Shown piece after piece: positions 1-64,000 of a stretch of DNA of 64,000 bases. The stretch is from an uncultured Oligoflexia bacterium (GTDB lineage Bacteria > Bdellovibrionota > Bacteriovoracia > Bacteriovoracales > Bacteriovoracaceae). The stretch spans positions 29,585 through 93,584 of the forward strand of contig CAJXPQ010000013.1 in the NCBI GenBank assembly GCA_913058265.1, in the 5' to 3' direction. Position 1 is the first letter of the stretch. The number at the start of each line of letters is the position of its first letter. The position numbers and the translations under genes are program-made. The notes beneath the pieces were generated by a model. It was not told where the DNA came from, did no database searches, and was given only the letters and a program-made list of their open reading frames with translations.

Positions 1-819
1 ATCAATATACACTTCTGATAATTTATAATTTTTTGAAATCGCTGATAATTTTGCTTCTACCTCAGGGCCCTTGCAGTTTATAAATTCAATTTTATCGTCT
101 GGGCATTCCACTTCAATCGCTGAATCAATAAAGGCATAGACTTTATCGTGGGTGGCAAAGCCAGTACCTACAAAGGCACAATTATTTGGCAGATGATATC
201 CGCGACAATTTGTGATCCAGGCAAGACTGTCCAGAGCTGTAATATAATAGGCCTTAGATTTATCTGTAAAAATTCTTTCTAACTTCTCACCAGTTGACTC
301 TCCGGTAAGCTCTTTAGTTAAATGTTGTATTTTTCCAAAGCTTGCCATTGGAGCAAAATCGATGACTGAAGCCAATTCTTGATTATTAAAAAGTTCAACT
401 TTAAATTCACTAGAGACTCTTTCATATAATGAAACCGCAGCTCTATCTCCCTCCATTCCAACAACTTTTGGTGAAGCTTTAGCGAGGTCACATTCTAGGG
501 TTGAAAGTACTCCTTGATTAGCAGGGACTTTTACAACTTCGACAATACTCAAATCACATTCTAGATCTGCTTGTTCGTGATATCTTCCGTCCACATAAAG
601 TCTCGGTTTACCAGAACTTGGAACAAGCAACTCGGCGGTTGAGCCAGTGAAACCCGTCAGATAAAATCTGTGACAATCTTCAAGAGGTACGTATTCATTC
701 AGATAAATATCAAAGCTTGATACATAGAATTGTTCTAGTTTATGCTTAGACATAAAACTCTGAAGATTTTTTATGTTCTCAGACACTTGAGCACTGGTTA
801 GTTTGATTGTTGTATTCAT
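1..819 (-). CDS. Xaa-Pro aminopeptidase-like (creatinase N-terminal domain), 3' part cut by window edge
   Basis: Own minus-strand translation from ATG at 819: MNTTIKLTSAQVSENIKNLQSFMSKHKLEQFYVSSFDIYLNEYVPLEDCHRFYLTGFTGSTAELLV..., LYVDGRYHEQA; open to the window edge; creatinase-type 'FTGS..'/'DGRY' motifs. Confidence 0.8.
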   Translation of the reverse strand, partial: MNTTIKLTSAQVSENIKNLQSFMSKHKLEQFYVSSFDIYLNEYVPLEDCHRFYLTGFTGSTAELLVPSSGKPRLYVDGRYHEQADLECDLSIVEVVKVPANQGVLSTLECDLAKASPKVVGMEGDRAAVSLYERVSSEFKVELFNNQELASVIDFAPMASFGKIQHLTKELTGESTGEKLERIFTDKSKAYYITALDSLAWITNCRGYHLPNNCAFVGTGFATHDKVYAFIDSAIEVECPDDKIEFINCKGPEVEAKLSAISKNYKLSEVYID

Positions 820-910
820 AGAATTCCTTTTGATCTAGACCTTCGCATCATACACAAAAATTCGACAAATTAAAAGCTTCGAGATACCTTTAATCATCAG
901 ATAACACGCA

Positions 911-2014
911 TTGTCTAAGGACTATTTAATGAAACACAAGCCTATATATTATGGTGAATACCTACAGTTAGATAAAATACTTGGGGCGCAAGACTTAAAG
1001 TCAAAAGAGCACGGAAAAGAAGCTCATGATGAGACCCTTTTTATCATTATCCATCAAACATATGAGCTATGGTTTAAACAAATCATTCATGAGTTAGACT
1101 CTATTTACGAAATGTTTAATCGTGAAAGTGTGAAATCAACCGACCTTGGTAATATCATTCACAGACTTAACAGAATTGTTCAAATACAAAAAATACTTAA
1201 TGAGCAGCTAACGATAATGGAGACTATGACTCCACTCGATTTTATGGATTTTAGAGATTACCTACTGCCTGCTTCTGGTTTTCAAAGTATTCAATTTCGC
1301 ATGCTTGAATTAAAGTTAGGACTAAGACAAAAGTACAGGCTTCATGTAGATAAGGAATTCTTTAACTCTCGCCTTAAAGACCCTGACAAAAAGCTACTTA
1401 ATGAGCAAGAAGAAAAACCGACACTACTTGAGCTTGTTGATTCTTGGTTATCCCGTATGCCATTTGGAAAAACAAACGACTATGATTTTTGGAATGAATA
1501 CCAAACAGCTATAAATCAAATGCTTGATGAAGATGAAGCCACTGTTAATTCAAATGACATGTTATCTGAGATGGAAATGAAATTTGAGAAAATGAATTTA
1601 AAATCTACAAGAGAGAATTATGACAACCTCTTCAATGAAGATAAGCATAAAGAAGTTGTGGAGAAGGGATTAACGCGTTTGAGTAGAGAGGCCAAACTAT
1701 CGGCGATCTTTATCAGACTTTTTTGTAATGAACCTATCCTTCAAATTCCTAATCGAATTCTCGATCTACTCATTGATATTGATGAGATGTTTACCACATG
1801 GAGATACAGACATTCGATTATGGTTCATAGAACTCTTGGAACCAAAATTGGAACAGGTGGCTCATCAGGCCATGAGTACTTGAAAAACTCGACAGAGAAC
1901 AATAGAGTTTTTACTGATTTTTTTAATCTTGCTACTTTTTTAGTGCCTAAAACACGCATACCTAAACTCCCAGAAAAACTTAAGAGTGAGCTGGGTTTCG
2001 CACACGAAGAATAA
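911..2014 (+). CDS. kynA: Tryptophan 2,3-dioxygenase (TTG start at 911, or ATG at 929)
   Basis: YGEYLQLDKILGAQ...HDETLFIIIHQTYELWFKQIIHELDSI and RYRHSIMVHRTLGTKIGTGGSSGHEYL are TDO signatures. Confidence 0.95.
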   Translation: MSKDYLMKHKPIYYGEYLQLDKILGAQDLKSKEHGKEAHDETLFIIIHQTYELWFKQIIHELDSIYEMFNRESVKSTDLGNIIHRLNRIVQIQKILNEQLTIMETMTPLDFMDFRDYLLPASGFQSIQFRMLELKLGLRQKYRLHVDKEFFNSRLKDPDKKLLNEQEEKPTLLELVDSWLSRMPFGKTNDYDFWNEYQTAINQMLDEDEATVNSNDMLSEMEMKFEKMNLKSTRENYDNLFNEDKHKEVVEKGLTRLSREAKLSAIFIRLFCNEPILQIPNRILDLLIDIDEMFTTWRYRHSIMVHRTLGTKIGTGGSSGHEYLKNSTENNRVFTDFFNLATFLVPKTRIPKLPEKLKSELGFAHEE

Positions 2015-2019
2015 GATCT

Positions 2020-3180
2020 ATGACTAAAGATTATAAAGAGTTCTATTCTGAGTTTATAAATGCCCATGGGAACAAACTTCACTTTGCGGCCCATAGTCAT
2101 CACTTCTGGCCAAATAGCGCTAGGATAGGTCATATGGAATCCTATGATCACTCAATGAAGGAGTCCGACAATAAATGGGACTATATCTTCACAACTCTTA
2201 TACCAGATGTTCAGGATATAATATCAAGTATTATCGGCTTTGATCGACCGGCCGATATTGCTTTTGCCCCGAACACACACGACCTACTGACACGAATACT
2301 AAGTAGTATCATCAAGGACAAGCCTTTAAAGCTACTCACATCAAACTCAGAATTTCACTCTTTCAGTAGACAACTTAGAAGGCTACAAGAAGATAACCTA
2401 GTTGAAGTTACGATAATTGACCCTGAGTTATTAAGCTTTGATGTCGACTTAGAGAAGGCGTTAAACACAAACCAGTTTGATCTTATTTTCTTAAGTCATG
2501 TCTTCTTTACTTCTGGTCTTGTTTTATCTGAAGAAAATATCCAGAAAATAATCCAGTTCAAAGGTGATGCTGAGTTTATTCTTGATGCCTATCATGGTTT
2601 CTGTGCAGTCCCTACCGACATCACAAAATACAGTGACCATCTATTTTATATGGCCGGTGGATATAAGTATGCACAAGCAGGAGAAGGTATGTGCTTTATG
2701 ACCATTCCAAAAGACTGTAAATTAAGACCCCTCTACACTGGTTGGTTCTCATCTTTTAAAGACCTTGAGTCAAAACAATCAGGACCTGTTAGTTATGCTA
2801 GTGATGGAATGAGATTTTGGGGATCCACAATTGACTGCACTTCTTTTTATCGCTTTAGATCTGTCTGGAGGAACTTTAAAAGACTTGGAATTTCGGCGAA
2901 TGATCTTATCAAACATGTTAAAAATTTACAGCTTGAATTTATGCAAGAAAATCCATTATCTGAATTCATAATCGAGAAAGATCCAAGCAAAATTGGACAC
3001 TTTATTACTGTTAAACTGAATTCAGCGGAACTTGCAGCATCTGTTAAGAATCAACTAGGTAGACTAGATATTATGACTGACAATCGTGGCACATACCTGC
3101 GTTTCGGCCATGCTAACTACCATAATCAGCAAGACATAAAAGACCTAAAAACAAAGCTTAAACTCCTAAAATTACAGTAA
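2020..3180 (+). CDS. Kynureninase-like class V PLP-dependent enzyme
   Basis: Follows kynA by 5 nt; class V PLP fold motifs LDAYHGFCAVP...GGYKYAQAGEG (Lys in YKY). Confidence 0.75.
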   Translation: MTKDYKEFYSEFINAHGNKLHFAAHSHHFWPNSARIGHMESYDHSMKESDNKWDYIFTTLIPDVQDIISSIIGFDRPADIAFAPNTHDLLTRILSSIIKDKPLKLLTSNSEFHSFSRQLRRLQEDNLVEVTIIDPELLSFDVDLEKALNTNQFDLIFLSHVFFTSGLVLSEENIQKIIQFKGDAEFILDAYHGFCAVPTDITKYSDHLFYMAGGYKYAQAGEGMCFMTIPKDCKLRPLYTGWFSSFKDLESKQSGPVSYASDGMRFWGSTIDCTSFYRFRSVWRNFKRLGISANDLIKHVKNLQLEFMQENPLSEFIIEKDPSKIGHFITVKLNSAELAASVKNQLGRLDIMTDNRGTYLRFGHANYHNQQDIKDLKTKLKLLKLQ

Positions 3181-3259
3181 AAAGAGAAAAACACTAAAGA
3201 ATTAACCTGGTGTGTCGATAAGTTTTATTGTTAAATAGAATTATAAATCTGGAGTCTCG

Positions 3260-3379
3260 ATGAGTATTAAGTTCGGTTCAATTATTATTGTTATGGTTGC
3301 TATGTTTGTAGCAAAGATTTCTATTGAGAACTTTAATACGGCAGAAGCTCGAGAAGTTTCACTCTCTCGTATAAAGTAA
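3260..3379 (+). CDS. Putative 39-aa single-TM microprotein
   Basis: ATG at 3260 with GGAG 5 nt upstream: MSIKFGSIIIVMVAMFVAKISIENFNTAEAREVSLSRIK*; hydrophobic N-terminus; overlaps murD 3' end convergently. Confidence 0.4.
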   Translation: MSIKFGSIIIVMVAMFVAKISIENFNTAEAREVSLSRIK

Positions 3380-4612
3380 CTTAAACCTATTTTCAAAATC
3401 CTCACCTCTTGCAATATAGTTTTTATATTGATCAAACGAAGGGAATGCGGGACTAAAAACAATAGCATCGCATTTAATCTCTTTTAATTTTTCAAAAACC
3501 AACTCTAAGTCATCCAAACACTCAACTTCAAATCTATCTGATAAGTTATCATAAATATATTTTGCAGCATCCCCTATAGCATAAATCTTAATAATATTAT
3601 GAATAGACTCAAATGCCTTCCTAAGCTCTTGGCTTTCATCCCTAAGCTTTCCACCCATAATAAGTATGAGAGGTTCATCAAAGGCAGTTACCGCACTCAC
3701 AGTGGCTTCTGTATTAGTGCTCTTAGCATCGTTATAAAATTTGACTTCATTTACTAAGCCTAAATATTCTAAGCGGTACTTAACACCTTTAAAATTGTTA
3801 ATTAAATTTTGAATGATTTCTTCTCTACTCGATATTCCGAAATAATCTAGGACATCATCCACAACTTTAAAATTCCTTTGATGGTGGGCTCCAATCAAGG
3901 CCGGATTATTAAACTCATATCCCTCAACTGGAGCGATCGCCTTTTTTAAGGCCAGAGTTTCGGTACTCATAAACTCACCAGGAGTAATAAAAAGATCGCC
4001 CTTAACCTGGTTCATAACAATATCTAATTTTGCTTGCTTGTAATCATTGAAATTATCATATCGCTCCATATGGGTTTTACTAATATTTAAAATCACTGAA
4101 ACTTGTGCATGAAATTTATCCATAAGCTCTAATTGAAAGCTTGATAGCTCTAAGACTATATAATCATACTCGCTATTATCACAAAGCATTTCACAGAGTG
4201 GAGTCCCAATATTTCCTCCAAGAAAAACTTTTTTTCCAGCAGCTTCGAGTGCCTGAGCAAGTAAAGTAACCGTTGTGGTTTTACCATTTGTTCCAGTCAC
4301 GGCAATGATAGGTTTATCAATAAATGAAAATGCATACTCTTCATTGCAAACTTTAGGAGTATCTTTAAACGGTATCAACTCAGGAATTCTTGGATCAATC
4401 CCGGCCGCAAGAATAATTTTATCCACTTTTAGGTCTGTAGGTATTTGAGACTGATCGAAGCATTTAATATCCCGTCCGCCAAGATCTAGATCGACACTCC
4501 AAAGAGCTGGATCTCCCTGATTAATTAAGAAGATATCGCCTTTATAGGTACTTAAAATAAATTTCAAGGCCGAATTACCGGAAATGCCCATTCCCCAAAT
4601 AGCAATACTCAT
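3359..4612 (-). CDS. murD: UDP-N-acetylmuramoylalanine--D-glutamate ligase
   Basis: MSIAIWGMGISGNSALKF start; AVTGTNGKTTTVTLLAQALEAAGKKVFLGGNIGTPL; YNDAKSTNTEATVSA; ends AFPSFDQYKNYIARGEDFENRF. Confidence 0.95.
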   Translation of the reverse strand: MSIAIWGMGISGNSALKFILSTYKGDIFLINQGDPALWSVDLDLGGRDIKCFDQSQIPTDLKVDKIILAAGIDPRIPELIPFKDTPKVCNEEYAFSFIDKPIIAVTGTNGKTTTVTLLAQALEAAGKKVFLGGNIGTPLCEMLCDNSEYDYIVLELSSFQLELMDKFHAQVSVILNISKTHMERYDNFNDYKQAKLDIVMNQVKGDLFITPGEFMSTETLALKKAIAPVEGYEFNNPALIGAHHQRNFKVVDDVLDYFGISSREEIIQNLINNFKGVKYRLEYLGLVNEVKFYNDAKSTNTEATVSAVTAFDEPLILIMGGKLRDESQELRKAFESIHNIIKIYAIGDAAKYIYDNLSDRFEVECLDDLELVFEKLKEIKCDAIVFSPAFPSFDQYKNYIARGEDFENRFKLLYTRE

Positions 4613-4634
4613 AAAGCTAGTATATACTGCGCTC

Positions 4635-5825
4635 ATGAATATTGAAAAGCGCTTTTTGGACATTCAAAAGATACTTACAAAACATTCATTCTTAACTGAT
4701 AAAGAGGCGCTAGATCGCTATCCCTTAACTAAGAACCAGTACACCGACTGGATTGAAGATATACTAGAGCTTGATACACAAGAGACTATAAAGCTTCATA
4801 ATACTCTTGATGACAGAATTATTACCAATAAAGACTATGCTTCATTTCTACAAGAAGCAAAGAAACTCACTAGCCTCCCTCAGTCAGAGGAAGCGCCAAC
4901 GAACTTTCCCATAAACCTTAGTAAAAAAATAACGGCAAAAAAAAGACATGAGATTTCTTATATTCTCAGTCTCAAACCCATAAAGGAATCTAACTCCTTT
5001 GTTGATATTGGTAGTGGAGCAGGCCACTTATCGTCGTGTATACTTAATAAAAATCAAAAGAAGAGCATATGTATTGATATGAGTGAAGATATTCAAAATA
5101 TTGGAAAAGAGAAACTCAAAAAGATTGCTCCAGATATTCTATCTAGAGTTCAATTTGTAACGTCGAAAATTTCTTCCAGATCTAGTACGGAAGATTTCGA
5201 GGAATCTGATACTCTGATTGGACTCCATGCATGTGGTGATCTTTCGACAATAATCGTTAAGGCTTATGGACATTCAAAGATCAAAAATCTTATCAATTTT
5301 GGTTGCTGTTATCATAAGCTAGCTGATGATCAGTTTAATATTTCAAAAATAGCAATGAAGAATCCACTCATATTAACGAATCATGCTTTAACTATGGCCG
5401 CAAAGTTTAAGCCCGAAAACATAAAATCCTACAATGAGAAACTAAAAGTTAAAAAATATCGTTACTCATTGCACTTTTTGATGCTTGATGAATTAGGACT
5501 AGAGTTTGCATCTGTTGGTAATGGCCTGAAAGAAGATTATAAGCTATCTTTTGCAGATTACTGTTATAAATTTCTTCCCGACTCAATGGAGTTATCTCAT
5601 GCTGAGCTTGAAAATAAATATAAAAGTTTAGAAAAAAAAGTAACAAAAGTTCTTGCTCTCGGACTTATTAGATCTCATTTAGCAAGATTGATAGAGATAT
5701 ATATTATTTTAGATCGTGCACTTTATTTGAAAGAAAATGGCATTAATGTTGAGATTAAAGAAGTATTCAATAAAGAGATCTCTCCAAGAAATATTCTACT
5801 CAGGGCTACGAACTCTACTTTGTAG
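4635..5825 (+). CDS. METTL25/RRNAD1-like class I SAM-dependent methyltransferase (Methyltransf_32-like)
   Basis: Motif I FVDIGSGAGHLSSCI; LIGLHACGDLST; LINFGCCYHKLADDQF as in the METTL25 family; start ATG 4635 divergent from murD. Confidence 0.75.
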   Translation: MNIEKRFLDIQKILTKHSFLTDKEALDRYPLTKNQYTDWIEDILELDTQETIKLHNTLDDRIITNKDYASFLQEAKKLTSLPQSEEAPTNFPINLSKKITAKKRHEISYILSLKPIKESNSFVDIGSGAGHLSSCILNKNQKKSICIDMSEDIQNIGKEKLKKIAPDILSRVQFVTSKISSRSSTEDFEESDTLIGLHACGDLSTIIVKAYGHSKIKNLINFGCCYHKLADDQFNISKIAMKNPLILTNHALTMAAKFKPENIKSYNEKLKVKKYRYSLHFLMLDELGLEFASVGNGLKEDYKLSFADYCYKFLPDSMELSHAELENKYKSLEKKVTKVLALGLIRSHLARLIEIYIILDRALYLKENGINVEIKEVFNKEISPRNILLRATNSTL

Positions 5826-6837
5826 GAATAATCACTTCCATAATATAACCTAAGCAATCCTCTTTCATGACATAAATATCTTTAGTAAACATAGAAGGTA
5901 TGAAAGTTCTATTTGTGACTAGAGCACTTCCTTCTATTTTTAAAAAATCATTTGTTAAGTCTCGTCCGTTATTATCTTCAACTCTGATACACTTTAAATT
6001 TTTAGCATGGCCTAAGTGAGTTTCTTTTTTTACGACTTTGAAGTTTTGTGAATCAAACTCTGGAATAAAGGATAGATCAGAATCACCGTCACCTTGATCT
6101 TCAAAGTCAATTCTCGCCCTTTCATCTACCTTAAGCCTAGCAATTGTATGATAAATTTCAAACTCTGCTCTTTCAGGGTTCATTGTTATTTTATCCATAT
6201 GAAAAATTTTATCAAAGAATTCAAATGCAGCGACAACACCCCGAGGTTCACTTGGAAGTCCGGCCTCAATAGTAATTGCGGTACAAAAAGTACAAAAGCC
6301 CATTGATTGAACATTGTGAGGCTCAGTAAAATAGACAGTATTACTTCCAAAGTGACTAGCTAGCGCCATAAACTCAGGTTCTGTTGAATTTACACATCCG
6401 TATAAAGGATTCTTGCCCGTATTATTGTGAATATCAATTGAAGCAAATGGTTTATGTTCTTTGGCATAAGCAGTAACTTTTGCCGCCATTTCATGTTCGG
6501 GGGTATCCCCTTCACCAATCTGCCAAATACGATTATAATCTGGCTGTCCAGGTAAGTGTCTCATACCCTCTACTGCTGCAAGAGTATTTCCAATAAAAAT
6601 GATAAGATCTCTTGGAAGTTCTTCATTTTTATATTTATTTAAAACTTGTGAAAGAACATCAAAGCTCGTTGTTTCATTTCCGTGTAACAAGGCGGATAAA
6701 AATAATGGCTTAGTTAACTTTCCTTTAAGATGAATGATAGTTGGCCCGCCTAAAACCTCGTGAACCTCAGTAACTTTACAAGTGTAGAGCTTACTTGGAA
6801 CTTCGTTTAGAATCTTCAATTGCACTATAACTCCCAT
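5815..6837 (-). CDS. Succinylglutamate desuccinylase/aspartoacylase-type M14 family zinc hydrolase
   Basis: LFLSALLHGNETTSFDVL, ASIDIHNNTGKNP, TIEAGLPSEPRG zinc/substrate motifs; overlaps upstream GCS gene by 13 nt. Confidence 0.8.
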   Translation of the reverse strand: MGVIVQLKILNEVPSKLYTCKVTEVHEVLGGPTIIHLKGKLTKPLFLSALLHGNETTSFDVLSQVLNKYKNEELPRDLIIFIGNTLAAVEGMRHLPGQPDYNRIWQIGEGDTPEHEMAAKVTAYAKEHKPFASIDIHNNTGKNPLYGCVNSTEPEFMALASHFGSNTVYFTEPHNVQSMGFCTFCTAITIEAGLPSEPRGVVAAFEFFDKIFHMDKITMNPERAEFEIYHTIARLKVDERARIDFEDQGDGDSDLSFIPEFDSQNFKVVKKETHLGHAKNLKCIRVEDNNGRDLTNDFLKIEGSALVTNRTFIPSMFTKDIYVMKEDCLGYIMEVIIPTK

Positions 6838-8258
6838 TCATGTACTGGTTTTCCCGAGTACTGGTTTTTAACGTAAGCTTCAAGTAATTCTTGAAACCTC
6901 TTGCCGTGCATATGAATAAAGGCTTTCTGCCAAATGGCACCGTTAACACCTTTAACTAATCTTGGATAAATAACACCATCCATATAATAATCAACATCTT
7001 TTTTATCAATTCCACGCTTGAGTAAGGCACTCTTCACATGTGGAAAAATCTCATACTGTAAAAGGTTTTTCATATCGTGAAGCTTCCCATCAATCCACCT
7101 CACTTGACAGAAGAAACTCTGGCGACTTGCTTTGTAGAAGTTATGTATTGCTTCATCAAAGCTAATTGCTGATTCTGGCGGTGTCTCTAAAGTTGCTAGG
7201 TAATCTACTAGGCCTATAAAGAATGCCGAGTTTGCAATAGAATCAACAACTGTAGGGCCTGCGCTTGGTGTTCTCTGCTCAATTCGAAGGTGCTTTGATC
7301 CGTCAGGGTTATCTCCAATAATCGGTCTCGTCCAACGCCAGATAGTTCCGTTATGTAGTTTTAAGTGAGTTAAATCTTCTGCAGCACAGTCCTTACACTC
7401 AGGTAGTAGCAGTGGATAATCTTCAAGATTTTCTTGAAAGAGCTCAAACATAGACTCTTTAAGATAATCATTTCCAAGTGTGACTCGCTTAACATTTTTA
7501 CCATCATGATTCTTTGCTTCTAAATCAACTGCCTGTTCAAAAATAGCAATTCTAGATTCATCCCATAACTCTTTTCCAAAGAAATAAGGTGAATTTGCAG
7601 AAAGAGCAATCAGGAAAGGAGACGCAATCATAGAAGCATTATAATATCTCTTAGCATCTTTTTGATCGACACTTAAGTGAATTTGTAAACTTGTTGCTGC
7701 ACATTCAGAGATAACACTATCCATATACATATAAAGATTGTCTTTGCCTTCAAGTCTTATATACAGAGGCTTTCCCTCACGCATTTTCATAACTTGCTCA
7801 TTCATTACGGCATAGCGGTTCTGAGGTGAGAGATATTGCATATCAAGCATATGAGGTCTAAGTGTAGGAAGGGTTCCTACTAACATGGCATGTTTATTAT
7901 CTTTTTGAGCCTCTTGTTCGCATTTTTTCCAAATGCCAGTCATCTCATCTTTGAGCTTAGTTAAGCAATCACCGGTTAAGTCATAGGGCATACTGTTTAT
8001 TTCAAAATTAAATTTAGCTATTTCTGGAACGACTTGTTCATCATTTAAACTTTCTAGGAACTCTGGAGAACATGGGTCTGGTAGCATATTCTCATCCACT
8101 AACCAAGCTTCCAACTCAATTCCTGTCTTGTGATTTCCACGACTAAACTTATCCTGATCAAACCACGACTTCAGTAGCTCTGTTTCCTCGACGAGTTTTT
8201 TACGAAATTCTTCCATGTCTTCAGCAGTGTAGTCACTATGCTGAACTTCTTTTCCCAT
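6825..8258 (-). CDS. Glutamate-cysteine ligase family (GCS2-like) protein
   Basis: KTGIELEAWLVDENMLPDPCSPEFLE...FEINSMP...LQIHLSVDQKDAKRYYN, RIEQRTPSAGPTVVDSIANSAFFIGL. Confidence 0.8.
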   Translation of the reverse strand: MGKEVQHSDYTAEDMEEFRKKLVEETELLKSWFDQDKFSRGNHKTGIELEAWLVDENMLPDPCSPEFLESLNDEQVVPEIAKFNFEINSMPYDLTGDCLTKLKDEMTGIWKKCEQEAQKDNKHAMLVGTLPTLRPHMLDMQYLSPQNRYAVMNEQVMKMREGKPLYIRLEGKDNLYMYMDSVISECAATSLQIHLSVDQKDAKRYYNASMIASPFLIALSANSPYFFGKELWDESRIAIFEQAVDLEAKNHDGKNVKRVTLGNDYLKESMFELFQENLEDYPLLLPECKDCAAEDLTHLKLHNGTIWRWTRPIIGDNPDGSKHLRIEQRTPSAGPTVVDSIANSAFFIGLVDYLATLETPPESAISFDEAIHNFYKASRQSFFCQVRWIDGKLHDMKNLLQYEIFPHVKSALLKRGIDKKDVDYYMDGVIYPRLVKGVNGAIWQKAFIHMHGKRFQELLEAYVKNQYSGKPVHEWEL

Positions 8259-8301
8259 TCACGCCTCCATGAGGCACTATTATACCAAAACTTAGGAATA
8301 T

Positions 8302-9423
8302 TTAAAGATTATAAAAAGATCTAACTCTGCGAGTTATTTGATGAAAAATGAAGAAGAGCATGGTATATAAACAGATTGCAAAACTATGAACCCACAGATT
8401 ATTAGGGTATTCACCTGTATAACTGAGTAACAAAGGTCCAAAGATCGGAATAAATAGAAATATGTAAAATAATTTATGAAACATAAAATAATACAGACAG
8501 TATTTACCTACTTTATTAATCACAAAAAGATTTATTCCCGCCATTCTTTGCTCAATCCATAGCCCCCAAGATATAATTACTATGACAGAACACCAACTAG
8601 AAAGTGAGCCAAGTAAATTAAAGGCCCAGTCATATTCGTGATAAAGAACATTAAATACTGTCACATAGTAATCAGGTGCAAAAAATCCAAAAAGAATAGT
8701 CCCGAGTAAAGCGACAATAAAAGTTAAAAGAATAGATTTCTCTGAGAGACCCTTTCTATACAACAAGCCTAACCTCAGACCAATGAGGCTTGCAATTACA
8801 AATAAGTCTGGACGGCACTCTAAGGAAAACTCTGCTCCAAAATGAGAGATGCCATATGCTTCCATACCAAAGCTTTCAGCAGAGCCAGGTAAAAATGGAA
8901 TGACTCCAAGTAAAATTAAAATTATCGAGACTGTATTTATAGAATATCTATATATTAGACGGTTAAGGGAGAAAAGGATTATCATCCATACTTGTAATGG
9001 ATTGGGAGAAAGGGCCTCCGCTAAATTGGAGGAAATAAGAAAAGATTCTATTGTGAAAAATAAGAATAAGACAGCATATAGATTATCTCTTTTTTTATAA
9101 TTGGAAATATTATCGTCTATTCTAAGGGCAGTTAAGTTAAAGGTAGCGAGTGCAATAAAAAGCTGTGTCGCCCAAGGACCAATAAATTTCATCAAATACA
9201 GAAGTGTACTAGACATAGGAATTGGTGAGTCGAAGGGGGGGAAATAAAAATACTTAACAAAGATCATATTAGAAAAAAAGATATAGTGCTCTAAAACGGC
9301 AAATATAACTAAGATACCTCTAATAAAATCAAATGTATTCAAACGAGTACTACTCAATCCTAAACTCCATTTGAGGTTTAAAGAGTGAATGTATCTTAGA
9401 TGACCTTTTATATAATTCTGCAT
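8302..9423 (-). CDS. Polytopic membrane protein, acyltransferase-like (HGSNAT/OpgC-type N-terminus)
   Basis: RLNTFDFIRGILVIFAVLEHYIFF resembles membrane acyltransferases; about 10 hydrophobic segments. Confidence 0.5.
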   Translation of the reverse strand: MQNYIKGHLRYIHSLNLKWSLGLSSTRLNTFDFIRGILVIFAVLEHYIFFSNMIFVKYFYFPPFDSPIPMSSTLLYLMKFIGPWATQLFIALATFNLTALRIDDNISNYKKRDNLYAVLFLFFTIESFLISSNLAEALSPNPLQVWMIILFSLNRLIYRYSINTVSIILILLGVIPFLPGSAESFGMEAYGISHFGAEFSLECRPDLFVIASLIGLRLGLLYRKGLSEKSILLTFIVALLGTILFGFFAPDYYVTVFNVLYHEYDWAFNLLGSLSSWCSVIVIISWGLWIEQRMAGINLFVINKVGKYCLYYFMFHKLFYIFLFIPIFGPLLLSYTGEYPNNLWVHSFAICLYTMLFFIFHQITRRVRSFYNL

Positions 9424-10924
9424 AATGCGTCGTACGCTCTACAAAGTTGATTAAGACTTTATTACTGAGGTACTTTTGATATGAACTAATATCTACCTTC
9501 AGGTCTAATTCCCTTTTAGTTGCCATAACAAATGTTTCGAAGCGACCATAGATTTTAATTTGCTTAAAGCCTGAAGCTTGCAATGTATTTAATAGGATAG
9601 CCTGAACTTCTTTTTCTTGATCGTTGTCACTAATATGGAATGGAAAATCAAAAGTGAAGACTCCCTTATTTGAAAGACGGCTTATGACAAGTTGATAAAA
9701 TTCCTTACTATATAGGTTACCCAGTTCAAAGGATGAAGGAAAAGGAAAGTCAGCAACAATAAAATCATACCTCTCGTTAGTATTTCTTAAGTAGGATAGG
9801 GCATCTTGATGAACAATCTCAACAAAGTCTTTAATTTGATTATAGTTATTCATTTGATTCACTAAGGGACCATTTTTAGCTAAATTAATGATCGCCTCAT
9901 CAAGCTCTACTACTTTTAATACTTTGAGCTCAGGCAAGCGACTTAATTCTCGCGCCACACCTAAATCCCCTCCACCAAGAATCAGAACTTTCTTAGGTTT
10001 AATCCCGGTATAAATCAAAGGGAAAAAGCTTATTGTTTGATGATAAATAATTTCAGTATCTGAAAAAAATTGAACTTTGCGATTTAAATATAAGCCCCAA
10101 CGACTATCCTTAGGATTAAATTGGTACATACTAGCAGGTACGATATCTATTTCTTGGTAACGTGATTCAATAGATATGATTTTATCATTTGAAGGTAGAG
10201 AGTCAAAGAGTTTTCCCAAGTTTTGGATTGTTACAATATCATATCCGAGATAGTTTATTTTTTTTACAAGACCTAGATTTGAACTATAAAAAGCAAGAAT
10301 GACGAGAGCACATCCAAAAACAAGTGACTTTACTAAGAGATTGAGCAGGGTCACCTTCAGAATAGACTTAGAAAATATAAAATATACGATAAAATTTAAA
10401 GTGCTTATAATTGCGCACAAGAATAAAATCTTCTCTGAGCTATAGAATATTTCGACAGCAATAATACTTGCAAATAGACTTCCGAAATAATTTAGAAAGA
10501 GAAGTATATTCTCTCTTTCAGGTAGCAAGGTTATTAAAAGAGGTAGCTCCAGTCCTGTTAAAAAGGCAAAAGGAACAAGTAGGATCACCAATAATACAAT
10601 CCATCCATAAGGACCTAGTTGATTCACACTCTCACTAAATAGCTCTGCTAATCCTAATAAAACAGGCATCAGACATATTTTAATAGATAATAAGAATTCA
10701 ACTCGAAAGAAAAGTTTCCAATTGACATTTTTCAGTTTTGAGACGAATAGTGAACTTAATCCTAAAAATAATACAAAGACTGTTAAGGCTCCAACTTGTG
10801 AATAAAGTTCCATTTTACTTAGAAGAGAAATTTTCTTACATATAACAGAATAAACGACGAAAGAATTAAAAGCGACAATCGACGTAACAAAATATATGAA
10901 TCGATTACTGACCAATGAACACAC
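9350..10924 (-). CDS. Membrane-anchored spermidine synthase-like protein (7-TM-type N-terminus plus SpeE domain)
   Basis: KVLILGGGDLGVARELSRLPELKVLKVVELDEAII...FIVADFPFPSSFELGNLYSKEFYQLVISRLSNKGVF. Confidence 0.8.
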   Translation of the reverse strand: MCSLVSNRFIYFVTSIVAFNSFVVYSVICKKISLLSKMELYSQVGALTVFVLFLGLSSLFVSKLKNVNWKLFFRVEFLLSIKICLMPVLLGLAELFSESVNQLGPYGWIVLLVILLVPFAFLTGLELPLLITLLPERENILLFLNYFGSLFASIIAVEIFYSSEKILFLCAIISTLNFIVYFIFSKSILKVTLLNLLVKSLVFGCALVILAFYSSNLGLVKKINYLGYDIVTIQNLGKLFDSLPSNDKIISIESRYQEIDIVPASMYQFNPKDSRWGLYLNRKVQFFSDTEIIYHQTISFFPLIYTGIKPKKVLILGGGDLGVARELSRLPELKVLKVVELDEAIINLAKNGPLVNQMNNYNQIKDFVEIVHQDALSYLRNTNERYDFIVADFPFPSSFELGNLYSKEFYQLVISRLSNKGVFTFDFPFHISDNDQEKEVQAILLNTLQASGFKQIKIYGRFETFVMATKRELDLKVDISSYQKYLSNKVLINFVERTTHYAELYKRSSKIHSLFKPQMEFRIE

Positions 10925-11540
10925 CTTCTATATAGAGCTGTATATTTGGAGCCAACACTACAAAACAGATAGGGACTACAGCGATATAAAGATATTTTCG
11001 ATATTGAATTCCATGCTCTTTGAAGACCAGATAGCAAGCAATACAAAGGTTTAGAAGTGCAATGATCAGGCTTGTATTTAGTAATCCCAAAAAAGGTAAA
11101 AAGAATAAAGGGAAACAGACGCCAGCAAAGCACATACCTAAATAATCACTACCCAGCGTATCTAATTTATTTTCTGACTGACTTATAAGCATTGGAAGCT
11201 CTATTCCAGATAAAATAGCAATCAATATGACTAAGCCATAACTTAGCCACTTGGCGATGATAAATGGAAAATAATCAATAAATACAAAGGGAAGAAAAAC
11301 CGATGTAGCGCCAAAAAAACTTAATAAGAACTCAACATGGAATAGTTTAATCTTTTTAATTTCTTTTACTTTAAACTCATAAAGAAGAGCACCGAATCCT
11401 AAAAAAAAAATAAATAATCCAGTCGTAATAATATATTGTTCGACTAGTTGACCAAAAAGAATTGTAAAAACATGGGAAAGACAAAACTCATAGCTTAAGC
11501 TAGCGAAAGCTAAGGTAAAGGTAAGGATTCGATGATACAT
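10905..11540 (-). CDS. Membrane protein resembling the TM half-module of membrane spermidine synthases
   Basis: MYHRILTFTLAFASLSYEFCLSHVFTILFG...GIELPMLISQSENKLDTLGSDYLGMCFAGVCFPLFFLPFLGLLNTSLIIALLN; start overlaps the preceding stop as TAATG. Confidence 0.65.
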   Translation of the reverse strand: MYHRILTFTLAFASLSYEFCLSHVFTILFGQLVEQYIITTGLFIFFLGFGALLYEFKVKEIKKIKLFHVEFLLSFFGATSVFLPFVFIDYFPFIIAKWLSYGLVILIAILSGIELPMLISQSENKLDTLGSDYLGMCFAGVCFPLFFLPFLGLLNTSLIIALLNLCIACYLVFKEHGIQYRKYLYIAVVPICFVVLAPNIQLYIEGVFIGQ

Positions 11541-12733
11541 TATGGGATGAAACCACCACCACCGCCCCAACTACTAGGGTCAAAACATGAATTATCACAA
11601 CCATCACCATTTGAATCAATTGGATACTGCCCACTAGGACAACTTATATCTGAAGTACACGTTACAGTTGTATCTCGAGATGCAATACCAACATCACCTG
11701 AGTTTGGATCGATATAGGCAGTCCCGTCTCCAGCTCCATAGCATTTCACACAATTAAAGAATGCCTGACTTTCAAACTTATAACACTTTGCTTTACCACA
11801 TGTTGAGTTCATTGGTTTGGTAAAATGCCCTGCTCTTACTTCTTCAAAACCGGCACGACAATTAAAACCACCTGTTTCTGGGTTTCTATAATCACCGCCC
11901 TGGGAAAAAGAGCCACCAAAAACACAATAACTATGTTCTTCAATTGGCGTACACTCTACAGTATCTTCATTAAACTCCATCGTTAAAACAATATTCCCAT
12001 CACGATCAAAAGAGTTCGTGGCTTCACATGCCCCTCTCAGTGCAGATGAGACTGCACTTCCTACATCACTAAAACATCGATCGACTTGATTTGCAGGTAC
12101 GATTGGAAATTCAGCAGGGTTTGGACTTGCTCCTGTTCCTACGAAAGCTTTAACTGTTACGAATCGATTAATTTGTCTTTCGCCTGTAGGGTCATTAGCA
12201 ACCTTTCTCTTGGCAAATAAAAACTTCAGTCTAATATCGGCAGGTTTTCTTGTTTTTCCTGCTGGAGTATCAACTGTCTCAAAGCCAACAACATCCATTT
12301 GTAGTAATTTTAACCTGCCTCCTAAAAACTCAGTCACATCAGATTCAAAATATGTTTTAGTGTCTATAATATTACCGTCTTCATCCTTAGAGAAGCGAAC
12401 AATCGGACCAAATGGAACAGGAGTGTCCTCTGTAGCATTTACTAAGTTCCCCCCAGGGATTGAAGCAAGAGTATCAACACATGTATCAGAGCTTAAAAAG
12501 AATTGTTGCAGCTGATTTGTGACTTGTAACATTTCCATCGTGTACATAGATTCAACGCTTGCATCTTTGCTCATTTTAGATATCTGCATAAATCCAATCG
12601 CTACCGCACCCATCATTCCCATAGCTACGATAACTTCAATCAGAGAAAATCCACTTTGAACCACTTTACTTTTCCTACCAAAAGATAGAAATTTGAAGAA
12701 TGAATAGTATTTATTTAATTTTAAGTCTTTCAT
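11540..12733 (-). CDS. Type IV prepilin/pseudopilin-like protein with large Cys-rich C-terminus
   Basis: QSGFSLIEVIVAMGMMGAVAIGFMQISKM (prepilin GFxxxE site); Cys-rich C-terminus; ends SWGGGGGFIP. Confidence 0.85.
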   Translation of the reverse strand: MKDLKLNKYYSFFKFLSFGRKSKVVQSGFSLIEVIVAMGMMGAVAIGFMQISKMSKDASVESMYTMEMLQVTNQLQQFFLSSDTCVDTLASIPGGNLVNATEDTPVPFGPIVRFSKDEDGNIIDTKTYFESDVTEFLGGRLKLLQMDVVGFETVDTPAGKTRKPADIRLKFLFAKRKVANDPTGERQINRFVTVKAFVGTGASPNPAEFPIVPANQVDRCFSDVGSAVSSALRGACEATNSFDRDGNIVLTMEFNEDTVECTPIEEHSYCVFGGSFSQGGDYRNPETGGFNCRAGFEEVRAGHFTKPMNSTCGKAKCYKFESQAFFNCVKCYGAGDGTAYIDPNSGDVGIASRDTTVTCTSDISCPSGQYPIDSNGDGCDNSCFDPSSWGGGGGFIP

Positions 12734-13251
12734 TTATCATCATCCCATTAAAGAGCTTTGGGTCTCCCCATTTTAGTCAACTAAATCCAAAGCTTCAGCA
12801 GTTATTCTGGCAACGGTATACAAGTTGGTCTGTAAATCATTTTACCACAATTACACCAAAACCTGCTTCAAATGACTATGTTTTTTCTGGTCATAAAGAG
12901 TTAAAAATAAGTACGATACTCTTTCCCTTAAATAAACTTAAGAATGAGGGCCTATACCTTCTCTGTACTTTAGAAAAAAATACTGAGATATGCATGGATA
13001 TGGAGTTTACCTGGGAGCCTACGCAGTGCCCAAAAAAATTGACAATTCTAGGCAATAGTACTTATCCATCTCCCCCTGATAAATGCTTTAAGACAGAGGA
13101 TTATATAAAAGTTGAACTAAACTCTCCTAGACCTATCCTCTTTGATAAGATTGCAAAATATATCGTAAATTTACATACAAGTGAATTTAGTCTTCCACCA
13201 AGTGGACTCATCTGGAAACAAGACAAAACTCAATTTTACCTCTATTATTAA
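12700..13251 (+). CDS. Putative secreted protein of unknown function
   Basis: N-terminal hydrophobic signal-like MNSIYLILSLSFIIIPLKSFGS; four Cys in the mature region. Confidence 0.6.
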   Translation: MNSIYLILSLSFIIIPLKSFGSPHFSQLNPKLQQLFWQRYTSWSVNHFTTITPKPASNDYVFSGHKELKISTILFPLNKLKNEGLYLLCTLEKNTEICMDMEFTWEPTQCPKKLTILGNSTYPSPPDKCFKTEDYIKVELNSPRPILFDKIAKYIVNLHTSEFSLPPSGLIWKQDKTQFYLYY

Positions 13252-13267
13252 TTTATAAAGGAAAAAT

Positions 13268-14080
13268 ATGAATAGCAATGAAATATTAGAGCAACTAAAA
13301 GCCTTAAAAGATCGAATAGAATCCTATATCAAAACAAATAAGAAAAAGAGCAACCTCATTGGGATAGTATTCGTCCTACTTAGTTGTACTTTTATGTTCT
13401 TCTTACCTCATCTTATTGGAACAGGAAACTCACCTAAAGAGATTAAAAATATCAGAAAATCATTTCCAAAACAAATACCAAGTCCTAATTCGAAGCCAGC
13501 AATAAAAAGCGAAGTAACTGAAAAAAGACCCAATCAGAGTGGCCAAAAAAACTTAGAAGATGAAAAAAGACCACAAGGAAAGGTTCCATTAGAAAAGCTA
13601 CCTACATCAAAAAAACATAAGATATTAAAAAGCATCGAATCAAAAATACAACTTGCTAATTTCATCAAAGAGACAAAAGTAATTCCTCTCGCCCCTAAAG
13701 GTTACAAGACAAAGGTCTTCCAAGAGAGTCATAAGAACGTTAATGCATTTTCTGCATTTCACCCTAGAAAAGATGTTGAAATTAATACTGTTGTATCCCA
13801 AGTTCCACTTGATGAAGAAGATCTTGAAAATGCAGCATTTGAAATTGTTAATATCTCAGGGGATGAATTTTATCCTGTAAAAGATCATAAACTCTCACAT
13901 CCTAAATTGGAAAAGATTGTTGTCTTTGAGTATGATGATGAAAACCCAATTTATGCCGTTCATGCAAAAATAAAGAATAGCACGAAGGAAGTTTTAATTA
14001 CTGTTCATGGTAAAGGATCTGATATGAAGTCGGAGCTAGAAGCAATTAAACGAGAATTCTCTAAGATGGAAATTAAATAA
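13268..14080 (+). CDS. Single-TM protein with long basic/proline linker, unknown function
   Basis: TM KSNLIGIVFVLLSCTFMFFLPHL after a short cytoplasmic helix; SD-like aggaaa upstream. Confidence 0.6.
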   Translation: MNSNEILEQLKALKDRIESYIKTNKKKSNLIGIVFVLLSCTFMFFLPHLIGTGNSPKEIKNIRKSFPKQIPSPNSKPAIKSEVTEKRPNQSGQKNLEDEKRPQGKVPLEKLPTSKKHKILKSIESKIQLANFIKETKVIPLAPKGYKTKVFQESHKNVNAFSAFHPRKDVEINTVVSQVPLDEEDLENAAFEIVNISGDEFYPVKDHKLSHPKLEKIVVFEYDDENPIYAVHAKIKNSTKEVLITVHGKGSDMKSELEAIKREFSKMEIK

Positions 14081-14084
14081 TAGA

Positions 14085-15050
14085 TTGAAACCAGCAAACG
14101 GCCTCATTATAAATTCAAATGTTGATCTTATTTGGTTCTTAGTCCCAGGCCTATTCGTCACTGTCTTTTTCCATCTCACAAATACAGAACTATCAAATGC
14201 AATGACCTTATTTCTGCTGCTCGTTATAGATAATGGACACGTGTACACGACTTTCTTAAGATCACTCTATGAGCCCAATAAATTTACTGATCATCTTAAG
14301 AAATACTATCTCTTTATTTTTTGCTTTATCTCCATAGGCGCAGCGATACACTTCACGAGTCCGCTTTTCCTCTGGCGCTTTGCATTCTATGCAACAGTCT
14401 TTCACTATATAAAACAAAATATTGGTATTTTAAAACTCCTTTTGCCAAAGGATGACAAGAAAGACTCTATAAATATTTATACGCTCTACATCTTGCAATT
14501 AATTGCTGTCTTTGGAATACACTTAAAACCAGATGCAAAGATAGAATACTATAGTGCAAATGATATTTGGAATTTTGAGAATGAAGTACTTTTCAATTAC
14601 ACGATTATTCTATATTCCATCATCGTACTTCTTTATCTACTTTATTTATGCCAACAACTTAAACTGAATAAAGATCTACTTCCTGGACACTTCTTCGTCC
14701 TAGTTACAGCAATTTTATTTTCTCTTTACTCTATAAGTGGGCTTAATCTAAATCACTACCTGCTGGCACTAATTGCATCCCACGGTATTCCCTATATGTT
14801 TCTCATAAAAGGAAAGTTGAAGAGTCGTATTCCTTACCTTAATATTATCACCGTGTTTACCGTTGCTCTTGTCTTTGGATTCCTTGAGAATTACTATGAA
14901 GATAACTTCATCAATTTTTCGAATGAAACAAGTAAGAGTCTCATGAACTCGCTATTTTCAACACTTCTTCTTGTCCCGCTTTTTTCACATTTTTTCTTTG
15001 ATACTTATATTTGGAAATGGGACTCAAAAGAAGTGCTACTTACTGATTAA
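14085..15050 (+). CDS. Polytopic integral membrane protein, unknown function
   Basis: Multiple TM segments; polar motif DNGHVYTTFLRSLYEPNKF; starts 5 nt after the previous gene. Confidence 0.6.
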   Translation: MKPANGLIINSNVDLIWFLVPGLFVTVFFHLTNTELSNAMTLFLLLVIDNGHVYTTFLRSLYEPNKFTDHLKKYYLFIFCFISIGAAIHFTSPLFLWRFAFYATVFHYIKQNIGILKLLLPKDDKKDSINIYTLYILQLIAVFGIHLKPDAKIEYYSANDIWNFENEVLFNYTIILYSIIVLLYLLYLCQQLKLNKDLLPGHFFVLVTAILFSLYSISGLNLNHYLLALIASHGIPYMFLIKGKLKSRIPYLNIITVFTVALVFGFLENYYEDNFINFSNETSKSLMNSLFSTLLLVPLFSHFFFDTYIWKWDSKEVLLTD

Positions 15051-15193
15051 TTTAGCTGCTTAATCAAACTCCCCATTTCCTTATCAGATAACTTAAAAGG
15101 CCATGGTGGCATCTGCTTTTCTTTTACTAAGTGCATGATGGTACCTGCTTGCTGCTTTACGAGTCCAGATCGTCCTAAAAGACTATTCTCCCT
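15047..15193 (-). pseudogene. Remnant of cytochrome c C-terminal region (no CXXCH)
   Basis: Minus-strand frame: RENSLLGRSGLVKQQAGTIMHLVKEKQMPPWPFKLSDKEMGSLIKQLN*; MPPWP...LSDKE..SLIKQL is cytochrome c-like; upstream frame closed by TAG at 15194-15196. Confidence 0.45.
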
Positions 15194-15253
15194 CTACACA
15201 CCTATGTTTATACTGAATTAAAAGGTAACTCTAGAAATTTTCTCTAGAAGACT

Positions 15254-16030
15254 TTAATACAAATGGTAAACTTCGCGCATTTCATCGTATAAGAATTTCA
15301 TTTTTTGATCAATCTCAGGGTGATTAATATCTTCTTGATGGTAAACAAATCTTTCTGGTCCAAATTGCTTGGCCATAAGTTTCGTCTGCCAGATATTATC
15401 ACGTGGCATATTTAAGTCTGAATGAAACTCGAAGTCTTTCATGACTTCAGGAGAGATAAAGTCTTGGATGGAGTTAAAGTACTCATCATTATAAATCTTT
15501 TTTCCACTTTCTTGTCTTGTGTAACCACGAACGACGTAATCGATATAAACAACATCACATTCAAATGATTCAAATAAATAATTAATTGCACTTAACGGAA
15601 TAATATCTCCACAAGTGGCAATATCAAAGTCGACTCTATAAGTACAAATACCGTTTGGCGCTGAAGCATCAGGATAAGTATGACTTGTGAGGTGTGACTT
15701 TGTAAGGTGAGACTTCACAGCAGAACCCTGGGAAACTGTTTCCCATTTCCCGCCTTGAGTATCACTCATTAAAGTCATTGTTGAGGCACCGACAGGGTCA
15801 TAATCCATTTTAGATTCAGAAATAATATCTGAGTCTATCATTTCGCAAATTTTTCTAGAGATTTTTAAAATTTTATCGGAGTTATACTTCTTATCAATCC
15901 AGTTTATATATTCTTCTTTTTGCTTATCATCGAAAGTGATACAAAAATCATATAAATTAAAAGAGAGTATTTTTGTTAAATTGTTAAAACCCGATAACTT
16001 TATCTTTTCTGCGGATGAAACGAATGCCAT
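15254..16030 (-). CDS. speD: S-adenosylmethionine decarboxylase proenzyme (E. coli-type)
   Basis: KSHLTKSHLTSHTYPD (KSHxxxHTYPE autocleavage motif), CTYRVDFDIATCGDIIPLSAINYLFESFECDVVYIDYVVRGYTR. Confidence 0.9.
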   Translation of the reverse strand: MAFVSSAEKIKLSGFNNLTKILSFNLYDFCITFDDKQKEEYINWIDKKYNSDKILKISRKICEMIDSDIISESKMDYDPVGASTMTLMSDTQGGKWETVSQGSAVKSHLTKSHLTSHTYPDASAPNGICTYRVDFDIATCGDIIPLSAINYLFESFECDVVYIDYVVRGYTRQESGKKIYNDEYFNSIQDFISPEVMKDFEFHSDLNMPRDNIWQTKLMAKQFGPERFVYHQEDINHPEIDQKMKFLYDEMREVYHLY

Positions 16031-16045
16031 TGACCTAAACCTCAA

Positions 16046-16075
16046 TAAAAAGGGGAACCATATAATGATTCCCCT
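16046..16075 (-). terminator. Intrinsic terminator downstream of mdh
   Basis: 7-bp perfect stem aggggaa(16051-16057)/ttcccct(16069-16075), followed on the minus strand by a T-run (rc of aaaaa). Confidence 0.75.
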
Positions 16076-16091
16076 GATAAAATATTACTAA

Positions 16092-17078
16092 TTAAATTAA
16101 ACCTAACTCTCTAACAGTATTTCTTTCTGTGTTTAATTCTTCTAAGGTCTTTTTAAACTTATCAGACCCAAAATCATTATGAGTTTGTCCTTCTACAACC
16201 ATTAGCTTCCCACCTTCAACTCTACATGGATAAGAGAAGATTAAACCTTCATCAACTCCGTATTGACCATTTGAGGCAAGACACATAGAAAATGTTTCTC
16301 CAGCGGGAGTATCGTGAGTTAAGTTATATACTCCATCAACACAAGCATTAGCAGCTGAAGCAGCTGAACTTGCACCTCTTGCTTTAATAATTGCAGCTCC
16401 ACGTTTCTGTACAGTTGTAATAAAGTCACCTTGAAGCCATTCAGTATCTGTAATAACTTCGGCAGCTGACTTACCACCAATTTTTGTATTATAAAAATCT
16501 GGGTATTGAGTTGCTGAGTGATTACCCCAGATTGTGATATTTGTTACTTCTGTAACATCTACACCAGCTTTTTGAGCTAGCTGAGATTTAGCACGCTTCT
16601 CATCAAGAGTAGTCATGGCAAAGAATCTCTCTTTTGGAAGCCCTGAGGACTCCATAGCAATTAAACAGTTTGTATTACATGGGTTTCCAACGACAAAAAG
16701 CTTACAGTCGTCAGCACCGTGTGCGGCCATTGCTTTACCTAGTGGTCCAAAGATTCCACCGTTAACTTTTAAAAGATCTGCTCTCTCCATTCCATCTTTT
16801 CTAGGAACAGCACCGATTGCTAGAATCCAGTTAGCACCCTTAAAGGCCACATCCATTTTATCAGTACAAACAATATTCTTTAAAAGAGGAAAGGCACAAT
16901 CATCTAGTTCCATCTTTACACCTTCAAGTGCTCCAAGCGCCTGAGGTAATTCTAATAATTGAAGCTCAACTTCAGTATCAGTTCCAAACATTTGTCCTGA
17001 AGCGATTCTGAAAAGGATTGCATAACCAATTTGTCCAGCAGGACCTGTCACTGCAACTTTAACTCTTTTATTTGCCAT
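16092..17078 (-). CDS. mdh: Malate dehydrogenase
   Basis: [27 protein letters not shown]...[16 protein letters not shown]...[12 protein letters not shown]...[12 protein letters not shown]. Confidence 0.97.
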
Positions 17079-17227
17079 TTTAATTCTCCTTTAATGTTAT
17101 ATACCGAGTGATTATAAGGGATTTAGCCCTTTTAGTCTATGGGACAAAACCGGCAGATTGATCATAGACAATAAATATAATCAAGCATATGATGACCATA
17201 TAACAAAGCTTTAAGGAGCAAAGTGTC

Positions 17228-17827
17228 ATGACTGACTCAGCAACAGGTAATAAGCCAAAACCAAACAATAACAAACGTCGCAACAATAACAGAAGACGTA
17301 ATCATAATAAAAAGCCTGGTAACAACAATAACAATAACGCTGTTAAGGCCGATGGTGCCAACAAGCCTGCAAACTCTAACAAAAAAAATTATTCGAAAAA
17401 TCGAAGACCAAAGAGCTTAACGCCTTCAAGAATTATGCAGAAATATGACAATCTCATGGAGCAGTACATTACTGCCAGAGGTAAGTTCTACAATATGTTT
17501 GGAAGAAACTCACAGAAACAATTAGGTAAAACTGAGAAAAATTACCAAACATCTCTCCATAATCTAAGAAAGTACGAAGTAACTCTACAAGAAGACTGGC
17601 AGCGTGAAGTTTTACAAAATAAAATTAATGGTCTTCCTGAAGACCTACAGTACTCTACCGAGCACAATCTAGATCCAAAAGGTGATGTAGTAAGTCACTT
17701 AGGTGAATTCGATGACATCCACTTACTCCCAGATCAAAAATCTGAGAACTGGTCAGAAGATACTGAAGAGTCTCAAGGAACAATAGAAGACTATCAGCGT
17801 TATAAAGACGGATATACTCCACAATAA
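17228..17827 (+). CDS. Asn/Lys/Arg-rich low-complexity basic N-terminus plus helical/acidic C-terminus; unknown
   Basis: NNNKRRNNNRRRNHNKKPGNNNNNN...RPKSLTPSRIMQKYDNLMEQYITARGKFYNMFGR. Confidence 0.7.
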   Translation: MTDSATGNKPKPNNNKRRNNNRRRNHNKKPGNNNNNNAVKADGANKPANSNKKNYSKNRRPKSLTPSRIMQKYDNLMEQYITARGKFYNMFGRNSQKQLGKTEKNYQTSLHNLRKYEVTLQEDWQREVLQNKINGLPEDLQYSTEHNLDPKGDVVSHLGEFDDIHLLPDQKSENWSEDTEESQGTIEDYQRYKDGYTPQ

Positions 17828-17850
17828 AAAAGCCTGCTTATTTAGCAGGC
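17826..17850. terminator. Intrinsic terminator (stronger on minus strand) between convergent genes
   Basis: gcctgc(17832-17837)...gcaggc(17845-17850); A-run at 17826-17831 becomes T-run on minus strand. Confidence 0.75.
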
Positions 17851-17873
17851 ACATATTTTAATTTAAATTATAA

Positions 17874-18254
17874 TTAAGAATTCGAACACATTTTGAAACT
17901 AGCTTCAACTCCAGAGTATTCTGTTTGAGATGTTTGCGTATCACTAGATGTGTCATTGTCGTTAGTTCGTAAAGTTTTTACTTCAGCATTTTGTTCAACA
18001 CTTAGGTAATTGTTTAGTGTTTCGTCATGGTCAGCAAGAATAGCGTCCTTAAGGTCTTGAGGCTCAATATTAAGAACTTCTGACACTCTTGTTAACATCT
18101 TCAAAGGGATATTACATAATGCCCTCTCCACGTTCGAAATAAACTGTCCATTTTTGTATCCTAATAAATTAGATAGCTCAGACTGAGAATAATTTTTTGG
18201 GTGCTGTAATCTTTTTGTGCGAATTAACTTAGCAATGTTTTTGAAACAACGCAT
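17874..18254 (-). CDS. XRE-type helix-turn-helix transcriptional regulator
   Basis: LIRTKRLQHPKNYSQSELSNLLGYKNGQFISNVERALCNIPLKMLTRVSEVLNI. Confidence 0.8.
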   Translation of the reverse strand: MRCFKNIAKLIRTKRLQHPKNYSQSELSNLLGYKNGQFISNVERALCNIPLKMLTRVSEVLNIEPQDLKDAILADHDETLNNYLSVEQNAEVKTLRTNDNDTSSDTQTSQTEYSGVEASFKMCSNS

Positions 18255-18382
18255 GACATCTCCTACTTCGAATTTGGTTTTTTAATATTAATCATTTTTT
18301 CCGGAATGTCTTTAACAATCTTGAAAAAAACTATAAAACAATAGTGCCAAACTTTTGTAAAAAAAAACATATGAGGAAAATA

Positions 18383-19150
18383 ATGAAAACGCTTGTGTCG
18401 TGGAACGTCAATGGAATTAGGGCCTGTACTAAGAAGGGATTCGTAGACTGGATAAGTAGGACATCACCTGACATCGTGTGCTTACAGGAAATCAAGGCGG
18501 AAAAAAGTCAGTTCCCAGAAGAAACTTTGACAATACCAGGTTATGAGGTGTTCATTTTTTCAGCAGAAAAAAAAGGATATTCCGGAGTAGCTGTATACAG
18601 TAAAGAAAAACCTCTAAAAGTTCACCACGGTCTTGGTGTAGAAAAATTTGATAGAGAGGGACGAGCACTTATTCTTGAATTTAAGTCGTTCATTTTATTT
18701 AATTGCTATTTTCCAAACGGCCAAAGAGATCACGGAAGGGTCCCTTATAAATTAGAATTTTATGATGAAATACTAAAGCGCTTTAACCAATATATTGAAG
18801 ATGGTAAAAAAGTCATTATCACTGGTGACTTTAATACTGCTCACCACCCTATTGATCTTGCTAACCCAAAAACGAATAAAAAAACAACCGGCTTTCTTCC
18901 TAACGAAAGAGAGTGGATGGGTCAATATGAAGCGGCAGGTATGATTGATTGCTTAAGGCACTTTGAGCCTGAGACAGAAGGTATTTATTCATGGTGGACA
19001 TATAGAGGTGATTGCCGTGAAAGAAATATTGGATGGCGTATAGATTATTTTATGGCCAGCTCTAATTTAAAATCAAAGCTTGTCTCTTGCAGACACACTC
19101 CGGAAATTATGGGGTCAGACCATTGTCCTATTGAGCTTGTTTTAAAATAA
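18383..19150 (+). CDS. xth: Exodeoxyribonuclease III / AP endonuclease
   Basis: MKTLVSWNVNGIRACTKKGFVDWI...DIVCLQEIKAEKSQFP...ITGDFNTAHHPIDLANPKTN...GSDHCPIEL. Confidence 0.93.
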   Translation: MKTLVSWNVNGIRACTKKGFVDWISRTSPDIVCLQEIKAEKSQFPEETLTIPGYEVFIFSAEKKGYSGVAVYSKEKPLKVHHGLGVEKFDREGRALILEFKSFILFNCYFPNGQRDHGRVPYKLEFYDEILKRFNQYIEDGKKVIITGDFNTAHHPIDLANPKTNKKTTGFLPNEREWMGQYEAAGMIDCLRHFEPETEGIYSWWTYRGDCRERNIGWRIDYFMASSNLKSKLVSCRHTPEIMGSDHCPIELVLK

Positions 19151-19993
19151 TCCCAAAGAAACTTCCATAGGATTATGATCAGAGCCTGGGTATACAGGGG
19201 CCACTGCAGATTTAACATTAAGTCCCTTCACCCAAATATGATCCAATGTTTTACCTAAGAATTTTTTCCTAAAATCAACTGAAAATTGGACAGCTTTAAA
19301 ACCGATTCCAGTCATTATACGATTCATTGTTCTTGTCTTCTTCTTTGTCCAAGTATTAAAGTCCCCTCCAAAAATAACAGGTCCTTTATGCTTTGCTAAT
19401 AACTGAGCCGCATCAGCAATCATATGTTTAAACTTCTTATTTGATACGAAGTTTATGGCGTGAATGTTCCCAACTAAAAGTTCCTCTTCGATTCCGGCCA
19501 ACTTGTACTTAGTGAATAAAGTCATCTTCGGTGTCTTAATAACAGGCTCTCTATAAAAACTTCTCTGCCAAGAGGATTTCTTTGATATTTGCTTTGCAGC
19601 AGTGGCCACTCCATTTCTTTTCATTTGAAGTGAGGTGTCCATAAATGAAGTCGCGAAAACATAATTAAAATCTTTCGTCTCAGAAAAGCCTTGAATCATT
19701 TTCTTACTCGTAAAAACCTCTTGTAGAATGAGTATCTCTTTTCCATTTGAGAGGTCTTGAAAGTCTTTAAGCCAATTGACCTTAGCTCCTTTAAACATAT
19801 TCCAAACCAAGATACTAAAACCCATAGGATAAATTGCAACTTCCTCCTCTATGATATTAAAGTCAAGAAGGACATCACTATCGGCAGGGATTTCGTACTT
19901 ACCTGACCTATAATCACTTTGCCCGTTAACAGCGAAAGCCCCTAAACTTAAAATCAAAAGAAAGGAGACAAGAAGACTCGTTATTTTTTTCAT
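19142..19993 (-). CDS. Secreted endonuclease/exonuclease/phosphatase family protein
   Basis: Signal peptide MKKITSLLVSFLLILSLGAFAVNG; ILVWNMFKG, LILQEVF, VIFGGDFNTW, LDHIWVKG, GSDHNPMEV. Confidence 0.85.
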   Translation of the reverse strand: MKKITSLLVSFLLILSLGAFAVNGQSDYRSGKYEIPADSDVLLDFNIIEEEVAIYPMGFSILVWNMFKGAKVNWLKDFQDLSNGKEILILQEVFTSKKMIQGFSETKDFNYVFATSFMDTSLQMKRNGVATAAKQISKKSSWQRSFYREPVIKTPKMTLFTKYKLAGIEEELLVGNIHAINFVSNKKFKHMIADAAQLLAKHKGPVIFGGDFNTWTKKKTRTMNRIMTGIGFKAVQFSVDFRKKFLGKTLDHIWVKGLNVKSAVAPVYPGSDHNPMEVSLGLF

Positions 19994-19994
19994 C

Positions 19995-20630
19995 TTAAAA
20001 CTCCACCATAAAACCAGAACCTGACTCAATCATTTTACGAACAGATTGATTACGATATTCCACATAGTCCTCATAGGCTTCTTCACCAAATATTTTTTTA
20101 AGTTTTGATAGATACTTTGAATTTATTTTAGCGAGTTGAATATTATCTTCGACAGTGAATACATATGGTACTTTCTCATTAGTACTATCATCAAAGTGAG
20201 ACTGCATAATTTGACTTATTTCACGATCCCTATGCATCGCCATGCTAAAGTACTGATCGACATAATCAGGATCAATTCCGAGGTCTCTCTCTAAATGGGA
20301 TCTCATATCTTCTTGCCATTTATTTTTAGATTCTTGATATTGCTTCTCATAATCTGCATCAGAAAAGTCTTCTGGAGCTTCATCATCTTCAATGACATTT
20401 GCTGGCACAGTATTTAATATCTTTCCCTTAATATCTTGGCCCGCTTTATTTAGATTTTTAGATTTCTGGATCGAAGTTTTTTTTATCGCCGACTGAGCTA
20501 ATATTAATTCATCCTCAACCATATCATCTTCAGTAAGGTTGTCCGATACAACAACTTCTGTGTTCATTAGATAGATATTCAAACTTAGTGAAGACAACAA
20601 AGTCCCATAAAGTAAGTATTTTCTTTTCAT
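19995..20630 (-). CDS. Putative exported protein, unknown function
   Basis: MKRKYLLYGTLLSSLSLNIYLMNTEVV N-terminal hydrophobic segment; acidic helical body. Confidence 0.55.
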   Translation of the reverse strand: MKRKYLLYGTLLSSLSLNIYLMNTEVVVSDNLTEDDMVEDELILAQSAIKKTSIQKSKNLNKAGQDIKGKILNTVPANVIEDDEAPEDFSDADYEKQYQESKNKWQEDMRSHLERDLGIDPDYVDQYFSMAMHRDREISQIMQSHFDDSTNEKVPYVFTVEDNIQLAKINSKYLSKLKKIFGEEAYEDYVEYRNQSVRKMIESGSGFMVEF

Positions 20631-20720
20631 CAAAGTACTCCCCATTACGCAATATTAGTAAAGTGAAGATACATAGTACGTATCAGAAAGTAAAAAGGCT
20701 TCAAGGTTAAACTACTGAAA

Positions 20721-22031
20721 TTATGCTGGAGTATGTAGTAATTTCCCTTTATAAAAGACTTTATCTACCATTTTGTCGTAATTCTTCCTACGTTTTCTAC
20801 CATGATTAATATATGAGCTAAGGACAGTCTCTGCACTCAAGTCATCAAGATTCCTAAGCTTTGGAAGTACAAGAAAATTTGCTTCTTTTCCAACACTTAA
20901 ATTACCCATTGTTTTATCTAAATTAAGAAGCTTCGCACCGGCCAAACTTGAACGATAAAGCCCCATAATATGAGTGGCGCCTTTCACTTCCGCTTTTTTA
21001 TTTTGATCTACAAATGACCTAATCACATCAAACATAGACAATATAGGTCCACCACCAATGTCAGACCCTAGCGCCCATCTGATTTTATTTCTTTCAATCT
21101 TTTTAAAATCAAATAATCCCGAGCCAAGGCCCTTCTCTTTTATGGGAGCATTTGAAGTGGGACAATGTGCAATTGCGGTATCCGTCTCCTTAAGCATCTT
21201 GATTTCGGAAGGTTTTAAGTGAATACCGTGTCCCATAATTGTTCTAGGACCTAACATTCCGACTTTCTTATAGATCTCTGTATATGTTTTTATTTTTTCA
21301 AAGCCTTTAATTTCTTTGTAAAGTCCTGTAACAAATTCGATTTCATTTGGAGTCTCACTAAGATGACTTTGAATAAATGACTTATTTTTCTTTGCGATCT
21401 TTACCGATTCCTTCATGGTTTCAGGATCTGTAGCGATGGCAAACCTAGGTGTAAGAGCATACTTTTGTTTGTATTTTTTGGAATATTTAGAGACTAATGA
21501 TAGTGCCTCAGTTTTTGTTTGTGTCAGTTGTTGGGGTGAATTCATAGTCATTAATACATTGCCAATAACAAAGTCACCTGTAACTTCATCCATAGCATTC
21601 TCAAGTGTGTGCCCATGGATTGAGGAGTAACAGGCCCCTCCTAAAGTCCCAACACTAACAAGCCTCTTAAAAAAATCTTTGGCGCGCTTCTTTGAATAAG
21701 CTTTATTTTTAAACTTCATTTCAGCTGGAAAAGTATAGTTATCTAGCCATTTAAGTAAGTTTGCTTTAGGCATTTCTCTGACGTCGTCTTGAACCCAGTG
21801 AAAGTGCATATCAAAAAAGCTTGGGATAATAACTTGCTCTGAATAATCTATCTCTTGAAATTCTCCTTTTAAACCTTGAAGAACTTTTCTTTTAGTACCT
21901 AACTGCTTTATCTGATAAGCATCTTTGGACTTACTGAACTTTAGGTGCATTGCGCCGTTTTTAAAGTATTCACACTTCTTATCTGAGATTGGGTTTAAAA
22001 TATGACCAAAAACAACAATATCTAATGACAT
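20721..22031 (-). CDS. guaD: Guanine deaminase-like amidohydrolase
   Basis: FDMHFHWVQDDVREMPKANLLKWLDNYTFPAEMKF, HLSETPNEI, GHGIHL, HCPTSNAP, GSDIGGGPILSM; GuaD-like layout. Confidence 0.8.
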   Translation of the reverse strand: MSLDIVVFGHILNPISDKKCEYFKNGAMHLKFSKSKDAYQIKQLGTKRKVLQGLKGEFQEIDYSEQVIIPSFFDMHFHWVQDDVREMPKANLLKWLDNYTFPAEMKFKNKAYSKKRAKDFFKRLVSVGTLGGACYSSIHGHTLENAMDEVTGDFVIGNVLMTMNSPQQLTQTKTEALSLVSKYSKKYKQKYALTPRFAIATDPETMKESVKIAKKNKSFIQSHLSETPNEIEFVTGLYKEIKGFEKIKTYTEIYKKVGMLGPRTIMGHGIHLKPSEIKMLKETDTAIAHCPTSNAPIKEKGLGSGLFDFKKIERNKIRWALGSDIGGGPILSMFDVIRSFVDQNKKAEVKGATHIMGLYRSSLAGAKLLNLDKTMGNLSVGKEANFLVLPKLRNLDDLSAETVLSSYINHGRKRRKNYDKMVDKVFYKGKLLHTPA

Positions 22032-22084
22032 AAAATCTATCCTTTTAATTTGCGAGGTCATCAATAATATTCTATTTTTATTGT

Positions 22085-23380
22085 ATGAAAAGAATAAAAA
22101 ATTACGCAATCAGTCTTTTACTTTTATTATCCCATAGTGCATTTGCAAACTATGAAGTTAATCGAATTACCTACTTGAATGTAGATGCCAGTATCAACCC
22201 TGCCATCTTTAACTTTTTAGAAGATAATTTAAAAAAACTTTCTAAGGAAAACGGTGATCTTGCCTTTATTAAGCTAGATACTCCCGGCGGGCTTGTCTCT
22301 ACGACCAAGGATATTTTAACTCTTATAGGGAGTCTGGATTACCCCGTTGGAGTCTGGATAACACCAGAAGGCGCTAGTGCCACAAGTGCAGGTGCCATCA
22401 TCTCAAGTGCAGCTCACTTCCTTGTTATGAGTGAAGGCACAAACATAGGTGCAGCAACACCTATAACAATGGGAAAAGATATTGATCAAAAAGATGGTAG
22501 AGCAAAAGCTGTCAATGATATTGTTGCCCTCGTAAGATCTCTATCTAAAGCACGGGGCAGAAACCCAGACTTCTTTGAAAAAATGATATCTGAAGCTATT
22601 AGTCTTGATGCTAGAGATGCATTAGAGAAAAATGTCATCGATAAAATCGTCAATAGACAAAGTGACCTTATAGACTTTCTGGCCACAAGCTCAGTCACAA
22701 TTAAAGGTGAAGAAATGAAGCTTATTGTTGCAAAGAATGTGATGACAAGAACTGTGGAGATGGACCCGGGACAGCAGATCCTCAATATTTTTTCTAACCC
22801 AACCACTGCCTATATTTTATTTATTATCGGAGCCGCTCTACTCTACTTTGAGTTACAGGCCCCTGGTGGTTTTATTGCTGGAGCATTAGGTGCTTGCTGC
22901 TTAGTGCTGGCAGGAATCGGGTTTCAAGTATTACCGCTAAATTTTGGAGCTGTAGGACTTATCGTACTCTCCTTTGTGCTGTTCATTCTAGAGGTCTATA
23001 TAACCAGTTTTGGTATTCTTACCATTGGAGGAATTATAACTCTTATTCTAGGATCCTTATTCTTATTTAGAACTGACAATAGTCTTATTGAACTTGAAAT
23101 TAGTGTCATAATCTCAGTCGTCGCCTCAATAACCGCCTACGTTTCATTTTTAGGTTGGTACATCTTTAAGACATGGCATAAACACAAAGACTTTTATGGC
23201 CATGCACACGATGAGGGTGTAGTTTTGCAAGTTCTAGATAGAGATAAAAAGAAGTATCAAGTGAGAATCGAAGGTGAGATTTGGACCGCAAAATCAGAGG
23301 AATACCTTGAACTTCATGATGCTGTAGAAGTTATATCTCAAGATGATGAACATCTAACCATGACAATAAAGAAAATATAA
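22085..23380 (+). CDS. NfeD family membrane serine protease (ClpP-like N-terminus, OB-fold C-terminus)
   Basis: FIKLDTPGGLVSTTKDIL...GASATSAGAIISSAAHFLVMSEGTNIGAATPI (Ser/Lys protease motifs); long NfeD TM and NfeD tail. Confidence 0.88.
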   Translation: MKRIKNYAISLLLLLSHSAFANYEVNRITYLNVDASINPAIFNFLEDNLKKLSKENGDLAFIKLDTPGGLVSTTKDILTLIGSLDYPVGVWITPEGASATSAGAIISSAAHFLVMSEGTNIGAATPITMGKDIDQKDGRAKAVNDIVALVRSLSKARGRNPDFFEKMISEAISLDARDALEKNVIDKIVNRQSDLIDFLATSSVTIKGEEMKLIVAKNVMTRTVEMDPGQQILNIFSNPTTAYILFIIGAALLYFELQAPGGFIAGALGACCLVLAGIGFQVLPLNFGAVGLIVLSFVLFILEVYITSFGILTIGGIITLILGSLFLFRTDNSLIELEISVIISVVASITAYVSFLGWYIFKTWHKHKDFYGHAHDEGVVLQVLDRDKKKYQVRIEGEIWTAKSEEYLELHDAVEVISQDDEHLTMTIKKI

Positions 23381-23408
23381 ATATAAATATTAATATAAAG
23401 GAGAATAT

Positions 23409-24161
23409 ATGAGTGTTTTAATGATGCCTGCAATAATTATTCTAGGTTTACTAGTTTTAAGTTCAATTAAAATTTTGAATGAATATGAAAGAGGCGTTGT
23501 TTTCCGTCTTGGTTCATATTCAGGTGTAAGAGGTCCTGGACTTATTATCTTAATTCCAGTTTTAGAGAAGATGGTTAAAGTTGATCTAAGAGTTGTAACG
23601 ATGGATATACCAAGCCAAGATATTATTACAAAAGATAACGTCACCTTGAAAGTTAATGGTGTTGTTTACTTTAGAGTTAACAATCCTCAAAAATCAATTA
23701 TTAAAGTTGAGAACTACTACCATGCAACATCGCAAATTGCTCAAACGACTCTAAGATCAGTTATTGGACAGTATGAATTAGATGGTGTTCTTGCAGAAAG
23801 AGATGATATTAATGCTAAACTTCAACTTATCCTTGATGAGCAAACAGAGCCATGGGGAATTAAAGTAAGTAACGTTGAGTTAAAAGCGATCGACCTTCCA
23901 GAGAATATGCAAAAAGCAATGGCCAAGCAAGCTGAAGCAGAAAGAGAAAAAAGAGCAAAAATTATTTCTGCTGCCGGTGAATTTGAAGCCGCAAAGAAGT
24001 TAGCTGAAGCTGCAGCAGTTCTTGGTTCTGAAAAAGATGCAATGACTCTAAGGTATCTAGATACAATGAGAGAAGTATCAAGTGGTTCAGGAAAATCAAC
24101 TGTTATATTCCCAGTTCCAATGGACCTTGCTGGTGCACTTGGAAAAGTTTTTAAACAATAA
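23409..24161 (+). CDS. Slipin / SPFH-domain stomatin-like protein
   Basis: [55 protein letters not shown]. Confidence 0.92.
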
Positions 24162-24171
24162 TTTTTAGATT

Positions 24172-24717
24172 TTACTCCGGCATTTCAGAGCACACCCAAG
24201 AGTGACATCCACATTGGGTTGCTGTGAAACCGGAATCTCTACAGTTCATTGCAAATTGATCTTCATCTGTAAAAACTTCGGTACACATGACTTTATTTGA
24301 ATCAAACTTTGAGCACTCTGAAAGAGTTCCAGAAATATCATAACCGTATAAAGTATTTTTTACTGGTGGAGTCTTAGAGTATTCTTTAGTAACACAAATC
24401 CAATCGTGACAACCACATTGCACAGGAAAGTCACCATTATCTTCACAATCAAAAGCGAACTGATCTGATTGTGTAAATTCGGAAGTACAAATTGAGCCAA
24501 ACTGATCAACACACTGTCTTTCATTACCTTCTAAATCAAGACCCTTGTATGATAGGAAGGGAGTATCCTCTCTAACCTTTCCAGGCAAAGTAATAATCTC
24601 ACCTCTATCATCGTCCGTTGGATCAGGAGCACCTGTGTCAGCAACTTCACATCCTGATAGTAGGATTGATGTTAATAATATTAGGAAAGAAAAAATTGAT
24701 TTTCTCACAACTACCAC
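24172..24717 (-). CDS. Lipoprotein with two tandem Cys-rich repeats (QFAxxCxDxG...QCGCHxWxC)
   Basis: Lipobox ILLSGC; QFAFDCEDNGDFPVQCGCHDWICV and QFAMNCRDSGFTATQCGCHSWVCS. Confidence 0.75.
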   Translation of the reverse strand: MVVVRKSIFSFLILLTSILLSGCEVADTGAPDPTDDDRGEIITLPGKVREDTPFLSYKGLDLEGNERQCVDQFGSICTSEFTQSDQFAFDCEDNGDFPVQCGCHDWICVTKEYSKTPPVKNTLYGYDISGTLSECSKFDSNKVMCTEVFTDEDQFAMNCRDSGFTATQCGCHSWVCSEMPE

Positions 24718-24968
24718 GATTTAGTACCGTCAGCTTGTTCATCAAACTTATCTAGCTTTTGAGTTGTGTCTTTTTGTAACTCTGTGGGCGATACAGAAGC
24801 AGGCTTTCTGCTTATGGACTTTGTCTCATATAACTCGGGGTTATCTTTTAAAACAGTGCTGATATTATTCATCATCTGTTTATTAAATTTATTGAATTTC
24901 TGTTCGCTCTTGGCAAATGCCATTGTTGAGCATGCTAGAAGTACTATTGCAGGTAATATTAACTTCAT
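24711..24968 (-). CDS. Small exported protein, unknown
   Basis: MKLILPAIVLLACSTMAFAKSEQ signal peptide; stop overlaps the GTG start of the next gene. Confidence 0.6.
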   Translation of the reverse strand: MKLILPAIVLLACSTMAFAKSEQKFNKFNKQMMNNISTVLKDNPELYETKSISRKPASVSPTELQKDTTQKLDKFDEQADGTKSW

Positions 24969-25053
24969 GGAATCCCTCCCCTTCAACACTCTGATCGGGA
25001 TTCCAGAAATTTTTCTTAACTAATTTATACTTGAGTCTACTCGTTTTATCTCA

Positions 25054-27033
25054 TTAAGGTACTGTGACAAAGATAATATTAGATCTCTCTTTAGCAGAGC
25101 TTCCATTAGTATTTGGGCCATATCTTGCCATTGAGCTAATCATGATTCCTATCGTTTCTCCACTTGAAGGAGAAAAACCTCTTAATTTACCATGGCTAAT
25201 ATGCGTGGCCAGAGCTGCGTATACACTAGGATGACCTCCCAATTTACAAGATTGTCCAGGTCTTAACCACTCCCAAGTTGCGGCGTGCCATTTTCCATCC
25301 TTTTTAACAATGATCCATGGGTTTGCATCAACTGTAACAAGGTTTCCACCGGCATCGGGTTTATCAGAAGTATACCTAGGCCAATTATGTCCACTATATG
25401 TCATACAAATTTTATCATCTGAAAAATCTACCTTCGATAGATTGACCGTCGTCTCCCAACTAGCAATATCCATATTTCCACCACCCGTTGCCCAAGTGAC
25501 ATCATCGATATTAAAGTCATCAGGTGCACCTATAGTCTCACCATTACCACCGCCTGAACCCTTTGGTTTAAGTTTCTTTGCACCATCTTCAATAGCAGGT
25601 AGTACTTTATTTACATCAACTGCAGTAGAGTAACTTTTTGTGAAGTACCACTTCACAAGAATAATATCAGCGATACGTAGACCTTTTGAATCTGGTCCGT
25701 AACCACGGTTATGCCAAGTATTATGAGCAATAATGTCTTTAGTGTTTACTTTATTCCACTCGGGAACATATCTTAGCTTATTAAGCCACTTCATCTTATC
25801 TTCTGAGAACTTATCTGATATCAATTTTCGATAGTCTCTGTTTGTAATGGCATTTAAGTTCGTTCCCAAAACTCTTTTTAAGTTATCAAAAGCAACTTGA
25901 TCAGCCGCCGCATTAGAAGGCTCAATTCCATAGACAATTAAGTTATCTTTTATTTCTGGGTTTGACTTAAGCGCTGCCCAAACGTCTGTAAAAGGACCAC
26001 CAACAACTAATGTGAACTCTCCTTTAGTCGTTTCTTCAACAATCTTACGAGAGAGATTACTAGGGCCATGATCCCCTAATTTATTGTTTCCAGCAAATAC
26101 TGGTACGCCCATAGATAGCTCTTCTCCTAACCTCTTTCCTGCTCCAGACTGAGAAGCCGCTGACCTCCCACAACCTGTAGTCGATGCTCCCATGAACTTT
26201 GGAAATGTATTATAAGAGGCTCCAAGCATTAATGTTGCTACCCAATCTTGAGGAGCATTTGTATCACCAGAGAACTGACACTCTTTTCTAGTATCGTTTG
26301 GATACTGAATATTTAAAGTTTGCACCATGTCATCTATATAACCCCAAGGTCCTCGAGGTATATCTTTTGCGACCTCGGTAGAAGTTTCTCCACTATTTCC
26401 ATAGTCAGTAGTACTACCGCTACTTGAACTACTACTACTAGAACTTCCACTACTACTGGAGCTTGAACTACTGCTAGACCTAGGTACGGCCTTATCTGAT
26501 GGACGACACATACCTTCCTTGTATCCATGTCTTAGATAATGTTGAATAGGTGTCATTCCAGATGCAGCCAATTTAGGTCTCGTGGACGCATAATCAGCAG
26601 GTGTACATATGTTTGGATTACTAATACTTTTTGCTGCTGCGCTATTTGGTCTACACATCCCTTCTGCTTTTCCATGTCTTTGGTAATGTACCTCTGCAGT
26701 CATTCCACCTGCAACAACGTCAGGTCTAATTTTTAAATAATCTTCAGGGTGACAATCTTTAGCTCCTACTGGACTATTACTAGCACCGGCACTATTGGAC
26801 CTATCAGACTCTGGCTCAAGGCTTCTGCTTCTATCTTGACCATTATTACCAGTGGGGTTACACATACCCTCATTTTTCCCATGTCTTGTGTAATGTACTT
26901 GTGCTGACATGCCTGCCGCAACAACATCCGGCCTAGCTCTTAAATACTCAGCTGGAGTACAATTAGCTGCATATGTCATTTGTGAGTAAAACACAGTAAT
27001 AAATAGTACTTTAAAAAACTGGCCAATCTTCAT
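25054..27033 (-). CDS. Secreted multidomain protein: three Cys-bounded repeats, poly-Ser linker, possible nucleoside-hydrolase-like region and conserved C-terminal domain
   Basis: Signal peptide; repeats (see repeat feature); VVGGPFTDVWAALKSNPEIKDNLIVYGIEP; NPWIIVKKDGKWHAATWEWLRPGQSCKLGG. Confidence 0.7.
   Translation of the reverse strand: MKIGQFFKVLFITVFYSQMTYAANCTPAEYLRARPDVVAAGMSAQVHYTRHGKNEGMCNPTGNNGQDRSRSLEPESDRSNSAGASNSPVGAKDCHPEDYLKIRPDVVAGGMTAEVHYQRHGKAEGMCRPNSAAAKSISNPNICTPADYASTRPKLAASGMTPIQHYLRHGYKEGMCRPSDKAVPRSSSSSSSSSSGSSSSSSSSSGSTTDYGNSGETSTEVAKDIPRGPWGYIDDMVQTLNIQYPNDTRKECQFSGDTNAPQDWVATLMLGASYNTFPKFMGASTTGCGRSAASQSGAGKRLGEELSMGVPVFAGNNKLGDHGPSNLSRKIVEETTKGEFTLVVGGPFTDVWAALKSNPEIKDNLIVYGIEPSNAAADQVAFDNLKRVLGTNLNAITNRDYRKLISDKFSEDKMKWLNKLRYVPEWNKVNTKDIIAHNTWHNRGYGPDSKGLRIADIILVKWYFTKSYSTAVDVNKVLPAIEDGAKKLKPKGSGGGNGETIGAPDDFNIDDVTWATGGGNMDIASWETTVNLSKVDFSDDKICMTYSGHNWPRYTSDKPDAGGNLVTVDANPWIIVKKDGKWHAATWEWLRPGQSCKLGGHPSVYAALATHISHGKLRGFSPSSGETIGIMISSMARYGPNTNGSSAKERSNIIFVTVP
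26413..26478 (-). repeat. Poly-Ser linker tract
   Basis: SSSSSSSSSSGSSSSSSSSSGS translated from the minus strand. Confidence 0.9.
26500..26961 (-). repeat. Three 36-aa repeats C-x-P-x-DY-x(3)-RP-x-(V/L)-A-x-GM-x(4)-HY-x-RHG-x(2)-EGMC-x-P
   Basis: CTPAEYLRARPDVVAAGMSAQVHYTRHGKNEGMCNP / CHPEDYLKIRPDVVAGGMTAEVHYQRHGKAEGMCRP / CTPADYASTRPKLAASGMTPIQHYLRHGYKEGMCRP. Confidence 0.95.
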
Positions 27034-27200
27034 ATGCTTCTCCTAAAAATTAAGTATCTCAATTCTAACACTTTGAAATGTTTACTCAAAATGAGGCTTC
27101 AACATACGCTAAATATAGCAGATATTGCCTTAGGGAATGAAAGTTAAGTATCTGAAAGTACGATGTCTTTTTAGAGCCTAGATATATTGGCAATTAGGCA

Positions 27201-27223
27201 AAAAAAAGGAGCTTTTCAGCTCC
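27201..27223 (-). terminator. Intrinsic terminator downstream of typA
   Basis: ggagct/tttc/agctcc stem 27208-27223, minus-strand T-run from aaaaaaa at 27201-27207. Confidence 0.85.
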
Positions 27224-27232
27224 TCTTTTAAG

Positions 27233-29044
27233 TTATCTTTTTACTGATCTTTCACTAGATTTAAGAACCATTTTCCTGATTCTAATATTTTCTGGAGTTA
27301 CTTCAACCCACTCATCTTCCTCGATCCAATCAAGTGCCCACTCAAGTGTTCTCTGAGGAGTTGGTGGAAGAACAATATTTTCATCCTTACCAGCAGTTCT
27401 TACTGCAGTCAGATGTTTTTCACGACAAACATTAATATTTAAATCATTTGGTCTTGTATGCTCACCTACAACCATTCCTTCATAAACTTTTTCTTGAGTT
27501 TTAACGAATTGTTGTCCAGAAGCTAAGATTCCAAAAAGAGCATAGGGAGTTGTTACCCCAGATCTATCTGAAATAAGTGCACCGTTTTGACGTGATAGCA
27601 TCTTACCAACGAATTCTCCATACCCAAGGAAGTAAGAACTCATAAGTCCTTCACCACGAGTTGCCGTTAAAAATTCAGATCTAAATCCGATTAAACCACG
27701 ACTTGGAACTTTAAATTCAATTCTTGTTCTTGTATCACCAATTGGCGCCATTGCTTCCATAAGACCCTTACGAACTCCCATGGCTTCAGTTACAACACCA
27801 GTTGACTCATTAGGAACATCAAAAACAACTTTTTCATATGGCTCTTGCTTAACTCCATCAACATCTTTCATAAGAACTTGTGGTCTTGCAATCATAAGCT
27901 CGTAACCAGCGCGTCTGATTTCTTCAAAAACGATAGCGACTTGAAGCTCGCCTCTGGCCTTTAAGATAAAGACTTTAGGATCTTCTGTTTTTTCATATTG
28001 TAATGAAACGTTTTTACGAATAGCTTCGTGTAAAAATTCCTCTAGTTTTCTTGAAGTAAGGTATTCACCTTCTTGACCTGATAAAGGTGAAGTCGAAACA
28101 GAAACACGTACAGCAACAGTAGGTGGATCAACTTCAATTCTCTCTAACGCCTGAGGATTCTCCATTGAAGTAATTGTGTCTCCAATATGAGCATCATCAA
28201 CTCCGTTTATAATAACAATTTCACCTGCATCTGCATTATCAACTTCTTTAAAGCCAAGGCCATCAAAGATTTGTATTTTTCCGACTTTAATTTGTTTAGG
28301 TTTACCTGTTGCATTGATCCAGTTATATGGCTTATTTGCAATTAACCTTCCGCTTGAAATTCTTCCAATCATTAATGTTCCAAGATATTTTGAGTAATCA
28401 AGGTTAGCAACTAATAATTGTAAGTTCCCATCACTATCAAGTTCAGCTTCTGGGAAATAATCACCAATAAAGAAGTCTAGTAATGGAGATAAGTTACCAT
28501 CTCTAGCTGATGGGTCATCAGATGCATATCCGTCTCGCCCAGAGCCAAAAAAGAATGGAAGGTCTAAATCAAACTCTTCAACGCCTGCAAGATCAACTAA
28601 CTCTAAAATTAAATCTTCTATTTCTGATTGAACTTCTACATGTCTTTCATCATGACGATCAATTTTATTAATCATGACACCGATTTTAATTCCTTGCTCA
28701 ATAGCTTTTTGTAAAACAAATCGTGTTTGCGGAAGCGGACCTTCAGCTGCATCAACTAAAAGTACAATACCATCAACCATCATTAGAGATCTTTCAACTT
28801 CTCCACCAAAGTCAGCATGGCCTGGAGTATCTAATAAGTTGATTTTATAATCTTTCCATTTAAAGGCACAGTTTTTAGCAGAGATAGTGATCCCACGCTC
28901 TTTTTCTAATTCTCCAGAGTCCATAACTCTATCAGCGACTTGCTCATGAGCTTCAAAAAGCCCTGATTGTTTTAACAGTTCATCAACAAGTGTCGTTTTC
29001 CCATGATCAACGTGAGCAACGATTGCAACATTTTTTAGTTTCAT
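27233..29044 (-). CDS. typA: Translational GTPase TypA/BipA
   Basis: [48 protein letters not shown]; BipA C-terminal domain. Confidence 0.97.
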
Positions 29045-29259
29045 TTTTTCTCCAGAAAATTATTTTGCGGCAGTATGCCATATTATTAACTAGAGTGTCA
29101 CCCAAAATTGAGCCATTTAATTGGCCGATCTATGCTTATCAAAAGTCGCTTAATAATGAGTAATTCAACCAAAGACAAGAAAGCATCCAACCCACTGATA
29201 TTACGGAGCATAATGATTAGAACTAATAATTATGTTTAGAGGGGTAATTAAAATATGTA

Positions 29260-30807
29260 TTAATTAAAACTTCGGATTATCGATTCTGCAATCTTTATCC
29301 CATCAACAGCTGCAGAAGTAATACCACCAGCATACCCTGCTCCCTCGCCGCAAGGATAAAGTCCTTTATGGCTAGTGGACTCAAAAGTTTCTTTATCGCG
29401 AAGAATTGTTATTGGAGAGGATGTACGTGTTTCAGGAGCAATTAAAACTGCTTCATCACTTGAAAAGCCCTTCATCTTTTTATCAAACTCGATTAAGGCA
29501 TTTTTTAAGTGCTCATTTATAAAATCGGGAAATATTTCTCTAATATCCGTTTTGAACAGGCCACTTGGAGAAGAAGTTTTTGGTAAGTCTGTATCATCCA
29601 ACTTTCCACGAAGAAACTCTCCTACCGTCATTGCAGGAAGTCGTCTTCCATCGGACTTAGCAGTTGAAACTCTAAAGGCTTTTTGTTCGATAGCATGCTG
29701 AAAGTCCATTCCCTGTAAGGGATGATCAAGATCGTAATCTTTGCCAGCATTAACCGTGACAACAAGAGCAGAGTTAGACCAACGAGAGTTTCTGGCATAG
29801 TTACTCATACCGTTGACTACAATACCATCGGTTTCAGTCCCACTTGAAAGCACATAACCACCTGGGCACATACAAAAGCTATATGTCCCTTTATCCGTCG
29901 TTTTATCAAAGTGTGAAAGTCTATATCTTGCTGCACCTAAAAATTCACTTTCATGATATTCACCATGTTGAATTTCATCTATTGTTGCTCTTGGATGCTC
30001 AATTCGAACACCAACTGCAAAGTCCTTTGGCCTAATGGCTATATCATTCTCAAAAACATGATGATACATCCCACCTGCGGAGTGTCCAGTTGCTAGGATT
30101 ACGTGATCAGATAAAAGTTCTTCACCAGAACTAAGCTTAACCCCAACAACCTTATTATCTTTAAAAAGAAGCTCAGTTGCGGCTAAATTGGTTAGAATCT
30201 TATGCCCTTGGTCTTTAAGTTGATCTGAAATTTTAGTAATTATTTTTCGAATCTTATTTGAGCCAAGATGTGGATTGGATAAATAAGCTGTGTCTGCAGG
30301 TGCACCGAATTCAACAAACTTATTCATAACATATTGAATAAAAGGAGATTTAATTCGCGTGATAAGCTTTCCGTCAGAGAAAAGTCCAGCTCCTCCCTCT
30401 CCATAGCACACATTACTGTCAGTATTTAAAACGCCTTTCTTCCAATACTTTGAAATATGCAGCATTCTCTTATTCGCCTCATCTCCACGCTCAATAATCG
30501 TAGTAGGTATTCCATATTCAGCAAATCTTAAAGCAGCAAATAAACCAGCAGGGCCTGCACCAATGATAATTGGTATTGAATTAAGACTTGTATTTTTGTT
30601 AAAAGATTCTGTGGCAGAACCAAACTCTTGACCCTTCTCAATGACTTCAAGCGTGTAGAGATAAACAGGCTTCTTTCCTCTAGGTGCACCTCTCGCATCC
30701 AAGCTCTTAGACAAAATTCTAAACTCAATAATTTCTGGAAACTTAGACTTTAAATAAGATTCAATCTCGCCATCAAAGTCGAGCTTAGCTTGTATTTTTT
30801 TCGACAT
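29260..30807 (-). CDS. NAD(P)/FAD-dependent oxidoreductase (COG2509-type)
   Basis: PIIIGAGPAGLFAALRFAEYGIPTTIIERG, GEGGAGLFSDGKLITRI, CMCPGGYVLSSGTE, LYPCGEGAGYAGGITSAAVDGI. Confidence 0.88.
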   Translation of the reverse strand: MSKKIQAKLDFDGEIESYLKSKFPEIIEFRILSKSLDARGAPRGKKPVYLYTLEVIEKGQEFGSATESFNKNTSLNSIPIIIGAGPAGLFAALRFAEYGIPTTIIERGDEANKRMLHISKYWKKGVLNTDSNVCYGEGGAGLFSDGKLITRIKSPFIQYVMNKFVEFGAPADTAYLSNPHLGSNKIRKIITKISDQLKDQGHKILTNLAATELLFKDNKVVGVKLSSGEELLSDHVILATGHSAGGMYHHVFENDIAIRPKDFAVGVRIEHPRATIDEIQHGEYHESEFLGAARYRLSHFDKTTDKGTYSFCMCPGGYVLSSGTETDGIVVNGMSNYARNSRWSNSALVVTVNAGKDYDLDHPLQGMDFQHAIEQKAFRVSTAKSDGRRLPAMTVGEFLRGKLDDTDLPKTSSPSGLFKTDIREIFPDFINEHLKNALIEFDKKMKGFSSDEAVLIAPETRTSSPITILRDKETFESTSHKGLYPCGEGAGYAGGITSAAVDGIKIAESIIRSFN

Positions 30808-30889
30808 ATTGAGTATTTATAGTAATTTAGCTTTAATGCCTATAAAATAGTCTAAAAGTTGATAATAATTACTGTATTTAGGAAGGAAT

Positions 30890-32131
30890 ATGAAATTTGA
30901 CCTCATCATTATTGGAAATGAGCTCCTAAATGGGAAAATCCAAGATTTAAACGCTCATTTCTTGGCGACTGAACTTTATAATCGAGGCGATGAACTACGT
31001 AAGGTTCATGTCATAAAGGACTCTGAAAAAGAATTCGAAATGGCGATTGCAGAGTCTAAGCTTTACTCCGATGTCATCATTACCACAGGAGGTCTAGGTC
31101 CTACTCAAGACGACTTAACAAAAACCATGTTTGCTAAAATCTTTAATAAAGAAGTCGTCTACAACACAGATGCCTATAAAGTGGCCAAAGGCCATTATGA
31201 TCGAGGAGAAAGAGAGTATAACTTAGACATCATCGATTATCACAATCTTCCACTTGAATTCAATTCTCTTGCAAATCCTATTGGTTATGCGCCTGGTATT
31301 CATTACCAGGAAGATGATGTTCACTTTTTTGCAACACCAGGAGTTCCATCGGAATTTCAAGTAATGCTATGTGAAATCATCCTACCAAAGATACCTAAAC
31401 CCAGTTTGAAGTCAAAGCATGTCATTATCAAAACATGGAAGATACCTGAATCAAAAATTTTTCATGAATTTGCGCCAGAGCTTTGGAAAGATCTTGAAAC
31501 CATAGGTGAAGTCAGCTCCCTACCACATATTTCAGGTGTTGATATCGGTGTAAAAATTAGTGGATCTACTGAAGTAGAGATTGAGCAAAAAGAAAAAAAA
31601 GTTATAGCACTAGTTTCTGCCACAGAAATTAAAGACTATATTTGGCACATAGGACCGGAGTCACTTGAAGAAGTTATAGTGACAAAAGCAAAACAAAAAA
31701 AACTAACCATTGGTTTTGCTGAAAGTTGTACTGGAGGACTATGCGCAAGTCGCATAACCGATATCAGCGGCTCATCTGCTGTTTTCTGGGGAAGTATTGT
31801 AAGCTATGCTAATGAAGTTAAAACAAAATCGCTAGAGGTTAAAACTGAGACCTTAAAAGATCACGGTGCTGTATCGAAAAAAACAGCCCGTGAAATGGCC
31901 CTAGGAGCGAGAGAGCAATTACAAGTTGATATTGCCATTTCCACTACTGGAATAGCTGGACCAGGCGGCGGATCAATTGAGAAGCCAGTTGGAACCGTTG
32001 GAATAGGAGTATCCACTGTCAGTGGTACAAAGAGTAAAATCTATAATTTCAAAGGAAGTAGAAAGGCCTTAAAACAAAGATTTTCTCAAGCTGCACTGAT
32101 GATTTTATTGGAAGAAATCACACATCTTTAA
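30890..32131 (+). CDS. cinA: CinA family protein (molybdopterin-binding domain plus nicotinamide-nucleotide amidase domain)
   Basis: ITTGGLGPTQDDLTK, FATPGVPSEF, IGFAESCTGGLCASRITDISGSSAVFWGSIVSYAN, TTGIAGPGGGSIEKPVGTV. Confidence 0.93.
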   Translation: MKFDLIIIGNELLNGKIQDLNAHFLATELYNRGDELRKVHVIKDSEKEFEMAIAESKLYSDVIITTGGLGPTQDDLTKTMFAKIFNKEVVYNTDAYKVAKGHYDRGEREYNLDIIDYHNLPLEFNSLANPIGYAPGIHYQEDDVHFFATPGVPSEFQVMLCEIILPKIPKPSLKSKHVIIKTWKIPESKIFHEFAPELWKDLETIGEVSSLPHISGVDIGVKISGSTEVEIEQKEKKVIALVSATEIKDYIWHIGPESLEEVIVTKAKQKKLTIGFAESCTGGLCASRITDISGSSAVFWGSIVSYANEVKTKSLEVKTETLKDHGAVSKKTAREMALGAREQLQVDIAISTTGIAGPGGGSIEKPVGTVGIGVSTVSGTKSKIYNFKGSRKALKQRFSQAALMILLEEITHL

Positions 32132-33857
32132 GAGCAATACCCGGAACCCCAATTGACTGTGTTATAAGACAAAAGATAAGTCTTTCCTTGTCAGAGATTT
32201 TACTATCAGAGACAATAATTTTTTTCGCTAACTTACAAAGTAGCTCTTTATCTTTAGGCTTAGCAAAACGAAGCCATTTCAATGAGTCCATGATATTGAG
32301 GTAGCCTAACTCACTCTTAAGTATGAAGTTGATTGATTTTTCTTCAGAGACTAGGTCTATAAAGTTAATATCTGTACTATCACCTTCATAATATAGATAG
32401 CTCAAAAGCATTGAAGCATACTTATAAAATTCATTAGAGGATAAATCTTTTATTGGAAGTTTTTCTTCAACAAGTACTGGTCTCAAGTAGGAAAGAATAA
32501 GAAACTCCATAAATTTGATTTTACTATCCTTAATAACTTCTTCTTTTAAAGACTTATATATTCCCTCTTTCTCAGTAGAGTCTAATCTTCTAATAAAAGG
32601 GACTACTGCTTCGAGATAATGAATTTTGGTATCAGTATTTAAATTTTTAATTTCATCTAACTCATTTTGCATAAAAGGAATAATCATATCAGCAATAGAT
32701 TTATCAGATGAGACTTGTCCTTGAGGCAACTTATTTAAAAAGAAGAACATTGGACCTAAATAGGCCATAGCTGACTTGAAGCTTTCAGGCCCTATAATTT
32801 CTTCTTTCTTTGTATTCTTTTTTCTTAAAGAGTCTTGTCTCTCTCTTTGAATTGAATACATATTTTCTCGAACCTTAAGTAGATTCTCTTCTGTAAGTTC
32901 TTTTACATTATAATTTTCTTTGATTGCCAGAATTCTTTTTTCAGTTGCTGGGTGAGTATCAAAAGAAAAAAAACTCTTTGTTGGATCTGAAATACACATA
33001 TGACTAGCATCATCCACATGAGAACTTTTCAACTGACTACCCTGCACATTTGCCATGATTTTGACGAGTACTCCAACCATACTATCAGGGTTCCTTGTGA
33101 ATTGAACACTTGAAGCATCAGCGAGATACTCTCTTTCTTTAGAAATTTTAGACTTAAGCCATCCGGCCACAAGATATCCAATTCCTCCTAGCGCAAAAAA
33201 GATAGCTCCGATACCTGCTGCCCCATTTCCTTTTTTTCTAGATCTACGACCTGATGATCTCAGCAATAAACGGCCCAACTTAAATATAATAAGTAAGCCT
33301 GCTAAAGTACCCGTTAGTTTTAGATTTAAATTCATATCACCGTTTAAAATATGACTAAACTCATGGGCCACAACTGCTTGTAGTTCATCACGAGTAAGAT
33401 TCTCTAGCGCACCTCTAGTCACACAAATACCTGCATTATGAATATCAAAGCCACAAGCAAAGGCATTTATTGAACTCTCAGGAAGGTAATACACAGAAGG
33501 AATGGGAACTCCTGAGGCAATACTCATCTCTTCTACAATATTTAAATATTGCTCAAATATGAAATCTTCCTGAACACCAGAAATCTCAATACCTCCAAGA
33601 TTAGTAAAAATAGAGCTCGGATTTCGACGCAAATACTCTGTCTTAATCAAAGAGACTATGGAGATAAAGCCGAAGCTTCCTAAGGACGAGTAAACGAAAA
33701 TAGTTAACACCATATTTTCCGTGTCAAAAGAGTCTTTTAGATAGATTGAAAGCGAGATTCCAATCAGAACAGAGACAGTGAGGACAGAAGAAAAGAATAA
33801 AACAAGTAAGTTTCTTGTCTTCTGCTTTGCCTCATATTGTGCTTCGAAGAAGTTCAT
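32118..33857 (-). CDS. M48 family (HtpX-like) metallopeptidase
   Basis: INAFACGFDIHNAGICVTRGALENLTRDELQAVVAHEFSHILNGDM; N-terminal TM pair; EREYLADASSVQFT. Confidence 0.9.
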   Translation of the reverse strand: MNFFEAQYEAKQKTRNLLVLFFSSVLTVSVLIGISLSIYLKDSFDTENMVLTIFVYSSLGSFGFISIVSLIKTEYLRRNPSSIFTNLGGIEISGVQEDFIFEQYLNIVEEMSIASGVPIPSVYYLPESSINAFACGFDIHNAGICVTRGALENLTRDELQAVVAHEFSHILNGDMNLNLKLTGTLAGLLIIFKLGRLLLRSSGRRSRKKGNGAAGIGAIFFALGGIGYLVAGWLKSKISKEREYLADASSVQFTRNPDSMVGVLVKIMANVQGSQLKSSHVDDASHMCISDPTKSFFSFDTHPATEKRILAIKENYNVKELTEENLLKVRENMYSIQRERQDSLRKKNTKKEEIIGPESFKSAMAYLGPMFFFLNKLPQGQVSSDKSIADMIIPFMQNELDEIKNLNTDTKIHYLEAVVPFIRRLDSTEKEGIYKSLKEEVIKDSKIKFMEFLILSYLRPVLVEEKLPIKDLSSNEFYKYASMLLSYLYYEGDSTDINFIDLVSEEKSINFILKSELGYLNIMDSLKWLRFAKPKDKELLCKLAKKIIVSDSKISDKERLIFCLITQSIGVPGIALKDV

Positions 33858-33863
33858 ATGATA

Positions 33864-34463
33864 TTAAAACTGAACTTTTACTGCTTCTCGCATCTTTACA
33901 TCTTCAACTTCAAGTTGAGGTACATCTCTGTACTGAAACATATTGGCAATTATACTTTGTGGAAATTGTTGTATACCTATATTATAAGTCATCACAGAAT
34001 CATTATAATTTTGTCTTGAGAAGGAAACCTTGTTCTCCGTAGAAGTAAGCTCTTCCATTAGTGCCTTGATATTTTCATTGGCCTTAAGATCAGGATAGTT
34101 TTCAAATAGTGCCATAAAGCTTCCCATAGATGCTCCAAGCGCCCCCTCAGTCTTATTGAAAGTTTTAGCTGCTCCTGCATTTGAAGGGTCTGCCTTTAAT
34201 GCTTGAGCTGCAGAGTGAGCTTGATTTCTAGCGAGAATAACAGCTTCTAATGTTTCTTTCTCATGTTCCATGTACTTTTTAGCTGTTTCCACAAGATTGG
34301 GTATTAATTCAAACCTTCGTTGAAGCTGAACATCGATTTGTGAGAATGAATTCTTATAAATATTGGCAAGACGAATGATCCCATTATATATTGAGATAAG
34401 ATATCCAATAAACAAAAATATTCCAACTATAAATACTAAACCAACAACCAAAATTGTGTTCAT
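33864..34463 (-). CDS. lemA: LemA family protein
   Basis: NGIIRLANIYKNSFSQIDVQLQRRFELIPNLVETAKKYMEHEKETLEAVILAR; ATG at 34461-34463. Confidence 0.93.
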   Translation of the reverse strand: MNTILVVGLVFIVGIFLFIGYLISIYNGIIRLANIYKNSFSQIDVQLQRRFELIPNLVETAKKYMEHEKETLEAVILARNQAHSAAQALKADPSNAGAAKTFNKTEGALGASMGSFMALFENYPDLKANENIKALMEELTSTENKVSFSRQNYNDSVMTYNIGIQQFPQSIIANMFQYRDVPQLEVEDVKMREAVKVQF

Positions 34464-34464
34464 A

Positions 34465-35285
34465 CTATACATCCTTCTTTGTATCAAATTCTTCTTCGTC
34501 TTCTAATTCTCTATAATTTTCATCCGCTTTCGCATTTACATATTTATGTGCAATTTGCTTATTCGCTCCTCGTAACCTTTGACTCATTGTTTGCATCAGC
34601 GATCTAAACCAGCGAGGTTGGTTCTCCATAACATCAATAAATTTTTTATGGGGAATGACAAGTACTTCGCAATCGACGATCGCCTTGACGCTCGCAGACC
34701 TTGAAGATTATCCAGAAAACTCATCTCACCAACGAGTTCACCAGGGTAAATTTCCCCCAGAATGACATTTTTATCATCATGATTCATTTTAGTAATGAGA
34801 AACTTTCCCGCGAGTATCCAAAACATTTCATGGCTGGTACCACCTTCAGTTATAAGGTACTCCCCCTTAACAATTTTTCTTGTATTACTAGTGATAATAT
34901 CTGAATGACCTGAAAAAGTAAGGAGCTTCTTTTTTAACTCTAGCTTCGTAAATGGAGCTGCCATATACTTTATGTTATCAAGATTTGAAAAATTTAAAGT
35001 AAATTCATCTGCATGTTCACCAATGATAAGAATTGGAATTATATCCGTTATATTCTTAAGAGTTTCTTTACGTCGTATAATCTCTACAAACTCTAAAGCA
35101 TTAAATCCTTTCATATCCATATCAATTACAACAATATCAAATTTTTCATTTGAGTATTTAAGACGAGCTTCATTTGAGTTTCCAGCGACAACAACTCTAT
35201 ATTTTTGTTGCTCAAAAACATCAACATTAATTTGCTGAATTTCTTCATTAGAAATAATAACTAATACCGTACTTTCATTTTTCAT
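34465..35285 (-). pseudogene. Response-regulator receiver plus cyclic-nucleotide-binding domain protein, interrupted by an apparent 1-nt frameshift near 34699-34703
   Basis: Frame 1: MKNESTVLVIIS...GELVGEMSFLDNLQ; frame 2 continues SVKAIVDCEVLVIPHKKFIDVMENQPRWFRSLMQTMSQRLRGANKQIAHKYVNAKADENYRELEDEEEFDTKKDV*; stop TAG at 34465-34467, 1 nt before lemA ATG. Confidence 0.8.
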
Positions 35286-35430
35286 ATCTCATGGTATCGT
35301 CTAATTGAGTATTATTCTTTACGGAATCTAAAGCATTTCTTGCGAGGTTTTAGTCGTAACTTTAAGGGATGCTACCTTCTAAGAGGAAGTCACAAGGTCA
35401 CTGTATATGACTGACTAATTCTTTTTGACT

Positions 35431-35706
35431 CTATTTCTGTTGTAACTTTTTAGCAAGCTCTCGTGCCTTTGCCTGAACCTCTGGATCATTCGCTTTCGCT
35501 TTTCCTTTAGCATATAATGCTTTCATTTCATCTTTATCCATAGACTCTAATTGCACCCTTGCAGCAGCAATCTGCTCTTTCGTAAACATTCCAGTTTGCT
35601 CCATTTTGGCCAGACTACTGTCAACTTCTGCCTTGGACATTTTCTCAGCAATTGCAAAAGTAGAAGTGAGTAATATAAGTCCAGCGAAAATTAATAACTT
35701 TTTCAT
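35431..35706 (-). CDS. Small exported helical protein, unknown
   Basis: MKKLLIFAGLILLTSTFAIAEKMSKAEV signal peptide, Ala/Lys-rich mature region. Confidence 0.65.
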   Translation of the reverse strand: MKKLLIFAGLILLTSTFAIAEKMSKAEVDSSLAKMEQTGMFTKEQIAAARVQLESMDKDEMKALYAKGKAKANDPEVQAKARELAKKLQQK

Positions 35707-35898
35707 AAATTCTCCTTATTTTATATCCATCTATTTTAACATAAGTCCGAAATCGAAGTGGTACATTTTGCCGCACAAATTCAGACCTTAACAGGTAATA
35801 GTTATAAAATTAATAGCTTACACGACTCCCTAATGATTCTAGTCAACTACCTTCATAATTTCTTTAATATTCACTAATTAGACGACGAAAAGGTAAGA

Positions 35899-38800
35899 GT
35901 GATGAAGAAAATATTTAGTTTTAAATTCATTTTTACTTTTGCGCTTATGTTTATCATAAGTTCATGTCTCCCTGAGCAACAACAAGTTCCGGTTGATAGT
36001 GGTACTAGTGACCAATCAAGTACTGTTGATGACGAAGTAGTTGTTGAGGAAGAAAACCCTACCCTGCCTCAAGTCGTAAATTTTCTACAACAAGGATCAA
36101 CTGATACAACAACAACACTAAGTTTATTCTCTGATTTTAAAGATACATTTTTACTTCGTGGAAATGACATCATCGCGTTCTTAAAAGATCAATCACAGTC
36201 TTCACAAAGTAATTTTTGTATGACGACAAACTTTACAGGGGCAAGTGGAGCAACGGCAAAAAACATTTTAGTGCTCTCAGCAAGAATTCGTTCATTTTAT
36301 TCAACAACTTTAAAAACACGAGAGTATTTTTTACAATTTGATCCTAATAATAAAGATCTGAATCAGACTGACTGTTTAAGCGTTAGCTTAGTTAATAAGC
36401 TAAACTCAGTTTATGGATCAACAAACATTACTTACTCAATGGATGAGATTTGTCCTGACTGTAATACAAATATTTCATCAACAAGCTTAAGACTATTTAA
36501 TCTTAGTGGGGTTGAATTTTCATCATCGCTAATTGCACATTTAAATCTCTCAGTAATTCCTGGTTTAGGATCTACAAGTACGGGTACAGTAGAGACATGC
36601 TCCATAAATGCAAACTGTATTAGCTCTGGCTTTAATTGTTGTCTATCAGGACAATGTGTAAATCACGGAGAAGTTAGACCAGAGACTCTTCAGTCAAGTG
36701 ATGAGTACTTAGCTGCACTTCAGCTAGTCCTAGCTCGTCCAGAGCTTATAAAAAATTATGAACACCTCTTCTACGTCTGCCCCATGATGGTACCAACGAC
36801 TGAAGAGGATCCAGAGGATATAGATCCAGTTCAAAATGCAAATGATCTTTTTACCGAGCTAACAAGGTTATATGAATGTACTACTCCTCAAGTAGACGAG
36901 TTCTCAATATGTACAATGGATTATAATGATGCCTCCACACTTATGAATGGAAGCTCACATGACTTCCTTGCTGGTAATGATGATAAAACTTTTGATAATA
37001 TAAATTCATTTATGAATGGTACTCAAAATATCGTTCAGATTGATTATGCAGGAAGAATCCTTTATAAGGATGCTCTCACTTCAGAGCAAACAAATATTGC
37101 TCTTCCGAGTTATATAACTCTTGGAGTAACAAATGACTCTTTAACTCAGGCCCAAGTTGCAAGTATCAATACAACACTTCCTGAGGATGCAACCAATGAT
37201 ACCGTCTCAATATCTTACAAAGTTGACGGGACATGTGAAAAACTTGGAACCTCTCTTGCTAGATGTATGAAGTATTACAAGCAAGCTCAGATATCTACCC
37301 CTTCAAGGTCGAGTGATCATGCAAGCGGAAATAATACTTTCAACTTACCTACATACTTTGACTCAGATTTTAATGTCATTGTTGAAGTTGGTGGTAGTAT
37401 TGTACCTAAAGGTACAACTACCTGGAGTAGTGTTGGAAACTCAATCGTTTTTAATAGCTCCACTTTTCCAGTTGTCGATAATCAAGAAATCTCTATCAGT
37501 TATTTTGTAACTGATGATGTCGATATGTTAACAGTATCAAAAGAGTTAGCTCAGTCAGGGATCGATGACCACTGCGCTTGTGATCCTTTAAAAGATCCTT
37601 GTACCTTGAAACCTATTCAATCAGAAGTTGGTGGAGAGCTTAAGACAACAAGCTATGTTTGTATTTACCCTCAACCTGATGTCCCAAATGGACCTCTCCA
37701 AGAGACGGTTTATGTTAGTGCAAAGTCAGTTCCCCACAAGTTCTACGATGAGTTTGGAGTAAACTATGACCTTGGTGATGTCGCTTCAGAAAATGTCCAA
37801 GAAGGTTTAGAGTTTGAATATACTGATGGAAATAACTTAAAGCCAAATAATGTTGGTACCTACATAGGCTTTAATGAAATTTACGGAACTATGAATCTGA
37901 ATGAAGCCTCACCTCTTCCTCCTAAAGTTGTCAACGTTGATAAGGGAACAACATACGATATTTTTGTCGATGAAGGCGCATTTTCAACTTGTCTAAATTG
38001 TGGCTCAGACTACTTTTCAAATATGCAAAAAGTCTTTCCAAATAATTTTAATTATAAAGGAGCCGGCTACTATGCTAATCTTGTCGAATCAAGACGCAGA
38101 AAAAATCAAAGTAAGTATCCAGGTGATGACTTTAAATTTGGTCGTGCATGTTTTGTCCCTGCTTCAATGATGCCTTGGACACATTCGGCCAACACAGACG
38201 TAAAAACTCAAAGAAATAATCGACTTGCTGCCCAACACTTTCTTTATTCCAATGGAATGAACAAAGACTGGTATGGCTTTGATTATGGATCAATGATTGG
38301 GTCATTCGATGGTGTTAAGTGGTTCTCCATTGGCAATCAACGAAGAATTAAGGCCGAGTCAAATAAACTCTATCTTGCTGTGAACGCCTACTTTGGTGAC
38401 CTTACAATTAATAATACATTCAAACTTATGATAAGTGAGATTAGTAGCGTGCTCAATTCGGGATCATTTATTAACCACGATTCTGATAGTGATGGCGCCG
38501 AATGCCAAAGGGCCCACTTCTGTGAAAGTGACAACGATTGTCTTACAAACTTAGGTTATGAGTATACATGTCAAAATGTATCTGAATTTCAAACACCTTG
38601 GCCACAATTTGACAGTAATGGAAATGAGATCAGTGGCTCTATTTCAAGATCGCTTCTGTCATTAGTTGGTGGATCTAACGGACAAGCAAAGCGTTGTGTG
38701 TATAGAGGACCTGGAGCTATTTGTGAACAAAGACAGTTTTCTGTAAATAGTTCAAGTTCATATGCGAGTACTTCGAACTCAGCTCTTCACGCTTGTTCAC

Positions 38801-40950
38801 CAAATTCATATTGTGAATCTCTAAATTCATCAAAATTTAATAATAATATATCTCGATATGCAGATAGCCCTACCAATCAAAATATTCAAACTTTTATTAC
38901 GGAAGATACTGATACATTCGGTCTCGCTGCAAGAATATTAGGACGTCCCTATAAATACTATGGAGATGAAGCGGTAAACTCGACTGCAAGAACACAGCTC
39001 AATAATACAAAAATTAACTCTGTCTGTATTCCAGGAAAAGATACTGTTAATGTAGATAATACTGAGGATGCTAATTTTATTGCAATTGAAAATCGTGAAG
39101 CTGATAAGATTAGTAATGTTGGCCGTACAATGAGCTCATTAGTTTCTCAAGATGAAAATTACCTGTCCTTCTGCCCTGGAACTGACGATGAAGGTAATTA
39201 TACACATCTAAATGATGTGCAACTAAATGATAGTAGTCATAAACCCTTTGCCATTAAAGAGAATCTATCCTCAAATAGTTTAATTTTAGACTCCCTTGAA
39301 GATAAAAAATTATTTAATGATACAACCAGCCTCGTAACATCTATTGGCTATCATAAGAATACTTGTTTAAGAGCTCCTGGGGCAAAATGTTTTTCTGACT
39401 TTGAATGTGCTCCGAATGAATTTATTTCACAAAAATTCAAATCAGTTTCAAATTTTAATGGTGAAATTAGCGAAGCAGAAGAGAAGTTTTGGGAAGAAGA
39501 ACTCATTTGTGGGAACTCCCAAAATAGATATCAAGAAGGCGGGTTCTTCCCTAATCCGGTATATGAAACTTATGAAAATCACTGTTGTCGAGAAACAGGA
39601 AAAGAATTTACATACTTTACACAGAAGCATGAAGGTAGTGACTTTAAAGTTGTGAATGATTCTGATGAGCCGCTTATTCCAGGAGTTAATCAAGATTATA
39701 ATTCTCCTGAGAGATACTCTAGAACCCATACTGTTTATGATAAGTTAATATCTGAGCCTACTAAGTACCCATCGATGGTCAGTGCGAGTGAACAGCCAGT
39801 AGATCCTCTGGCGATGACTCTAGAAAAGATCAAGCAATACAATACTCTCCACCTTCATAATGAAAGAATGTGTTGTACCGGACACTGGGTAAGGAAGCTT
39901 GAAAGCTCAGATGCTAATCGCTTTGGCCCTACAAGCCAACAGAATATTGAGCTGACAACATTTAAGCCTTTAAATTGGTATCCTAACAACATACCTGCTG
40001 TGAATATATTTCCTAACGGGGCCTACGACCCCACCATTATGCCTTATGCTTGTGATCAGTTCGATGTTCAAACAACAGACTGTGAAATTAAAAATCTCAT
40101 AGAAGGAAATAGCGAAGAGACTAAATACCTTGAGTGGTTCTCAAAATTTGAGCTCATAGGTATTCCTCAAGTCTTAATTGAAACAAATAATGAAATTCCT
40201 AAGCCTATGAGTACAGAGGCAATGGATACAAATGGTGACGGTACTGATGATACCGCATCTCAACAGGATATCAGTGGACTTAACCTACCTCTTGATAACA
40301 CAATAAAAGATGCAAATTCAGATGGTAAAGTTGACGCCACATTCAATGGGAAAGAGTACTACTCTGCTTCATCATATGAAAACTTTGAAATGGGCAGTGG
40401 TAAACTTAAAAAGATCTTCTCTGAAGATGAATTCAATTGCTGTATCCCTACAGGTATAGAGGTTGATGCAAACTTGCCTCCCTCTAGCTGCTGTACAGGA
40501 CAAATTGATGGTAGCTCTGGTGTTAACAGATGTTGTCTGCCAGATTTCACAGATCTTTCAGTTTATACAAATAGATATGTTTCAAGTGAGGGTGCATTCT
40601 TTAACGGGCAAAAGATAAACGATTCCGATATTGACCCTACGACAGGTTATATTAAAAAAGAAATTGTTCTTCAGATGGCATCAACAATGTGTTGTGGCGG
40701 AAAAGCAGTTTTAGGACGAGTCATTAAGAATAATTTTATTCCAACTCTGGCCTCACAGCCAGTAAATGTTGATGGTGCCCAACCTCAAGTTAGGCGTTGG
40801 CAATTTCTCAATGAAATGGATAATGCAGATAATGATTATAATATCGGTGTTAAATGGAATAATCATGTTTATTGTATTGGTGATCAAGACTTAACTGAAG
40901 AGTCTGACAGTGGCTCAGGCGGTGGTGGCGGCGGCGCTGTTCAGGAATAA
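35899..40950 (+). CDS. Giant Cys-rich lipoprotein (1683 aa)
   Basis: Lipobox FIISSC; multiple Cys clusters (NCCLSGQC, CESDNDC, CFSDFEC, HCCRE, MCCTGHW, NCCIPTG, SCCTGQ, RCCLPD, MCCGGK); DTNGDGTDD and DANSDGKVD Ca-binding-like loops; ends GSGGGGGGAVQE. Confidence 0.8.
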   Translation: MMKKIFSFKFIFTFALMFIISSCLPEQQQVPVDSGTSDQSSTVDDEVVVEEENPTLPQVVNFLQQGSTDTTTTLSLFSDFKDTFLLRGNDIIAFLKDQSQSSQSNFCMTTNFTGASGATAKNILVLSARIRSFYSTTLKTREYFLQFDPNNKDLNQTDCLSVSLVNKLNSVYGSTNITYSMDEICPDCNTNISSTSLRLFNLSGVEFSSSLIAHLNLSVIPGLGSTSTGTVETCSINANCISSGFNCCLSGQCVNHGEVRPETLQSSDEYLAALQLVLARPELIKNYEHLFYVCPMMVPTTEEDPEDIDPVQNANDLFTELTRLYECTTPQVDEFSICTMDYNDASTLMNGSSHDFLAGNDDKTFDNINSFMNGTQNIVQIDYAGRILYKDALTSEQTNIALPSYITLGVTNDSLTQAQVASINTTLPEDATNDTVSISYKVDGTCEKLGTSLARCMKYYKQAQISTPSRSSDHASGNNTFNLPTYFDSDFNVIVEVGGSIVPKGTTTWSSVGNSIVFNSSTFPVVDNQEISISYFVTDDVDMLTVSKELAQSGIDDHCACDPLKDPCTLKPIQSEVGGELKTTSYVCIYPQPDVPNGPLQETVYVSAKSVPHKFYDEFGVNYDLGDVASENVQEGLEFEYTDGNNLKPNNVGTYIGFNEIYGTMNLNEASPLPPKVVNVDKGTTYDIFVDEGAFSTCLNCGSDYFSNMQKVFPNNFNYKGAGYYANLVESRRRKNQSKYPGDDFKFGRACFVPASMMPWTHSANTDVKTQRNNRLAAQHFLYSNGMNKDWYGFDYGSMIGSFDGVKWFSIGNQRRIKAESNKLYLAVNAYFGDLTINNTFKLMISEISSVLNSGSFINHDSDSDGAECQRAHFCESDNDCLTNLGYEYTCQNVSEFQTPWPQFDSNGNEISGSISRSLLSLVGGSNGQAKRCVYRGPGAICEQRQFSVNSSSSYASTSNSALHACSPNSYCESLNSSKFNNNISRYADSPTNQNIQTFITEDTDTFGLAARILGRPYKYYGDEAVNSTARTQLNNTKINSVCIPGKDTVNVDNTEDANFIAIENREADKISNVGRTMSSLVSQDENYLSFCPGTDDEGNYTHLNDVQLNDSSHKPFAIKENLSSNSLILDSLEDKKLFNDTTSLVTSIGYHKNTCLRAPGAKCFSDFECAPNEFISQKFKSVSNFNGEISEAEEKFWEEELICGNSQNRYQEGGFFPNPVYETYENHCCRETGKEFTYFTQKHEGSDFKVVNDSDEPLIPGVNQDYNSPERYSRTHTVYDKLISEPTKYPSMVSASEQPVDPLAMTLEKIKQYNTLHLHNERMCCTGHWVRKLESSDANRFGPTSQQNIELTTFKPLNWYPNNIPAVNIFPNGAYDPTIMPYACDQFDVQTTDCEIKNLIEGNSEETKYLEWFSKFELIGIPQVLIETNNEIPKPMSTEAMDTNGDGTDDTASQQDISGLNLPLDNTIKDANSDGKVDATFNGKEYYSASSYENFEMGSGKLKKIFSEDEFNCCIPTGIEVDANLPPSSCCTGQIDGSSGVNRCCLPDFTDLSVYTNRYVSSEGAFFNGQKINDSDIDPTTGYIKKEIVLQMASTMCCGGKAVLGRVIKNNFIPTLASQPVNVDGAQPQVRRWQFLNEMDNADNDYNIGVKWNNHVYCIGDQDLTEESDSGSGGGGGGAVQE

Positions 40951-41738
40951 TAAATGAGCATAGCTCCAATGATCACTCTATAAACACTAAAGTAAACTAA
41001 TCCCACCTTTGAAATCAATTTTAAAAAAAAGTGGATAGTAACAATCCCAAATAGAAAAGAAGCAATTACACCAACTCCCATAATTGAAGGGGCAACATCA
41101 ATCGCCGTTCCTCCTAAAATCTCAGGAAGTTTAAAAGTAATACTTCCAATAATTACAGGAAGCGATAAAAGAAAAGAAAATCTTGAAGCATCAATTCTAC
41201 TCATTCCTAAGAACCTAGATGTCGTTAAAGTGATACCAGAACGACTCACTCCAGGAAAAATGGCAAAGCTCTGGGAAAGTCCGATGATTAAAGCATTTTT
41301 AAGGGAGTACTCCTTAACCATACTAGTCCCCTTATCTTCTCTCCTATCAGCTAGATACATCAAGATCCCAAAGAATATAAAGTTACAACCTATGATAAAA
41401 GATGTTCGTCCATAATCTAGAGCTGTTTTTTTTAATATTAAGATTAGTAAGAATGAAAAAAAAGTCGCAAGAGTATAGTTAATAAAATAAGGAGATTTTG
41501 AAACTTGTCGTGTCTTAAGTAGTAAGATTCCTTCTTTGCACAAAATCAAAAGTTCTTTATTAAAATAGAGGATAACGGCAATTGCTGTTCCCAAATGCAT
41601 CATAAGGTCAAAGAAAACTCCTGGGTCCTTTAGAGGTAGGAAATGGGGAATCAATGCAAGGTGTCCGCTGGAACTGACAGGTAAAAACTCAGTAAGTCCC
41701 TGAATAAATCCATAAAAAATGGCAAGTAGGTTATTCAT
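40941..41738 (-). CDS. uppP: Undecaprenyl-diphosphatase
   Basis: IQGLTEFLPVSSSGHLALIPHFL, FPGVSRSGITLTTSRFLGMSR. Confidence 0.95.
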   Translation of the reverse strand: MNNLLAIFYGFIQGLTEFLPVSSSGHLALIPHFLPLKDPGVFFDLMMHLGTAIAVILYFNKELLILCKEGILLLKTRQVSKSPYFINYTLATFFSFLLILILKKTALDYGRTSFIIGCNFIFFGILMYLADRREDKGTSMVKEYSLKNALIIGLSQSFAIFPGVSRSGITLTTSRFLGMSRIDASRFSFLLSLPVIIGSITFKLPEILGGTAIDVAPSIMGVGVIASFLFGIVTIHFFLKLISKVGLVYFSVYRVIIGAMLIYYS

Positions 41739-44161
41739 TAGATACTCTTTATCTCTTCAATTTGAAAAAACTCTTTGTCATTTTTACCAATCGCCTGGAT
41801 TAGTTCAGAAATATTTTGATATAGTTTTTTATGATTTACTTTGTTACTCTCGATTAGACTTAATAACTTTCGAGCATTCTCTTCTACAAGCTTAAGCCCC
41901 TCCATACTTGAATTTTCAATAAAGAATTTTGAAAGATCAAAGTATCTCTCATAAACAAGTTGGTTAGCCTCAAAGTCTACTCGTTTAGGGTTAGCAATAA
42001 AGCCTGTCATAAACTTTGAAATAAAATCTTCCTTTGAGTTCTCTACATTAAAAGTAAGATGACTAAGTGTTTTCTCAAACATAGGTGATGCAAGGTTCTG
42101 TGAGAGCTCATAAACAGGAATCTTTGGACTTGTATGCCCAATAGGAACTAAAGAGTAGTATCCGTCCTTTCCTACATTATGCTCTCCACTAAAAACCGTT
42201 CGAATGCCTTGTTCTTGTCGCATATTAAAAAAGTTAATTTTTTCAATCTTATCCTTGAATACACTTGAAAACTTCTCCCGAAAATCTCTGTGTCCATTGA
42301 CCATCGCTCCCTGACTCAGGATAAAGTCTGGAAGTGTTTTTAAATTTAGCCCATAGATACTACTGATAATACCTTTTGTTTCCTCAGTCAGAATAATCGT
42401 ATCTGCTTTTGATTTTTTAAAATTTTTGTTATTAAGCGACACATCTTTCACAAGTGCATAAATCTGTGGTTGATAAACTTGAGACAGTAAGTTTAAGCCA
42501 ACAAAGTCTTTATATAATTCAGAAATAGTGAAGGTTTTAGTTTTTATAATACTTATTCCCTTACCTGTGTTTGTATCAACAATAACGATTCCTGGTCTGA
42601 TCTTTTTTATTTTTTTTGTCATCGTGATACTAAAAGTTGGTAATGTCGTAAAGTTCTCGTCGGACTCATAACTCAGACCTAAGGCGGTAGACTTCAATTT
42701 ATTCTTATAGGTCCATGGTGAAATTCTATTCTCTACTGTTTGAACCTTTACCTCTGGCAAAAGATCTAATCCTTTGACTAGTGGAGAGAATCCGTACCCT
42801 ATTGCAAAGATAATAATCCAAAAGAACCCACCGATGAGAGCGTAAGCACCACTCAAAGAGACAACTTGAGTTCTTGTTATAATTTCTTTGAATGACCTTT
42901 TTGAGAACAATGTTGAAATATCAAAGATAATAAAAGGAAGTAATATAATTCCAAATATTTCTCGAAATACAGAGTTAACTCTTTTAATAAGAGTTCCACC
43001 TCTAGCAGTCAGACCTAATAAGACTTGTCCTATACTTGTTCCAAAAATCAAAGAAGTTGAGATCCGCACTGACAAATACAAAAGGAGAAAGGTTCCCACC
43101 GCGCCCAAGTATTCAAACTTTAGAACGTCGACATATATTTTATCAATTTCAGGAACTTCCTTAATGGCAATTTGATAATAAGGTAACACATACTCAGTAA
43201 AGAATGGTTTTACTTCATTTATTATTTTTCCAGGCATCTCGTTAAAGAAGGTAACGAAGTCAGTAAAAGGCTTAAAGACTTCCCAAATAGTAAAAGAGAT
43301 AATTAGATCTATAATGACCGCCAATAGTCTGTATAAGCCATTTGCGGACGGATCGATAGCAATTTTCACTTTTGTCTTTTTTGATTTTTTATTATTAGCT
43401 TTAACGGACTTTTGTGCTTTTTTATCCGCTTTAACATCAGCATTAAATGCCTGTATATCCGCTGAGTTTATATCGAGAGTTTTCCCTTCAACAGTACCAG
43501 TCTCCTCTCCACCTTTTAAGTAGGCGAGAACTGATGAATCAAGAACGACCTCTTCTGGATCTTCGATTTTTTCTTCCTCGAGCTCTTCTTCCTCTATTTC
43601 TTCTTCCTCTATTTCTTCTTCCTCTATTTCTTCTTCAAGATCTTTGGCTTCTATTTCAAGTTCATCCCCAATATCATCGTCTTCTTCGACTTCAGAGAGA
43701 TCGCTTGATTCTACAACTTCATCCAGAGGGATTTCTGCGGTCTCTTCAAACTCTTCTAAGTCTTCCGCATCAACAGGTATTTCAAATAGTTCAATTTTCG
43801 CTTCTAGAGAGCCTATTTTTACTTTATCTTTCTCTGAAATAAAGAACATTTTTGAAGGAGCAAGCCTCTTTTTATTAATAAAGGTACCATCTTGACTAGA
43901 ATGATCCATGATCATAACTACGTTTCCTTTATTCAGAATAAAGGTACAGTGCCTTGGAGAAACACTATCATCTGGAACTATTATATCGCCAACGTCTGAG
44001 CCAACGGTCAACTTACTTACTAATTGAGTAGATAAATCATCAGATGAGCCAGGAAAGCTTAAATATACACCAACTTCAACATCGCCTGAATTCGGCGACT
44101 TAGCCCCTACCGTGCCCATTTTCTTTGCCGCTTTATCTTTACCTAGTAACTTTCCTAACAC
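41738..44161 (-). CDS. FHA-domain plus acidic linker plus RDD-type membrane protein
   Basis: DIIVPDDSVSPRHCTFILNKGNVVMIMDHSSQDGTFINKKRL (FHA); NGLYRLLAVIIDLIISFTIWEVF...FGTSIGQVLLGLTARGG (RDD). Confidence 0.85.
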   Translation of the reverse strand: MLGKLLGKDKAAKKMGTVGAKSPNSGDVEVGVYLSFPGSSDDLSTQLVSKLTVGSDVGDIIVPDDSVSPRHCTFILNKGNVVMIMDHSSQDGTFINKKRLAPSKMFFISEKDKVKIGSLEAKIELFEIPVDAEDLEEFEETAEIPLDEVVESSDLSEVEEDDDIGDELEIEAKDLEEEIEEEEIEEEEIEEEELEEEKIEDPEEVVLDSSVLAYLKGGEETGTVEGKTLDINSADIQAFNADVKADKKAQKSVKANNKKSKKTKVKIAIDPSANGLYRLLAVIIDLIISFTIWEVFKPFTDFVTFFNEMPGKIINEVKPFFTEYVLPYYQIAIKEVPEIDKIYVDVLKFEYLGAVGTFLLLYLSVRISTSLIFGTSIGQVLLGLTARGGTLIKRVNSVFREIFGIILLPFIIFDISTLFSKRSFKEIITRTQVVSLSGAYALIGGFFWIIIFAIGYGFSPLVKGLDLLPEVKVQTVENRISPWTYKNKLKSTALGLSYESDENFTTLPTFSITMTKKIKKIRPGIVIVDTNTGKGISIIKTKTFTISELYKDFVGLNLLSQVYQPQIYALVKDVSLNNKNFKKSKADTIILTEETKGIISSIYGLNLKTLPDFILSQGAMVNGHRDFREKFSSVFKDKIEKINFFNMRQEQGIRTVFSGEHNVGKDGYYSLVPIGHTSPKIPVYELSQNLASPMFEKTLSHLTFNVENSKEDFISKFMTGFIANPKRVDFEANQLVYERYFDLSKFFIENSSMEGLKLVEENARKLLSLIESNKVNHKKLYQNISELIQAIGKNDKEFFQIEEIKSI
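43585..43636 (-). repeat. In-frame 15-bp tandem repeat encoding EEEIE units
   Basis: Unit cttcttcctctattt about 3 copies at 43585/43600/43615 encoding ...EEEIEEEEIEEEEIEEEELEEE. Confidence 0.85.
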
Positions 44162-44369
44162 GTGCTTATTTTTCCTAAAAAACGTTTAATTCTATATATT
44201 TAGTTTAACTTATCAATACGTTTTGCCAAGTATTTCAACTAAATAAGTACAGTCTCTTGGAGCAAAACGCTCAAGCATTTATAATAGTAATAATTATTTA
44301 CTTAATCTCTCATTAAATTTTAATGCTTTAGAGCCGATAAGTTAGTGAGATATTTTTAAGGGTTAAACC

Positions 44370-47300
44370 ATGATGAAAAGTTTATTTAAAACATTCTACA
44401 AAAGTGCAAATCTACTGATTGTATTTCAGTTGTCTTTCGCTCCTCTTGCAATGGCGAATCAAGATGGTGTTAGTAGAGAAGAAAATAATTGGACGAGTAC
44501 TGCTGACTTCATGGCAACACTAGCATCCGTAGCACAAACTGGAACAAGTGCATACTTAGCTGCTAAGAGACAAACTCCTTCGCAAAATATGTGTAATCAA
44601 ATTCAAGAAAGGCTAAACCTTCAACCAATTGACTCACGACAAGCACCAAGAGTATTTGATGGCTGTATGATCCTGCCAGCGAGAGGTAACTCTGTTTCAT
44701 CTGCTCTGCAATGTTCTAATGTTGACCAGGGCCAGATTATGAGTGGCTATGGTGACTGTATGATTCAAGCTGCTGAGAACAATATTAATGAACTCAAAAA
44801 CTTTCAAACAAAGGGTCACGAAAGATATACCACTCAAGGTGTAGGTTGTTATGATCAAAAAATCTTAGATTTTGAAACAATGCTAACCACTAGAGAAGAA
44901 GAGCTGACTAAATATCAAAATAATCTAGAAGAAATCTATAAGACTTTACTAGAAAATACAGATCAAGCATTTGAAAATGTTAAAAAGACAGAGGCCATAT
45001 TAGGCGGAGGTCCAGGAGCTGCGGAATACTTAAAAGACGAAGAGTTCTCTGATATATTCCTCGGTGCGAGTGATGGCGGTATCTGTGGATCTATTTTATC
45101 TAAGGAAAATTTTAACACTAGCGGGACAACTGGTGGACTAAGAGAAATTGGAAAAAACCTTGCATCGATTGTAGATGACTCTAGTGGATCAGGAAAAAAC
45201 AGAAGGCTCTCAGCAGCTGAACTCCTAGATAATAGAGGTCGAAATCAAAAGCAAATAGCCAAAGAAATTCGATCAATTGCTTCAAGGCTTGCCAAAAAAG
45301 TAAAAAATAGCAGCAATGCCATTACAACTAAAGGGCTTGATATTGCCACAAGATCAAAGTTAGTTAGCAGCGGAAGCAAGGCAATGGAAAATGCCATGAA
45401 AATTGCAGATGAAAAAGTTCAAGAAGAATTGACTGAACTTAAACGTAAAAATAACATTGCTATCGTAGCAGACCCAAGTGATCAAAGCCTTGAGGGAAAA
45501 GAAATTTCACTCATAATGAATAAAATTACTAGTGGTGACTATACTAAACGAAGTTTAGATAATGCTTTACGTGATTATGAAGATGATAGGAAAAAAGCTT
45601 GTTTAAATAATTTAATTTCTTCAAATACTGGAGGAGATGCTTCAAAACTAGCTAGAATGTTCAAGCATCCAAATATATCTAAAAAGCGTAGTGAAGAAGC
45701 AGATAATGGATTAGCAAATAAAATAGTAAAAGCATTTCAAGAAAATAAAAATATTGATGATATAAAGAAAGATATCCAAAAAGCGCAAAACTCAAGCCGT
45801 CTTTATTCTCGTTATGTAATGAAGCCAGGAAAATCATTTAGTATTGGAGATCAAAATTTCTCTGCTTCAACTTCCCTTCGTGCAGCAGATTTCTTTGGGA
45901 TGTTAGTAGATAACTGTCACTCACAATATGGTGTTGCAGTAAAAGATGGTTTCTCTTATGCAGATATTAAGGACAATGTTAAGGCTTACGGTACTGCCTA
46001 TATGCAAGCAAGAACATCTGCTGCCAATACACTAAGAGATACAATCACTGATGAATTACTTACCTGTTCATCTGATGGAGCAACTGGTGTAACTGCAATG
46101 AGTTGTGATCCAAAGGCTGGTGCCCTTGACCTAAACAATGATAATTTTTGTTTAAGAACTGCTGTTAAGTGTGCATCGAATATGACTGCTTGTGCAGAGA
46201 AAGCGGCAACAGAAATTAAAACAGTAAAAACAGAACAAGATAAAAATATCAAATTTTATAATCAAGAAGTGGATTTATTTAAGAAAACTCTTAAGAAAGA
46301 ATTTGCTGCTATTGAAAAATTCATGGAGACTCAAGCTAGAAGTCTTGATGCTCAATTAAACATTGGAAGTGTATTCAATGTTGCTTTAAATAATGATAGT
46401 GATGATAAAAATAGTGGGAAAGATATTTTTCAAGGAGATGAATTTCCTAAAAACATTAAAATGCAAGATCCAAAAGCGTACTTAGATCAAGTAAAGAAAA
46501 AGATTGCTGACCTCAGAAAACAAGCTGAAGAGCAAAGACTTACTCAAATTCCAAAACTAAAGGCCATCTCTGCAGAATATGCAGCAAACTATGGTGCTGA
46601 ACAAAGAAACTGGGAAGAAATAATTGGGCAATGTACAGCTCGTAACAACCAAGTTGACCAAGCTATTGCTGATCAAGAAAAGCTCCTAGCTGATAATCAA
46701 TCAACCATTGACTCTGCTTGTATGGAAGCTATGGCCTATAATCAAGGTGGAGACGTTGATGTAGACGCCTTACGTTCAGACCTAACAAAGGCAATTGGAT
46801 TGGCCACTGCCGTCCCGGGAGTCGCGCAAATGAGTGCCAGCGATAGAGCACAAATAGCAAAAATCAAAAAAGTAAGCTGTGATACTAACCAGTCTGATAG
46901 TGGATCAAGTATTGCTAATAGTTTAAAGAACTCAGGTTCAGTTTCAATTACTCAGATCTGTGCACCTAATAGTTCACAGCTTAGTAAGTTTGATGATGAT
47001 ACTAAAAGGCAAATTTCACGTTATTGTGAAAATAAAGAAGCAAAAAAGTGTTCAGAAATTGTTGGCTTAAAAACTGAGACACAAGTAATGGCAGGCATTC
47101 CAACTACAGAAGGGGAAACTCCAGACATCAGGACAGATGCTGTAAATAAGGCTGCAAGAGTCTATCAAATAAATAATTCATGTTACTTTATGGGAAGCCC
47201 TAACAGCATTGAAGATCAGCTAGAAGAAGATAGTGAAGAGTCACGAGAAATTTTATTAGACCTCGCCTCTACTCTCGCATGTGATAAAGAGAGAAGTAGA

Positions 47301-47438
47301 CTTGGCCAAGTTAAGGTTTCAGTTTGTGATAATGCAGGACTTATTGGGGTGAATTCAAAAGGTATTAATGCTGGTGGCGGAGATATAGCAAGGGATCTGG
47401 CCACAGCGCTAGGTCAATCTGCGGCCATTAGTCAGTAA
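44370..47438 (+). CDS. Large exported coiled-coil-rich protein, unknown function
   Basis: Signal-like MMKSLFKTFYKSANLLIVFQLSFAPLAMANQ; long charged helical stretches; several Cys. Confidence 0.7.
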   Translation: MMKSLFKTFYKSANLLIVFQLSFAPLAMANQDGVSREENNWTSTADFMATLASVAQTGTSAYLAAKRQTPSQNMCNQIQERLNLQPIDSRQAPRVFDGCMILPARGNSVSSALQCSNVDQGQIMSGYGDCMIQAAENNINELKNFQTKGHERYTTQGVGCYDQKILDFETMLTTREEELTKYQNNLEEIYKTLLENTDQAFENVKKTEAILGGGPGAAEYLKDEEFSDIFLGASDGGICGSILSKENFNTSGTTGGLREIGKNLASIVDDSSGSGKNRRLSAAELLDNRGRNQKQIAKEIRSIASRLAKKVKNSSNAITTKGLDIATRSKLVSSGSKAMENAMKIADEKVQEELTELKRKNNIAIVADPSDQSLEGKEISLIMNKITSGDYTKRSLDNALRDYEDDRKKACLNNLISSNTGGDASKLARMFKHPNISKKRSEEADNGLANKIVKAFQENKNIDDIKKDIQKAQNSSRLYSRYVMKPGKSFSIGDQNFSASTSLRAADFFGMLVDNCHSQYGVAVKDGFSYADIKDNVKAYGTAYMQARTSAANTLRDTITDELLTCSSDGATGVTAMSCDPKAGALDLNNDNFCLRTAVKCASNMTACAEKAATEIKTVKTEQDKNIKFYNQEVDLFKKTLKKEFAAIEKFMETQARSLDAQLNIGSVFNVALNNDSDDKNSGKDIFQGDEFPKNIKMQDPKAYLDQVKKKIADLRKQAEEQRLTQIPKLKAISAEYAANYGAEQRNWEEIIGQCTARNNQVDQAIADQEKLLADNQSTIDSACMEAMAYNQGGDVDVDALRSDLTKAIGLATAVPGVAQMSASDRAQIAKIKKVSCDTNQSDSGSSIANSLKNSGSVSITQICAPNSSQLSKFDDDTKRQISRYCENKEAKKCSEIVGLKTETQVMAGIPTTEGETPDIRTDAVNKAARVYQINNSCYFMGSPNSIEDQLEEDSEESREILLDLASTLACDKERSRLGQVKVSVCDNAGLIGVNSKGINAGGGDIARDLATALGQSAAISQ

Positions 47439-47454
47439 TAATTAAAGGGGTAAA

Positions 47455-50121
47455 ATGAGCGAAAGGATTCGTTTAAACAATTTAAAGGTATTGAGAAGAA
47501 GTGTTTATACACCTCTATCAACTCTATTACTCACTTTTATAATTTCATCATGTACCGAGATCCTTGAGACACCGTCACAAACCACAAGAAGCTCACAGTC
47601 CTATGCAGATATTGGAGAAGGTTATGTTTATCTAGATAGCCCCTCTGCACTTACAGGGAATGACAATGTATCTACTGCAGATTTCACAAGTTTTTTACAA
47701 ACAGAATTTATTACTTTTAATAATAATCTAGAGAGTTCTTGTACCTTTACGCAATCGACCTCAGGAACTGCATCAAGTAGTACCGATTTAGACACTAGCT
47801 GTTTTCGGATTTTAAATGATTCGAAATCAAGTACGATTCCTCTAACACCTATAGATGGATCATGGGCCTTTTCTCAAGAAGAAAATGAAGATGAGTTCTA
47901 CCAAGTTAATACATACTACCATGTAAATAAAGTTGTTGAGCGCTTCCACGATGCTTTAAGCTTTGCTCACAAGACAGTGCATTTTTCTAACTTAGCACTA
48001 GCAATACCACCAGCAACAAAATTTAATTTTTTAGCCACGGAGTCTTATTGGCTTAATGATGGTGATACACCTCAGACAATGAAGGTTTTTGCTAAATGCT
48101 TTTTAGAAGATATGAATGCATTCTTTGATCCAGCACAAGCAACAATTTGTATGGGCTTCAATAATGATGATGTTAATTTTAGAATGGTTCAAGACCCTAC
48201 TGTTATTTATCATGAGGTTGGGCATTCATTAGTTAAAGTCATGCTTAATCAAAGAAATACAGAGGTCGGTAATGATCCTACAAATTTTGGAGCATCATAT
48301 AGTGACATTATTCCTTATGAGTCCGACCTTGGTTATGTAGATTACGATGAAGCCGGTTCTATCAACGAAGGTATTGCTGATTACTTCTCTTATGTCATGA
48401 CGAATAGAAAACAAATGGGAACTTACGCTTTTACGAAGCTCGGTCTAAATGCGCGACCACTCACTGAAGACAACTCTAATCACACAGCGCTTGTATCAAG
48501 TGCTACTGGTGAGAGATTGTCCTACCCTAATTTTGTACACTACAATTCAACACTCGCTGACGTCGTTGAAGAAGATGTTCATAATTCAGGTCAAATTATA
48601 ACTCATTACTTAGTTGCATTAACTGAAAAAATGAAAGATGTCTGTTCATTTAGCTCATCTAGTTCTGATACCATCCACAGTGAGGCCACAGACCAGGTAC
48701 TTATGGTTATCAATGAAACCCTTGCTGAACTTGGGGACCTTACAGGGAAAGGTAGTGATTACCTCTCAATGTATGCAACAAACATTGTAAATTTAGAAAA
48801 TGTTTTCTTTGTAAATATGAATAGAGATCATTCATTCGAGTGGCAAAGTGTTGCCAACCCAATTAATTTCAGAAAATTTGCTCAGACGATGGCAAAGAAT
48901 ATTTTTCACCATATAACTTCTAATACATGTGGTGGGGTGACCCAAGATATTTCAGAACAATTACTAGACGAGTATGGCCTGCTCCTATTTAGAACATATA
49001 ATGATAATCGCGGAACCTTTGATATAGCTGGTAATAGTAATACCTACTACCTTTCTTTCGCAGGAGCTCAACTAACAAATATTGGAAACAATACTAACTT
49101 CCTTGTTCCACCGGCATCGAGTCAAGTTGTTGCTGAAGCTAATCGGAAAAATAGTGTTCTGGTTTCAAAAGATTTTATTGAAATAGATGATGATATTTCA
49201 CTCTACCTTTTTGATGGAAGAACTGAAATAAGTAATATTCTAGCGAATCTCACTTTTGAAGGTGAAAATGTTACGACAACAGAAGGTATTGCAGGCGTTG
49301 AGTATAATAATAATAATATAAAAATCAGTCCCGGCGAAGTCGTAGGACTTGCAATGAATATCTTTAATGATTCCAATTCACCAATTGGTGGAGTGCAACT
49401 CTTGGCCAACGACTGGGATCATATGAAGCTAAATGATACGACTAACAATTATGTTTACAGTACAACAAACTCAAGTGCAGGTAAGGCCACAGCAACTCAT
49501 TCACCTTGTATCGTCGATGATTTCCCAAAAGAATCTGAAGGTGGCGTTAGTGATGACGACTCATCTGTCTCTGGTAACTGTAGTCATATAACAAAAACAA
49601 ATGATGTCATTGATGACAGCGATATATCTGGAACGACTGTGTATGCACAGTATGAAGATGATGCTCCTCAACCAATATGCCTCGTTCAATTTAGTGATGA
49701 TAACGAAACAAAGTGGGTTTCTCAGGACTTCTTTAGAAGACATAATATGAGCCTTGAAGATAAAGATTGTCTGAACAATCCTTCAATGTCTAATTCAAAT
49801 TTTAATCCAAATTCGTGTTTAATTAGAATACTACCTGGTGCCAATCAGGCCATCTATGGAAAAATCGACTCACAAAAGAACTTTGTCGATACACTTGAAG
49901 GAAGCACAGAGTTCAACTCAAGTAACGTGGTTTTGATGGAAGTTAATAAGTGGATTATGCCAGGAACAACCTTTACGTGTCGTATGAGAATCCGTCACTC
50001 CAACTGTAGTGATTGTTTTGATACATTCGATGGAAGTGACTTCACAGAATTGCTTGATTTTGAATACGCCGGCTCAGATCCGTATAAAGTTATTAACTTT
50101 AAATTCACGGTAATTGATTAA
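47455..50121 (+). CDS. Gluzincin-like zinc metalloprotease lipoprotein
   Basis: Lipobox LTFIISSC; TVIYHEVGHSLVKV at 48211-48225 (HExxH) and SINEGIADYFSYVM at about 48361 (third Glu ligand). Confidence 0.8.
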   Translation: MSERIRLNNLKVLRRSVYTPLSTLLLTFIISSCTEILETPSQTTRSSQSYADIGEGYVYLDSPSALTGNDNVSTADFTSFLQTEFITFNNNLESSCTFTQSTSGTASSSTDLDTSCFRILNDSKSSTIPLTPIDGSWAFSQEENEDEFYQVNTYYHVNKVVERFHDALSFAHKTVHFSNLALAIPPATKFNFLATESYWLNDGDTPQTMKVFAKCFLEDMNAFFDPAQATICMGFNNDDVNFRMVQDPTVIYHEVGHSLVKVMLNQRNTEVGNDPTNFGASYSDIIPYESDLGYVDYDEAGSINEGIADYFSYVMTNRKQMGTYAFTKLGLNARPLTEDNSNHTALVSSATGERLSYPNFVHYNSTLADVVEEDVHNSGQIITHYLVALTEKMKDVCSFSSSSSDTIHSEATDQVLMVINETLAELGDLTGKGSDYLSMYATNIVNLENVFFVNMNRDHSFEWQSVANPINFRKFAQTMAKNIFHHITSNTCGGVTQDISEQLLDEYGLLLFRTYNDNRGTFDIAGNSNTYYLSFAGAQLTNIGNNTNFLVPPASSQVVAEANRKNSVLVSKDFIEIDDDISLYLFDGRTEISNILANLTFEGENVTTTEGIAGVEYNNNNIKISPGEVVGLAMNIFNDSNSPIGGVQLLANDWDHMKLNDTTNNYVYSTTNSSAGKATATHSPCIVDDFPKESEGGVSDDDSSVSGNCSHITKTNDVIDDSDISGTTVYAQYEDDAPQPICLVQFSDDNETKWVSQDFFRRHNMSLEDKDCLNNPSMSNSNFNPNSCLIRILPGANQAIYGKIDSQKNFVDTLEGSTEFNSSNVVLMEVNKWIMPGTTFTCRMRIRHSNCSDCFDTFDGSDFTELLDFEYAGSDPYKVINFKFTVID

Positions 50122-50723
50122 TGAAGAAGAATAATCTAAAAAAATATTCGCCACTAATTCTATCAGTATCATTTCTTGCTGTAGGTATACTTAGTCTTCA
50201 CTTCCTCACTCAAGGTCCTTCAATTAAAAAGAATGAAACTGTTGAGGCGCAAAAGACTGACGCGAAGGTAAACACTAACAAAGAGCAAGACTCATTCACA
50301 GGAGCTTATCGAAAAATTGCTTCAGTTCCGACATCAAGAGAACTAAAACTTTATAAGGACAGGCAAGTTATTGGCCAGATTCCTGAAAAATCTAAAGTCG
50401 TTTTTTCTAATAGAGTATCAAAGAAATGGCAGCAGAATTATAAGTCAAATATTACTCGAATGCTTGATGGTACCACTGCTCCTAGAAGCATTAGATTAAC
50501 TCGCAAAAGGTCTTTAATACGATTTAGAGGTAATGTTGGAAGATACTTGGAGCATGTACTTGTACAAATGACAAAAGCTGATGGCTCCCCTTACAGCTAT
50601 GAAGCCTTAATCGATTCACAGACAGGGTCCCTCGTTCGCTCTTGGAACAAAACAAGATATGAATTCAAACAAAAATCTATTCTCAATTTATCTGGAAAAG
50701 GTGTCAAAAGCCTAGAACTCTAG
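50121..50723 (+). CDS. Membrane-anchored small protein, possibly PepSY/propeptide-like
   Basis: N-terminal TM LILSVSFLAVGILSLHFL; HVLVQMTKADGSPYSYEALIDSQTGSLVRSW; TAATG overlap with upstream protease gene. Confidence 0.55.
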   Translation: MKKNNLKKYSPLILSVSFLAVGILSLHFLTQGPSIKKNETVEAQKTDAKVNTNKEQDSFTGAYRKIASVPTSRELKLYKDRQVIGQIPEKSKVVFSNRVSKKWQQNYKSNITRMLDGTTAPRSIRLTRKRSLIRFRGNVGRYLEHVLVQMTKADGSPYSYEALIDSQTGSLVRSWNKTRYEFKQKSILNLSGKGVKSLEL

Positions 50724-52420
50724 TTTTTTATATTTTTCAACTCTTCAATTAATTCTTTAATGCGATCATTTTCAATTTTTTGAACTAATCCTTTCGGCTT
50801 TTTCTGTAATTGAAGTCCATCTTGCACAAAATCTTTTAATAATTTAAATTCACCCGAGTATATGTCTCGAACTAGCTCTACTGATAACTCACCAAAGTAC
50901 TCTTTAATCTTAGAAGAGAGCGTTGGAAGATAAGGTGTAAATAAACAACCTAGTGTTATAGCGTATATAGCAGAGTGGGCAATAGTCTCAGCTGCGGCGT
51001 CATTGTCTTCCTTAATCTGGGCCCAAGGAGCTCTATCAGAGAAGAAGGTATTAGCTGTTTGACCGAGATGCATAATTTGCTCAAGAGCTTTTTTGATGTG
51101 AACTTTATCAAGGGTGAGATTAATTTCTTTGACCTGCTTCTGTAGATCTACAAAATGTTCTGTCTTAAAAAAGCTTAGAAAGTGCTCTTCAGGAATTCCC
51201 TCTTGCCAATTTTTATAAAAAAAAGTTAAGCATCTGTTTACAAAATTCCCTATATTATTTGCTAATTCATTATTGTTTTTAGCTTCGAACCCTTCCCATG
51301 TGTAACTTGAGTCATTCGTTTCAGGAATTAGAGTTGTTAAATAATAGCGTAAGGCATCTGCACCAAATTCTTCTACCGCCTTATCTGATTTAATATACCA
51401 TCCCTTAGATTTAGAAAACTGCTTTCCTTCGAGGTTTACGTATTGATTCGCTGGAAGATTTTTAACAGCATGTGCACGACCAGAAGCCAGACTCATCATA
51501 GGAAATATTATGGCGTGAAAAATAATATTATCTTTACCAATAAAATTTGTTATTTGTGTATCACTTGAGTGCCACCAATCTTTTAAATAGTGATCACTAC
51601 TACCTGATTGCTTTAAGAATTCTTTTGTATTTGAAACATACCCAATAGGCGCATCAAACCAAACATATAACTTTTTACCTATTGCTTCTGGCAATGGAAC
51701 ATCGATTCCCCAATCGAGGTCTCTTGTAATGGCCCTATCAACCATCTCTTCTTTAGTGAGAGAGTCTACAAAGCTATTTACTGTTTTTCGCCACTCCGGA
51801 CTGACACTTTCAAACCATTCTCGAAATTCTTTATGGTACTTAGATAACATTAGATACCACTGATCAACATCTTTAATTTCAATATTTTTAGATTCACAAA
51901 ACTTACAAACTGGATCAATTAGTTTAACCGCATTAATCCACTCACCACACTTCGGACATTCATCCCCCCGTGCTTCTTCGTGGCCACAAACATAGCAAGT
52001 TCCTTCAACATATCTATCAGGAAGATAATGATGACAATCTTGACACTGAAGTTGCTCTTCAGCCTTCTTCTCTATAAAGCCCTTATCATTTAGATCCTTA
52101 AACCACTCAAGAACTTCTTCTTTATGATACTCAGCAGATGTTTGGCCGAAAAAATCAAACTCTATTCCATACTTAGTAAAGACATCGAGATGTTCTTGAT
52201 TCCACTTATTAACGTATTCTTGATAACTAATGTTAGCTTTCTGCGCATTTTGCATAATTGCTACACCGTGCTCGTCAGACCCGCTAATATGGATACAGTT
52301 CTCACCTTTAAGCTTAAGATGTTTGGTGTAAATATCTGCAGGCAAGTAAACACCGGCAATATGGCCAAAGTGAATAGGCCCATTGGCGTATGGGAGTGCA
52401 GATGTGATTAAATACTTCAT
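50720..52420 (-). CDS. metG: Methionyl-tRNA synthetase
   Basis: ALPYANGPIHFGHIAGVYLPADIYTKHLKL, ISGSDEHGVAI, zinc knuckles, FSKSKGW (KMSKS equivalent). Confidence 0.96.
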   Translation of the reverse strand: MKYLITSALPYANGPIHFGHIAGVYLPADIYTKHLKLKGENCIHISGSDEHGVAIMQNAQKANISYQEYVNKWNQEHLDVFTKYGIEFDFFGQTSAEYHKEEVLEWFKDLNDKGFIEKKAEEQLQCQDCHHYLPDRYVEGTCYVCGHEEARGDECPKCGEWINAVKLIDPVCKFCESKNIEIKDVDQWYLMLSKYHKEFREWFESVSPEWRKTVNSFVDSLTKEEMVDRAITRDLDWGIDVPLPEAIGKKLYVWFDAPIGYVSNTKEFLKQSGSSDHYLKDWWHSSDTQITNFIGKDNIIFHAIIFPMMSLASGRAHAVKNLPANQYVNLEGKQFSKSKGWYIKSDKAVEEFGADALRYYLTTLIPETNDSSYTWEGFEAKNNNELANNIGNFVNRCLTFFYKNWQEGIPEEHFLSFFKTEHFVDLQKQVKEINLTLDKVHIKKALEQIMHLGQTANTFFSDRAPWAQIKEDNDAAAETIAHSAIYAITLGCLFTPYLPTLSSKIKEYFGELSVELVRDIYSGEFKLLKDFVQDGLQLQKKPKGLVQKIENDRIKELIEELKNIKN

Positions 52421-52550
52421 ATTAGCTAGCCTTGTGCATTAAGTTATTTCACTAATAATCTACTAAAAAAACAGCGTATTGTCTCAAAAAGATCACAGCT
52501 TTGAGGTGCTTTTACTTTACTAGTCCTCCAGCAAAACATACATTATCTCC

Positions 52551-54587
52551 ATGATCGACCTTAGTGAACTCAACCCAGAGCAAAGAAGTGCTGCAGAAAC
52601 CATTACTGGACCTGTGTTGATCCTTGCTGGAGCAGGTTCTGGAAAAACTCGGACACTAACATATAGAATTGGTCATATGATTGATAACCTTCGTATCAAT
52701 CCTAAAGAGATCTTAGCAGTAAGTTTCACAAATAAAGCTGCTATGGAGATGCATGAAAGGGTATCTAAGCTACTTGGCTCAAGAAAGAAAAGAGGAATAA
52801 CCCTTTCAACCTATCACTCCCTAGGTATCAAAATACTAAGAGAGGATATTCACCATATTGGATATTCTAAGAACTTTGCCATTTACACACAAGCTGATCA
52901 GATGTCGATTATCAGAGAAGCACTTAAAACAATCCGGCTAGGAAAAGAAGCTTTTGATAAGCAAACTATAGCCAGTAAGATAGGCTTACTTAAAAATAAT
53001 GGTATCTCTGCAGATGAATTCAAACACACAGAGTTTTATGACCCTGAAAATGCCTACGATGAAGCCACTGAATACGTGTATCATTATTATCAAGATAAAT
53101 TACATTTCTATAATGCTGTAGACTTTGATGACATTCTCTTCCTCTGTGTAAAATTATTTCAAGCAAAACCAGATATCGCAAAAAAGTATTCAGAGCGTTT
53201 CAAATATATAATGATTGATGAGTATCAAGATACCAACGGACTTCAATTTGAAATGATCAAAGGTTTAACTTCTTGTCATAATAATGTTTGTGTCGTTGGT
53301 GATGATGACCAGTCGATTTATGCCTTTAGAGGTGCAGACATTACCAATATTCTAAATTTTGAGCGTCTCTATGAAAATACAAAAGTTATAAAGCTTGAAC
53401 AGAACTATAGATCAACGGAGAAAATATTAAACCTAGCAAACTCTGTCATAAAAGAGAATAAGAAAAGAAAAGAGAAGACCATGCGTACAGATCGTACCGA
53501 TGGCCCTATCCCCTACCTTTGGGCAGCTGCAAATGGTGATCATGAAGCTCAAATCGTTGTAGATGAAATCGTAAAAATACAAAAGGCTGGAAAGTTTCTT
53601 GGTGAGGTAGCGGTCCTTTACCGAAGTAAAACTCAAATTCCTCCACTAGAGGATCAGCTAAGACTATCTCAAGTTCCTTATGATATTATTGGCGGACAAA
53701 AATTTTATGAAAAGAAAGAAATTAAAGATCTTATTGCTTACCTTTCTGTGATTTATAATAATAAAGATGAATTAAGCCTTAGAAGAATTTTAAATATACC
53801 TCAACGTGGAGTTGGAACAAAAACACTGCAAAAGTACCTTGATGTCGCAAAAGAAAGACATTGTACTCTCTTTGAAGCCATCGAAGTTGAATCACTACAA
53901 GAAGATTCTAAAAAGGCAAAGGCACTTCAAGACTTTATAGCTCTTGTAAAAAAATACAACTCACACTTCAATACGATGACTTTAACCCAGGCACTGGGTT
54001 CACTAATTGATGAAATAAACTACTATGAATTTATTGGTAAATCATATGATTCCCCCAAGATCGCTGCGAGAAAAAAAGATGATGTCAGAAGCTTTCTCCT
54101 TTCGACTGATCGCTTTGTAGACCGCTTTAAAGAAGAAGCAAACCTTCAAACTTATATCGAGAGGCTACTCCTTGCTGATAATCAAGATAATCAAAAAGAT
54201 GAAGATGGTGCCATAAAAAATGAAGTTAAATTAATGACTCTTCACTCATCTAAAGGCCTCGAATTTGATACCTGCTTCTTGGTAGGTATGGAAGAAGAGC
54301 TTCTCCCCCACAAGAATGTTATTAAAGAGGGAGGTGACATAGATGAAGAAAGAAGACTTTGTTACGTAGGCATCACAAGAGCAAAAAGAAAACTCATTAT
54401 GACGTATGCTCAAATGCGTACGATTTACGGTCGAGATAATAAGCGCCATAAGAGTCGCTTTCTAGTCGGTCATGAAGATTTTTTTAATGAGCAAGATAGA
54501 AATTCATTTTCACATATGACTGAAGAAGAAGAGAGTGAATATAAGTCTGATTTTTTTAATGATTTATTGAAATCGCTTGATGATTAA
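52551..54587 (+). CDS. UvrD/Rep-family ATP-dependent DNA helicase
   Basis: LNPEQRSAAETITGPVLILAGAGSGKTRTLTYRI, IMIDEYQDTNGLQFEMI, VVGDDDQSIYAFRGAD, LMTLHSSKGLEFDTCFLVGMEEELLPH, YVGITRAKRKL. Confidence 0.95.
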   Translation: MIDLSELNPEQRSAAETITGPVLILAGAGSGKTRTLTYRIGHMIDNLRINPKEILAVSFTNKAAMEMHERVSKLLGSRKKRGITLSTYHSLGIKILREDIHHIGYSKNFAIYTQADQMSIIREALKTIRLGKEAFDKQTIASKIGLLKNNGISADEFKHTEFYDPENAYDEATEYVYHYYQDKLHFYNAVDFDDILFLCVKLFQAKPDIAKKYSERFKYIMIDEYQDTNGLQFEMIKGLTSCHNNVCVVGDDDQSIYAFRGADITNILNFERLYENTKVIKLEQNYRSTEKILNLANSVIKENKKRKEKTMRTDRTDGPIPYLWAAANGDHEAQIVVDEIVKIQKAGKFLGEVAVLYRSKTQIPPLEDQLRLSQVPYDIIGGQKFYEKKEIKDLIAYLSVIYNNKDELSLRRILNIPQRGVGTKTLQKYLDVAKERHCTLFEAIEVESLQEDSKKAKALQDFIALVKKYNSHFNTMTLTQALGSLIDEINYYEFIGKSYDSPKIAARKKDDVRSFLLSTDRFVDRFKEEANLQTYIERLLLADNQDNQKDEDGAIKNEVKLMTLHSSKGLEFDTCFLVGMEEELLPHKNVIKEGGDIDEERRLCYVGITRAKRKLIMTYAQMRTIYGRDNKRHKSRFLVGHEDFFNEQDRNSFSHMTEEEESEYKSDFFNDLLKSLDD

Positions 54588-54608
54588 AAGATGGCCATCC
54601 GTGGCCAT
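54588..54608. terminator. Probable bidirectional terminator hairpin
   Basis: atggcca/tccg/tggccat 54591-54608 between convergent genes; minus-strand continuation cTTTTaat. Confidence 0.5.
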
Positions 54609-54634
54609 GAAGCATCCTTCCTTGGATACCTATA

Positions 54635-54970
54635 TCAATTCACTCTACCTGAAATAGTATATGTAACTGGATAATACATGCCTAAAGTAAGTAACATCCA
54701 GGCAACCTTAGTCTTTGTTTCAATTTCTTTAATATTAATATCAGAGACATTATTAAAACCCTCTTCATTAAATCTATCATCAATAGAAACAACTTGATTC
54801 TCTGGCACAAGCCCCCACATAAAGAAAGGCTTACTTACTTCATATGAAACTTCCTTACTCTGACCTTCTCTAAGATCAAAAGATAAAGAAGATTTTTGAT
54901 TTGAACTAAATGAAATAGAAGAACAACTTATTAGGCTTATTAAACTTAAAAAGATGCACAGTCTGGCCAC
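54635..54970 (-). CDS. Small exported protein with Bor-like core
   Basis: N-terminal LCIFLSLISLISCSS; KPFFMWGLVPENQVVSIDDRF...AWMLLTLGMYYPVTYTI resembles Bor-family FFlWGLVP/LTlGiYtP pattern. Confidence 0.5.
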   Translation of the reverse strand: MARLCIFLSLISLISCSSISFSSNQKSSLSFDLREGQSKEVSYEVSKPFFMWGLVPENQVVSIDDRFNEEGFNNVSDINIKEIETKTKVAWMLLTLGMYYPVTYTISGRVN

Positions 54971-55055
54971 TCAAATCCTTCATTTTTTTTTGGTATATTT
55001 TATTGTTAAAAAAATGATGATGAATGTCAAAATTAAATGTAAAAAACTTTAAGGA

Positions 55056-55865
55056 TTATTTATGTTGAAAACTATTTTTGTTTTTATTAAAGACATTATC
55101 AACACTGTGAAAGTGGTCCGATGTCCTTTGAGTAATTCCTTGGTACGCTGAAAGTAAGTCTAAGTTAGAAGCTAAATCGTTATTATAAGCATGAGTGATT
55201 GCTCTCTTCGCCATCTGTATCGCTATCGGCGCATTTGAATTAACTTTGTCTAAAAAAGACTGAGTAGTACTCACTAACTTATCTGCCCCGACGACATAGT
55301 TCACTAGTCCAATATTTTTTGCCTCATCTGCCCCTATGATATCGCAAGTTAATGTTAGTTCCATCGCTTTAGCAAAACCAACAATTCTTTGTAGAAAATA
55401 GGTTCCACCATCTCCAGGAACTAATCCTAACTTTCCAAATGTTTCGCCAAACTTTGCATTCTCAGAAGAGATACGAATATCACACATACAGGCGAGATCT
55501 AATCCTGCCCCAATTGCTGCTCCATTTATCATGGCAATAACAGGTGTACTAAGTGAGTTCATACAAAGAGGTATTTTTTGAATACCTCTTTTATATCTTT
55601 CTCTCAATTCGTTTGGATCCCCTGCAAACATTCCCATTTTATTTTGCATATCTTTGACATCACCACCAGCACAAAAATGTTTTCCAGCACCAGTGACAAC
55701 AATAACACCGACACTATTATCCTGATCTGCCTTATAAAGAGTTAAGACCAACTCTTCTATCATTTCAACCGTAAAAGCATTACTACTGTCTGGACGATTT
55801 AGAGTCAACCAAAGTGTTTGATCAACATGTTTTAGCTTTAGCATTGAAGTATCTTGATAAGACAT
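55056..55865 (-). CDS. Enoyl-CoA hydratase/isomerase family protein
   Basis: LNRPDSSNAFTVEMIEEL, VTGAGKHFCAGGDVKDM, INGAAIGAGLDLACMCDIRISSENAKFGETFGKLGLVPGDGGTYFL. Confidence 0.93.
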   Translation of the reverse strand: MSYQDTSMLKLKHVDQTLWLTLNRPDSSNAFTVEMIEELVLTLYKADQDNSVGVIVVTGAGKHFCAGGDVKDMQNKMGMFAGDPNELRERYKRGIQKIPLCMNSLSTPVIAMINGAAIGAGLDLACMCDIRISSENAKFGETFGKLGLVPGDGGTYFLQRIVGFAKAMELTLTCDIIGADEAKNIGLVNYVVGADKLVSTTQSFLDKVNSNAPIAIQMAKRAITHAYNNDLASNLDLLSAYQGITQRTSDHFHSVDNVFNKNKNSFQHK

Positions 55866-55870
55866 ATTTC

Positions 55871-56782
55871 CTACTTAGTTAGTGTTTGAAAGTATTTAGA
55901 TGGACTTGTTTTATTTACTTTTTCTAGAATAAATTTTGAAGCTTCAACAACTTGATTTAAGTCAACTCCTGTCTTCACTCCCAAAGAATTTAGAAGATAA
56001 AGAAGATCTTCTGTCGCAATATTTCCGGTAGCTCCATTTGCATAAGGGCAGCCACCTAATCCACCAGAAGATGAGTCAAAGGATGAGATACCATTCTCAA
56101 TAGAGACAAGGACGTTAGCAAGTGCCATACCTCTAGTATCATGAAAGTGCATAGCAACTTGATCTAAAGCAATAACCGATTTTATGTCTTGAATGTATTC
56201 ATTTACTTGTGAAGGTGTTCCAATTCCAATGGTATCTCCGATTGAAACTTCATAAACACCTAACTCCATAAATCTTTCAATCACTTTCGCCAATTTACCA
56301 GCACTCACTTCTCCTGCATATGGGCAACCAAATGCTGTTGAAATATAGCCACGAATCTTAACACCATCTAGTTTTGCTTGATCAGCGACAGGCTTCATTC
56401 TTTGAAAGCTTTCATCAATAGTACAATTAATATTTTTCTTAGTGAATTCATCACTTGTTGCAGAGAAAAGACTAATCTCTTTAACTCCTACATTGGATGC
56501 AAGTTCATATCCTTTCATATTTGGAACAAGACAAGGAAGATCAATTCGATCAAAAAAATCTTTCATTTTTAGTTTTGCAAACAAACCTTCAGCGTCGGCC
56601 ATTTGTGGGATCTTATCTGTTCGTACGAAGCTAGTCGCCTCGATTACCTGTAGACCTGATTTTGCTAGTAACTCAATATAACGAAGCTTATCCTCCAAAG
56701 AGATACTTACACTTTCATTTTGAAGTCCATCTCTTGGACCAACTTCAATTATTTTAACTTCATTAGCTAGTTTTTTAAACAC
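55871..56782 (-). CDS. Hydroxymethylglutaryl-CoA lyase
   Basis: KIIEVGPRDGLQNESVSISLEDKLRYIELLAKSG, YEVSIGDTIGIGTP, AMHFHDTRGMALANVL, SSSGGLGGCPYANGATGN. Confidence 0.95.
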   Translation of the reverse strand: MFKKLANEVKIIEVGPRDGLQNESVSISLEDKLRYIELLAKSGLQVIEATSFVRTDKIPQMADAEGLFAKLKMKDFFDRIDLPCLVPNMKGYELASNVGVKEISLFSATSDEFTKKNINCTIDESFQRMKPVADQAKLDGVKIRGYISTAFGCPYAGEVSAGKLAKVIERFMELGVYEVSIGDTIGIGTPSQVNEYIQDIKSVIALDQVAMHFHDTRGMALANVLVSIENGISSFDSSSGGLGGCPYANGATGNIATEDLLYLLNSLGVKTGVDLNQVVEASKFILEKVNKTSPSKYFQTLTK

Positions 56783-56791
56783 AAGTCCTTC

Positions 56792-58738
56792 CTACTCTAT
56801 TTCACAAAGAATGACACCACCTTGAACCTGGTCTCCTTCTTTATAAAAAATTTCTTTAATAATACCATCACGAGGTGATCGTATCGTATGTTCCATTTTC
56901 ATAGCTTCAACAATAAGTACAGGCTCACCCTCTTTAACACTTGAACCTGCCTGAAGATGGATCTTAAATATCTTTCCTGGCATAGGACTTAGAAGTCCCC
57001 CCTCAGAGATACTTAGAGAAGAGCTCTTAGTTTCGACTTTCTCTTTAACCTGCACAAATACTTCTTTATTATTAACAAAGAGCTGCATTTTTTTAGTTGC
57101 ATCGAATACAACACCAAAAGCTTCTAAAAATTCTCCATCTTCACTTTGGAGTGTAATTGAGTTATTTTCTGCCGCTAAAACCCTGTACTCGTAATCAACA
57201 TTTTCAAAAACAAATGAAATTCGATCTTGGTTAAACTCAGTCATCAAAATATTATGTTCGACATCGTCTATGAATATATTTTTTTCTGTTGCCTTAAAAT
57301 TATATCCCCAAATATTTTGAGTACTCATGCCACTAAAACCAAGTGCAGCTGCTATAATCTTAGAGCTATCCCATGCAGATAACTCCATTTTTTTCAGGCT
57401 TTGCTTTTCCTGTTCAATAAAATGAGTGTGGATATCACCTGTCTCAAAGTTTTCATGATCAAGAATACGCTTTAAATAGTCTCTATTTGTTTTAGCTCCA
57501 GCAAAAACAACATCATTAAGTGCCTCTTGCATGGAATCAATCGCAGTCATACGCTCCGACTCCCAAACAATCACTTTTGCGAGCATAGGATCATATGAGG
57601 TAGAGATTCTGTTTCCATTTTTATAACCACAATCAAGTCGGTAGTCTTTTTTACTATTTGCCTGAACAAATTGGATTCGGCCAGATGTCGGTAAAAAATC
57701 ATTATCTGGATCTTCAGCATAAACCCGGCATTCGATAGCATGCCCTTCTTGAGAGATATCATCTTGACTAAAATCAAAAGCCTTCCCAGAGGCAGCAATA
57801 ATTTGCAACTCCACAAGATCAAAGCCAGTAACAAGCTCTGTCACTGGATGCTCGACTTGAAGTCTTGTATTCATTTCTAAAAAGTAAAAGTTATCGTCAG
57901 GAGCTAAAATATATTCAATTGTTCCAGCGCCGACATAGTCAATTCCTTTAGCGATATCAACTGCCGTCTGACACATATCCATTCTCTGCTCTTCAGAGAT
58001 TGCCACAGATGGAGTTTCTTCTATGACTTTCTGATAACGTCTTTGAATAGAACATTCTCTTTCAAAGAAATGAAAATGATTTCCCTTACCGTCACTTACG
58101 AGTTGAACTTCAATATGTCGTGGATTAATTATATATTTCTCTAATAAAACTTTATCATTTGAGAATGCATTCATCGCCTCTCTTTTAGAAGCACTCAAGG
58201 CATCTGAAAACTCACCTTCATTATTTACAATTCGCATTCCTTTTCCACCACCACCAGCTGTTGCCTTAATAAGAACAGGAAAACCAATTTTTTTTGCTTC
58301 TTCAAATAATAGTGCTGGTTCTTGATTCTCTCCATGGTAGCCGGGAACTAAAGGTATCTTGAGTGTTTCCATTTTAACTTTAGATTCTTTTTTATCACCC
58401 ATAAGCTCTATAGCATCAACGCTTGGGCCTATAAAAATAAGTCCATTAGCTGCAACCTTCTTACAAAACTCTGTATTTTCAGAAAGAAAGCCATAACCAG
58501 GATGAATAGCATTAGCGCCAGTATCGAGTGCGATTTTTATTATTTTATCTTGATCTAAATATGTATTTGATAAAGGCCCTCGTCCTAAGTGAATATTTTC
58601 ATCACCTGCGGACGCGTGAGGAAGATTTGCATCATCAGTGGCATAAAGCGTAACTGTCTCAATTCCTAAACGCTTACATGTTTTAATGACTCTTAAAGCT
58701 ATTTCACCACGGTTTGCTATCAGTATTTTATTAATCAT
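56792..58738 (-). CDS. Biotin-containing acyl-CoA carboxylase alpha subunit (methylcrotonyl-CoA carboxylase by context)
   Basis: MINKILIANRGEIALRVIKTCKRLGI; ATGP-grasp ATAGGGGKGMRIV; C-terminal VEAMKMEHTIRSPRDG biotinyl site. Confidence 0.93.
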   Translation of the reverse strand: MINKILIANRGEIALRVIKTCKRLGIETVTLYATDDANLPHASAGDENIHLGRGPLSNTYLDQDKIIKIALDTGANAIHPGYGFLSENTEFCKKVAANGLIFIGPSVDAIELMGDKKESKVKMETLKIPLVPGYHGENQEPALLFEEAKKIGFPVLIKATAGGGGKGMRIVNNEGEFSDALSASKREAMNAFSNDKVLLEKYIINPRHIEVQLVSDGKGNHFHFFERECSIQRRYQKVIEETPSVAISEEQRMDMCQTAVDIAKGIDYVGAGTIEYILAPDDNFYFLEMNTRLQVEHPVTELVTGFDLVELQIIAASGKAFDFSQDDISQEGHAIECRVYAEDPDNDFLPTSGRIQFVQANSKKDYRLDCGYKNGNRISTSYDPMLAKVIVWESERMTAIDSMQEALNDVVFAGAKTNRDYLKRILDHENFETGDIHTHFIEQEKQSLKKMELSAWDSSKIIAAALGFSGMSTQNIWGYNFKATEKNIFIDDVEHNILMTEFNQDRISFVFENVDYEYRVLAAENNSITLQSEDGEFLEAFGVVFDATKKMQLFVNNKEVFVQVKEKVETKSSSLSISEGGLLSPMPGKIFKIHLQAGSSVKEGEPVLIVEAMKMEHTIRSPRDGIIKEIFYKEGDQVQGGVILCEIE

Positions 58739-59520
58739 TTTTTTATCCAATTTGGTTTTCTTTTTTCTAAGAGAGCATTCATTCCTTCTTGCCCTTCATC
58801 ACTAATTCTTTTGTATGCAATTGCTTTACATGTATAATCTTCTACTGCTTTATTATCTAACTTTATAACCTGAGATATTAATTCTTTAGCTTGTGAAGCA
58901 GCATCTCTTGCGGCCATAAGATGGGAATCAATCACTTCTGAAGTTTTTACCTCAAAAGACTCAAGCTCAACCACACTATGAACGAGGCCTATGGACTCTG
59001 CTTTTCGGGCATCAAATCGCTCTCCTGATAAAAACCATGCTCTTGCATTGGACTCACCAATTTTATTAATACAAAATGGCGAAATGACTGCTGGAATCAG
59101 CCCCAGTCTCGTTTCTGTAAAACCAAACTTAGCTTTATCGTGAGTGATAACAAAATCACAAACAGACACAAGACCAACTCCGCCTCCGAGAGCATGTCCG
59201 TTAATCTTACCAACAACGACTTTTTGACATTCATTTATTGTTTTAAAAAGAAGAGATAACTTTAGCGAATCTTCAAAGTTTTCTGATTCCGAGTAGTCCT
59301 TCATAGACTTCATCCAGTTTAAATCGGCACCGGCACAAAAAGATTTACCTGTTCCCGTTAAGACAATAATTCTGACATCATTATCTACACTTGCTTTTGT
59401 AAAAACCTCGGTTAGGTCACTAATCAGTTGATCATTAAAAGCATTGTGTACTTCGGGACGATTTAGGCGCACTTCGAAGACGCCCCTATCATCTAATGTC
59501 GTTTGAATAAATTCGCTCAT
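58735..59520 (-). CDS. Enoyl-CoA hydratase family protein, probable methylglutaconyl-CoA hydratase
   Basis: LNRPEVHNAFNDQLI, LTGTGKSFCAGADLNWMKSM, INGHALGGGVGLVSVCDFVI; sits between the two carboxylase subunits as in liu operons. Confidence 0.88.
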   Translation of the reverse strand: MSEFIQTTLDDRGVFEVRLNRPEVHNAFNDQLISDLTEVFTKASVDNDVRIIVLTGTGKSFCAGADLNWMKSMKDYSESENFEDSLKLSLLFKTINECQKVVVGKINGHALGGGVGLVSVCDFVITHDKAKFGFTETRLGLIPAVISPFCINKIGESNARAWFLSGERFDARKAESIGLVHSVVELESFEVKTSEVIDSHLMAARDAASQAKELISQVIKLDNKAVEDYTCKAIAYKRISDEGQEGMNALLEKRKPNWIKK

Positions 59521-59533
59521 GCAATTCCTTAAA

Positions 59534-61147
59534 CTACATTCTAAATACACCAAACTTCGTGTCGGCGTATTCTTCATTGTGAGATATGGCCAATGCTTGA
59601 CCTAAAATAGTTCTCGTTTGGTCTGGCTCAATAATTCCATCATCCCATATTCGAGCAGTACTATAATAAGCACTTCCCTCTTTCTCATATTTATCTAAGA
59701 TAGGCTTTTCAAAAGCTGCAACTTCTTTCGCAGTCATCTGCTCCTTGCCTTTATATTTTAATCCGTCCTGTCGTACAGTTGTTAATACACCTGCTGCCTG
59801 TTCACCACCCATGACTGAGATCTTGGCATTAGGCCACATCCAAAGGAATCTCGGATCATAGGCCCTACCACACATACCATAGTTACCAGCTCCAAAAGAT
59901 CCCCCAATAACAACTGTGAACTTAGGAACATTTGCTGTTGAAACTGCAGTAACTAACTTTGCACCATGTTTAGCAATTCCCTCTTGCTCATATTTTTTAC
60001 CAACCATAAAGCCTGTAATATTTTGCAAGAAAACAAGTGAAATTTTTCTCTGACAACAAAGTTCAATAAAGTGAGCACCTTTGACTGCACTCTCTGAAAA
60101 CAGAATACCGTTATTTGCAAGTATACCTACTTTATAGCCTTCAATTTCCGCAAAGCCACAAACGAGTGTCTCACCATAACGTTTCTTAAATTCATGAAAC
60201 TCTGACTGATCTACCATTCGTGCGATAATTTCTCTGACATCGAAAGGCTTCCTTGTATCCTTAGGTAAGATTCCAAAGATTTCATCAGGTCCATAAAGAG
60301 GTGGGATTGCTCTTCCGATATTTTTTTCAATAGTATTAGATTTAAAGTTTAAGTTCTCAATAATATTTCGAGTTAATGCTAAAGCATCTTCTTCATCTTC
60401 AGCAAAGTGATCAGCAACTCCTGAAAGTCTCGTATGAACATCCGCTCCACCGAGTTCTTCAGCTGTTACAATCTCTCCAGTGGCAGCCTTTACTAAAGGC
60501 GGCCCTCCAAGAAAAATAGTACCATTATCTTTTACAATTATAGTCTCATCACTCATGGCAGGAACATACGCTCCACCAGCAGTACAAGATCCAAGAACAA
60601 CAGCTATCTGTGGGATACCTTTAGCACTCATTTGTGCTTGATTAAAAAAGATTCGACCAAAGTGATCTCTATCTGGAAAAACCTCATCCTGCATTGGCAA
60701 GAATGCTCCACCGGAGTCCACAAGGTAAATACAAGGCAGCTTATTCTTCATAGCAATTTCTTGTGCCCTAAGATGTTTTTTAACAGTTAATGGAAAATAA
60801 GTTCCCCCCTTAACAGTTGCATCGTTAGCAACAAACATGCACTCAATACCACAGACTTTTCCAATACCAGTTATAACACCAGCACTAGGGATATCACCCT
60901 CATAGACATCATTGGCGGCCAATGCAGACAACTCTAAAAAATCAGATCCATCATCTAATATCTTTTGAATTCTTTCTCTTGCAAGAAATTTATTTCTAGA
61001 TCTATGTTTTTCAACATACTTCTCACCACCACCGAGGTTGACCTTTCTAATCTTGGCCCTAAGTTCTTCCCTTAAGCCTAAATGAAAGTCTTCATTCTCT
61101 GTATATTCGACTGCTGTAGTATCAATTTGATTACCTATAATATCCAT
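59534..61147 (-). CDS. Acyl-CoA carboxylase carboxyltransferase subunit (methylcrotonyl-CoA carboxylase beta by context)
   Basis: [122 protein letters not shown]. Confidence 0.95.
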
Positions 61148-61242
61148 CAGTTCCTTCTTTAATTCTGGGTATTTGAACGACTCATCCTATCTTCACAGAT
61201 GAAAACTGACAAGTTGCATTGCGCTTACAAATTTACTGGAAC

Positions 61243-63114
61243 TTACCTCTGTATTGAGTATAGATTATTATTCTTAAGACCATTATTTGTCAGCTGAATA
61301 TAGGCCTTTAGCTCTGAAATGAGCCTTTCAAATCCATCCTGATCCTCTACGAGTGAAAATTGACTCATATCACCACTAACCTCATATACTTGCGCCTTCT
61401 CACCATCAAACTGAAGAAAGTATGGAGCACTATAAAAAAGATAGTTTCCGGAGATGAAGTTCAACATACGCCCTTGATCTTCATTAAAAATACTTGTTCC
61501 ATACTTTAGTGGCTGACTATTCTCAACACCTAAAAAATCTAAGACTGACGGCAAAATATCAATATGCTGGGTGACTCTTTCTTTCTTATACTCTCGTAAA
61601 TCTATCTTTGGATGATAAAGCAGTAGAGGCACTCGATACCTTCCAAGTGCATTTTTATAATTATCACTTTCCAGTTTTTGTGTATGGTCTGCTGTAATAA
61701 TGAACAAAGTGTCCTCATACCAAGACTTCAACTTTATTTTCTCAAAAAATTGTTCTAGTGAATAATCTACATAACGAATAGATTTATGTATCTCCAAAGT
61801 ACCAGGTGCAAAAGATCGGTCAATACTTGTAGGTATTGAGTAAGGCTGATGAGAACTTAAAGTGAAGATCGTACTAAAAAAAGGCATGGAGACTTTATCT
61901 GTCATATCAGCAACATAATTTAGATAGTAATGATCATAAACTCCCCAATGCCCATCATAATGATTTTGATCAGGGTAGTCCTCAAGTGCATAGTAATGAT
62001 CAACTCCAATTGATTTAGTATAAGCATCAAAGTCCATGGTTCCTTTCTTTCCACCATGAAAGAAAGATGTCGAGTATCCTTCATTCTTTAATAGCTTTGG
62101 AAGTCCATAAAACTTATTTGATTGATACTGAGTTTGATAAATGGGTTTTCCAATTAATGAAGGAACTCCTGAAAGTATCGATGGCAAAGCTTCAAGAGAC
62201 CTTCTTCCATTTGCAAAATTCGTATTATAATAGAGACTTTGACTTGCAAGTTTATTAAAGAACGGGGCATACCCATTTTCGATATATTCTTGCGACAGAC
62301 TCTCTACAATTATCAGCATAATATTTTGTCTGCTATGCCTGTGCCTACTCCCCACATTAGCAACTGAGTAGTCTCTAATCTTCTTGAGTTCATTTACTGC
62401 AAGTTCATCGCTCTCAAAATAAGAGACTTTAATGAGTCCTTTCTGTCCAATTGACCTGATCATTGTGTAAGTAGAATTAATGGCAAGGTTACCTAATTCA
62501 TAGCGTTCAAAAACAAAAGCTTCCTTAGAACTTATACTTCTAAGTTGAACACCACCTCTAATTCCAATAAACGTCATTACAATAATTAATAAAGCTAAAG
62601 GTAGAGTCTTCGAAAGCCCCAATTCCCTCTCATACATTATAGATGATTTAAGAGTTGGATAGAGTTTCCATAAAATTAAAATGAGTAAAACAGCAGGTAC
62701 CGACAAGTACCAATAGTACAGAGAAAGCTGAACAAACTGATCACTAATATCATTTCCCATCTCTAAGATATCAACAGTCATTTTCTTTCCAAGAAATGAA
62801 AAGAACTCAAGGTCTACAATATTTATGATTAATGCAATTATATTTGGAATTATGAATAGTATCTTCAATAGGAAATTATAAACGCCAGATCTGCGAAATG
62901 GTATTACTGATAAAATAATAAATGGTGCGTTTACAACAAGAAGAGTTGATAGGTCAAAACGGAGCCCATAGACCAACGCAGAGATTATATCGATTAAATC
63001 AATTCCAGAGAAATAGTCTAAATTACAAAAATAAAAGACCATCCGAACTAACGGGTAAAATAGGAGCCCCAGCAAGAGCCTTTTAAATAAAATTAAATAT
63101 TCATCTTTTCTCAT
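61243..63114 (-). CDS. LTA synthase-like sulfatase-fold phosphoglycerol transferase
   Basis: Five N-terminal TM segments; NIMLIIVESLSQEYI, NGRRSLEALPSILSG, FSTIFTLSSHQPYSIP, LFIITADHTQ. Confidence 0.9.
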   Translation of the reverse strand: MRKDEYLILFKRLLLGLLFYPLVRMVFYFCNLDYFSGIDLIDIISALVYGLRFDLSTLLVVNAPFIILSVIPFRRSGVYNFLLKILFIIPNIIALIINIVDLEFFSFLGKKMTVDILEMGNDISDQFVQLSLYYWYLSVPAVLLILILWKLYPTLKSSIMYERELGLSKTLPLALLIIVMTFIGIRGGVQLRSISSKEAFVFERYELGNLAINSTYTMIRSIGQKGLIKVSYFESDELAVNELKKIRDYSVANVGSRHRHSRQNIMLIIVESLSQEYIENGYAPFFNKLASQSLYYNTNFANGRRSLEALPSILSGVPSLIGKPIYQTQYQSNKFYGLPKLLKNEGYSTSFFHGGKKGTMDFDAYTKSIGVDHYYALEDYPDQNHYDGHWGVYDHYYLNYVADMTDKVSMPFFSTIFTLSSHQPYSIPTSIDRSFAPGTLEIHKSIRYVDYSLEQFFEKIKLKSWYEDTLFIITADHTQKLESDNYKNALGRYRVPLLLYHPKIDLREYKKERVTQHIDILPSVLDFLGVENSQPLKYGTSIFNEDQGRMLNFISGNYLFYSAPYFLQFDGEKAQVYEVSGDMSQFSLVEDQDGFERLISELKAYIQLTNNGLKNNNLYSIQR

Positions 63115-63170
63115 AATTCACTATATTGTATCTGTTCTTCCCTAGAATGGGTAGATACACATTTGCATCT

Positions 63171-63884
63171 TTAAGGAGCAGCACCATAAACTTTTTTCAA
63201 TACTTTCTTATTATTTATAGTCCATGCTTCGACTCCAAGTCCGTCTGGGTAAGGGATAACACCCAAGAGCTCAAACTGATCCTTAGATACCTTACAATAA
63301 TCGCTACAATATCTTAGATACTCAGAGACTTCTTCACCCTCTAACCCTTCTACATACTCATACCTATTTCTTTCACCATCTAACTTTTTTTCTACAAAGA
63401 CATCTGAATTATTAAAGCTTGGATCCTCCAGAGTTTTTCCATATCTAACTAGAGTCTCAGGTATAAAAACATTTGAAAAACCATATTTAACATAAACAGG
63501 ATTATCACTTGGACTTAGCCCTAAAATAGTAAGGTCACTCGAGTATCTTTTTTCATCAGCATAGAATGCACTTAGGCCCGTATAAGCTGCAGCAAGGTTA
63601 ATTTTAACACTTGCTCTTAATTCTTGTATTTTTAAACTTTGAGTTTTTGAAAGTATGATTACTTCTTCTTTTTTCACAGATGAAGTCTCTACTAAGTTAT
63701 CACTCTCTCTATCAGGCTTTAGTACATTATTAATTGATTCTTTTTTAGTATAGACCGGTGAATGGTCTGTCTTATTACGGTCTTCAATCGTTAAGAATAT
63801 ATAATAACAAGCGACTAGCACTATGATAATCACAGATAACTTAACAATATTTTTCTTATTTTTTTCAGATTTATTCGACTGCAT
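63171..63884 (-). CDS. Single-TM protein with pilin-like globular region, unknown
   Basis: TM IVKLSVIIIVLVACYYIFLTI; KINLAAAYTGLSAFYADEKRYSSDLTILGLSPSDNPVYVKYGF resembles the PilA post-helix region. Confidence 0.6.
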   Translation of the reverse strand: MQSNKSEKNKKNIVKLSVIIIVLVACYYIFLTIEDRNKTDHSPVYTKKESINNVLKPDRESDNLVETSSVKKEEVIILSKTQSLKIQELRASVKINLAAAYTGLSAFYADEKRYSSDLTILGLSPSDNPVYVKYGFSNVFIPETLVRYGKTLEDPSFNNSDVFVEKKLDGERNRYEYVEGLEGEEVSEYLRYCSDYCKVSKDQFELLGVIPYPDGLGVEAWTINNKKVLKKVYGAAP

Positions 63885-63949
63885 ACCTCATTCTAAATGT
63901 ATAAGGCCGGATGTCTATATATTATTGAGTGCACTTTTTATAAAATAAA

Positions 63950-63983
63950 CAAAAAAAAAGCCCTGAACTTAATCAGGGCTTTT
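63950..63983. terminator. Intrinsic (bidirectional) terminator
   Basis: agccctga(63959-63966)...tcagggct(63973-63980), with flanking A-run and ttt. Confidence 0.8.
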
Positions 63984-64000
63984 AATATATTTCCTATCCC

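Follow-up and report, generated by a model that had tools for sequence, protein, structure and literature searches.

A one-base frame break in a Halobacteriovoraceae-type REC-CNB gene upstream of lemA and an M48 protease gene

In the stretch of 64,000 nucleotides of uncultured Oligoflexia DNA that was analysed here (the window), a minus-strand open reading frame begins as a regulator with a receiver domain (REC) followed by a cyclic nucleotide-binding (CNB) domain, and ends in residues foreign to that family. The question raised by this locus is whether the gene is truly broken and, if it is, whether this reflects a mutation, an error in the consensus sequence or a programmed device. The site lies about 64 kb from the start of contig 13 of genome G000, which is 93.6 kb long, and so away from the contig ends; the genome is 99.6% complete with a size of 3.23 Mb in 25 contigs. 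It belongs to a marine Bdellovibrio-type bacterium (Bdellovibrionota), placed as Halobacteriovoraceae-like by the named relatives that the sequence of the regulator itself retrieved. The features of the locus are listed in Table 1.

Table 1. Positions in the window of the interrupted REC-CNB gene and of the genes that follow it.
Feature	Position	Strand	Remarks
First-frame ORF, 229 aa: degenerate receiver, start of CNB, 34-aa non-family tail	34596..35285	-	
Junction between the conserved Leu and conserved Arg codons, one base short of the family frame	34701..34705	-	
Displaced rest of the gene, 78 codons and TAG in the -1 frame; CNB phosphate-binding Arg-Ser, last beta strands, C-terminal helices	34465..34701	-	
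lemA, 199 aa	33864..34463	-	PF04011, E 1e-52; ATG one base past the displaced stop
M48 (HtpX-like) membrane metalloprotease gene	32118..33857	-	6 nt after lemA
cinA-type gene, convergent	30890..32131	+	in relatives, lies downstream of REC-CNB as a conserved neighbour

The C-terminus of the first-frame ORF reads ...GEMSFLDNLQGLRASRRSSIAKYLSFPIKNLLMLWRTNLAGLDR. The alternate minus-strand frame reads RSASVKAIVDCEVLVIPHKKF...EEFDTKKDV and is open from the Arg codon at 34701 until its stop, TAG at 34467-34465. The first frame tracks the family to residue 194, with 46-59% identity to orthologues of the same genus over residues 1-194, and then departs from it, and the second-frame tail begins exactly at the next family residue. 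This second-frame tail matched four orthologues, the four closest of the whole-genome set, with E values of 4e-30 to 1e-24 and 71-77% identity, far more than chance would give. By contrast, a homology search with the 34-aa first-frame tail gave no match better than E 0.7, and the idea that this tail is native was rejected because it has no homologue. In the first-frame ORF both PF00072 and PF00027 scored above their cut-offs, the receiver preceding the CNB domain. However, the PF00027 (cNMP_binding) model is split, frame 1 matching model positions 2-59 and frame 2 matching 62-88, whereas it is complete (2-88) in the orthologues; neither frame of the window gene holds a complete CNB domain. A single uninterrupted frame runs across the site in all eight near relatives (L033-L040). 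The phosphate-binding cassette, GE...RSASV, is whole in the orthologues and has its Arg-Ser part out of frame in the window gene.

The original prediction was of a frameshifted REC-cNMP gene, correct at first and then ending in a non-family tail, with a repaired product of 273 aa and a repaired stop 1 nt before lemA. These points were borne out. The tail homology, the split Pfam model and the one-frame orthologues agree with each other, the lemA ATG is at 34463-34461, and 195 residues plus 78 give 273. The comparison with orthologues that had been suggested was run, and it showed that the relatives keep the gene whole and do not share the first-frame tail. The site proposed for the missing base (34699-34703) was also well placed, although we correct it to the CAA/GGT junction at 34703-34698, with the family-based boundary given in Table 1. 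Loss of one base stands as well. That the base was an A, restoring NLQRSASV, does not, since an A gives Gln before the Arg, a position that holds Pro in seven of the eight relatives, Thr in the other and Gln in none. As read from these frames the break is certain, and A is only one candidate for the base that was lost.

The closest known proteins are REC-CNB proteins of Halobacteriovoraceae, such as those encoded in the MAGs SI075_bin7 (L033), SAT2788 (L034), SAT79 (L035) and SAT1401 (L039). These have the same domains as the window gene and are 45-59% identical to it over the first 195 residues. Their neighbours are also like those in the window, with cinA downstream and, in several, a small secreted protein and a large lipoprotein upstream; the window has the convergent cinA and both upstream genes. 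The difference is that the gene is in one unbroken frame in all of them and is broken by one base in the window. The large upstream gene of the window, at 35899-40950, encodes a putative lipoprotein of 1683 aa that is 56-57% identical to its counterparts in two relatives, where its position is conserved, and it matched no NCBIfam family.

It is very probable that this is an ordinary Halobacteriovoraceae REC-CNB gene in which, in this assembly, one base close to the phosphate-binding cassette is missing through an unprogrammed event, either a recent mutation or a consensus error. The original prediction had offered a sequencing or assembly indel and a very recent mutation as alternatives; the isolated break and the undecayed tail agree with both and do not separate them. 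Over a shorter segment, the window tail shares 71-84% identity with its five nearest intact orthologues, compared with 73-82% among those five, and the differences between window and relatives lie chiefly in the third position of second-frame codons (for example, 14/3/33 and 14/7/32 of 57 each). In the whole-protein tree the window branch is the shortest. Because the tail is undecayed relative to intact relatives, the event is either recent or absent from the organism. With the nearest relative at 59% identity across the first 195 residues, an event of modest age would not show as decay. By tblastn, the window was compared with the proteins of two syntenic contigs of 135 and 140 kb, from the relatives SAT2788 (G059) and G001. 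Of 39 window genes with a match, REC-CNB was the only one split between frames, and this was seen with both relatives; the 39 were counted by hand and a few matched only in part, which makes this an incomplete count of errors. Decay of a duplicate was considered and rejected, as the genome holds no strongly similar second copy.

We slightly favour a real recent mutation over a consensus error, with low confidence in this split. A loss-of-function mutation in the sequenced strain, present as a fresh pseudogene or a polymorphism, is somewhat probable. The break is isolated in otherwise clean sequence, away from homopolymers and contig ends, but the gene is conserved in the genus, which means that losing it should carry a cost or have happened very recently. 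That the gene of the organism is intact and the missing base an artefact of sequencing or assembly is possible, if rather doubtful. The undecayed tail, which stops 1 nt short of lemA as expected of a working gene, and the intact gene in all near relatives fit with such an artefact. However, the repeats at the junction are 2-base runs only and the longest run nearby is 4, so a typical homopolymer error is less likely, and the absence of any other split among the compared genes indicates that the assembly is not generally prone to indels. A contig search for a second assembly of the same species found none, and literature searches on LemA/M48 operons, on REC-CNB proteins in Bdellovibrio and on indel errors in MAGs turned up nothing of direct relevance to the site.

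A recoding or phase-variation site, also raised in the original prediction, found no support, given one-frame relatives and a junction with no slippery heptamer and only 2-base runs. Programmed -1 frameshifting or transcriptional slippage yielding a short and a long product is extremely improbable. A -1 shift at the break would join both frames exactly, but a heptamer of the form X XXY YYZ is absent from the junction codons AAT CTT CAA GGT, as is any long A/T run, and all orthologues make the full protein from one frame, both of which make recoding unlikely. To the same very slight degree we credit a mixed population in which phase variation toggles the gene. A one-base difference might in principle be reversed, but neither the junction nor this place in the orthologues has a tandem repeat or homopolymer, which makes phase variation unlikely. 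Only a little less remote is the idea that the 229-aa product functions as a receiver-only variant, with the tail as its new C-terminus. Its receiver part is still complete, but the tail lacks a homologue, the receiver itself is degenerate, and the remaining half of the CNB beta roll seems unlikely to fold, judging from the model of an orthologue. Very unlikely too is a real break acting as a reversible or leaky switch that sets production of a cNMP-responsive regulator together with the strength of lemA-M48 translation.

If the unprogrammed loss of a base is real, ribosomes would stop at 34598-34596, giving a product in which the receiver is retained and the cassette Arg-Ser, the final two beta-roll strands and the two C-terminal helices are missing. 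Removal of these parts would presumably abolish cNMP binding and leave a fresh pseudogene. With translation ending 132 nt before lemA rather than 1 nt before it, translational coupling could be weaker. Such a mutation would mean that a regulator which the relatives examined retain had recently been lost here, beside a lemA-M48 pair whose place relative to it has shifted. Annotation of the REC-CNB gene should note the frameshift and warn that it may be an assembly error. The break has little significance beyond annotation and is not a new mechanism.

When intact, members of the family carry a receiver and, C-terminal to it, a CRP-type CNB domain. The cAMP-binding domain of CRP/CAP (PDB 1o3q, 1g6n) aligns with residues 139-247 of the family profile, a stretch that takes in the Glu and the Arg-Ser of the cassette, but the family has no helix-turn-helix after the CNB domain and instead has a receiver in front. 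Bd1971 of Bdellovibrio (PDB 6hq3), an EAL enzyme of a predatory relative, shares the CNB domain (E 5e-15); its output is the EAL domain, which REC-CNB proteins lack. A model of the SAT2788 orthologue (mean pLDDT 82, pTM 0.52, from a 7-sequence alignment) places strands at 199-202 and 206-211 and helices at 213-221 and 225-248 after the position of the break. It ends in the long helix 225-248 with no helix-turn-helix beyond, which makes direct DNA binding unlikely, and we infer that the intact protein acts through a protein partner. The window receiver keeps the phospho-Asp and has lost the acidic pair, the Thr/Ser and the Lys. With most of the phosphorylation site gone, control by phosphorylation is doubtful. 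The receiver region (34920-35285 in the window) is a pseudo-receiver in the nearest relatives too (L033-L039), with the acidic pair and usually the Lys lost and the Asp mostly kept; a more distant homologue in AM-382-I21 (L040) has a full phosphorylation site. The CNB half is the likely sensor. Pairwise identity among these proteins is 44-81% in the CNB part before the break compared with 23-51% in the receiver.

The original prediction also expected that an intact gene would form a tight REC-cNMP/LemA/M48 operon. The gene order holds in the window and in SAT2788; in both, REC-CNB, lemA, M48 and convergent cinA follow one another, with 1 nt between the displaced stop and lemA in the window and 35 nt before lemA in SAT2788. 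It is not genus-wide, as other relatives have the pair elsewhere or are without it at this place. No terminator-like site was found between REC-CNB and lemA in the window, so their co-transcription appears plausible. In SI075, SAT1401, SAT180, ERR2094166 and SRR3963982, REC-CNB directly faces cinA, whereas lemA-M48 sits between the two in the window; in G001, which carries the SAT1401 locus, the pair is on another contig. We therefore consider REC-CNB facing cinA to be the conserved unit and lemA-M48 a variable passenger. The order lemA then M48 occurs in the window, in SAT2788 and at six further loci of relatives, but behind REC-CNB only in the first two. In SAT79 a divergent lemA (25% identity; L035 4781-5323) lies behind REC-CNB with no M48 match, and it looks like a gene left over after loss of the protease. 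More broadly, lemA followed by M48 recurs in several Bdellovibrionota genomes at various places, independently of REC-CNB (L034, L143-L148).
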